Shown here piece by piece: positions 1 through 36,469 of a stretch of 36,469 bases of DNA (position 1 is the first letter of the stretch; the number at the start of each line of letters is the position of its first letter). This DNA is from Gemmatimonadota bacterium (lineage in GTDB: Bacteria; Gemmatimonadota; Gemmatimonadetes; Longimicrobiales; Gaopeijiaceae), in assembly GCA_029262115.1 (NCBI GenBank), contig JAJCZZ010000081.1, forward strand, positions 1 to 36,469, given 5' to 3'. The notes below the pieces were generated by a model. The model was not told the origin of the DNA. It saw only the letters and a list, made by a program, of their open reading frames with translations, and made no database searches. The translations under genes were made by a program, and so were the position numbers.

Positions 1-144
1 CGGGTACCCCCGAGGAATAGCAGCGCTCTGGGGTACCCGCGCCGAAGGCGTGGGTCGAGGAGCAACGACCCAGGGCCGGATGCGGGCACCGCGCGAAGCG
101 TGGTCCTCTCGAATGGCCGAGACACTTTCGTAGCACCACACGAG
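1..144 (-). mobile_element. MITE-like element, left copy, cut by window start
   Basis: The reverse complement of 1-141 matches 4458-4598, with 135 of 141 positions identical in my hand alignment and no gaps. This is therefore an inverted copy of the element at 4455-4707. Its outer end keeps the terminal sequence (ACTTTCG..GCACCACAC), but the final CTAG has become CGAG (141-144). The inner part with the tandem hairpins would lie left of the window. The element ends within the Shine-Dalgarno region of the next gene, so it sits where that gene's promoter would be expected. It contains no ORF of its own; a related transposase would have to act in trans. Confidence 0.8.
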
Positions 145-152
145 GAGGCCGG

Positions 153-830
153 ATGGAACCGACGAAGAGGGTGAGACGTCTTGTGGTCGGCGTGACCGGC
201 TTGGCCGCGGTCGGGTGTGGCGGCGGAGCGTTCGGCGGCGGGTCGCCCGCGCATCAACTCGCCGCCGGGATGGCGGCCGGTGAGCTCCGCGCCGAGCGAG
301 TCGCCTGCGTGATCGACGGCGTGCCCGGCGCTCTGTTCGTCCTCGTGCCCCAGCTGCCTGAGCTTCGAAAGGAGCGCGCGGCCGTGATCTCGGCCAGCCT
401 CCGTGCCCAGGCCCGTTCGGTACAGGAGAGCATGGCCGATGCGGACGCCGCCACGGCGGCAGGCACACAGATCATGCAGCTGTCGGACGCGGCGGTCTGG
501 GCGCATGAGCGCGGAGACGATGCCTTGGCCACGAGGTACTCCGCCCAGGCCAGCCATGCGTCTCAGGAGTCGACGACGCTCGGCGCGTCTCCGCTCCTGC
601 TTCGCGCGGGTCCGTCGACCGACCGTATTGCGGCGCTCTCGGATGAGGATGTAGCGTTCCTCGTGCGCTACGCTACGCTCCGGGCGGATCTGATGGCGGG
701 ACGGGTCGAAGGGACCGCCGCGCTCCTGGAACAGCTCGACCAGTGGGATCTCGATCGCCCTCACATCATGGCGGCGTACGCGGCCACCGTCCTCCGACTT
801 TATCACGACCCGAACGTGGTCTGCCGCTGA
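153..830 (+). CDS. putative lipoprotein of unknown function
   Basis: This encodes a 225-residue protein with a basic N-terminus, a short hydrophobic stretch and a lipobox-like AVGC ending at Cys22. It is probably exported and lipid-anchored. The mature part is rich in Ala and polar residues and looks helical, with no catalytic motif that I recognise. There are further Cys residues near position 52 and at the penultimate position 224. The start is well supported by GAGGAGG at 142-148, five bases before the ATG. That Shine-Dalgarno overlaps the end of the MITE-like element, so the native promoter was either displaced or is supplied by the element. The next gene downstream is on the other strand, so this one appears to be transcribed alone. 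I do not recognise the family. Confidence 0.7.
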   Translation: MEPTKRVRRLVVGVTGLAAVGCGGGAFGGGSPAHQLAAGMAAGELRAERVACVIDGVPGALFVLVPQLPELRKERAAVISASLRAQARSVQESMADADAATAAGTQIMQLSDAAVWAHERGDDALATRYSAQASHASQESTTLGASPLLLRAGPSTDRIAALSDEDVAFLVRYATLRADLMAGRVEGTAALLEQLDQWDLDRPHIMAAYAATVLRLYHDPNVVCR

Positions 831-883
831 GACCACCGGCGGCCGAGGTCTACCCCGTCCTCTGAACGGCGCCCGCCCTTGGT

Positions 884-1465
884 TCAGCCGCGTGGTGGCT
901 CGAGTTCGATGTGCCCCGGTCCCACCGTGTCGGGTGCGCCCGGGTCGGCGACGAGGAACACCAGCGTCTCGAGGCGGTCGACCGCCGCCTCGACCCACTT
1001 CCGCCAGCGGCCGCGGCGGAGCGCATACCTCGACGTGTAGACCCGCACCTCCGTGGCCCCGCCCGCCGACGTCACGGCGAAGCGCAGTCCGCGGCGATCA
1101 CGCCAGGTAATCTCATCGGCCTGGAGCTCGACCTGGGCGGGTCCGTCCCGGTAGGGCTGCACCAACCGTACGAGGCGCAGGAGCTGATCGGACGAGAGAG
1201 GGAGGGGGATCTCGCGGATGACGGAGAGGTTCGTCTTGACGATACCCCACTGCTGCACGGGCGGCCGGCTCACCCCGGTCGGGCTCGCCGAGCGTACTTC
1301 CGCGATGGCGCGGTTCACGGCGCTGCTCCCCAGGCCGGCTTCACCTGCGATGGACCGTAACTCGTCCACCGTGAGGAACCGCCCGTCGTCGCTCCCGTCC
1401 AACTCCGCGGCGCGACGAAGGATCTTGTCGGCGTCGAATTTCGTGAATGTCGGTGACTCGGCCAT
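884..1465 (-). CDS. hypothetical protein with small helical N-terminal domain
   Basis: This is a 193-residue protein. An in-frame ATG 60 bases upstream (1525) would lengthen it, but the recognisable domain begins just after the Met at 1465. Residues ~7-55 (a KILRRAAELDG..LTVDELRSIAGEAGL..SAVNRAIAEV pattern) look like a compact helix-turn-helix-like fold of a kind I recall from Gemmatimonadota and Bacteroidota proteins of unknown role. The remainder has alternating strands and basic patches (RRGRWRKW), with no signal peptide or membrane segment. It is divergent from feoA and shares the intergenic region that holds the Fur-box match, so it may be iron-regulated too. No function is assigned. Confidence 0.6.
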   Translation of the reverse strand: MAESPTFTKFDADKILRRAAELDGSDDGRFLTVDELRSIAGEAGLGSSAVNRAIAEVRSASPTGVSRPPVQQWGIVKTNLSVIREIPLPLSSDQLLRLVRLVQPYRDGPAQVELQADEITWRDRRGLRFAVTSAGGATEVRVYTSRYALRRGRWRKWVEAAVDRLETLVFLVADPGAPDTVGPGHIELEPPRG

Positions 1466-1552
1466 GGGAAGAACCTGATATCCAGAGTCGCCGTAGGCAA
1501 CGGATGCGCGACCGTATCTCGACATGCCGTGCCTGCTTGCGTAACTTCTGGT

Positions 1553-1567
1553 TGAGATTGATTATCA
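1553..1567 (+). promoter_or_regulatory. Fur-box-like operator upstream of feoAB
   Basis: TGAGATTGATTATCA matches the 7-1-7 Fur consensus TGATAAT-N-ATTATCA at 12 of 14 defined positions and stands out as an AT-rich island in GC-rich sequence. It lies 58 bases before the feoA start and about 88 bases before the start of the divergent hypothetical gene, so one bound repressor could control both. The Fur family normally represses feo genes when Fe(II) is plentiful. Assignment to Fur rather than another metalloregulator rests on the match and the gene it precedes. Confidence 0.72.
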
Positions 1568-1624
1568 ACAGCGTCCAATTCGGACCCACGAACCGACCCT
1601 GGCACCGCCCGGCGCGGAGTTTTC

Positions 1625-1903
1625 ATGAGCCCTGACATCCTCGAGGTCATCGACGACGGCGAGCCGGATCTTCGGCTCACCGAGATCGCGCTCCGGGATG
1701 TCGTGGAGTTGGTTCGGATCGATCTGCCCGACCACGAGGCCGAGCCCCTGCTGGAGCGGGGCTTCATGCCGGGCTGCAGCCTCTGCCCGATTCGGAAGTC
1801 GCGGTCCGGCGACCCCATCGTGATGGTCGACGGAACCCTCATCGCGCTCCGCCGCGAGATGGCGGGCTGTCTGTGCGTCAAACAGGTGGGCTCCCAGGGC
1901 TGA
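1625..1903 (+). CDS. feoA: FeoA family ferrous iron transport protein
   Basis: This is a 92-residue cytosolic protein with a single FeoA (SH3-like beta-barrel) domain. The family pattern is clear: a Leu-rich N-terminal strand, LLERGFMPGCSL, then a GDPIVMVDGTLIALRREMA block and a closing Val strand. FeoA is thought to help FeoB, the GTP-gated Fe(II) permease encoded 28 bases downstream. GGAG at 1616-1619 is a Shine-Dalgarno five bases before the ATG. The upstream Fur-box match suggests iron repression of both genes. It is slightly longer than typical FeoA (~75 residues) because of an acidic N-terminal extension. Confidence 0.92.
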   Translation: MSPDILEVIDDGEPDLRLTEIALRDVVELVRIDLPDHEAEPLLERGFMPGCSLCPIRKSRSGDPIVMVDGTLIALRREMAGCLCVKQVGSQG

Positions 1904-1931
1904 TCGCCCCCGGCGAGCCCTTCTCCTGACA

Positions 1932-3848
1932 GTGCTTCCCACCGCTGCGCCGGCTCCGCCGCCTTCAGGCTCACGGACCGCCGGGAATCCGCCCCTTATT
2001 GCGCTGGTCGGCCCCCCGAACGCCGGCAAGACCACCCTGTTCAACCGGTTGACCGGCCTTCGGCAGAAGGTGGCCAACTATCCCGGGGTGACCGTCGAGA
2101 GGAAGACGGGCGCTTTACGGCTACCCTCCGGCGCCCAGCTCGAGGTGGTCGATTTACCCGGCGTGAACGGGTTTTCCGCCCGCACAATGGACGAACGGGT
2201 CACGAGGGACGTCCTGGAGGGACGCGCCGAAGGCATCCGTCACCCCGATGCCGTCATCCTCGTGGTCGACGCCACCCGGCTGGAGCCCCACCTGATGCTG
2301 GTGGAGCCCGTCATGGAGACGGGTGTCCCGATGATCCTGGTCCTCAACATGTGGGACGAACTCGAGGCACGCGGCGGATCGGTCGATACCCACGTCCTCG
2401 GCGAAGAGCTGGGGATCGACGTCGTGCCGGCCAATGCACGCACGGGGGAGGGCCTCGACGCCCTCGACGACTTCCTCGAAGGCGTGTACGAACGGGGCCC
2501 GATGCCTGAACGGCCCTGCCCGGCTGTGCAGAACCATCCGGGGGGTGTCCCTCTGCCCATGGCGGACGCCTTCGCCCGTCGTCGTCGCCGGGTGCGGGGA
2601 TGGACTCGAGGCGCGGCATACGTACCCGCGGGCCCGTCGGCCTTCTCCCGGCGCTTGGACTCCGTGTTCCTGCACCCGATTGCCGGGCCGGCCGTCTTCC
2701 TCACCGTCGTTGTGATGGTGTTCGAGGCGATGTTCGCGTGGGCCGTGCCCCTCATGGATGGGGTGGAGTGGGGCATCGCCACGTCCGGCGAATGGGTGGC
2801 GGCCACCCTGCCGGATACCTGGTTCCGAGCGCTCCTGATCGATGGCGTCTGGGCGGGCGTCGGGTCCGTGCTCGTCTTCCTCCCACAGATCCTCATCCTG
2901 TTCGCCTTCCTGGGCGTGCTCGAAGACTCCGGGTACCTGGCGCGAGCCGCCGTCATCGCTGATCGGATGATGTATCGGGTCGGGCTTCAGGGTCGGGCTT
3001 TCCTCCCGCTCCTGTCCGCGTACGCCTGCGCGGTTCCTGCGATACTCTCGGCCCGCACCATCGAGGACGAGCGCGACCGTCTCGCCACGATCTTCGTAGC
3101 GCCCTTCATGACCTGCTCTGCGCGGCTGCCGGTGTACGCGCTGCTGATTGCGGCGTTCATCCCCGAGCGTCCGCTCCTCGGTCCGTTCCTGGGGACCCGA
3201 GCTGCTACGTTGCTCGGTCTCTACGCGCTGGGAGCGCTCGCAGCCATCGGAACGGCGTTTCTGCTGAAGCGGACGTTGCTCAGGGGTCAGCCGTCCACCT
3301 TCATGATGGAGCTCCCCCCGTATCGGGTCCCGTCCCTCCGTTCGCTCGGACTGAGGCTGTACGACCGCACGAAGGTCTTCCTCAAGCGAGCAGGGCGGAT
3401 CATCCTGGTGGTCGCCATCGTCCTGTGGGCGCTGGCGCAGGTGCCTCGGGTGGATGGTGCCGCGCCCGTCATCGAAGACTCGGTGTTGGGCACGGTGGGC
3501 CAATTGATCGAACCGGCCATCGAGCCGCTGGGATTCGATTGGCGTATCGGCATCGGCCTCGTCTCGTCGTTGGCGGCTCGCGAAGTCATCGTGGGCACGC
3601 TCGGCACGATCTACGGCGTCGAAAACGCGGACGAGGGGTCGCTCGAGCTTCAGGACGCCCTGAAGCGACATCTGGATCTGGGGAGCGCCGTCGGCCTTCT
3701 CGTGTTTTTCGTCTTTGCGCTGCAATGCATGTCCACGGTTGCGGTGGCGCGCCGTGAGACCGGGGGGTGGAAGTGGCCGGCCCTCCAGTTCGGGTACATG
3801 CTGACACTGGCGTACGTGGGGGCCTGGGTGGCGAACGCGCTGCTGTGA
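1932..3848 (+). CDS. feoB: FeoB ferrous iron permease with G-protein domain
   Basis: This is a 638-residue inner-membrane Fe(II) transporter. The N-terminal G domain has G1 at residues 27-34 (GPPNAGKT), the NYPGVTVE switch region at 49-56, G3 DLPGV at 74-78 and G4 NMWD at 139-142. After a linker come the hydrophobic segments of two nucleoside-recognition/Gate modules, with family signatures such as ACAVPAILSARTIEDERDR, TCSARLPVY and SLAAREVIVGTLGTIYG. It is shorter than E. coli FeoB (773 residues) but within the family range. The start is GTG with no clear Shine-Dalgarno, so the first ~20 Pro/Ala-rich residues are uncertain. It is co-transcribed with feoA (28-base gap) and probably under the Fur-box match. 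Confidence 0.95.
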   Translation: MLPTAAPAPPPSGSRTAGNPPLIALVGPPNAGKTTLFNRLTGLRQKVANYPGVTVERKTGALRLPSGAQLEVVDLPGVNGFSARTMDERVTRDVLEGRAEGIRHPDAVILVVDATRLEPHLMLVEPVMETGVPMILVLNMWDELEARGGSVDTHVLGEELGIDVVPANARTGEGLDALDDFLEGVYERGPMPERPCPAVQNHPGGVPLPMADAFARRRRRVRGWTRGAAYVPAGPSAFSRRLDSVFLHPIAGPAVFLTVVVMVFEAMFAWAVPLMDGVEWGIATSGEWVAATLPDTWFRALLIDGVWAGVGSVLVFLPQILILFAFLGVLEDSGYLARAAVIADRMMYRVGLQGRAFLPLLSAYACAVPAILSARTIEDERDRLATIFVAPFMTCSARLPVYALLIAAFIPERPLLGPFLGTRAATLLGLYALGALAAIGTAFLLKRTLLRGQPSTFMMELPPYRVPSLRSLGLRLYDRTKVFLKRAGRIILVVAIVLWALAQVPRVDGAAPVIEDSVLGTVGQLIEPAIEPLGFDWRIGIGLVSSLAAREVIVGTLGTIYGVENADEGSLELQDALKRHLDLGSAVGLLVFFVFALQCMSTVAVARRETGGWKWPALQFGYMLTLAYVGAWVANALL

Positions 3849-4454
3849 GGGGGCGGGGGCGGCGGCGGGAGGCCGGTCGCGGCATGTCTCAGGCCCGCGC
3901 CGTAGCGGATCCTTGATACGGGGGGACCCCGCCGCGGTGCGGCCGGGAATCCGTCCAACCTCACGCGCCTGACCGAGCGGTCCCCCGAAAGGGAGTCGCC
4001 CCAACACACATTTCTCACCAACGGGCGCGGTCAGAACGGCGAGTGTGCACTTTTCGCGAATTATTCCGCACAACTCACCACTCGTTGCTCAGGCGGGTCA
4101 CCCGATGGTGAGTTGTAGGGAATTATTCCGCACAACTCACCACTCGACGATTTTGGTCGCTCGGTTGGTGAGTTATGTGCTTGCGGGAGGGCCGACCGGT
4201 CCCGCACCCGCTGACGGCCCTGCCGCGCCGCGTCTTCCAGCGCGCCAAACCGGGGCGGCCCCAACCGTCCCGTCGCGCGGAGCCCGGACCCGATCGTTCC
4301 CTCGGACCCCCGCACTGCTCGCCGTCGCGCCTTCCCGAGGGGCTCGGTCGCAAGGACCGGGGTTGCGCGCGTCAGCAACCCCAACCGCCCGCGGTAGGAT
4401 GTCGACGGCTCCTCCACGCGGTCGGCAGCTCGCGAACGTTCCCGCCCGACTCCC
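3849..4454. other. intergenic region between feoB and the MITE-like element
   Basis: About 600 bases with no convincing gene. Frames here stay open only because the GC content is high. It holds the two-unit hairpin repeat at 4058-4175. No T-run terminator is visible after feoB. The last ~60 bases before the MITE share GCTCGCGAAC plus TTC with the right end of the MITE (near 4679-4693), which could be a decayed end of another copy. Nothing else is recognisable. Confidence 0.6.
4058..4175. repeat. two tandem 62 bp hairpin repeat units
   Basis: A 27-base sequence beginning GAATTATTCCGCACAACTCA occurs at 4058-4084 and identically at 4120-4146. Each copy is followed by an inverted arm: ACAACTCACCA (4070-4080) pairs with TGGTGAGTTGT (4106-4116), and ACAACTCACCA (4132-4142) pairs with TTGGTGAGTTA (4165-4175, imperfect). 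Arms are conserved while loops differ, the pattern of a REP/BIME-like palindromic family. The units are AT-richer than their surroundings. Confidence 0.8.
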
Positions 4455-4707
4455 CTAGTGTGGTGCGGCGAAAGTGTCTCGGCCATTCGAGAGGACCACG
4501 CTTCGCGCGGTGCCCGCATCCGGCCCTGGGGCGTTGCTCCTCGACCCACGCCTTCGGCGTGGGTACCCCATAGCGGTGCTATTCCTCGGGGGTACCCGAG
4601 TCCGCAGGACTTGGGTCGCGCCTACCAGGGGGGTACCCGGGTCCGCAGGACCTGGGTCGCGCCTCGACCCTCTCGGTGGCTCGCGAACTTTCGCAACACC
4701 ACACTAG
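4455..4707. mobile_element. MITE-like element, complete, CTAG-flanked inverted ends
   Basis: A 253-base segment begins and ends with CTAG (4455-4458 and 4704-4707). Its terminal inverted repeats begin CTAGTGTGGTG, then two differing bases, then GCGAAAGT, so 19 of the first 21 positions match. There is no coding capacity. The CTAG/TA ends match the known target preference of the IS630/Tc1-mariner group, so it may be a non-autonomous relative; that attribution is inference. Inside are a perfect 8-pair hairpin (CCCACGCC-TTC-GGCGTGGG, 4545-4563) and two 41-base-spaced hairpin repeats. A partial inverted copy lies at 1-144. Its right CTAG holds the stop codon of the neighbouring ABC transporter gene. 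Confidence 0.82.
4590..4664. repeat. tandem hairpin repeat inside the MITE-like element
   Basis: Two 34-base copies (4590-4623 and 4631-4664) are spaced 41 bases apart. Each folds into a 10-pair stem with loop GCA: ACCCGAGTCC/GGACTTGGGT and ACCCGGGTCC/GGACCTGGGT. The two sequence differences fall opposite each other in the stem (A-T versus G-C), so pairing is kept. Confidence 0.75.
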
Positions 4708-6455
4708 ATCCGCGCCTGCACCGTGTACAGCTGGTGGTACCGACCTTTCATCGCCATCAACTGCTCGTGTTGACCGCGCTCCACAATGGCGCCGGCCTCC
4801 ACCACGAGAATCAGATCCGCACGCTGGATCGTGGACAGACGGTGCGCGATGACGAAGGTAGTCCGTCCTTTGAACAGGTCCTGAAGACTGTCCTGGATCA
4901 GAGCTTCGCTTTCGGTGTCCAGGCTCGATGTCGCCTCGTCCAGAAGCAGGATCCGCGGGTTCGCCAGAATGGCCCGGGCGATGGTCACGCGTTGGCGCTG
5001 TCCACCCGACAGCTTCACCCCGCGCTCCCCGATGATGGTGTCGAGCCCCTCCGGAAACCGGTCGGTGAACTCCAGGACGTGGGCGCTCTTGGCCGCGGCG
5101 TGTATGTCGTCGTCGGTGGCGTCGCCCCGTGCGAACAACAGGTTCTCCCGGATCGTTCCGTCGAACAGGAAGTCGTTCTGGAGAACCAGGCCGAGTTGAT
5201 CGCGGTAGCTCGACAGTCGAACCGTCCGGAGGTCCACCCCGTCTACGGTGACCGTTCCGGCATCCGGCGTCAGGAAGGTCGCGGCGAGCCCGGCGAGCGT
5301 GCTCTTCCCGGAGCCCGAACTCCCGACGAGGGCGATGACCGTTCCCGGCGCGGCCTCGAACGAGACGCCCTGGAGGACCGGCTTGTCCTCCTCGTAGCGG
5401 AAATGGACGTCATCGAAGATCACATGGCCGTCGACCGGCGGCATCTCGACCGTGCGCAGCGGGTCATCGTCCTCCCGAGGCCACGAGAGCAGTTCGCTCG
5501 TCCGGTCGAGGCCCGCGAACGCTTCGGTCATCTGAGTCCCGATGTTGGCCATCTGCACGATCGGCGCGATCAGGAATCCGAGAAAGAGCGTGAAGCTGAA
5601 CAGCTCGCCCAGCGTCATCTGGCCCTCGACGATGAGGCGCCCGCCGTACCCCATGATCAGGACACTGGCGGAGCCCATGAACAGCGCACCGAGGCTGGTA
5701 ACGCCGCTCGATGTCGTGAGCGTGGTCTTCACGTTGTCGAAGATGCGCATCACCCCCGCCTCGAAGATCTCTCCCTCCTTCTCGAGTGCGTGAAAGCCTT
5801 TGATGATGCGGATGCCGCCGAGCGTCTCGGTCAGTCGGCCGGTGACTTCAGCCCGGATCCGGCCCCGCTCACGAAACGCGGGGCGGAGCTTCTTGAACGC
5901 CCGCGTCGAAACGAAGCTGAACGCCGCCAAGGGGACGATCGCGAGCAGCGTCATGACGACGTCGATGCGGACCAGGAAGACGAAGGCGACCAGCGCCGTC
6001 ACGGTGCCCCCGACCAACTGCACGAGTCCCGTGCCGATGAGGTTCCGTACGCCCTCCACGTCGTCCATGATGCGCGACACGAGTTCGCCGCTCTTCGCGT
6101 TGTCGAACACGCGCACCGGCAGACCCAGCACGTGCCGCTGTGCCTGTGCCCGTAACTGGGCGATCAGGTTCTGCGCCTCGACGCTGAGCAACATGGTCAG
6201 GGAGTACGAGGTCGCTGATTGGATTACCACGGCCAGCCCCACGGCGCTCAGCAACTTGTAGAGCAGGGGGATGTCGCCGTTGGCGATCACGTTGTCGACG
6301 AGGTACTTGGTCGACGCGGGGAGCACGAGCCCGCTGAGCCGGTTGAGCAGGATGAGAACCAGGCCCAACCCGATCAGATTCTTGCGGGGCCAGATGATCT
6401 CCTGGAATGCGTGGCGCAGGCTAGCGCCGGACACGGCGGTCTTCGGTTTCGACAT
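4704..6455 (-). CDS. ABC exporter, fused membrane and ATPase domains (MsbA-like)
   Basis: This is a 583-residue half-transporter that presumably works as a homodimer in the inner membrane, exporting lipid, drug or peptide. The N-terminal exporter transmembrane domain spans residues ~20-310 (segments near 27-45, 65-90, 145-185 and 250-305). The nucleotide-binding domain follows at ~345-580, with Walker A GSSGSGKST (378-386), Q-loop near Q426, signature LSGGQ (482-486), Walker B ILLLDE (502-507) and switch His538. All ATPase residues are intact. The substrate cannot be told from sequence; lipid-flippase and multidrug relatives look alike at this level. The stop codon TAG is made by the CTAG at the end of the MITE-like element. 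No strong Shine-Dalgarno precedes the ATG. The gene has no close operon partner. Confidence 0.92.
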   Translation of the reverse strand: MSKPKTAVSGASLRHAFQEIIWPRKNLIGLGLVLILLNRLSGLVLPASTKYLVDNVIANGDIPLLYKLLSAVGLAVVIQSATSYSLTMLLSVEAQNLIAQLRAQAQRHVLGLPVRVFDNAKSGELVSRIMDDVEGVRNLIGTGLVQLVGGTVTALVAFVFLVRIDVVMTLLAIVPLAAFSFVSTRAFKKLRPAFRERGRIRAEVTGRLTETLGGIRIIKGFHALEKEGEIFEAGVMRIFDNVKTTLTTSSGVTSLGALFMGSASVLIMGYGGRLIVEGQMTLGELFSFTLFLGFLIAPIVQMANIGTQMTEAFAGLDRTSELLSWPREDDDPLRTVEMPPVDGHVIFDDVHFRYEEDKPVLQGVSFEAAPGTVIALVGSSGSGKSTLAGLAATFLTPDAGTVTVDGVDLRTVRLSSYRDQLGLVLQNDFLFDGTIRENLLFARGDATDDDIHAAAKSAHVLEFTDRFPEGLDTIIGERGVKLSGGQRQRVTIARAILANPRILLLDEATSSLDTESEALIQDSLQDLFKGRTTFVIAHRLSTIQRADLILVVEAGAIVERGQHEQLMAMKGRYHQLYTVQARI

Positions 6456-6552
6456 GAATCGGAGTCAGAAAAGCGGGCAGGACCCACAATGATAGGGGAT
6501 CAGCCCGCCGCCACCCACGGGCGTTGTCGCTGGGAATGGGTGTTGGGCCCTA

Positions 6553-6647
6553 CGATCGGGGAGCGAGCCCGTGGCAATCGGCCTTCCCATCGTGGGGTCG
6601 AAGTCGTGTCCGGGCCGATCGGGGAGCGATGCCGTGGCGACCGGGCC
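6553..6647. repeat. imperfect direct repeat, 63-base spacing
   Basis: CGATCGGGGAGCGA at 6553-6566 recurs at 6616-6629. Each copy is followed by a shared CCGTGGC and a similar downstream stretch to about 6583 and 6647. The repeat lies in the 240-base gap between the ABC exporter start and the peptidase stop (both minus strand), so it could sit in the exporter's promoter region. No protein or known element is recognised. Confidence 0.5.
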
Positions 6648-6694
6648 ATCGCGACGCAGCGGTCGGAATCGTCCTGTCGATCACCGTGACTCCA

Positions 6695-8962
6695 TCAGTT
6701 TCCGCCGGCTTCCGCCAACGCGACGATGAGCGCGCGGAGCCTCCTCACGTCGCGGAGGTCGAGAACCTCGCCGGGCGAATGGCTGTACCTCCCCGGCCAG
6801 GAGATGCCCTGGTTGGGCGCGCCCCAGAAGGTGAAACGCGTTCCGTCGGTCCCGCCCTGCGTCAGTCCGGTCTGGAGCGCAATGCCGGCCCGGGCGGCGG
6901 CGGCCCGGACTCGCTCCCTCTCTGCCGGCGGCGATACCGAGGAGTTCTCGATGGCGCGCAGGACCGGCCCAGCCCCCAGGAGAACGTGCGCGAAGTGCGG
7001 GGATTCCAAGGGTGTGTCGGACGAGACGAACGTGTCGATGCTGTAGACGCGCGCGGCCGAGCGTCCATAGCGCCGAGCCAGGGCGCCAGCGCCGAGCAGC
7101 CCGCCCTCCTCGTGAACGGACCAGGTGAAGACGACCTTCGCGGCCAATGCCTCCGGATCGACGTCGTGCAGCGCCATGAGAAGTGCGGTCGTGCCCACCC
7201 GATCGTCCGTCGAGCGGGCGGTCACGCGATGCGGGCCGAGGTACTGAGCTTGCTTGAAGCTGGTGACCGACGCGCCCGGTTGGATCCCCCGGGCCGCCAG
7301 GGCCGAGCCGTCCATTCCGAACCAGGCCCGCAGGGGACCGGGCTCCTTGCCCTCGGCCGCCGCACGCGTCAGGAAGACGCCTCGAAGAGCTGGCGGTGTG
7401 GTCGCACGCAGGGAACCGGCCTTCCATCGTGGGTCGGTGTTTCGACCGTCTCCGGTGGCCGCGGATGGTGCCTCCGCCGGTGCGGGCCGCACGAGCGCCG
7501 TCTGTCCTTCCCACGCGGAGGACACGGCGCCACCCCGCCGATCGAGCGTCACGGTACCGTCCGGCGCGACCGCCGCGACCCGGAAACCCACCTCGTCCAT
7601 GTGAGCGATGAAGACCGTGGTGTCTCGCTCGGGTCCCGCCTCAACCATGACGTTGCCCATGTCGTCCACCACGGCTCGGTCGAGGGCCCACGCCGGCATG
7701 TGTTCGAGCACGTAGCGACGCACTGCCCACTCGTGGTCGGGAATGCCGTGGGTATCCAGGAGTTCAAGGAGATGGCGGGTGAGCGGGTCGGGGTCGGATC
7801 GCTCGGCGAACGGCCTGGGGGTTGGGGCGGTCGGCCACCGGAGAGGCGCATCTGGACGCAGTCCCGCCCCCGCAGCGACCGCCCCCCGGAGCCAGGCGGC
7901 CTCGTCGAGCGCGATCACTTCGATCATGGCGCCGGGCCGGCGGACGTTCGGAGCAATCCATCGGACGGTCTCGACTCCGGCCGCCGCGATCACCTCGCCC
8001 ACGCGTCCGAGGTCGGGGGCCGGGCGGACCCGGTCCTCCCGTTCGCGCTGGCCGGGCGCCACGATCGTCAACTGGTCGACCGGCCCCCCGCGCGTGACCA
8101 GCGCGCCGAGGCCGACCCACCCCATGCCTTCCTGCGCGCTGAGAACGAAACGAGTGCGGCCGGGGACGCCCGCTCGAGCCGCCGCTTCCGCGACTGCCAC
8201 GACTGCCGCGCACCCCGCCCGCCGGCCCATGTTCGAGCCTGCAGCGTGCCCCTCCATCGGCCAGACAGGGAGGTGACGCTGCACGGGGTGGAGCAACTCG
8301 ATGCCCAGGGCCGCGACTTCCGCGGCCGACTCGGCGCCTACGTCGACCCACAGGTCATCGGTGGTCACCACGTCCGTCTCGTCCCGGTGCTGCTGGGCGA
8401 AGTGGCCGTTGGAGCGGGCCACCACTGCGGCCACCGGCCTGCGGTCTGTGAGGACGCGCACCTGCTGCGCCTCGTGGGCCTGATCCCAGAGCGGGTGATC
8501 GGACCCTCGCCCGATGCGGTGCAGCCTCAGGTAGCCGTCAGTCGTGATCTGTGAGACGGCGTACGAGGGGGCGTCCAGCGCGCATGCGACGATCCGGTGG
8601 GGCGAACCCTGGCCGACGGCGCGCACCACGTTTCCCCACCGATCCGCGCTCCAGCCGTTGCCGAGTTGGCGGGCGAGGGCAGGGGAAGTCCGCTGTTCGT
8701 AGCCGGTCGCCGCATCGATCACGGCCCAAGAGGCGAGGGCGACCACAGCGACCTGATCGATCTGCGTATATGATGCTGTATCGGCGTCCCGATCGGCCTG
8801 CGCGTGGATGGCGGCCGCGGCGTCCTGATCGGACTGTGCTTGGCCCGCAGCCGGAGCTCCGAGAAGGAGCGCCGCCAGGATCACCGGCGGGAGCGGTCGG
8901 ACGTGACCAGAGCGACACGGTCGGGGAACCCGCGAGATGGGTGAGGGCATCGTCAATGGCAT
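6695..8962 (-). CDS. secreted M42-family aminopeptidase, duplicated domain
   Basis: This is a 755-residue exported protein with a hydrophobic signal segment at ~26-40. The C-terminal half (~395-755) carries the M42 metallo-aminopeptidase pattern: AHMDEVGF (453-460), DDR (586-588), HEEGG (617-621), SIDT (641-644) and HSPGE (728-732), so metal ligands and catalytic Glu appear intact. The N-terminal half (~95-390) aligns by eye with the same fold (DRWGNVVRAVG, then ACALDAPSYAVSQIT and VLSAQEGMGW). There, His is replaced in HxD, the DDR aspartate is lost and one Glu of the EE pair is changed. This looks like a tandem duplication with a degenerate first copy. The start is the Met at 8962; a second Met lies at 8950, and neither has a good Shine-Dalgarno. 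The enzyme probably trims peptides outside the cytoplasm. Confidence 0.82.
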   Translation of the reverse strand: MPLTMPSPISRVPRPCRSGHVRPLPPVILAALLLGAPAAGQAQSDQDAAAAIHAQADRDADTASYTQIDQVAVVALASWAVIDAATGYEQRTSPALARQLGNGWSADRWGNVVRAVGQGSPHRIVACALDAPSYAVSQITTDGYLRLHRIGRGSDHPLWDQAHEAQQVRVLTDRRPVAAVVARSNGHFAQQHRDETDVVTTDDLWVDVGAESAAEVAALGIELLHPVQRHLPVWPMEGHAAGSNMGRRAGCAAVVAVAEAAARAGVPGRTRFVLSAQEGMGWVGLGALVTRGGPVDQLTIVAPGQREREDRVRPAPDLGRVGEVIAAAGVETVRWIAPNVRRPGAMIEVIALDEAAWLRGAVAAGAGLRPDAPLRWPTAPTPRPFAERSDPDPLTRHLLELLDTHGIPDHEWAVRRYVLEHMPAWALDRAVVDDMGNVMVEAGPERDTTVFIAHMDEVGFRVAAVAPDGTVTLDRRGGAVSSAWEGQTALVRPAPAEAPSAATGDGRNTDPRWKAGSLRATTPPALRGVFLTRAAAEGKEPGPLRAWFGMDGSALAARGIQPGASVTSFKQAQYLGPHRVTARSTDDRVGTTALLMALHDVDPEALAAKVVFTWSVHEEGGLLGAGALARRYGRSAARVYSIDTFVSSDTPLESPHFAHVLLGAGPVLRAIENSSVSPPAERERVRAAAARAGIALQTGLTQGGTDGTRFTFWGAPNQGISWPGRYSHSPGEVLDLRDVRRLRALIVALAEAGGN

Positions 8963-8989
8963 GGGAACGGGTACACGAAGCGGCGGGAC

Positions 8990-9008
8990 GCGCCCTATAG
9001 TAGGGCGC
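8990..9008. promoter_or_regulatory. perfect inverted repeat between divergent genes
   Basis: GCGCCCTA-TAG-TAGGGCGC is a perfect 8-base inverted repeat around a 3-base centre. It is placed 28 bases before the peptidase start and ~100 bases before the divergent BNR-protein gene. It encloses a TATAGT hexamer resembling a -10 box. An operator shared by the two genes is the simplest reading, but no regulator can be named. Confidence 0.5.
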
Positions 9009-9037
9009 TCCACCCTCCACACGCTTCCCTCGGCCCC

Positions 9038-9067
9038 TCGACACGGTCCCGCGCGTCGGGCTACAGT
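9038..9067 (+). promoter_or_regulatory. possible promoter of the BNR-repeat gene
   Basis: TCGACA (9038-9043) and TACAGT (9062-9067) are separated by 18 bases, a fair sigma-70-like pair (5/6 and 4/6 to consensus), 44 bases before the start codon at 9111. Matches of this quality are not rare in GC-rich DNA. Confidence 0.35.
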
Positions 9068-9110
9068 CTGTCCGTATTCGTCCCGAGCGCCGTCGCAACC
9101 GAGGTGAGGA

Positions 9111-12100
9111 ATGAGAAGCTTCCGCTGGTCGATACCCGTGACCCTGATGGTGGGGCTGAGCGCGGTCCCCGCGACCACGATCCACGCGCAGTCCACGGCC
9201 GATCGTGTTCGCATGGCGACCGAGGGCCTGCGCTTCCGAGAGGTCGGGCCCACCATCATGGGCGGGCGTGTGTCCGACCTCGCAGTCGTGGAGTCCGACC
9301 CGCGCATCTTCTACGTGGGCACGGCAACCGGAGGCATCTGGAAGACCGAGAACGCCGGCATTACGTTCACCGCGCTCTTCACGGACGAGGAGACCTCATC
9401 GATCGGGGATGTCACGGTGGCGCCGTCGAACCCGAACGTGATCTGGGTCGGGACGGGGGAGCCTCAAAACCGCCAGAGCTCGCCATGGGGCAACGGCGTG
9501 TACCGCAGCGTGGACGGGGGCACGACCTGGCGGCATCTCGGCCTGTCGGAGACCCACCACATCTCCCGAATTCAGGTGCATCCCCGGGATCCGGACGTCG
9601 CCTACGTTGCGGCCGTGGGCCACCTCTGGGGCCCGAACCCCGAGCGCGGCGTCTATCGGACCCGAGACGGGGGGCGCAGCTGGGACCAGGTGTTGTTCAT
9701 CGACGACGATACCGGGGTGATCGACCTCGTCATGGACCCCAACGATCCGATGGCGCTCTATGCGGCGACATACCAACGCCGTAGACGGGCGTGGGGCTTC
9801 AACGGAGGCGGACCCGGCAGCGGAATCCATCGGACGCTCGACGGCGGCGACAGCTGGACGGAGCTGACCGACGGACTTCCGGAGGGAAACAAGGGCCGGA
9901 TCGGGCTGGACGTCTTCCGAGGCGATGGCCGCTTCGTATGCGCCATCGTCGAGGCGGACGCGCGCGCACCAGGTGCTGGGTTCGGAGACGGCGGACGCGA
10001 GAACGGCGTCTACTGCTCGACGGATCGCGGCAACACGTGGGAAATGCGCAGCGATACGAACAACCGGCCGATGTACTACAGCCAGATTCGGATCGATCCG
10101 AACGACGCGGAGCGGATCTATCTCGGTGGCTCGAACCTGTTCCGATCGTCCGATGGCGGACGGACGTTCACGGACGATGCGGCGGAGGGTGTGCATCTCG
10201 ACCATCACGCGCTCTGGATCGACCCCAATGACTCCGACCACCTGCTCCTCGGCAGTGACGGTGGGGTCTCCGTGTCGTGGGATCGCTCGGACAGCTGGTA
10301 CCAGTTCCGCAACCTTCCGCTGGCGCAGTTCTACGAGATCGGCGTGGATATGCGCGACCCCTACCACGTCTGCGGTGGACTTCAGGACAACGGTTCGTGG
10401 TGTGCGCCCTCGGACACCCGCTCGAACCAGGGAATTCGCACCCGGGACTGGTACAACGTCGGATCGGGCGACGGCTTCTTCACCGTCATGACGGCCGACA
10501 CCATGGTCATGTTCGCCCAATCGCAGGGGGGCAACCTCACACGGGTGGATCTGAGAACCAACGAGCGCTCCCGCATCCGACCCGAGGGAGTGCTGGACGA
10601 CGAGGGCAATCCGCCCGAGCTCCGGTGGAACTGGGATTCGCCGAGCCTGGTGTCCTCCCACGACCCCAACACCGTGTACATCGGGAGCAACATGCTCTTC
10701 CGCTCCCGTGACCTCGGGCAGAGTTGGGAGGCCGTTTCCGGCGACCTCACCTACGCCGTCGACCGTGAAGAGCTCGAGTTGATGGGAGTAGCGGGCTCGG
10801 AAGCGCAGATGTCGTTGAACGACGGCCAATCGAGCTATGGCAACCTGACCGCCATTGCCGAGTCCCCGCTCGACCCCGGTGTGCTCTACGCCGGCGCCGA
10901 CGATGGACGGTTGCATGTCACGAGGGACGGCGGTGCCAGTTGGACCGATATCACGGGGAACGTGCCCGGCCTCCCCGACAACACGTATGTAACGCGCATC
11001 GTGGCGTCCAACGGCACACAGGGTCACGTATACGCCGCCTTCGACGGACACCGCAGCGACGACTTCTCGGCGTACGTCTACGAGAGCCGGGACTACGGGC
11101 GGAGTTGGCGCCCGATTGTGGCGGGGCTTCCGGAGTCGTCGATCAACGCCCTGGAACAGCATCCTCGTCGGGCTGACCTCCTCTTCGTCGGCAACGAGAT
11201 CGGCGTCTACGTGAGCATCGACGGCGGAGCCCAGTGGGTGCGTATGGACGGGGGGCTACCTACCGTGCCGGTCGACGATATCGTGATCCATCCCCGGGAG
11301 AATGATCTGGTGCTCGGAACGCATGGCCGCGGCATCTGGATCATGGACGACATCGGGCCGCTGGAGGCGCTGACCCCCTCGACGTTGACGGCGGATGCGC
11401 ACCTGTTCGATGTCCGCCGCGCCACATCGTACAACCTCTACACTCCCCAGGGATGGACTCCGGGCATCTGGGAGGCCGAGAACCCCGGGTATGGCGCGCG
11501 TATCCGCTACTGGCTCGGGTCAGCGGTCGACACGGTGACGCTGACGGTCACGGATCCGTCGGGCACGACCGTGCGCGCGTTGGGCGGTTCGGGGGCCGTG
11601 GGCCTCCACGAAGTGGTGTGGGACCTTCGGCTGGTCGAGGAGAATGGAGACAGCGAGGATCCCGAGGACGAGCCGACTCCGGGGCCGCGGGTCCTGCCTG
11701 GCCGCTACAGCGTGCAGATGGAGGCCGGGGAGCGCACGGATCAGACGGACATCGAGGTCCGCCTCGATCCGAGGGTTGGGATCGACTCGGCCGTCCTGGC
11801 CGAGCGACAGGCTCAGATCATGGACTCCTACCGGCTCGGGCGTTCGGTCAATGCGGCAGGGAACGCCCTCGACCGCATCCAGGAACGACTGGAGGAGGTC
11901 CGGGACCTCCTGAACGACACGGAGTCGGACGCAGCGCTTCGGGAGCGGACCGACGAGCTGATGGCGCGGGCCGATTCGCTCGAGGAGGCTTTGGACGACG
12001 TATCGGATGGGGCGGGGGTGTGGGGTCGGATTCAAGGGGTGTCCGGACCCGCCACGGCGGATCAGCGCCGGTCCATCGAACGGTCATGGCGGACGGTGCC

Positions 12101-12230
12101 GCCCCTGATCGAGTCGATCAACGGGATGATCACCCAGGACATGGTGGACCTGAACCGGCGACTCGACGAAGCCGGCGTCCGTCGTGACCCGGGGCCGCCG
12201 GTCCCCCTACCGCGGCGGGTAGGGCGCTGA
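9111..12230 (+). CDS. secreted BNR/sortilin-like beta-propeller protein
   Basis: This is a 1039-residue exported protein with a signal peptide (residues 1-26, likely cut after IHA). Its large propeller region is marked by Asp-box repeats of the S/T-x-D-G-G-x-T-W type at 133-140, 184-191, 242-249, 303-310 (STDRGNTW) and 346-353, with more near 500-750. The arrangement is that of the VPS10/sortilin or 'glycosyl hydrolase BNR repeat' proteins abundant in Gemmatimonadota and Bacteroidota. After ~750 come beta-rich segments, then a Glu/Arg-rich, probably helical region (~900-1000). The fold is clear, but no enzymatic function can be claimed; ligand binding or a secreted hydrolase are both possible. 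GAGGTGA (9101-9107) is the Shine-Dalgarno. It is divergent from the M42 peptidase. Confidence 0.88.
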   Translation: MRSFRWSIPVTLMVGLSAVPATTIHAQSTADRVRMATEGLRFREVGPTIMGGRVSDLAVVESDPRIFYVGTATGGIWKTENAGITFTALFTDEETSSIGDVTVAPSNPNVIWVGTGEPQNRQSSPWGNGVYRSVDGGTTWRHLGLSETHHISRIQVHPRDPDVAYVAAVGHLWGPNPERGVYRTRDGGRSWDQVLFIDDDTGVIDLVMDPNDPMALYAATYQRRRRAWGFNGGGPGSGIHRTLDGGDSWTELTDGLPEGNKGRIGLDVFRGDGRFVCAIVEADARAPGAGFGDGGRENGVYCSTDRGNTWEMRSDTNNRPMYYSQIRIDPNDAERIYLGGSNLFRSSDGGRTFTDDAAEGVHLDHHALWIDPNDSDHLLLGSDGGVSVSWDRSDSWYQFRNLPLAQFYEIGVDMRDPYHVCGGLQDNGSWCAPSDTRSNQGIRTRDWYNVGSGDGFFTVMTADTMVMFAQSQGGNLTRVDLRTNERSRIRPEGVLDDEGNPPELRWNWDSPSLVSSHDPNTVYIGSNMLFRSRDLGQSWEAVSGDLTYAVDREELELMGVAGSEAQMSLNDGQSSYGNLTAIAESPLDPGVLYAGADDGRLHVTRDGGASWTDITGNVPGLPDNTYVTRIVASNGTQGHVYAAFDGHRSDDFSAYVYESRDYGRSWRPIVAGLPESSINALEQHPRRADLLFVGNEIGVYVSIDGGAQWVRMDGGLPTVPVDDIVIHPRENDLVLGTHGRGIWIMDDIGPLEALTPSTLTADAHLFDVRRATSYNLYTPQGWTPGIWEAENPGYGARIRYWLGSAVDTVTLTVTDPSGTTVRALGGSGAVGLHEVVWDLRLVEENGDSEDPEDEPTPGPRVLPGRYSVQMEAGERTDQTDIEVRLDPRVGIDSAVLAERQAQIMDSYRLGRSVNAAGNALDRIQERLEEVRDLLNDTESDAALRERTDELMARADSLEEALDDVSDGAGVWGRIQGVSGPATADQRRSIERSWRTVPPLIESINGMITQDMVDLNRRLDEAGVRRDPGPPVPLPRRVGR

Positions 12231-12487
12231 GGCGGGGGCTTCGTGGGGTTCGATGCGGGGGGTGGCCGTCCGGCGTACCTCTCGCGCGTGGGACCCGTCG
12301 TCTCGTTTGCGGGCGGCGCCCCGCTTCGAATCCAGGGCCGTGTCCGAGCCGGTTGCGGTGGGGCGGAGGTTAGCGTGATGTCGCGAATAGCACGTCCCCT
12401 CGGTACTCAGTTGGAACCCTTTGCGTGGCAAGTGGTTACAAAGAAGGGCCTAAATCGACCCCTCGAAGCCTCACGGAAGGAGATCGC

Positions 12488-12748
12488 TTGAGTTCCACCG
12501 CGACCCGCAGCGCCGACATCCGTCTCATCCAGGACCAGTCGACCTGGCTGCAGAAAGCCCTGTTCGCCCTTCAGAAAGCCGATGTGGCCCACGGCAAACT
12601 GGCCGACTCGCGTGGCGAGGACCGCGGACCGTACGTCCTCAAAACCGACGACACCGAGATCTCCATGGAAGCCATCGAAGGCGCGCTGGAGGAACGTATC
12701 CAGGAACTCTTGACGACCACGCGCGAGGCTCGTAAGGCCGTCCGGTAG
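12488..12748 (+). CDS. small hypothetical protein, TTG start
   Basis: This is an 86-residue cytosolic protein. The TTG at 12488 is chosen because GGAAGGAGA (12475-12483) sits just upstream; the frame is open further back to 12425 but without a ribosome-binding site. The sequence is mostly helical and charged (SADIRLIQDQSTWLQKALFALQ region; later an ISMEAIEGALEERIQELL helix and a basic tail). No signal peptide, membrane segment or metal site is present. I do not recognise the family. It precedes the thrS leader by ~80 bases on the same strand and could be read into it. The 257 bases before it (12231-12487) hold no gene. Confidence 0.6.
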   Translation: MSSTATRSADIRLIQDQSTWLQKALFALQKADVAHGKLADSRGEDRGPYVLKTDDTEISMEAIEGALEERIQELLTTTREARKAVR

Positions 12749-12829
12749 GCGCCGACGCGCGGGCTCGAGGTGCGCCGACGCCCGCTCAGGGGGATTGACC
12801 TCTGCGGCGCGCCGGGGCATCCTAAGCTC

Positions 12830-12907
12830 ATGAACGCTTCTTCGACGACCGACACGACCACCCGCACCGGCCGGACTACCGGCCGTGGGGCTGCGCGTTT
12901 CGGTTGA
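12830..12907 (+). CDS. threonine-rich leader peptide of thrS attenuator
   Basis: This is a 25-codon ORF ending in TGA, with Thr at positions 6, 7, 9, 10, 11, 13, 16 and 17: eight Thr codons, all within twelve residues. It lies directly upstream of an intrinsic terminator and the threonyl-tRNA synthetase gene. This is the arrangement of ribosome-mediated attenuators, where scarce charged tRNA-Thr stalls the ribosome in the leader. The Shine-Dalgarno is weak (GGGG at 12814-12817, 12 bases before the ATG), so the translation rate is uncertain. It may be transcribed from its own promoter (TTGACC at 12795-12800 is a possible -35 without a well-spaced -10) or by read-through from the small upstream gene. 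The peptide itself probably has no function. Confidence 0.75.
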   Translation: MNASSTTDTTTRTGRTTGRGAARFG

Positions 12908-12936
12908 TCGAGGTCGACTCCCAACATCGAAGCGCG
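12868..12936 (+). promoter_or_regulatory. candidate antiterminator of the thrS leader
   Basis: CGCGTTTCG (12894-12902) can pair with CGAAGCGCG (12928-12936) as nine contiguous pairs, one of them U-G. The second strand includes the first six bases of the terminator stem, so the two structures exclude each other. A separate 7-pair hairpin CGGCCGG-ACTA-CCGGCCG (12868-12885) lies over the last Thr codons and could be the pause hairpin. A ribosome at the stop codon (12905-12907) would cover 12894-12902 and block the antiterminator; one stalled at Thr codons 6-11 would leave it free. Pairing was worked out by hand, without energies. Confidence 0.6.
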
Positions 12937-12965
12937 GGCCCTGACGAGTAGGGTCCGCGCTTTTT
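12931..12965 (+). terminator. intrinsic terminator (attenuator) upstream of thrS
   Basis: AGCGCGGGCCCT (12931-12942), a 7-base loop and AGGGTCCGCGCT (12950-12961) form a 12-pair stem with one G-U pair, followed by a continuous T-run to 12965. It lies 23 bases after the leader stop codon and 48 before the thrS start, so it stops transcription before the structural gene unless disrupted. Confidence 0.88.
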
Positions 12966-13012
12966 CGTTGCACACCGGCGGTCGTCCGCCTCTTCCAACA
13001 ACCTCTCCGACT

Positions 13013-14932
13013 ATGTCCAGCGAGCAGATCAAGGTCACACTCCCCGACGGCAAGGTCCTCGAGCTTCCGTGCGGCGCCACGGGATCGGACGTCGCGGCCG
13101 CCATTGGTCCGGGGTTGGCGAAGGCGGCGGTGGCGGTCGAATTGGACGGACAGATCGCGGACCTTATGACGCCGATCGAGCAGGATGTGTCGATCCGCAT
13201 CTTCACGGACCGCGACCCGGAGTCGCTGGACGTGCTGCGACATTCCGCCGCCCACATTCTGGCCACGGCGGTGCGGGAGCTGCGCCCGGAGGCCGCGATC
13301 GGCTTCGGACCGGCCATCGAGGACGGCTTCTACTACGACTTCGAGGTCGACGAACCCTTCACGCCGGAGGATCTGGAGGCGTTCGAGGAGCGGATCAAGG
13401 ACGTCCTCGAGGCCGACCACCCCTTCGAGCGGCGCCGTGTCGACAAGGCGGAGGCGCGGCAGCTGTTCTCCGACGACCCACTGAAGCTCGAACGGTTGGA
13501 GGAGTTCGGGGACGACGAGGTCATCACCGTCTATCGCGATGGTCCCTTCCTCGATCTGTGCCGTGGGCCGCACGTCCCGAGTACGGGTCGGGTGAAGCAT
13601 ATCAAGCTTCTCTCGGCGGCGGGCGCCTACTGGAGAGGCGACGAGAAGCGGCAGATGCTCCAGCGCATCTACGGGACGGCGTTCCACAAGAAGGCCGACC
13701 TCGACGCGCACCTCGAACGGCTGGAAGAGGCCAAGAAGCGCGATCACCGCCGACTGGGCCGCGAGCTGGACCTGTTCAGCACGGATGAGCGGGTCGGGCC
13801 GGGGCTGATCCTGTGGCACCCGCGCGGTGGGCTGCTGCGCATGGAAATCGAGAACTACGAGCGCGAACTGATCCTGCGGCACGGGTACGATCTGGTCTAT
13901 ACGCCGCACATCATGAGCGAACGGCTGTTCGAGATCAGCGGCCATCTCCAGAACTTCGCCGAGGGGATGTTCGGCGCCATGGAGATCGAGGGCGCGCGCT
14001 ACCGGGCCAAGCCCATGAACTGCCCGGGCCACATTGCCGTGTACCAGAGTCACCAGCGGTCGTACCGCGATCTGCCCATCCGCATGGCGGAGTTCGGAAC
14101 GGTCTACCGCTACGAGCGGAGTGGCGTGCTCCACGGTATGCTGCGGGTGCGCGGCTTTACGCAGGACGACGCGCATGTCTTCTGCACGCCGGAGCAGGTG
14201 GCCGACGAAATCGCCCGGCTTCTGGACCTCGTCCACGAGATGCTCGGGACCTTCGGGTATCCCTATACCATCGAACTCGCGACGCGCCCCGAGAAGGCTC
14301 TGGGAGATGCCGAGGAGTGGTCCCGGGCGGAGAAGGTGCTCGCGGACGTGCTCGAAGCGCGCGGCCAGGAATACGAAGTGGATGAGGGCGGCGGAGCGTT
14401 CTACGGTCCGAAACTCGACTTCAAGCTGATCGACGCGATCGGGCGGAAGTGGCAGGGGCCGACGGTCCAGCTCGACTTCAACCTTCCGGAGCGCTTCGAG
14501 TTGGAGTACGTCGGCGAGGACAACGCGCCGCACCGACCGGTCATGCTGCACCGTGTGCTCGTCGGCTCGATGGAGCGCTTCGTCGGTGGGCTGATCGAGC
14601 ACTACGCTGGCGCGTTCCCGCTGTGGATGGCGCCCGAACAGGTGCGGATCCTCCCGATTTCGGAGCACTGGGTGGACAGCGCGGCCGAACTCGTGGCCGA
14701 CCTGGGCAAGGCCGGCATACGCGCACGGATGGAAGCCCGCGAAACGCTCGGGTACCGTATCCGTGAGGCCGAGACGATGAAGATCCCGTACATGGGGGTG
14801 GTGGGCGAGCGGGAGGCCGAGGGCGGGACCGTGGCGGTGCGGACGCGCGGGGCCGGGAAGAAGCAGGAGGTCATGGACCGGGTGGACTTCATTGCGAAAG
14901 TGGTCGAGGAAAAGGAGTCACGGGCAGTGTAA
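13013..14932 (+). CDS. thrS: threonyl-tRNA synthetase
   Basis: This 639-residue class II synthetase charges tRNA-Thr in the cytosol. It is full length (E. coli 642). Domains in order are TGS (~1-62, VTLPDGKVLEL), the editing domain with its zinc-site pattern (HSAAHILA and the later CRGPH), the catalytic core with NCPGH (zinc Cys), motif 2 (MLRVRGFTQDDAH) and motif 3 (VLVGSMERF), and the anticodon-binding domain (~540-639). The Met at 13013 is chosen because the TGS domain begins right after it; there is no clear Shine-Dalgarno. An upstream TTG at 12968 would start three bases after the terminator and is unlikely. Expression is probably governed by the Thr leader and terminator just upstream. 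Confidence 0.96.
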   Translation: MSSEQIKVTLPDGKVLELPCGATGSDVAAAIGPGLAKAAVAVELDGQIADLMTPIEQDVSIRIFTDRDPESLDVLRHSAAHILATAVRELRPEAAIGFGPAIEDGFYYDFEVDEPFTPEDLEAFEERIKDVLEADHPFERRRVDKAEARQLFSDDPLKLERLEEFGDDEVITVYRDGPFLDLCRGPHVPSTGRVKHIKLLSAAGAYWRGDEKRQMLQRIYGTAFHKKADLDAHLERLEEAKKRDHRRLGRELDLFSTDERVGPGLILWHPRGGLLRMEIENYERELILRHGYDLVYTPHIMSERLFEISGHLQNFAEGMFGAMEIEGARYRAKPMNCPGHIAVYQSHQRSYRDLPIRMAEFGTVYRYERSGVLHGMLRVRGFTQDDAHVFCTPEQVADEIARLLDLVHEMLGTFGYPYTIELATRPEKALGDAEEWSRAEKVLADVLEARGQEYEVDEGGGAFYGPKLDFKLIDAIGRKWQGPTVQLDFNLPERFELEYVGEDNAPHRPVMLHRVLVGSMERFVGGLIEHYAGAFPLWMAPEQVRILPISEHWVDSAAELVADLGKAGIRARMEARETLGYRIREAETMKIPYMGVVGEREAEGGTVAVRTRGAGKKQEVMDRVDFIAKVVEEKESRAV

Positions 14933-15241
14933 CGGACCTCGTGACGACGGTGGGTCGTTTCCCGTGACGTGTCTGTCGCGAGGTCCTCCCGGTCGGGGGA
15001 TCTCTCGAAGGGTGGCCGAATCGGCCGCCCTGAGATCCCTCCACAAAGGCAACGTCCATGGTCGTGTCCGCTGTCCGAAAAGGCATTCTCTCCTGTTCGG
15101 GCTATTTGCGTTGGCTAGGCCGTAGACTATGGTCCATCGGGAAGCGTCTGTGGCTTGCCTACCAGGCAAGTACGGCAGCAGACCTCCGGGACATCAGCCA
15201 GCCCCCCGGCTGACGATGGCGTTCCGCGTCACGGCGACCTG
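14933..15241. other. intergenic region between thrS and the PIN remnant
   Basis: About 310 bases without a supportable gene. The notable content is the strong stem-loop at 14995-15041. Short open frames (for example from 15129) mostly run antisense over the PIN gene remnant and have no ribosome-binding site. No tRNA is seen. Confidence 0.55.
14995..15041 (+). other. strong 20-pair stem-loop downstream of thrS
   Basis: Outer arms GGGGGATCTC (14995-15004) and GAGATCCCTC (15032-15041) enclose inner arms AGGGTGGCCG (15009-15018) and CGGCCGCCCT (15022-15031). A 4-base bulge lies on the 5' side and the loop is AAT. Two of the 20 pairs are G-U type. There is no T-run, so it would be a poor intrinsic terminator; an mRNA 3'-end stabiliser or part of a small RNA is possible. 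It begins 62 bases after the thrS stop. Confidence 0.6.
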
Positions 15242-15720
15242 CTATGTCAAGTCGAGTTCCGCCTGTTCAACGTGCGGCTTCGTGATCCTGAGGCCCCGTA
15301 CTGCGTCGGTACCCGAGAGCCGAAGCATCCCTCCGTCAAACGTTTGGAGTTCATCGCATTCATGCGTAAGCGCGGTAGCCACATACTGCGAATCGGGTGT
15401 CTTCAACTTCCGGCCGGCGCTGTGACGGCTTTCCGCACCCGACCGGCCAAGAGGCTTACCTCAGCCGTTATCGGCTGAACAACGACGTTGCTGCGCTTCA
15501 GTACGCCGTCGAAGCGGGCGGTCAACTCCTCGTCATCGATCGGCTCCAAAACCTCGCCGAAGATCGTCGTCGGAACGACCACGACCAGCCGTCCAGCATC
15601 GAAGGCCAATACCGCTTCTCGAAGCGCCACGAGTTCCTCGACGATCCGATCAGGGTCATCCCCCTTCAAGATGGTGATCAGAACGTCCGCGTCCCAGCAC
15701 ACCTTGGGGACGCTACTCAT
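15242..15720 (-). pseudogene. PIN-domain ribonuclease gene, frameshifted
   Basis: The open frame from the ATG at 15720 gives 105 residues. They have a PIN-type start (CWDADVLITIL, first acidic residue) and the second acidic position (PTTIFGEVLEP), then end early at 15403. A different minus-strand frame carries on with a textbook PIN C-terminus: LKTPDSQYVATALTHECDEL, then a TFDGG block, ending at TAG 15244-15242. Joining them restores all four PIN acidic residues and ~159 residues, the normal size. The 479-base span is one base short of a whole number of codons, so a one-base loss near 15420-15440 is likely. No slippery heptamer is seen, so programmed frameshifting is not supported; a sequencing or assembly error is possible. 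The ATG overlaps the stop of the upstream partner gene by eight bases. Confidence 0.8.
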
Positions 15721-16498
15721 CCCTCAGGCCGTCCAGATACTCCCGTGTTGATTGGGATCCAGTCAAGTGCGGCGCGGCTCCCCAGAGGGAAATGAGCGCA
15801 GGCAGTTGGTCGTCGGGAGGATTCACCTCGACGCGCTCCACTAGGACCCGTACCGGGAAAGCGTTCTCGGCTTCGTACTCCATCAGGCCGAAGACGGTGG
15901 TGCTGCGTTTGATCGCTTCGCGTAACTGGTCAAGTAGCTCCGGACCAAACGTACACCGCACGCGAGTCGGACCAGACCTCGGGTACAGGTAGAACACTGG
16001 CTTGCTGTGGACATTCATCGCGTCGACGTCACCTTTCATGCTTCCGCGAGATAGGGCGATCGTCTTCGGCCGAGGCAGGTCGCGGAGCGGCTCGCGTCGT
16101 GACAATGTCACCGTCTGGGAAGTCCCGCGGAACTCGATCGCGCGAGTCGACCGCCGGAGCGGCTTCGCGAGCTGCAGAAACCGCGCCTTTGTCCGGCGAG
16201 AGAACGGGGTGGACCGAATTTCATCATTCTCGAGGGCGGCAAATCCCTCCTCGAATGTCCGCGCCACACGCTCCGCAGACCTGTCGAGGTCCCCGCTCGA
16301 TACCGGCCGGATCTCAATAACGGCGCTCCCCACCTCAAGGCCTACCACCTTGTATTCGACGGGAGCCTGAACGCGTGTCTCGTCCTCGAGTGCGCTCAAA
16401 CAGGCCAAGAGGGACGACAGGAAGCTGGCGAAGTCGGCGGCATTGACCGCCTCGTCTCCCCCCTCCGCCGACTTCAGCGTAAACCGTAGGTTGGACAT
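15713..16498 (-). CDS. unknown 261-residue partner of the PIN gene
   Basis: This is a 261-residue protein with no signal peptide or membrane segment. The N-terminus reads as a beta strand (LRFTLKSAEGG) followed by a helix (FASFLSSLLACLSALE), then a strand-rich part with a GSAVIEIRPV block. The middle is basic (RRTKARFLQLAKPLRR) and the C-terminal domain contains PTRVRCTFGPELLDQLREA. It matches no antitoxin fold that I know (not AbrB, RHH, Phd or RelB), and it is far larger than usual antitoxins. Its last codons overlap the PIN start (ATGAGTAG shared), implying coupled translation, so the two products probably act together. The partner stays intact while the PIN gene is broken. No Shine-Dalgarno precedes the ATG. 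Confidence 0.7.
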   Translation of the reverse strand: MSNLRFTLKSAEGGDEAVNAADFASFLSSLLACLSALEDETRVQAPVEYKVVGLEVGSAVIEIRPVSSGDLDRSAERVARTFEEGFAALENDEIRSTPFSRRTKARFLQLAKPLRRSTRAIEFRGTSQTVTLSRREPLRDLPRPKTIALSRGSMKGDVDAMNVHSKPVFYLYPRSGPTRVRCTFGPELLDQLREAIKRSTTVFGLMEYEAENAFPVRVLVERVEVNPPDDQLPALISLWGAAPHLTGSQSTREYLDGLRDE

Positions 16499-16831
16499 AG
16501 GTGTGCAGAGTCTAATCGAGGACGCGGTCGACCGGGTCGGTCAACCCGCGAGGGATATCGTACGCTCTTGGTCAGAGAACGGCATCAACCCAGAGGAATC
16601 GCGCCTGCCTCATCATTTCCTGCTGCTGACGTGGGCTGGAGGGTAGTCCCTCTGGCCTCATCCGGTGGGTCGTCACGGCACCGGGCAGCGGGCGCGTTCA
16701 GGACGCCGATGGGCGGCCGGGCGGCTCAGTGCCTGTTGCATGCATGGTGCCGGTCGCTCGGGGATGTCGGTGGAGACCACCTTCTGTATCCTGACCCGGG
16801 GGACAGAAGATTCCCGGACCAATCCAGCCCT
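16499..16831. other. intergenic region, nothing recognised
   Basis: About 330 bases between two minus-strand genes. Short open frames on both strands lack ribosome-binding sites and family resemblance. Some small inverted repeats are present (for example around GGTCGACCGGGTCGGTCAACCC near 16529-16549), but no terminator with a T-run and no repeat family. It should contain the promoter of the 261-residue gene. Confidence 0.5.
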
Positions 16832-19570
16832 TCAATCCGCCCGCAAAGCCTCCGTGGGCTGAATGCGCATCCCCTCCCGGGCCGGGGCCCACGCAGCTAA
16901 TACGCCTATCACCATCATCAGTATCGCCACGGCGGGGAGCAGGTAGGCGTGCTGCCCGCCCAGCGTCTCCCCACCCAGTAGTCGGTCGAACACGCCTGCG
17001 AACAACAGCCCCACGCCCACCCCGACCGCGAGTCGCCACGCCGCCCGGGACAGGATGCTGCCGAGCACACGCGCGGGCCGCGCGCCGAGCGCCACCCGGA
17101 TGCCGATCTCCCGACGTTGGCGGACAACGATGAAGGACATCATGGCATACATGCCGGCGATGGCGAGGAGTAGGACCGAGGTGGACAGGCCAACCACGAC
17201 GCCAAGGAACAGGGGGGTCTCAACGTCGCGCTGGGCCATCGCCTCGATCGTCTCGGCGCGCTCGAGCCGGAGCAGGGGATCGACGTCAGCCACGAGACGG
17301 CGGAGTTGGCTGGTGAACGGGCCCGCAACGGTCGCGCGGATCCGGAGCAGAATCGTCTGCGGACCCTCGTGCCCGGGTAGCAGCGGTAGGTATGCCTTGG
17401 CTTCCGGGTTCGACATCCCGTAGTGTGGCGGAAAGCTCGGGATGACGCCGACGATAGTGTACCAGGGCTGACCAGCGCCCTCCAGCTCGGATCGAGTGCC
17501 GAGTTCGGGATTCGTGTACGTTGGAAAGCGAATGTTCCGGCCGACGGCGCTCGCCCCGCCGAGCACGAGCTCCTCGAACCGCTGGTTCACGACGATGGAT
17601 GTCGAGCCCTCCACGGCATCGCCTCCGTTCAGCCGTCGGCCGGCCAGGACGGGGAGGTCGACGACGTTGAACAGATTCGGGCTGACCGTCGATCGCCCGA
17701 CGGCATGCCCTGTGGACGCGGAGCCCATGGCGGCACCGATGAGGGGATCTGCGGGGGACCCATCCATCTCGAACGGCAGGTCAGGGTCGAGCCAGGGCGG
17801 CGTGCCCATAAGTGCGACGGCCTCGATCTCAGCACGCGCCTCCAGGCGGCGAGTCAATTCGCTGAGGCGTTCGTCGTAGCGGCGCTGCCACGCATCAGGA
17901 CCCTTCATCGACGGCGCGACGGAGGGATCTTCGTCCAACTGGATTCGCGCGCTGAGCAGTCCGTTCAGCGGATAGCTCACCTCGGGCATACTCTGGAGGG
18001 CGTAGCGAGCCACCGAGCTCAACGACACGGGCAGGATCGCCACGGCGACCGCGATCTGGAGTACGATCAGCGCGGTCCAGGTGCGCCCGAGCTGCGGACT
18101 GGAAACGCTGGATCCTGCACGCTGGAGATGGGCGTTGAGGCTGCGGCCGGTCGCGCCGAGCGCCGGCACGACACCGACGACGACCGCGGCCACGATGGCG
18201 AGCAGGAAGCCGTAGGCGAGGGCTTCGGGGGTGAGGTTGAAGTTCCACCAGAACGGGGCGCCCTCCCGACTGAGGATCGAGAGCTCGACGCGATCGAGCA
18301 CGAGTGTCGCCGCGGCCAGCCCGGAGACGGCCGCGAGGCCCGAGAGGAGGAAGGCCTCCAGGAAGAGCTGGGTGATGATGCGCTGGCGGCTCGCCCCGAG
18401 CGCGGCGCGCACCGAGAGCTCCCGGAAGCGCGCGACCGTGCGGGCGTAGACCAGCACAGAGACGTTCATCGCAATCAACACCAGGATCAGGCTCACGACC
18501 GTCTGGACCACGTAGAGCGCCCACGCCCACGACGCACCGAGCGTGGTCTGTGTATAGGGAAAGACGTACGTCTGGATCTCCCCTCGCCCATCCCCCTGGA
18601 TCTCGGCATACGGCTGCGCGACAGCCCGCACCTGGATCGTCGCCAGCTCGATCGATGCGCCGGGCGCGAGGCGTGCGAAGACATCAATGGGCGGCGCCTG
18701 GGCGATGTCGTAGTCGACCGGGTTGAGGCGCAGCGGAGTCCACACGCGATCGGCGATTGGGAAGGCGAAGCCCTGAGGCATGACCCCCACGACAACGTGG
18801 GGCGTCGCACCGATCTGCAACGTCCGCCCGATGACGTCGGACGCGCCGCCGAAGCGGTCGCGCCAGACCCCGTGGCCGATGACCACGACGCGTGGAGCGC
18901 CCTGGGCTTCGTCCGCGTCGTCCAGAGTTCGCCCGAGCAGCGGCGGGACCCGAGCGATGCGAAAACCCGACGCCGTCATCTCCACCACCCGCTCGGGAGC
19001 CACCGCGCCCTCGGCGGTGATGAGGTTGCGGGTGGAGACGCGGTACGCGCCGAGCTCGTTGAATGCCGACACACGGGGGCGCCAGAGCTCGAGCGCGTGG
19101 AGGTGCGTCGAGCGCGCGGGGTCAAGGCCGAGTTGAAAGGCGTTCTGGACCGCGACGATTCGGTCTCCCTGCTCCAGTGGGAGCGTCGCGGAGGTCACGC
19201 CGTGGATGACGCCGAACGCGCACGCTCCCACGGTCACGCCGAACGTCATCCCGATCCAGGAGACCGTTGAGAGCCCTGGATGTTTGCGGAGCATCCGTAC
19301 GCTCAGCTTCACGTCGAGCCAGGAGAAGTTGGAGAGCCACATGCTCGGCGCGGCCGAGGGCAGGACCCTGGATCCATCTCGCCGGCGGGCGCGCACCAGC
19401 GCCACCGCCATGTCGAGCGCGTCGACCGTTGTGAGGAGGGTCGCGACGATTCGAGAGTGGCGACGGAGTCGGCGCACGTGGGCCTGCTCCAGATCTCCCA
19501 CCACCTCCTCGGAGCGATGCGGCTCGGCGAGCCGGGCGAGAACGCGGCACGCCCAACGGGGGGCGCTCAA
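16832..19570 (-). CDS. ADOP-type ABC transporter permease (MacB/FtsX fold)
   Basis: This is a 912-residue inner-membrane protein of the acidobacterial-duplicated permease type. It has an N-terminal cytosolic prefix of ~85 residues (PHRSEEVVGDLEQAHVRR), a first membrane helix after WLDVKLSVRMLRKHPG, a MacB-like periplasmic domain, an FtsX segment group with the RELSVRAALGASRQRI motif, a second periplasmic domain, and a final FtsX group with QRREIGIRVALGARPARV. The two copies of the ALGA(S/R) coupling motif show the internal duplication. No ATPase gene lies nearby, which is usual for this family. The start is TTG at 19570, overlapping the PadR stop by two bases with GGGGGAAGG just before it. 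The substrate is unknown; efflux and lipoprotein-related roles are both possible. Confidence 0.85.
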   Translation of the reverse strand: MSAPRWACRVLARLAEPHRSEEVVGDLEQAHVRRLRRHSRIVATLLTTVDALDMAVALVRARRRDGSRVLPSAAPSMWLSNFSWLDVKLSVRMLRKHPGLSTVSWIGMTFGVTVGACAFGVIHGVTSATLPLEQGDRIVAVQNAFQLGLDPARSTHLHALELWRPRVSAFNELGAYRVSTRNLITAEGAVAPERVVEMTASGFRIARVPPLLGRTLDDADEAQGAPRVVVIGHGVWRDRFGGASDVIGRTLQIGATPHVVVGVMPQGFAFPIADRVWTPLRLNPVDYDIAQAPPIDVFARLAPGASIELATIQVRAVAQPYAEIQGDGRGEIQTYVFPYTQTTLGASWAWALYVVQTVVSLILVLIAMNVSVLVYARTVARFRELSVRAALGASRQRIITQLFLEAFLLSGLAAVSGLAAATLVLDRVELSILSREGAPFWWNFNLTPEALAYGFLLAIVAAVVVGVVPALGATGRSLNAHLQRAGSSVSSPQLGRTWTALIVLQIAVAVAILPVSLSSVARYALQSMPEVSYPLNGLLSARIQLDEDPSVAPSMKGPDAWQRRYDERLSELTRRLEARAEIEAVALMGTPPWLDPDLPFEMDGSPADPLIGAAMGSASTGHAVGRSTVSPNLFNVVDLPVLAGRRLNGGDAVEGSTSIVVNQRFEELVLGGASAVGRNIRFPTYTNPELGTRSELEGAGQPWYTIVGVIPSFPPHYGMSNPEAKAYLPLLPGHEGPQTILLRIRATVAGPFTSQLRRLVADVDPLLRLERAETIEAMAQRDVETPLFLGVVVGLSTSVLLLAIAGMYAMMSFIVVRQRREIGIRVALGARPARVLGSILSRAAWRLAVGVGVGLLFAGVFDRLLGGETLGGQHAYLLPAVAILMMVIGVLAAWAPAREGMRIQPTEALRAD

Positions 19571-19893
19571 CCTTCCCCCAGAGCGAGGGAGCCCAGCATG
19601 GAGAGAATCGCGTTGCTCGCCGCGCGCGCCGCCGCGATTCCCTCTGGCTCGACCTCTACCAGCCTGGGCGGACGGCCACCCCGCTCCGGGTGCGGGTCTC
19701 CAAGCCGGGTCGAAACCAGGCCCTTCTCCTCAAGCCGTCGGAGCGCCGTGAAGACGTTGGCGCGCCGCACCCGTCGCCCCGTTCGCTCGCGGATCTCCTC
19801 CGCGATCGATACCGTGTACGCCTCGTCCCGCCCCAGTCGGATGGCCGCAAGCACCACCAGAAGTTCGAAATCGGCCAGAGCGTCACGTCCCAT
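19567..19893 (-). CDS. PadR-family transcriptional regulator
   Basis: This is a 108-residue winged-helix repressor of the short PadR class. The pattern is clear: ALADFELLVVLAAIRLG, then SIAEEIRERTGRRVRRANVFTALRRLEEKGLV (recognition helix region) and the wing RLGDPHPERGGRPPR. The frame is open upstream to 19947, but the Met at 19893 is chosen for its GGAG Shine-Dalgarno six bases before and because the domain begins there. It is transcribed with the ADOP permease, overlapping it by two bases, from the promoter at 19919-19947. PadR regulators in such pairs usually repress their own operon; that role is inferred from family and context. Confidence 0.92.
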   Translation of the reverse strand: MGRDALADFELLVVLAAIRLGRDEAYTVSIAEEIRERTGRRVRRANVFTALRRLEEKGLVSTRLGDPHPERGGRPPRLVEVEPEGIAAARAASNAILSMLGSLALGEG

Positions 19894-19918
19894 GCCATCT
19901 CCGTTTAGTTGTAATGTG

Positions 19919-19947
19919 ACTTTATCGGCGGAGTGTGCAGCTGTCAA
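19919..19947 (-). promoter_or_regulatory. sigma-70-like promoter of padR-ADOP operon
   Basis: On the minus strand, a perfect -35 TTGACA (19947-19942), a 17-base spacer and TAAAGT (19924-19919) lie 25 bases before the padR start. This is the best promoter match I found in the window. The AT-rich stretch between it and the start (AGTCACATTACAACT) is where a PadR operator would be expected, though no clean palindrome is visible. Confidence 0.75.
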
Positions 19948-19961
19948 CGAAGGGCAGGGTA

Positions 19962-20756
19962 ATGACTGATCTTGGCCACCGATCCCGGCGCATGGCGCTC
20001 GTCATCCTCACCCTCCTGGCAGGGTCGGGAGGGCCGGGCGCTCTTTCCGCTCAGAGCATCGCCGGCAGAGTGCTGGATGAGGTCAACGGTGCGAGCGTCC
20101 CTCATTCGCGCGTTCTGGTCATCGACACGGTGGGCGAGTTGGTCCGCGCAGTTGAGGCCGATGCTGCGGGGCGATACGAGGTGGATCTCGAGGTCTCGGT
20201 CCCGTTCCAGATTCGAGTGGATGCGCTGGGATACGAGCGATTGGTCACGCCGCGTCTCGTGATCGAGGACCAGAACCACTTTGAGCTCGATCTCACCCTC
20301 CGCCCGAGCCCGTTGGGCCTCGAGCCTCTCATCGTCTCCGCCGAGGGCGTGTCTCGTGAGGCCATCACGAAATGGCTACGGTTGGAGTTGGGGGTTCACC
20401 CCGCCTCGTTGGGCGGCAAGGTCATTGCCGGGGCGGAACTCGAAGCCTTGAAGACTCCAGGGCGCGACATCGTCGATCTGCTGAGGTGGGCGAACCTGCC
20501 CGGCGCCTTCGTTTCTCGCCATGCGGGAAACGGGGGCCTCTGCGTGATCGCACGGGGCGTGTCCTGCGCCCCCATCCGATTCAATGGCATGCACCTCGAT
20601 CCTGCCGACGTTGTGGCTCTACCCCTGGAAGACATAGGGGCGATCGTCTTTCTCCGCTCGTCCGACGCCAGCAGCCTCTTCCCAGGACGGGGCCGTCGGT
20701 CGTCGGCCGGACGGATCGAGATCTACAGCAAGGCCTGGACGCCCTGGGGGCGGTAA
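19962..20756 (+). CDS. secreted carboxypeptidase-regulatory-like domain protein
   Basis: This is a 264-residue exported protein with a signal peptide at residues 1-30 (basic RSRR, hydrophobic core, cut near LSA). Residues ~31-115 form a CarboxypepD_reg-like beta-sandwich (SIAGRVLDEVNGASVPHSRVLV, then EADAAGRYEVDLE). The C-terminal half (~130-250) resembles a TonB plug-like unit (DIVDLLRWANLPGAF, ARGVSCAPIRFNG, DIGAIVFLRSSDA) with no following barrel. It is thus like the N-terminus of a SusC/TonB-dependent receptor standing alone, a type recurrent in Gemmatimonadota. ATG 19962 is preceded by AGGGCAGGGT. It is divergent from the PadR-ADOP operon, and its upstream region overlaps that operon's promoter, so PadR could affect it as well. 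Confidence 0.75.
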   Translation: MTDLGHRSRRMALVILTLLAGSGGPGALSAQSIAGRVLDEVNGASVPHSRVLVIDTVGELVRAVEADAAGRYEVDLEVSVPFQIRVDALGYERLVTPRLVIEDQNHFELDLTLRPSPLGLEPLIVSAEGVSREAITKWLRLELGVHPASLGGKVIAGAELEALKTPGRDIVDLLRWANLPGAFVSRHAGNGGLCVIARGVSCAPIRFNGMHLDPADVVALPLEDIGAIVFLRSSDASSLFPGRGRRSSAGRIEIYSKAWTPWGR

Positions 20757-20778
20757 GGCAGCACCCCTCCCCCCCAAG

Positions 20779-20807
20779 TTGACTCTACCCCCCCGTTTCC
20801 CCATTTT
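20779..20807 (+). promoter_or_regulatory. possible infC operon promoter
   Basis: TTGACT (20779-20784) is 17 bases from CATTTT (20802-20807). The -35 is good and the -10 poor. If used, it gives a leader of roughly 215 bases before infC that contains the hairpin and terminator described next. Confidence 0.4.
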
Positions 20808-20916
20808 GCAAGGCCGTTCCTCAGTCAAGGGAGCGGGTACAACCCAGAAGTGGGCGGCTTCGACCAGCCACCCCACCTTCCGGGCTCGAAGAGAGTCCTA
20901 CGAGGGTCGCACGTGT

Positions 20917-20944
20917 CGGTGGGCCGATGAATTCCGGCGCACCG
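20917..20944 (+). promoter_or_regulatory. hairpin upstream of the infC leader terminator
   Basis: CGGTG-G-GCCG (20917-20926) and CGGC-G-CACCG (20935-20944) form a 9-pair stem with one G-G mismatch and an 8-base loop. It ends 11 bases before the terminator stem. It may be a regulatory hairpin of the infC leader; no ligand can be proposed. Confidence 0.4.
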
Positions 20945-20954
20945 GTCGTTCGCG

Positions 20955-20979
20955 GCCCGAGCTTGCTCGGGCTTTTTTT
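20955..20979 (+). terminator. intrinsic terminator in the infC leader
   Basis: GCCCGAGC (20955-20962), TT, then GCTCGGGC (20965-20972) and seven T residues (20973-20979). It lies 54 bases before the infC start and about 200 bases after the preceding gene. It could simply end that gene's transcript, but its position next to infC suggests an attenuator. Folding as 7 pairs with a CTTG loop is more realistic. Confidence 0.85.
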
Positions 20980-21032
20980 CGTTGGGGTCGAGGGGGGTGC
21001 CTCGATGGGGTCTCCGATTCGGAGGTAGGGCG

Positions 21033-21551
21033 ATAAGCGACAAACGAGTCCGCGTCAACGAACAGATCCGGATCAGTCCGATCCGCTTGATTCAGGACGA
21101 CGGAGAACAGATCGGGATCGTATCCATCGACGAGGCGCGCGAGCGCGCGACCGAGCGGGGGATGGATCTGGTTGAGGTAGCACCCGAAGCACGACCGCCC
21201 GTCGTCAAGATGATGGACTACGGGAAGTTCAAGTACGAGGCCGCCCGCGCGGCGCGGGAGGCCAAGAAGAAGCAGCACAACATCCAGGTCAAGGAAGTGA
21301 AGTTCCGGCCGGGAATCGAAGATCACGACTACGAGTTCAAACTGCGACACGCCCGCCGATTTCTGGACGAGGGCAACAAGGTCAAGTTGACCATGATGTT
21401 TCGTGGCCGGCAGGTCACTCACCCGGAGATCGGGGTGGAAGTCCTGTCCCGCGCGACGGAGGAGTTGAAGGACGTCGGGAAGGTGGAGTCGCACCCCAAT
21501 TTCGAGGGCAGGATCATGTCGATGGTCCTGGCACCTCTCAAGGTCAGGTAG
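21033..21551 (+). CDS. infC: translation initiation factor IF-3, apparent AUA start
   Basis: This 172-residue protein binds the 30S subunit and proofreads start codons. Its N-terminal domain ([32 protein letters not shown]), central helix ([15 protein letters not shown]) and C-terminal domain ([26 protein letters not shown]) are typical. Upstream there is no ATG, GTG or TTG with a ribosome-binding site. A strong GGAGGT (21021-21026) lies six bases before ATA at 21033, exactly where IF-3 should begin. A TTG at 20982 would start right after the leader terminator and add residues the family lacks. IF-3 genes commonly use rare AUN starts (AUU in E. coli), which lets IF-3 repress itself. It heads infC-rpmI-rplT. 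Confidence 0.93.
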
Positions 21552-21559
21552 GGACAATC

Positions 21560-21760
21560 ATGCCGAAGATGAAGACGCACCGGGGCGCCGCGAAGCGCCT
21601 CAAGATGACGGCTTCGGGCCGAATCAAGCGCCACAAGGCCAACACGAGCCACATCCTCACCAAGAAGTCCACCAAGCGTAAGCGGCATCTTCGTCAGTCC
21701 ACTCTCGTTGCGAAGAGCGATGAGAAGCGACTGAAGAAGATCCTCCCGTACGGCTGCTGA
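21560..21760 (+). CDS. rpmI: ribosomal protein bL35
   Basis: This is a 66-residue, very basic 50S protein. The family signature is complete: [20 protein letters not shown], then the GRIKRHKA and SHILTKK blocks and a C-terminal KKILPYG. It starts eight bases after the infC stop and is followed 17 bases later by rplT, the near-universal infC-rpmI-rplT order. It is probably subject to whatever control acts on the infC leader. Confidence 0.97.
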
Positions 21761-21777
21761 GCTGAAGGAGACCTGAT

Positions 21778-22146
21778 ATGCCTCGTGCAACTTCCGCTCC
21801 GGCGAGAAACAAGAAAAAGAAGAAGATTTTCAAGGCCGCCAAAGGATACTTCGGCGGTCGGAAGAATCTGTATCGGACCGCGAAAGATGCGGTCGAGAAG
21901 GGCTGGGAGCACGCCTACCGGGACCGCAAGAAGAAGAAGCGGAACTTCCGGCAGCTCTGGATCGCCCGCATCAACGCGGCGAGCCGTGAGCACGACCTGT
22001 CCTACTCGCGATTTATGAACGGCCTCAAGGAGGCGGGGATCGGGCTCGACCGCAAAGCGCTGGCCGATCTCGCGGTGCACTCTCCTGAGGCATTTGGTGC
22101 GCTCGTGGAGCAAGCCAAAGAGGGGTTGGCCGCCAAGGCGGGCTGA
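21778..22146 (+). CDS. rplT: ribosomal protein bL20
   Basis: This is a 122-residue basic 50S assembly protein. It has the long N-terminal Lys/Arg-rich helix ([20 protein letters not shown]) and the globular C-terminal part ([29 protein letters not shown]). AAGGAG at 21765-21770 is its Shine-Dalgarno. L20 is a known translational repressor of this operon in E. coli and an attenuation factor in Bacillus; whether it acts on the infC leader terminator here is unknown. The tail beyond residue ~118 is slightly extended. Confidence 0.97.
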
Positions 22147-22168
22147 CGGTCACTCCCTCCCGAGTTGC

Positions 22169-22200
22169 AAGGGCTCCGCGGCGTAGGCTGCGGAGCCCTT
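22169..22200 (+). terminator. stem-loop between rplT and pheS, no T-run
   Basis: AAGGGCTCCGC (22169-22179) and GCGGAGCCCTT (22190-22200) form a perfect 11-pair stem with a 10-base loop, 22 bases after the rplT stop. The sequence after it (CGCGTACACC) has no T-run, so full termination is doubtful. It may reduce read-through from the ribosomal genes into pheST or protect the upstream mRNA end. Confidence 0.55.
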
Positions 22201-22233
22201 CGCGTACACCCTCCCTCCGTTTGATCTGGATCT

Positions 22234-23256
22234 ATGAGCGAGATGCACCCCATCGAGGCGCTGAAGGCACTCGAACGCGACGCTGTCGACGCCATCGACT
22301 CGGCGTCCGACTCAGACCGCCTGGAAGACGTTCGAGTGGAGTACCTCGGTCGCAAAGACGGGCGGATTTCGGCCATCTTGCGCGGTCTCGGGGCGATGGA
22401 TCCTACCGAGCGCCCGGCGGTCGGCCAGGAGGCCAACCGGGTCAAGGACGTCGTGTCGACGCGGCTGCAGGGGCGTCTCGACGACCTGACCACAGCGGAC
22501 TCGGGGAGCGCCGTCGACCTGACCCTGCCGGGCCGGGAGAGATGGCGGGGCGGGTGGCACCCGATCACCCGGGTCGTCGACGAGATCTGGTCGATCTTTC
22601 GGGAGCTTGGCTTCACGCGGGCTCGCGGCCCCGAGGCCGACACCGAGTGGTACAACTTCGAGGCGCTCAACACGCCCCTCGATCACCCGGCCGCCGATGA
22701 GCAGGACACGCTCTACCTGGTCGACTCGGTGCTGCTACGTAGCCACACGTCGCCGGTTCAGATGAGGACCATGGAGGCGTACGAGCCGCCCATCCGCATC
22801 ATCGCCCCGGGGTGGGTCTATCGCAGGGATACCTACGACGCCACCCATACGCCGGCCTTCCAGCAGATCGAGGGGTTGGTGGTGGACGAGGGCATCACCT
22901 TCGTCGACTTCAAAGCCACGCTGGCCGAATTCGCCCGCCGGTTCTGGGGCCCGGGCACGCGCATCCGGTTCCGGCCCTCGTTCTTCCCGTTCACGGAACC
23001 GAGCGCCGAGGTGGATGTGAAGCGGGTGATCGCGCGTCCCGACGGCACGAGCTTCGAAACCGACTGGATCGAGATCATGGGCTCCGGCATGGTGGATCCC
23101 AACGTGATCGAGAACGCCGGTTACGACAGCGAGCGCTATAGGGGATTCGCCTTCGGGATGGGACCGGGCCGTATCGCCATGCTGAAGTACGGGGTCACTG
23201 ACCTCCGAGCGTTCTTCGACAACGACGTCCGCTTCCTGTCCCAGTTCGCGTCATGA
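22234..23256 (+). CDS. pheS: phenylalanyl-tRNA synthetase alpha subunit
   Basis: This is the 340-residue catalytic subunit of the alpha2-beta2 synthetase that charges tRNA-Phe. It has an N-terminal coiled coil (~1-85), then the class II core: LLRSHTSPVQ, the GWVYRRDTYDATHTPAFQQ motif 2 region, RFRPSFFPFTEPSAEVDV, and motif 3 (GFAFGMGPGRIAMLKYG). Length is normal. The pheT start overlaps its stop (ATGA), which fits coupled synthesis of equal subunit amounts. No Phe-rich leader peptide is visible upstream, unlike E. coli pheST and unlike thrS in this window. Confidence 0.97.
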   Translation: MSEMHPIEALKALERDAVDAIDSASDSDRLEDVRVEYLGRKDGRISAILRGLGAMDPTERPAVGQEANRVKDVVSTRLQGRLDDLTTADSGSAVDLTLPGRERWRGGWHPITRVVDEIWSIFRELGFTRARGPEADTEWYNFEALNTPLDHPAADEQDTLYLVDSVLLRSHTSPVQMRTMEAYEPPIRIIAPGWVYRRDTYDATHTPAFQQIEGLVVDEGITFVDFKATLAEFARRFWGPGTRIRFRPSFFPFTEPSAEVDVKRVIARPDGTSFETDWIEIMGSGMVDPNVIENAGYDSERYRGFAFGMGPGRIAMLKYGVTDLRAFFDNDVRFLSQFAS

Positions 23257-25664
23257 ACATCTCATTGCGTTGGATCCGGGACATGGTGGCGGGGCTCGAG
23301 GGCGACGCCGAGGCGATCGCCGCGCGGCTGGCCCTCCGGGGCGCACCGGTTGACGGCATCGAAGCCCCGGGCGAGGGGCTCGCCGACATCGTCGTCGGCC
23401 GGGTGGTCACGGCCGAGCCGCATCCGAACGCCGACCGGCTCCGCCTCTGTACGGTCGACGGGGGCGACGGTCTGAAGCAGGTGGTGTGTGGGGCCCCCAA
23501 CGTGACGGCAGGCGCCTTCTATCCGTTCGCTCCGATCGGCTCCGTGCTGCCCGGTGACTTCACGATCAAGAAGGCCAAGATCCGAGGTGAAGTGTCAGAG
23601 GGTATGTTGTGTTCAGCCAAGGAGTTGGGTCTTGGCGTCGACCACGAAGGCATCATGACGCTTCCCGGCGAGTACGCGCCCGGATCGTCGTTCATCGAGG
23701 CGATGGGCCTGGACGACGTGACGCTCGATGTGGAGGTCACGGCCAACCGTGGAGATCTGCTCAGCCACGTCGGCGTGGCCCGCGAACTGGCGACCGCCGG
23801 CTCCGAGCCGGTCCTTCCCGACGTGCCCGACGCGCCGACGATCGCGCCCGAATACGTGAGCGACGCCGCGGAGGTGAGCCGGAACGGGATCACCATCCGG
23901 ATCGAAGCACCGGAGCTGTGCGCGCGGTACATGGGCGCCGTCCTCCGAGGCGTTCAGATCGGCTCCTCTCCGGCGTGGCTGCAGGAGCGGCTCCGTGGCG
24001 CGGGCGCGCGACCCATCAACAACGTGGTGGACGCCACCAACTACGTGATGCTGGAGTTGGGCCAACCGCTCCACGCCTTCAACCTGAGCCGACTCGCCGA
24101 CCAGTCGATCGTGGTCCGGCAGCCGCGGGGCTCGGAGCTGATCGAACCGTTCATGACACTCGACGGCGAAGAGCGGACCCTCTCGGCCGACATGCTCATG
24201 ATCTGTGACGCGGATCGGCCCGTGGCGGTCGGAGGGGTCATGGGCGGCGAGAACTCTCAGGTGGACGATACCACCCGGGACATCTTGCTGGAGTGTGCGT
24301 GGTTCGATCCGCGCTCGATCCGGAAGACGCGGAACGCGCTGGGTATCTCGACGGATGCGTCGTACCGGTTCGAGAGGGGCGTGGACCGTGAGCAGCAGCG
24401 GCGGGCCCTCGAGCGTGCCATCTCCGTGATCCTCGCCACGGCAGGCGGGGCTCTGGACGGCCCCGTGCTCGACGTGGACACGAATCCCTGGGAGGCGACC
24501 CACCTGCGCCTGCGCCTGGCGCGCATCGAGGCGGTGCTCGGTGTCCCGTTCAGGGCGACCCGGGTTCGGGAACTCTTGTCTCCGCTCGGATTCGAGGTCG
24601 GCGACGAAGACGACGGCGCCCTCGACGTGCGCGTGCCGGGCTTTCGCGACCACGACGTGACGCGTGAAATCGACCTGATCGAGGAAGTCGCCCGGAGCCA
24701 CGGATACGACGCCTTCCCGGACGAGCTCGGCCCGTACCGGCCGGGGTCCGTGCCCGATAATCCCCTGTTCCAGCTCGAAGACGAGCTGCGCGACCACCTG
24801 TCGGCCCGCGGCCTGTTCGAGACCCAGACGCCGGCTTTCGTCCCCCCGGGGGAGGGGGACGTGGAGGTGGCGAACCCCCTCAACTCGCGGGAGCCCTGGC
24901 TGCGGCGTCGGCTGCTGCCATCGCTGCTCCGGCGGCTCCAGCGGAATCTGGCCCACGGCAACCGGGACGTGCGCCTGTTCGAGTTGGGCACCTCGTTCGC
25001 CCGCCAGGGACCTGGCGAGGCTCCCCGGGAGCGTGCACACCTGGCTGCGGTCCTGACCGGTCGCCGGTCCCCGCCGCACTGGTCGGAGCCGGAGCAGCCC
25101 CTGGACGTTTGGGACCTGAAGGCTCTTGCGACGGCGGTCGCCGAGGTGGCCTATCGGGGCGCGGCGGCAGTGCGCCCGGCCCACGAAGCGGGAGCGACGT
25201 TCGTCCAGGGTTTTTCGTTCGAGATTCTCGATGGAGATGGCGGGGTGGTCGGCTCCGCCGGGAGGATTCCCGACGCACGGTTGGATATTCCCGTGTGGGC
25301 AGGCGATGTGTGGGGCCTGGAGGTGGCGCTCCCGGACCCGGTTCCGACTCCTCGGGAGGTCGTGGACGTACCGCTTCCCCAGCACCCCGGTTCGGATCGT
25401 GACCTCGCGCTGGTCGTGGGTCGGGGGGTGGCGGTGGGCGACGTCGTTCGAGCCGTCGAGGACGCGGGAGGGACGTTGCTCCGTCAGGTTACGGTCTTCG
25501 ACGTCTACCAGGGTGAAGGGCTGGAGTCGGGCGCACGTTCGGTGGCACTGCGCTTGCGTTTCCAGGCGCCGGACCGGACCCTGAAGGACAAGGAGGTCGA
25601 CCGAGGGGTCGCTTCCGTGCTGAAGCAGTTGGAGGAGGAGTTGGGTGTCCGACAGCGAGGATAA
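23253..25664 (+). CDS. pheT: phenylalanyl-tRNA synthetase beta subunit
   Basis: This is the 803-residue structural and editing subunit of PheRS. Domains in order are the tRNA-binding EMAP-like domain (~40-150, VVGRVVTAEPHPNADRLRLC), the B3/B4 editing domain (~215-390, NNVVDATNYVMLELGQPLHAF), B5 (~405-480), a degenerate class II core (~490-690) and the C-terminal ferredoxin-fold anticodon domain (~710-803, PQHPGSDRDLALVV). Length is typical. It overlaps pheS by four bases. Its 3' end overlaps the next small gene by 20 bases and supplies that gene's Shine-Dalgarno. Confidence 0.97.
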   Translation: MNISLRWIRDMVAGLEGDAEAIAARLALRGAPVDGIEAPGEGLADIVVGRVVTAEPHPNADRLRLCTVDGGDGLKQVVCGAPNVTAGAFYPFAPIGSVLPGDFTIKKAKIRGEVSEGMLCSAKELGLGVDHEGIMTLPGEYAPGSSFIEAMGLDDVTLDVEVTANRGDLLSHVGVARELATAGSEPVLPDVPDAPTIAPEYVSDAAEVSRNGITIRIEAPELCARYMGAVLRGVQIGSSPAWLQERLRGAGARPINNVVDATNYVMLELGQPLHAFNLSRLADQSIVVRQPRGSELIEPFMTLDGEERTLSADMLMICDADRPVAVGGVMGGENSQVDDTTRDILLECAWFDPRSIRKTRNALGISTDASYRFERGVDREQQRRALERAISVILATAGGALDGPVLDVDTNPWEATHLRLRLARIEAVLGVPFRATRVRELLSPLGFEVGDEDDGALDVRVPGFRDHDVTREIDLIEEVARSHGYDAFPDELGPYRPGSVPDNPLFQLEDELRDHLSARGLFETQTPAFVPPGEGDVEVANPLNSREPWLRRRLLPSLLRRLQRNLAHGNRDVRLFELGTSFARQGPGEAPRERAHLAAVLTGRRSPPHWSEPEQPLDVWDLKALATAVAEVAYRGAAAVRPAHEAGATFVQGFSFEILDGDGGVVGSAGRIPDARLDIPVWAGDVWGLEVALPDPVPTPREVVDVPLPQHPGSDRDLALVVGRGVAVGDVVRAVEDAGGTLLRQVTVFDVYQGEGLESGARSVALRLRFQAPDRTLKDKEVDRGVASVLKQLEEELGVRQRG

Positions 25665-25953
25665 TGAACGTCCGGATCGGGCTGCACTCCATGATCTGGA
25701 GGTGCAGGTCGGAGCGGCGGTCGAGCGACTCGACTCCCTTCGGACGCGAGCGGTATCGGCCGAGGCGAAGAACGCCGAGATGGAGGAGCTGGTCCGGCGC
25801 TTCACGGGAGACGAAGCAGCACCCGGTCGGCTCTTGAGTCGGTTGGAGGCTCTCGAACGCGAGAACGCGGACCTCCGCGACCGCCTGACGCGCGGGCGGG
25901 ACGGCGTGGACCGGGTTCTTGCCCGTATTCGCTTCCTGGAGGAGCAGCGATGA
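25645..25953 (+). CDS. small coiled-coil protein upstream of zapA
   Basis: This is a 102-residue acidic cytosolic protein, almost wholly helical, with heptad-like stretches (HDLEVQVGAAVERLDSL, LSRLEALERENADLRDRL) broken near residues 50-60. The start is GTG 25645 with GGAGGAGG (25631-25638) inside the end of pheT. Its stop overlaps the zapA start (ATGA), so the two are translationally coupled. Small coiled coils next to zapA suggest a division-ring accessory of ZapB type, but the sequence is too low in information to assign a family. Confidence 0.7.
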   Translation: MSDSEDNERPDRAALHDLEVQVGAAVERLDSLRTRAVSAEAKNAEMEELVRRFTGDEAAPGRLLSRLEALERENADLRDRLTRGRDGVDRVLARIRFLEEQR

Positions 25954-26246
25954 GTGCCGACCGAGCCTCAGTGACCGTCCGGATTGCCGGTGAGGAACAC
26001 ACCATCCGCTCGAACGCGGAGCCGGAGTACACGCGTCGGTGCGCAAGTCTGGTCGATGAACGCATCCAGGAGATCCGCGCAAAGAGTGGTCTCATCGAGG
26101 GGCACAAGGCGGCCATTCTGGCCGCCCTGTCCATCGCAGACGAGCTCTTCCAGTCGGAAGAAGCCGTGGAAACCGTCCGCCGAGAAGTCGCCTCGCGCGC
26201 GGCCAACCTGACCCGGCGTCTCGAGTCCGAGCTGGCCGGAGGATAG
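25950..26246 (+). CDS. zapA: cell division protein ZapA
   Basis: This is a 98-residue cytosolic protein that cross-links FtsZ filaments at the division ring. It has the ZapA pattern: N-terminal VTVRIAGEEHTIRSNAEPEY, helix ASLVDERIQEIRAKSG, then AAILAALSIADELFQ and a C-terminal coiled coil. It overlaps the preceding coiled-coil gene by four bases. It sits between pheT and rny, an order I recall from several phyla. No 6S RNA fits in the 140 bases after it. Confidence 0.9.
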   Translation: MSADRASVTVRIAGEEHTIRSNAEPEYTRRCASLVDERIQEIRAKSGLIEGHKAAILAALSIADELFQSEEAVETVRREVASRAANLTRRLESELAGG

Positions 26247-26253
26247 ATCCGGC

Positions 26254-26276
26254 CCGGAACGCAAGTTGCGTTCCGG
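26254..26276. repeat. perfect hairpin after zapA
   Basis: CCGGAACGCA-AGT-TGCGTTCCGG is a perfect 10-pair inverted repeat starting seven bases after the zapA stop. It lacks a T-run on either side. It may mark the 3' end of the pheT-zapA transcript, or act as an operator, because a possible rny promoter -35 (TTGCGT, 26266-26271) lies inside it. Confidence 0.55.
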
Positions 26277-26295
26277 CGCGCCCGATCCGTATTCT
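26266..26295 (+). promoter_or_regulatory. possible rny promoter
   Basis: TTGCGT (26266-26271) and TATTCT (26290-26295) are 18 bases apart. Both are partial matches. This would give a leader of about 85 bases containing the terminator just before rny. Confidence 0.3.
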
Positions 26296-26354
26296 CGTGT
26301 CATCGTGAGGGGTCGATCGAAGGAGGACGGGGTCGGCTCCGACTCTGCCCACGT

Positions 26355-26376
26355 CGGCCCGGGCTGGGCCGTTTTT
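26355..26376 (+). terminator. intrinsic terminator abutting the rny ribosome-binding site
   Basis: CGGCCC (26355-26360), loop GGGCT, GGGCCG (26366-26371), then TTTTT (26372-26376). The rny Shine-Dalgarno GGAG begins at the next base and the ATG is at 26387. It would end transcripts arriving from zapA, or act as an attenuator for rny. Confidence 0.7.
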
Positions 26377-26386
26377 GGAGCAATAC

Positions 26387-27964
26387 ATGGACACCCCGCT
26401 GGTAATGGCGCTGGCGGCGGCGGTCGGTCTCATATTTGGCGTGATCATCGGGTTCGCGACTGCGCGAGCCCGGGAACGCGCCCGCCGCGAGCTGGAGCGA
26501 GCGCAGGGCAAAGACGAAGCGACCCGTATCCTCACACGGGCCAAGGAAGAATCCGAGAACCTCCGAAAGGCGGGGGAGTTGGCCGGGCGGGAAGAGGGAT
26601 TCCGCCTCCGCGAAACGTGGGAAAAGGAAGAGGGACGTCGGCGCGAGGAGTTGGAGCGGGCCGAGCGAAGGGTGGAGGAGCGCTCCGACGCGCAGGACGC
26701 CCGTTTCGACCGCCTCAATGAGCGCGACGCGGAGCTGGAGGCCTCGAACGCCGAGATCAGCCGCCGAAGCCGCGAGTTGGACGTGCGTGAAGCCGCGCTC
26801 CGTGCCGACGTCGAGCGCGCGAGGGCTCGCCTAGAGGAGTTGGCGGGCATGAGCGGGGACGAGGCCAAGAAGGCCCTGGTCACCAGCCTGGAAGACGAGG
26901 CCCACGCGGAGGCCGCGAACGCGCTCCGCGAGATCAAGGAGCAGGCACAGCGCGACGCCGAGCGTGAGGGCAAGAAGATCATTGCCCTGGCCATTCAGCG
27001 GATGGCGGCGGAGCAGACCGCGGAGACGACCGTGTCGGTGGTCCAACTCCCGTCCGACGAGATGAAAGGGCGCATCATCGGGCGCGAGGGCCGCAACATC
27101 CGGTCGTTCGAGCAGACGACGGGTGTCGACGTGATCATCGACGACACGCCGGAGGCCGTGGTGCTCTCCTGCTTCGACCCGGTTCGTCGCGAAGTGGCGC
27201 GCATCTCGCTCGATCGGCTCATCGAGGACGGGAGGATCCACCCGGGCCGCATCGAGGAGATGGTGGAAAAGGCCCGCAAAGAGGTCGACGAGGGCATGGT
27301 GCAGGCCGCCGAGGAGATCCTGTACGAGCTCGGCATCCACGGCGTCTCGCCCGAGATCGTGCGGACGCTCGGGCGCCTCCGGTTCCGCACGTCGTACGGT
27401 CAGAACCAGCTGCAGCACTCACATGAGGTCGCCCTTCTGGCGGGGAACATGGCCGCCGAGATGGGGCTCGACATCCAGGGTACCAAGCGGGCCGGAATCC
27501 TCCACGATGTCGGGAAGGGCATGACGCATGAGCACGAGGGTACGCACGTCGAGTTGGGCTACCGTCTGTGCAAGAAACACAACGAGTCGGCCCTTGTTCT
27601 GAACGCCATCCGTGCGCACCACGACGAGGAGCCGCACTTCTTCGCGGAGACGTTCCTGGTGACGGCGGCCGACGCCATCAGCGGCTCGCGACCGGGGGCG
27701 CGGCGCGAGATGTTCGACGGCTACGTGAAGCGGTTGGAGAGGCTCGAAGAGATCGCCATGGAGCACGAAGGTGTGGAGCGCTGCTTCGCGATCCAGGCCG
27801 GACGCGAACTGCGCGTGATGGTGGAACCGGGGCAGGTGGGAGACGGCGCGATGGCGCAGATCTCCGAGGCGGTCGCGCGCAGGATCGAGAGCGAACTTCA
27901 GTACCCGGGGCAGATCAAGATCGTGGTGGTCCGGGAGACCCGGGCCGTGGACTTCGCGCGCTGA
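26387..27964 (+). CDS. rny: ribonuclease Y
   Basis: This 525-residue membrane-anchored endoribonuclease starts bulk mRNA decay. It has one N-terminal membrane helix (residues ~3-25), a long coiled coil (~28-205), a KH RNA-binding domain (~215-275, GRIIGREGRNIRSFEQ), and an HD phosphohydrolase domain (~340-430) with the HSHEVALLAG and ILHDVGKGMTHEHEGTH metal-site motifs. It is full length (B. subtilis 520). The ATG at 26387 has GGAG at 26377-26380; a TTG at 26375 in the same frame lies inside the terminator T-run and is rejected. Expression may depend on read-through of that terminator. Confidence 0.95.
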   Translation: MDTPLVMALAAAVGLIFGVIIGFATARARERARRELERAQGKDEATRILTRAKEESENLRKAGELAGREEGFRLRETWEKEEGRRREELERAERRVEERSDAQDARFDRLNERDAELEASNAEISRRSRELDVREAALRADVERARARLEELAGMSGDEAKKALVTSLEDEAHAEAANALREIKEQAQRDAEREGKKIIALAIQRMAAEQTAETTVSVVQLPSDEMKGRIIGREGRNIRSFEQTTGVDVIIDDTPEAVVLSCFDPVRREVARISLDRLIEDGRIHPGRIEEMVEKARKEVDEGMVQAAEEILYELGIHGVSPEIVRTLGRLRFRTSYGQNQLQHSHEVALLAGNMAAEMGLDIQGTKRAGILHDVGKGMTHEHEGTHVELGYRLCKKHNESALVLNAIRAHHDEEPHFFAETFLVTAADAISGSRPGARREMFDGYVKRLERLEEIAMEHEGVERCFAIQAGRELRVMVEPGQVGDGAMAQISEAVARRIESELQYPGQIKIVVVRETRAVDFAR

Positions 27965-28030
27965 CGGTCGGCGTGGCGACCGAAACTCTTTTCGCAGCAC
28001 GACACACGACGACTCAGGACGGCGATAGGC

Positions 28031-28915
28031 ATGCCAGCAAAGATCATATCAGGGCGGGACATCTCGACCACGATGCGCGCGGAACTGGCCGAGGAGGTGG
28101 CGGCCATGAAGGCGGATACGGGCGTGGTGCCGGGACTCGCGACCGTGCTCGTCGGGGCCGACGCTGCTTCCGAGATGTACGTGGGGATGAAGAACAAGGC
28201 GGCCTCGACGATGGGGCTGAACTCGCGTCAGATCACGCTTCCGGCCGACACGCCCGAAGCGGAGCTCCTCGGCGTGGTCGAGGGCCTGAACGCCGATCCG
28301 GAGATTCACGGAATCCTGGTTCAGTTGCCGCTTCCCGACCACATTGATGAGGCGCGCATCATCGAGGCCATCGACCCGGCCAAAGACGTGGACGGATTCC
28401 ACCCGATCAGCGCCGGGCGCCTCATGACCGGGTCGGGCGCGTTCTTTTCTCCGTGCACGCCGGCCGGGGTCGTCGAGATGCTCCTGCGCAGCGGCCACGA
28501 TCCGTCGGGCCAGCACGTCGTGGTGGTCGGCCGTTCGAACATCGTCGGTCAACCGCTCGCCAACCTGTTGCTGCGCAAGGCGCCCGGTGGGAACGCGACC
28601 GTGACGGTGTGCCATTCGCGCACAAGGGATCTGGCCGCCGTGACCCGCACCGCCGACATCCTGGTGGTGGCCATCGGACGGCCGGAGATGATCACCGCCG
28701 ACCACGTCGCACCCGGCACAGTTGTGATCGACGTCGGCACGCACCGCGTGGATGATCCCGACAGCGAGCGCGGCTACCGCGTCTGCGGCGACGTCCTGTT
28801 CGACGAGGTGAGTGAGGTCGCGTCGGCCATCTCGCCATCTCCGGGCGGAGTTGGACCGATGACCATCACCATGCTGCTGGCCAACACCGTCGAATCCGCA
28901 CGCTCGGCCGGGTAG
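28031..28915 (+). CDS. folD: bifunctional methylene-THF dehydrogenase/cyclohydrolase
   Basis: This 294-residue cytosolic enzyme interconverts 5,10-methylene-, methenyl- and 10-formyl-tetrahydrofolate with NADP. It shows the folate-site YVGMKNKAA with its catalytic Lys, VQLPLPDHID, PAKDVDGFHP, the PCTPAGVVEML block, the Rossmann VVVGRSNIVGQPLANLLL, and the C-terminal PSPGGVGPMTITMLLANT. Length is normal. It lies 67 bases after rny and 78 before xseA on the same strand, a folD-xseA-xseB order seen in many bacteria. Confidence 0.96.
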   Translation: MPAKIISGRDISTTMRAELAEEVAAMKADTGVVPGLATVLVGADAASEMYVGMKNKAASTMGLNSRQITLPADTPEAELLGVVEGLNADPEIHGILVQLPLPDHIDEARIIEAIDPAKDVDGFHPISAGRLMTGSGAFFSPCTPAGVVEMLLRSGHDPSGQHVVVVGRSNIVGQPLANLLLRKAPGGNATVTVCHSRTRDLAAVTRTADILVVAIGRPEMITADHVAPGTVVIDVGTHRVDDPDSERGYRVCGDVLFDEVSEVASAISPSPGGVGPMTITMLLANTVESARSAG

Positions 28916-28993
28916 AGCGGGTGGCGCGACGGACGGCGGGACGTGCAGCGGCGCCGGCTGGTCGGGATCCGCGTACGACGGCGGAGGCTCGGC

Positions 28994-30415
28994 ATGGACG
29001 ATGACGGCAGCCTGGACCTGTTCGACGATGTAGCGCCGTCGGAGGGCCAGCCGGTCGAGCGGATCGAGGCCGACCCGCCCGTAGCCTCCGAAGCGTCCGG
29101 AGAGGTCGCCGCGTCCGGTCCTGCCGCCGCGTCCGGTCCTGCCGCCGCGTCCGGTCCCGCTGCCGCGTCCGGTCCCGCTGCCGCGTCCGGTCCTGTGCCA
29201 GATGCGCTGCCCGAGCCCAAGGTGTGGTCGGTCGGTCAGGTCAACCGGGCAGTCCGCTCCCTGCTCGAGACCACCGTCGATCCGCTCTGGGTCGGCGGGG
29301 AGGTCGCGAACTGGACGCGGGCGCGATCCGGTCACTGCTACTTCACGCTCAAGGACGACCGCGCCCAGATGCGCTGCGTCATGTGGGAGCGCAACGCGCG
29401 CGCCCTTCCGGCGGACCCGGAAGACGGGATGAAGGTGCGGGTGTACGGCTCGCTGACCCTGTACGAGGCGCGTGGCGAGTACCAACTGTCCGCCGAGAGG
29501 GTGGAGGCCGATGGTGCGGAAGGCCTGTGGCGGCTGGCGTTCGAGCGGCTCCGGCGAACGCTGGAAGCGGACGGGCTTCTCGACCCGGCCAGGAAGCGTC
29601 CGATCCCCCGGTTCCCTCGGCGCGTTGGGATCGTGACGTCGGCCACGGGCGCCGCGGTACGGGACATTCTGTCGGTGCTGGCGCGGCGTGCCCCCTGGCT
29701 GGAGGTGACCATTCGGGGAAGCCGGGTCCAGGGGGAAGGGGCGTCGCTCGAGATCGCGCGGGCGCTCGACTTCCTCGCCCAGCGAGGCGGCTGCGACGTG
29801 ATCATTCTCGGCCGCGGTGGGGGCTCGATCGAGGATCTGTGGGCGTTCAATGAGGAGCCGGTCGCCCGGGCCGTCGCGAGGTGCCCGGTGCCGGTGGTGT
29901 CGGCCGTCGGCCACGAGGTGGACGTGACGATCTCCGATCTGGTGGCCGACCTCCGGGCGCCCACGCCCTCTGCCGCGGCCGAGGCGGTGGCACCGGACGG
30001 GGCGGCGCTCCGGGCCCAGCTCCAATCCCTGCCCCCGCGCCTGGCCCGTGGCCTCGTCGGGACGGTGGCCCGCCGACGGCGCGGGCTCCGCGACCATCGT
30101 AGCGCCCTGGAGCGGGCACTTGAACGGCGGATGGCGCCGCTCCGGCAGCAGGTGGACCGGGCCTTCGGCGATCTGGACGGCGCGATCCGCCGTGCAGCGG
30201 AACGCCGGCGGGGTCAAGTGAGCGGGCTCGCGGGGCGGCTGAACGCGCTCTCTCCGTTGGCCGTTCTCGAACGCGGCTACTCGGTGGCGCGCACGGAGGA
30301 CGGGCGTGTGCTGAAACGGGTGGAGGACTTCGATCCGGTCGCTATCTTCAGGCTCACGGTCACGGACGGAGAGGTCCGGGCCCGTCCCGTCTCGAAGGAG
30401 CAGGCCCCGGAGTGA
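28994..30415 (+). CDS. xseA: exodeoxyribonuclease VII large subunit
   Basis: This is the 473-residue catalytic subunit of exonuclease VII, which degrades single-stranded DNA in repair. After a low-complexity N-terminal extension (~1-75, including five AASGPA repeats) comes the OB-fold (~78-170, WSVGQVNRAVRSLLE, VGGEVANWTRARSGHCYFTLKD). The nuclease core follows (~185-300, PRRVGIVTSATGAAVRDIL, then IILGRGGGSIEDLWAFNEE and SAVGHEVDVTISDLVADLRAPTPSAAAE), then a long C-terminal coiled coil. ATG 28994 is chosen for GGAGG at 28983-28987; the open frame reaches 28943 without a site. The stop overlaps the xseB start (GTGA). Confidence 0.95.
   Translation: MDDDGSLDLFDDVAPSEGQPVERIEADPPVASEASGEVAASGPAAASGPAAASGPAAASGPAAASGPVPDALPEPKVWSVGQVNRAVRSLLETTVDPLWVGGEVANWTRARSGHCYFTLKDDRAQMRCVMWERNARALPADPEDGMKVRVYGSLTLYEARGEYQLSAERVEADGAEGLWRLAFERLRRTLEADGLLDPARKRPIPRFPRRVGIVTSATGAAVRDILSVLARRAPWLEVTIRGSRVQGEGASLEIARALDFLAQRGGCDVIILGRGGGSIEDLWAFNEEPVARAVARCPVPVVSAVGHEVDVTISDLVADLRAPTPSAAAEAVAPDGAALRAQLQSLPPRLARGLVGTVARRRRGLRDHRSALERALERRMAPLRQQVDRAFGDLDGAIRRAAERRRGQVSGLAGRLNALSPLAVLERGYSVARTEDGRVLKRVEDFDPVAIFRLTVTDGEVRARPVSKEQAPE
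29108..29197 (+). repeat. five tandem 18-base repeats within xseA
   Basis: Unit GCCGCGTCCGGTCCTGCC, with C/T and final-codon variants, occurs five times in frame and encodes AASGPA five times. The third and fourth units are identical to each other, as are the first two, which suggests recent unit duplication. It forms a flexible linker before the OB-fold and may vary in copy number between strains. Confidence 0.9.
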
Positions 30416-30687
30416 GCGACGTTGATCAGACCCCCCCCGATGACGCCTCCGTCGGTGACGTCCCCGCGGACGATGCCTCCCTCGAGGATCGGATCCGACG
30501 GCTCGAAGAGATCATGACACAGCTCGAAGCCGACGAGGTTCCCCTGGAAAAGGCGCTCGGGCTGTTCGAGGAGGGCGTGGGCCATGTGCGCGCGGCCGAG
30601 AAGATCCTGGCCGAGACCGAACTCAGGGTCGAGGAGCTGTTGTCCGACGGGACCACCCGCCCGCTCGACGCGGACGACGAAGCCTGA
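30412..30687 (+). CDS. xseB: exodeoxyribonuclease VII small subunit
   Basis: This 91-residue acidic helical protein binds the XseA coiled coil in several copies. It has the family core LEDRIRRLEEIMTQLEADEVPLEKALGLFEEGVGHVRAAEKIL, flanked by acidic tails. The GTG start overlaps the xseA stop by four bases. A short N-terminal extension of ~20 acidic residues precedes the core. The prenyl synthase gene follows after 22 bases of tandem repeat. Confidence 0.94.
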   Translation: MSDVDQTPPDDASVGDVPADDASLEDRIRRLEEIMTQLEADEVPLEKALGLFEEGVGHVRAAEKILAETELRVEELLSDGTTRPLDADDEA

Positions 30688-30737
30688 CGTCCGTGACGTT
30701 CCTGACGCCGTGACGCCCGTGACGTTCGTGACGTTTG
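30685..30737 (+). repeat. six tandem ~9-base TGACG repeats at the prenyl synthase start
   Basis: Units beginning TGACG recur at 30685, 30694, 30703, 30711, 30720 and 30729, with 9-base spacing except one of 8. They run from the xseB stop codon into the next gene and create several GTG codons, three of which (30710, 30719, 30728) are in the prenyl synthase frame. Confidence 0.8.
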
Positions 30738-31627
30738 ACCTGGCCGCGTACCTGGAGTCCCGCCGACTCGGCGTCGAGCGCGCCCTGGAGCGGGCCGCCC
30801 GATGGACCGCGGCCGAACTTCCGGACGCCGAAGCGGAGGCGGTTCGCCACGGGGTCATGTCCGGAGGAAAGCGCCTTCGACCGGTGCTGTGCGTGACCGC
30901 GTACACAGCGTGCGGCGGAGCGGAGAGTGAAGCCGCCTACGATCTGGCCGCGTCGCTGGAGCTCATCCACGCCTATTCGCTCATGCACGACGACTTGCCA
31001 TGCATGGACGACGCCGAACTCCGGCGGGGCCGGCCGACCACGCACCGCGTCCATGGCGGGGGGGTCACCATGCGGGCCGGTGCGGCCCTGATTCCGGCGG
31101 CGGCGTTGCAGGCGTTCCGTGCAAGCCGGGCGCTGGGCCGTACGGCACGGGAGGCGGCCGGAATCGCGCACGTCCTCATGGAGGCATCGGGCGGCTCAGG
31201 AATGGTGGGCGGGCAGTGGCTCGACCTCGAGGGCGAGGGGCGGGCGCTGCGTGCGCTTGAGCTGGACCGGCTCCACCGGCTCAAGACGGGCGCGCTGCTC
31301 ACCGCGTCCTTGCAGATGGGCGCGATGGCGGCGGCCGCGCCGGAGCCGACCACGGCCGCGCTGATCGAGTACGGCCGCGCGGTGGGTCTCGCCTTCCAGG
31401 TGGCGGACGACATCCTCGACGCCACGTCCGACGCAGCCTCGCTGGGCAAGAACCCGAGCGACGCGGAGCTCGACAAGTCGACGTACGTCACCCTCCACGG
31501 TCTCGAGGAGGCCCGCGTGAGGGCCCAGGCGCTCGTCGACCGGGCGGTGGGGGCGCTGGAGGGCGCCGGCACGGACGTTCCCGCGCTCGCCGCCCTGGCC
31601 GACTTCGTGGTGTCCCGGAGCCACTGA
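30710..31627 (+). CDS. ispA: short-chain prenyl diphosphate synthase (farnesyl type)
   Basis: This is a cytosolic enzyme of ~305 residues that condenses isopentenyl and dimethylallyl diphosphates to C15 (possibly C20) chains. It has GGKRLRPVL, the first Asp-rich motif in LIHAYSLMHDDLPCMDDAELRRG, RPTTH, the KTGALL motif and the second Asp-rich motif in FQVADDILD, with a K-N-P-S-D loop after it. The order xseB-ispA-dxs is the classical one, which supports the farnesyl assignment, though geranylgeranyl specificity cannot be excluded. The start is uncertain: three in-frame GTG codons (30710, 30719, 30728) lie in a 9-base tandem repeat, none with a good Shine-Dalgarno. The open frame before 30710 overlaps xseB and is rejected. 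Confidence 0.88.
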   Translation: MTPVTFVTFDLAAYLESRRLGVERALERAARWTAAELPDAEAEAVRHGVMSGGKRLRPVLCVTAYTACGGAESEAAYDLAASLELIHAYSLMHDDLPCMDDAELRRGRPTTHRVHGGGVTMRAGAALIPAAALQAFRASRALGRTAREAAGIAHVLMEASGGSGMVGGQWLDLEGEGRALRALELDRLHRLKTGALLTASLQMGAMAAAAPEPTTAALIEYGRAVGLAFQVADDILDATSDAASLGKNPSDAELDKSTYVTLHGLEEARVRAQALVDRAVGALEGAGTDVPALAALADFVVSRSH

Positions 31628-31720
31628 CGGCCTTTGCCTGGTCCTGTCCGAGGGTATCTTTCGGGACGGGCCCTCATGTCGTTCGACCGGGCTCGGCCTC
31701 AGTCCCAGGAAGGAACCAGC

Positions 31721-33631
31721 GTGGCATTTCTCGACAAGATCGACTCACCCAAGGAACTTAGGGCTCTGTCTCGGGGGGATCTCCCGGCGGTGGTCGACGA
31801 AGTCCGCGAGCGGCATATCGATGTGGTGTCCAAGAAGGGTGGACACTTCGGAGCGAGCCTCGGCGTGGCCGAACTCACGGTCGCATTGCACTACGCCTTC
31901 GATACGCCCCGTGACCAGATCGTATGGGACACCGGTCACCAGGCATACATCCACAAGATCCTGACCGGTCGCAACGCCGATCTCCCCAGCATTCGCACGC
32001 GGGGCGGCCTGTCGCCCTTCCTCCGCCGGGACGAGTCGGAGTACGACGCGTTCGGCGCGGGCCACGCGGCCACGTCCATCTCGGCCGCGTGGGGCATGGC
32101 CGTGGGCCGGGACCACAACGCCGACGACTTCGACGTCGTCGCGGTCATCGGGGACGGCGCGATGGGGTGCGGGCTGGCGTACGAGGCCCTCAACAACGCG
32201 GGCCATACCAAGCGTGACTTCGTGGTTGTGCTCAACGACAACGACATGTCGATCGGGCCCGCGGTCGGTGCGATGAACAAGTACCTGACGGGCATGATCA
32301 CGAACCCGGCCTACAACAAGGCCCGGAATCTGGTCAAGGAGATCCTGCACCGGGCACCGTCGAGCATCGGTGGTGTCATGGAGGAAGTGGCGGGCCGTCT
32401 CGAGGAGAGTGTGAAGCACCTGCTCACGCCCGGCCTGATCTTCGAGGAGCTCGGCTTCCGTTACGTCGGACCGATCGACGGCCACGACGTCGAGGCGCTC
32501 GTGGAGACCCTGGAGCGTGTGCGCACGCTGAAGGGACCCATCCTCGTCCACGTTCTGACCCAGAAAGGGAAGGGATTCGCGCGTGCCGAGGAGGACCCGT
32601 GGACGTGGCACGCGTCGGGACCGTTCGACAAGGTCACCGGGAAGGGCATGAAGACGTCCGCAGGTCTTCCGCGCTACCAGAAGGTGTTCGGCCAGGGCCT
32701 GATCGAGTTGGCGGACGCGGATCCGCGCGTGGTGGCCATCACGGCCGCCATGCCGGACGGGACCAGCACCGACATGTTCGCCGAGGCACACCCCGACCGG
32801 TACTTCGATGTCGGTATCGCCGAAGGCCATGCGGTGACGTTCTCCGCCGGGCTCGCGACCCAGGGCGTCGTCCCGATCGTCGCCATCTATTCGACGTTTC
32901 TGCAGCGCGCCTACGACAACATCGTCCACGACGTCGCGCTCCAGGACTTGAAGGTCGTGTTCGGTATGGACCGCGCGGGCGTGGCGGGCGAGGACGGACC
33001 CACCCACCACGGGGCGTTCGACATCCCCTACATGCTGTCCATTCCGGGGATCCAGGTCACGGCGCCGAAGGACGGCGCGGAGATGTTGGCGCTCCTTCGT
33101 CTGGCCGTTGCGCACGAGGGTCCGGGCCCGTGGAGCGTTCGCTGGCCGCGCGACACCGTCCCGAAGGCGGTGCCTACCCTGGCGCACATCCCCGAAATCG
33201 AGCCGTTCACCTGGGAGATCCTGCGAAACGGGGGCGACGTCGCCATCCTCGGGGTCGGCACCATGGTCAACCAGGCCCTCGAGGCGGCAGAGGTGCTCGC
33301 GGTAGAGGGTGTCGGGTGTACCGTGGTCAACTGCCGCTTCCTGAAACCGTTCGACGGGGGCGTGCTTGAAGAGATGGTCCGGAGCCACCCCGCCGTCCTG
33401 ACGGTGGAGGAAGGGGCCGTCATCAACGGCTTCGGCGCCTACATGGCGAGAGAGGTCGATGCGATGGGGCTCGAGAACCGACCGCGCATGGCGTCGGCCG
33501 GGATCCGGGATGGCTTCGTGGAGCACGGGGGCAGGGGTGAACTGCTCGCCGATCTGGGACTCGATGTCGAGGGCATCGTCCAGCGGGTACGCACGCTCGT
33601 TGGCGCGAGCCGCTCCGCCAGCGTGCGGTGA
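31721..33631 (+). CDS. dxs: 1-deoxy-D-xylulose-5-phosphate synthase
   Basis: This 636-residue thiamine-diphosphate enzyme joins pyruvate and glyceraldehyde 3-phosphate, the first step of the MEP isoprenoid pathway. Its features are DTGHQAYIHKILTGR, the ThDP/Mg signature from GDG (about residue 144) to N (about 174), NDNDMSIGPAVGAMNKYL, IDGHDVEALVETL, the transketolase pyrimidine domain with DRAGVAGEDGPTHHGAFD, and the C-terminal domain (TVEEGAVINGFG). GTG 31721 is chosen for AGGAAGGA at 31707-31714, and the protein then starts like its relatives; upstream Met codons at 31676 and a start at 31634 lack ribosome-binding sites. The stop overlaps nadK by four bases. Confidence 0.95.
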   Translation: MAFLDKIDSPKELRALSRGDLPAVVDEVRERHIDVVSKKGGHFGASLGVAELTVALHYAFDTPRDQIVWDTGHQAYIHKILTGRNADLPSIRTRGGLSPFLRRDESEYDAFGAGHAATSISAAWGMAVGRDHNADDFDVVAVIGDGAMGCGLAYEALNNAGHTKRDFVVVLNDNDMSIGPAVGAMNKYLTGMITNPAYNKARNLVKEILHRAPSSIGGVMEEVAGRLEESVKHLLTPGLIFEELGFRYVGPIDGHDVEALVETLERVRTLKGPILVHVLTQKGKGFARAEEDPWTWHASGPFDKVTGKGMKTSAGLPRYQKVFGQGLIELADADPRVVAITAAMPDGTSTDMFAEAHPDRYFDVGIAEGHAVTFSAGLATQGVVPIVAIYSTFLQRAYDNIVHDVALQDLKVVFGMDRAGVAGEDGPTHHGAFDIPYMLSIPGIQVTAPKDGAEMLALLRLAVAHEGPGPWSVRWPRDTVPKAVPTLAHIPEIEPFTWEILRNGGDVAILGVGTMVNQALEAAEVLAVEGVGCTVVNCRFLKPFDGGVLEEMVRSHPAVLTVEEGAVINGFGAYMAREVDAMGLENRPRMASAGIRDGFVEHGGRGELLADLGLDVEGIVQRVRTLVGASRSASVR

Positions 33632-34527
33632 CCGAGGGGTCGGTTTCACGAATTGGCGTCGTCCTCAGGGGCCACGCGCCGGACCTGGGCGACATCCTCG
33701 CCCGCCTCCAGGACTTCTGCGGGTCACGGGGTGTCACGCTCGGAGTCCACGCACCGGATGGGAGCTTCGCACCTCCGTCGATGGATCGAGTCGATCTGGC
33801 CGTCGAGCCGGTCGACCTCATCGTCGCGCTCGGCGGCGACGGCACCCTTCTCCGTGCCGCGCGGACCGTGTTGGAGCGGGGCGTCCCGGTGCTCGGCATC
33901 AACCTCGGCCACCTGGGATTTCTGACCAGCACGGGGGTCGACCAGATGGAGGAGAGCCTGACCGTGGTCTTGCGGGGTGGAGCCCTGCTGGACGAGCGCT
34001 TCACCCTCCAGGCGGACGTCGTGTCCTCGACCGGTGCGTCGCGCGGGCCGGTGCAGTTCGCCTTGAACGACGCGGTTGTGCACAAGCCGGGGGCCGCCCG
34101 GGTGACACCTCTGACCCTCTCCGTCGGGCGGGGGAGTGGGCAGGACGAGGTCGGCTCGTTCACGGCGGACGGAGTGATCCTGTCGACGCCCACGGGATCC
34201 ACGGCGTACTCGCTGTCGGCGGGTGGGCCGATCGTGGTGCCGGAGGTGCCCTGTATCGTCGTTACTGCGATCTGCCCGCATACGCTGGCGGTCCGCCCTC
34301 TGGTCGTGCCGGCGGATGAGCGGGTCACCGTCCGTCCCATGGACTCGGAGCAACGGTTGAGCCTGACCGTGGACGGTCAGGTGGCGCAGGACCTCGAACC
34401 CGGCGACCGGGTCGTCGTGGAGCGATCGCCTCACTCCGTGTCCCTCGTGCGCTTTCCCGAGCAGACGTTCTTCGGGACGATGCGGCGGAAGTTGAACTGG
34501 GCGGCCCGGTCGCCGGAGCGCACGTGA
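33628..34527 (+). CDS. nadK: NAD kinase
   Basis: This 299-residue cytosolic kinase phosphorylates NAD to NADP. Its family motifs are GGDGTLLRAAR, INLGHLGFLT, the NDAVVHK motif and STPTGSTAYSLSAGGPIV, which contribute to the NAD and phosphate-donor site. The GTG start overlaps the dxs stop. NADP supply next to MEP-pathway genes is metabolically sensible, because later MEP steps use NADPH. The nadK-recN order is common in bacteria. The final ~15 residues (KLNWAARSPER) form a short basic tail. Confidence 0.95.
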   Translation: MTEGSVSRIGVVLRGHAPDLGDILARLQDFCGSRGVTLGVHAPDGSFAPPSMDRVDLAVEPVDLIVALGGDGTLLRAARTVLERGVPVLGINLGHLGFLTSTGVDQMEESLTVVLRGGALLDERFTLQADVVSSTGASRGPVQFALNDAVVHKPGAARVTPLTLSVGRGSGQDEVGSFTADGVILSTPTGSTAYSLSAGGPIVVPEVPCIVVTAICPHTLAVRPLVVPADERVTVRPMDSEQRLSLTVDGQVAQDLEPGDRVVVERSPHSVSLVRFPEQTFFGTMRRKLNWAARSPERT

Positions 34528-34530
34528 GCG

Positions 34531-34584
34531 GGCGGCTCGGTACTCCCGGGCGGCCCCGTACTCCCGGGCGGCCCGGTACTCCAT
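34531..34584 (+). repeat. three tandem 18-base repeats between nadK and recN
   Basis: Unit GGCGGCYCSGTACTCCCG repeats at 34531, 34549 and 34567 with a few differences, filling most of the 91-base nadK-recN gap. The CCCGGG cores make overlapping small palindromes. No known family is recognised. Confidence 0.75.
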
Positions 34585-34618
34585 TGGATCGCCCCGAGCC
34601 GGCAGCGTAGCTTCATTC

Positions 34619-36304
34619 ATGTTGGTCGAGCTGCGCATCCGTGACTACGCCGTCGTCGAGGACCTGACGGTCACGTTGGGTCCGGGTCTGAACGCGCTCA
34701 CCGGGGAAACGGGGGCCGGGAAGTCGATCATCGTGGGCGCTCTCTCGCTGCTTCTCGGCGAGCGCGCGTCGTCGACGGTCGTGCGAACCGGTGCCGACCG
34801 GGCGACCGTGGAGGCCGTCTTCGACGTCTCCGCGCTGGACGACCTCCCCGCCCGCCTCGATGACCTGGGGATCCGCGCGGAAGACGGGCTGCTGATCCTG
34901 CGGCGGGAGGTGGCCGCGGAAGGTCGCAACCGCGCGTGGGTCAACGGATCGCCGACCACCGCCGGGGTGGTGGGCGAACTCGGCTCGGCCCTGGTCGACC
35001 TTCACGGTCAGCATGAGCATCAGACGCTCCTGCGCTCGACCGACCAACGTGCGATCCTCGACGCGTTCTCCGGCGCGACGGCCGAGGCGGGCGCCGTTCG
35101 CGAGCTCCACCGGACGGTCCGCACGCTGCGCGCGGACATCGACCAACGCGAGGAACGGCTCCGTGAGATCGAGACGAGGGCCGACTTCCTGCGCTTCCAA
35201 CTCACGGAGATCGAAGGCGCCGAGCTCCGGGCCGGCGAGGACATTGAGCTCGAGGCGGAGGTCGGTCGGGCGTCCCACGCCGAGGAGCTTCTGGCCGGAG
35301 CGGCCGGGGCGCACGAGGCGCTCTACGGAGGCGACGACGCGATCGCGGATCGCCTCGCGGAGATTCGCGCGCTGATCCAGAAGCTGGCCCGATTGGACGA
35401 GACGTTGGCGCCCCGAGCCGAGGCGTTGGACGAGGCGTACCATGCGATCGTGGACGAGGGCCGTCGGCTGGAGGAGTACGGGCAGAGCGTGGAGCACGAT
35501 CCCCGACGGCTGGAGGCGATCCGGCAGCGCCTCGACGCCCTCTTTCGGCTCAAGCGGAAGTACGGGCCCGAACTGGCCGATGTCCTGGAAACCGGCCAGA
35601 AGGTCCGGTCGGAGTTGTCGGAGTTGGACGACGCGGATCACGACCTCGAACGGCTACGGGCTGATCTCGAACGGGTCTGGAGCGAGCTCCAGTCGGTCGC
35701 CGGGTCGCTCACCGCGTTGCGGAAGGCCGGAGCCGAACGACTCGCGGAGGCCATGCGTGCGTCGCTTCCGGCGGTCGGGATGCCGCGAGCGGGCTTCGAC
35801 GTGAGACTCCGTCCCCTGTCAGAGGTGGGTGCGGACGGCGCCGAAGCGGTCGACTTCCTCGTGGCACCCAACGTCGGGTTCGAGCCGATGGCGCTGTCAC
35901 GCATCGCCAGCGGAGGGGAGCTGTCCCGTGTCATGCTGGCCCTGAAGTCGATCCTGGCCGGGGTCGACGCCGTGCCGGTGCTGGTCTTCGACGAGATCGA
36001 CGCGGGCATTGGCGGAGTGGTGGCCAGCCAGGTCGCGGCGAAGCTCGCCGCTGTCGGGACGGCCCATCAGGTCTTCGTGGTCACCCATCTGCCCCAGATC
36101 GCGTCGAGGGCGCGGGGCCACCTGATTGTCGAGAAGGGGATGGCGAAGGGCCGGACCACCACGTCGGTCCGATCGCTTGACGGAGACGAACGCGTCGAGG
36201 AGATCGCCCGGATGCTCGGCGGAGATCCAGGGTCGGCGACGTCGCGGGAGCATGCCCGGGAATTGCTGCTCGTGGGTGCGGGCGACCGGGCGGCGCGCAG
36301 CTAG
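34619..36304 (+). CDS. recN: DNA repair protein RecN
   Basis: This is a 561-residue SMC-like ATPase acting in double-strand-break repair. It has the N-terminal half ATPase with Walker A GETGAGKS (~residues 28-35), VDLHGQHEHQTLL, two coiled-coil arms (~155-240 and ~270-370), and the C-terminal half with signature SGGELSRVMLALKSILA, Walker B VLVFDEIDAGIGG and the His switch in VVTHLPQIASRA. Length is typical (E. coli 553). The ATG at 34619 gives the normal family start (MLVELRIRDYAVVEDL). No clear Shine-Dalgarno precedes it; the preceding gap is filled by the tandem repeat. The stop TAG is followed at once by the likely IS boundary. Confidence 0.96.
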   Translation: MLVELRIRDYAVVEDLTVTLGPGLNALTGETGAGKSIIVGALSLLLGERASSTVVRTGADRATVEAVFDVSALDDLPARLDDLGIRAEDGLLILRREVAAEGRNRAWVNGSPTTAGVVGELGSALVDLHGQHEHQTLLRSTDQRAILDAFSGATAEAGAVRELHRTVRTLRADIDQREERLREIETRADFLRFQLTEIEGAELRAGEDIELEAEVGRASHAEELLAGAAGAHEALYGGDDAIADRLAEIRALIQKLARLDETLAPRAEALDEAYHAIVDEGRRLEEYGQSVEHDPRRLEAIRQRLDALFRLKRKYGPELADVLETGQKVRSELSELDDADHDLERLRADLERVWSELQSVAGSLTALRKAGAERLAEAMRASLPAVGMPRAGFDVRLRPLSEVGADGAEAVDFLVAPNVGFEPMALSRIASGGELSRVMLALKSILAGVDAVPVLVFDEIDAGIGGVVASQVAAKLAAVGTAHQVFVVTHLPQIASRARGHLIVEKGMAKGRTTTSVRSLDGDERVEEIARMLGGDPGSATSREHARELLLVGAGDRAARS

Positions 36305-36375
36305 TGCTTCGTGCTGTGCTAGCCGTGTGCTAGCCGCAATACTCTTGCTTTAAGCTATATACAATAGCGAGATTT

Positions 36376-36398
36376 CTGGAAGGTGTTCTTCCTTCCAG
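36376..36398 (+). promoter_or_regulatory. hairpin overlapping the transposase ribosome-binding site
   Basis: CTGGAAGG (36376-36383) pairs perfectly with CCTTCCAG (36391-36398) around a 7-base loop. The last two bases of the stem are the first two of the Shine-Dalgarno AGGAGG (36397-36402). Such hairpins can limit translation of transcripts entering from outside an IS, a known control in several IS families. Confidence 0.5.
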
Positions 36399-36408
36399 GA
36401 GGCCAGTG

Positions 36409-36469
36409 ATGGCGCGAACGGTTGCGGGGCTACCGAGCGGGACGCGAGTGACGGATTTCATCAGCCTGG
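36409..36469 (+). CDS. IS4-family transposase, N-terminal fragment
   Basis: Only 20 codons lie in the window. They begin MARTVAGLP and end RVTDFISL. I recognise the pattern (short basic start, then a (R)(I/V)(T/S)D(F/Y)ISLG block) from the N-terminal domain of IS4-group DDE transposases. AGGAGG at 36397-36402 is an excellent Shine-Dalgarno, six bases before the ATG. The gene continues past the window, so the catalytic domain and integrity cannot be judged. Confidence 0.6.
   Translation, partial: MARTVAGLPSGTRVTDFISL

Follow-up and report, generated by a model that had tools for sequence, protein, structure and literature searches.

Transcription of the threonyl-tRNA synthetase gene (thrS) of a Gemmatimonadota bacterium is very probably controlled by a ribosome-mediated attenuator that senses charged tRNA-Thr, as judged from comparative sequence analysis and folding models. 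The DNA analysed here, referred to as the window, is a stretch of 36,469 nucleotides comprising contig 81 of a Gemmatimonadota MAG (5.45 Mb, 96% complete, 110 contigs; labelled G000). The initial annotation had proposed a threonine attenuator ahead of thrS, and this overall reading is supported by related genomes, covariation, pairing tests and promoter position. The elements of the window, all on the forward strand, are as follows.

12795–12823, forward strand: predicted promoter, TTGACC-N17-CATCCT (−35/−10), identified from the motif in relatives, with +1 at ∼12830, the leader start codon
12830–12907, forward strand: leader peptide ORF of 25 codons, ATG at 12830 and stop codon TGA at 12905–12907, from translation
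12840–12913, forward strand: predicted extended leader hairpin (segments 1:2), sequestering the antiterminator strand in ribosome-free RNA, from the minimum free energy fold and masked folding
12868–12885, forward strand: leader hairpin core of 7 pairs, with an ACTA loop made of bases from Thr codons 16–17, from covariation
12888–12902, forward strand: first strand of the antiterminator (segment 2), within the last leader codons, pairing with 12928–12941
12928–12941, forward strand: segment 3, common to the antiterminator and the 5′ arm of the terminator, from folding and pairing
12929–12965, forward strand: intrinsic terminator with a 12-pair G-C-rich stem, a 5-nt loop and a T-run at 12961–12965; fold −27.0 kcal/mol
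13013–14932, forward strand: thrS, threonyl-tRNA synthetase, the putative regulated gene (NCBIfam TIGR00418, E=7e-206)

The thrS product contains the Pfam domains TGS, tRNA_SAD, tRNA-synt_2b and HGTP_anticodon. Further 5′ in the window, a large Sortilin/BNR-repeat protein and an M42 aminopeptidase are encoded at 9111–12230 (forward strand) and 6695–9307 (reverse strand).

The leader translates as MNASSTTDTTTRTGRTTGRGAARFG, with Thr codons at positions 6, 7, 9, 10, 11, 13, 16 and 17, that is, at 8 of the 12 positions from 6 to 17, exactly as first described. This density is unique to the leader among the 375 small ORFs of the window, where the runner-up has 6, and in 2.2 Mb of first-order Markov sequence, with 18,421 small ORFs, it did not occur once. 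A leader rich in codons for the amino acid of the downstream gene, as in classical attenuators, is thus present (8 Thr in 12 codons), and it is found in 24 genomes.

An energy-model fold of the 136 nt from 12830 to 12965, called for beforehand, yielded −73 kcal/mol (z −6.0). The 12-pair terminator with its T-run, annotated between leader and thrS, was recovered at ∼−27 kcal/mol; its G-C-rich stem joins 12932–12943 to 12949–12960 and reaches 15 pairs with the A-U foot. An intrinsic terminator thus lies between leader and gene, and relatives have it at the same site with covarying pairs. A simple consensus scanner listed neither a promoter nor a terminator in the leader and terminator region, in the latter case probably because some of the T-run is paired within the stem; this blank carries less weight than the fold and the comparison with relatives. 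The antiterminator had been described as a 9-pair helix (12894–12902 with 12928–12936) sharing a strand with the terminator. This helix exists and does share the strand, but it is longer than thought: beyond one bulged G it continues as 12888–12892/12937–12941, giving 14 pairs in total. Its first strand stops two bases short of the leader stop codon, as noted originally. A second amendment to the earlier reading is that a covarying leader hairpin (12868–12885), enlarged into a longer fold, hides the antiterminator strand in the folding model when no ribosome is present.

The effect of ribosome position was assessed by masked folding, in which the ribosome footprint was removed from RNA extending to 12948, i.e. 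before the 3′ arm of the terminator is made. With the ribosome stalled at Thr codons 6–16 the antiterminator probability was 0.95–0.99, and it was at most 0.01 when the ribosome was absent or placed at Thr 17, codon 23 or the stop codon. The proposal that a ribosome at the leader end masks the first strand, and that one stalled at Thr does not, is borne out by these models. By folding and pairing, the antiterminator and terminator are mutually exclusive, and the first strand of the former is masked by a ribosome at the stop codon and left free by one at the regulatory codons, as in classical attenuators. In the completed RNA at equilibrium the terminator beats the antiterminator in almost all cases. 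The switch must therefore be kinetic, which is usual for attenuation.

The starvation response, the coupling of ribosome to polymerase and the termination step would proceed as follows. RNA polymerase would start at ∼12830, and a ribosome would translate the Thr-rich leader. When Thr-tRNA is plentiful, the ribosome would reach the stop codon and cover segment 2 (12888–12902), blocking the antiterminator, and the terminator at 12929–12965 would then halt transcription ahead of thrS. When charged Thr-tRNA is scarce, owing to a shortage of either Thr or ThrRS, the ribosome would stall at codons 6–16 and open the long leader fold, leaving segment 2 free to pair with segment 3 (12928–12941) before polymerase completes the terminator, and thrS would be transcribed. 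Were the leader left untranslated, the long leader fold would hold segment 2 and the terminator would form.

The leader ORF might instead act mainly on thrS translation or mRNA stability, as a uORF or ThrRS-binding operator, and not on termination. E. coli ThrRS represses translation of its own mRNA, and a leader might in principle alter access to a site, but here 105 nt separate the leader stop from the thrS start, with the terminator and T-run in between, and the conserved alternative pairing involves a terminator arm and not the thrS start region. The spacing of ∼280–380 nt, with an intervening small ORF, between terminator and thrS at two related loci (L105 and L116) points the same way, and we consider this explanation quite improbable. 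Control at the level of transcription termination is the reading retained below.

We scanned 217 distinct thrS upstream regions from sampled genomes of the order and phylum, with thrS placed by tblastn. A Thr-rich leader followed by a terminator-like hairpin precedes thrS in 24 genomes belonging to 14 genera and three families of a single order:

Family f1: G000, G029, G252, G006, G201, G268, G270, G271, G272, G273, G274, G014, G246, G020, G159, G260, G263 (=SZUA-318, L039), G255
Family f2: G041, G045
Family f3: G052, G044, G058, G038

Examples of the leaders in relatives are MFGNTTTTTTTTGQTTGRGVALVG, MCAGETTTTTTTTGRTTGLGAARVG, MSALITTTTTTTTGRTTGLGAACVD, MIRAFEDTTTTTTTTRTIGPGAGRPV, MLGSTTTTTTTRLLPGGVG, MALTQMTTRTTTTRADRRGAAR and MPHRVPATTTTTTTGRLPQGDVG. 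Some are less pronounced: the leaders of G255 and G271 show weak Thr enrichment, and that of L059 contains only 4 Thr among 10 codons. The leader stop codon lies 14–31 nt from the terminator, mostly 19–25. No such leader and terminator was found in the sampled thrS upstream regions of other families of the class. Alignment of relatives had been suggested as a check, and it yielded Thr-rich ORFs, a covarying terminator and a matching antiterminator; covariation within the inner antiterminator was not significant. Loss of the Thr enrichment or terminator in relatives had been named as evidence against an attenuator. The 24 genomes keep both, together with the antiterminator, but the attenuator is missing from L118 and L217, which are close relatives judged by ThrRS identity (81–82% and 79%, respectively), and the distribution is patchy. 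A sub-lineage (L263, L264 and also L062) still has the promoter and the remnant of a terminator ahead of thrS but has lost the Thr-rich ORF; by sequence, it carries what looks like a decayed attenuator. Together with relatives having the promoter only (L013, L014 and L015), the decayed L263 and L264 loci suggest that the module was gained or lost between thrS and a promoter that stayed in place. Thr-rich ORFs at L213 and L214 were excluded because they look like the C-terminal end of a longer gene lying upstream, as were ORFs with at least 5 Thr at L054, L056, L133 and L176, where the plan is absent or the ORF ends at the thrS start. Separately, a small ORF whose product resembles a single-pass membrane protein (such as LWPWVVLALLLAAGITLFFVYVP) lies directly 5′ of thrS in several Gemmatimonadota; at L105 and L116 it sits between terminator and thrS, and at L148, L165, L173, L191 and L195 just before thrS.

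A covariance model, R1, was built from 12 sequences spanning the leader hairpin to the T-run (the second half of the leader) and used to search 154 genomes of the order. The best 17 matches (E≤2.7e-10) all lie upstream of thrS, by placement and tblastn; 12 of these 17 are sequences from which R1 was built, and the new ones are in G159, G201, G020, G029 and G269. In 246 genomes from the class, no match beyond the order reached 1e-5. Because R1 begins no earlier than the last Thr codons and excludes most of the Thr run, the model and the Thr enrichment are largely independent evidence. Lower-scoring matches at L278, L279, L303, L308 and L309 have a terminator-like hairpin only, with no amino-acid leader, and were taken as chance matches or plain terminators.

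In alignment A1, 92% of the cells of the leader hairpin and terminator are paired, compared with 42–49% in slid versions. Seven pairs change on both sides (3.5 in shuffles; 2 of 500 as high), 17 cells are changed on both sides (5.0 in shuffles; 0 of 500) and the covariation score is 0.291 (0.133 in shuffles; 0 of 500), shuffle figures that are optimistic because of the relatedness of the sequences. In the leader hairpin core (12868–12885), 4 of the 7 pairs change on both sides over 12 sequences, with 93% of cells paired. The inner antiterminator hardly varies and is 86% paired (42–51% when slid). Cross-species pairing was informative: the 3′ strand of the leader pairs with the terminator region of its own species at a mean of −30.6 kcal/mol and with those of other species at −26.6, a difference matched in 0 of 20,000 permutations (p<5e-5); for the outer antiterminator part alone p=0.006, both values being optimistic for the same reason. 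The register of this outer part differs among species, its strands being CGCGTTTCG/CGAAGCGCG in the window, CTCGTC/GACGAG in L057, GCCGT/ACGGC in L219 and GTCTGG/CCAGAC in L258. For the window's own outer arm, its own copy is not the best partner (rank 10 of 12). On the sequence evidence, the pair counts support the predicted leader hairpin and terminator, and the cross-species pairing supports the predicted antiterminator.

For 20 of the 24 leaders, the 80 nt ahead of the leader contain the motif TTGAC-N18-YANNNT (0.02 in shuffles), and other spacings occur in 0–5 of 24. The motif ends 26–40 nt before the start codon in most members, several of which have a GGAG, AGGA or GAGG site 9–16 nt ahead of the leader start codon. 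In the window the motif ends 6 nt before the ATG, from which a leaderless leader mRNA is predicted, unlike in relatives, whose leaders are preceded by a 5′ UTR, often with a Shine-Dalgarno-like site. A conserved promoter motif is thus predicted 5′ of the leader. Transcripts starting downstream of 12965 had been named as an outcome that would speak against attenuation; looked at as promoter position, the promoter with comparative support is located 5′ of the leader and not after the terminator. These data bear on a simpler explanation, in which the terminator merely ends transcription of the upstream gene (12425–12748), thrS is transcribed from a promoter of its own beyond that terminator, and the leader ORF arose by chance. 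This would account for a strong terminator between ORFs on the same strand, as well as for the many relatives whose thrS has no leader; in some of these (L013, L014 and L015, without the module) a promoter motif of the kind found 5′ of the leaders lies directly 92–106 nt before thrS. However, the Thr enrichment is absent from the simulated sequence and recurs in 14 genera, the promoter 5′ of the leader is conserved, and the leader hairpin covaries and has a matching antiterminator, leaving this explanation very improbable. An attenuator remains the preferred reading.

Elsewhere, thrS is controlled by the T-box in Firmicutes and by translational autorepression by ThrRS in E. coli; gene and signal are the same or related, but the sensor there is a tRNA-binding RNA or the enzyme, and here the proposed sensor is the translating ribosome. 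Given the Firmicutes case, a T-box or another RNA sensing tRNA or Thr directly could be imagined, the leader ORF being incidental. Neither the window nor ten related loci matched any Rfam family at the gathering score, including T-box and Thr_leader (RF00506), and below threshold there were unrelated sRNA matches only; in addition, the Thr codons are a recurring feature in relatives. Direct sensing by RNA is therefore extremely improbable, and the ribosome remains the likely sensor.

The closest parallel is the enterobacterial thr operon leader (thrL-thrABC), which has a run of Thr codons, 1:2, 2:3 and 3:4 pairings and an intrinsic terminator. The present element shares the short Thr-codon leader, the alternative pairings and the intrinsic terminator, and the TTGNGAG end of E. 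coli ThrL (C-terminal) presumably resembles the TTGRGAA of the thrS leaders. It differs in gene (thrS), phylum and lack of an Rfam match, and in that most thrS copies are without Ile codons. Synthetase genes attenuated through their own amino acid include pheST, trpS and leuS, the latter two predicted in Streptomyces, and no threonine RNA structures were reported in Actinobacteria (PMC1262725). The thrS element resembles E. coli pheM-pheST and Streptomyces trpS/leuS in this respect, but those sense other amino acids in other phyla. His leader peptides precede hisS*/hisZ in bacilli (PMC2965389, which mentions ThrRS solely for E. coli autoregulation), so that leader peptides can replace other sensors at synthetase-family genes outside Proteobacteria; those cases concern histidine and Firmicutes. 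The open full-text literature searched contained nothing joining Gemmatimonadota with leader-peptide attenuation and no thrS leader-peptide attenuator; an earlier prediction is possible in Lopatovskaya et al. 2010, which is cited in PMC4833913 and surveys synthetase attenuation. That survey aside, the literature is consistent with the original suggestion that such control of thrS was undescribed in the phylum. The mechanism is classical, and the target gene and phylum are apparently new as far as the open literature shows.

Weaker R1 matches led to further amino-acid leaders with terminators. In the genome of the window itself (L277), a hexa-His leader, MTISLAHHHHHHAAFAGGAGEVCA, precedes hisG (TIGR00070), and hisG leaders are also present in L297, L302 and L304. 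Aromatic leaders rich in Phe/Tyr/Trp (MDLLRNRAFGFTAYFGYRPRGRGRGRRYVRD in L300, MSYSAAFAYFRFYWATPKTGRGRRHARM in L305), with terminators, precede the gene for DAHP synthase (3-deoxy-7-phosphoheptulonate synthase). A Thr leader, MRHAATRRTTTLTATTRSTGRGRGCMRR, precedes aspartokinase-homoserine dehydrogenase in L307, and Thr or Thr/Ile leaders with terminators precede homoserine-dehydrogenase genes in L314, L317, L321, L322 and L323; the leader sits ∼2 kb 5′ of the homoserine dehydrogenase domain. Positions are as follows.

L277 ∼1476–1613 (G000:C96, ∼4803–4940): predicted hisG attenuator, with a G-C-rich terminator, a long T-run, hisG and a hisD-like ORF
L307 ∼1460–1550 (reverse), and, on the gene strand, L314 344–434, L322 248–380, L321 305–413, L323 255–363 and L317 444–528: leaders at aspartokinase-homoserine dehydrogenase genes

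Homoserine dehydrogenase (PF00742) was not found in the whole genome of G000; it is present in 14 of 14 control genomes and in a genus-mate, and the gap reflects either auxotrophy or the assembly. A tie between the attenuator and loss of threonine synthesis was rejected, as the enzyme is present in 5 of 9 leader-bearing genomes (first sample) versus about half of all.

With His, Thr and aromatic leaders on matching genes, classical attenuation looks general in the order. We see an even chance that it is a main amino-acid control system of the order, by a shared Thr/His/aromatic plan that hops and is gained and lost, and whose copy in the window is leaderless. On sequence and modelling grounds, the thrS element itself is most likely a real and working Thr-tRNA-sensing attenuator. 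It would be a third mode of thrS control beside the T-box and ThrRS autorepression, and would extend classical leader-peptide attenuation, with comparative support, to Gemmatimonadota. Because the plan recurs on hisG, thrA and DAHP synthase, a ready set is at hand for asking if attenuators were copied between operons or arose anew. Attenuation would imply coupling of transcription and translation in Gemmatimonadota, and the leaders may serve as a readable signature of the amino acids sensed by these largely uncultured bacteria.
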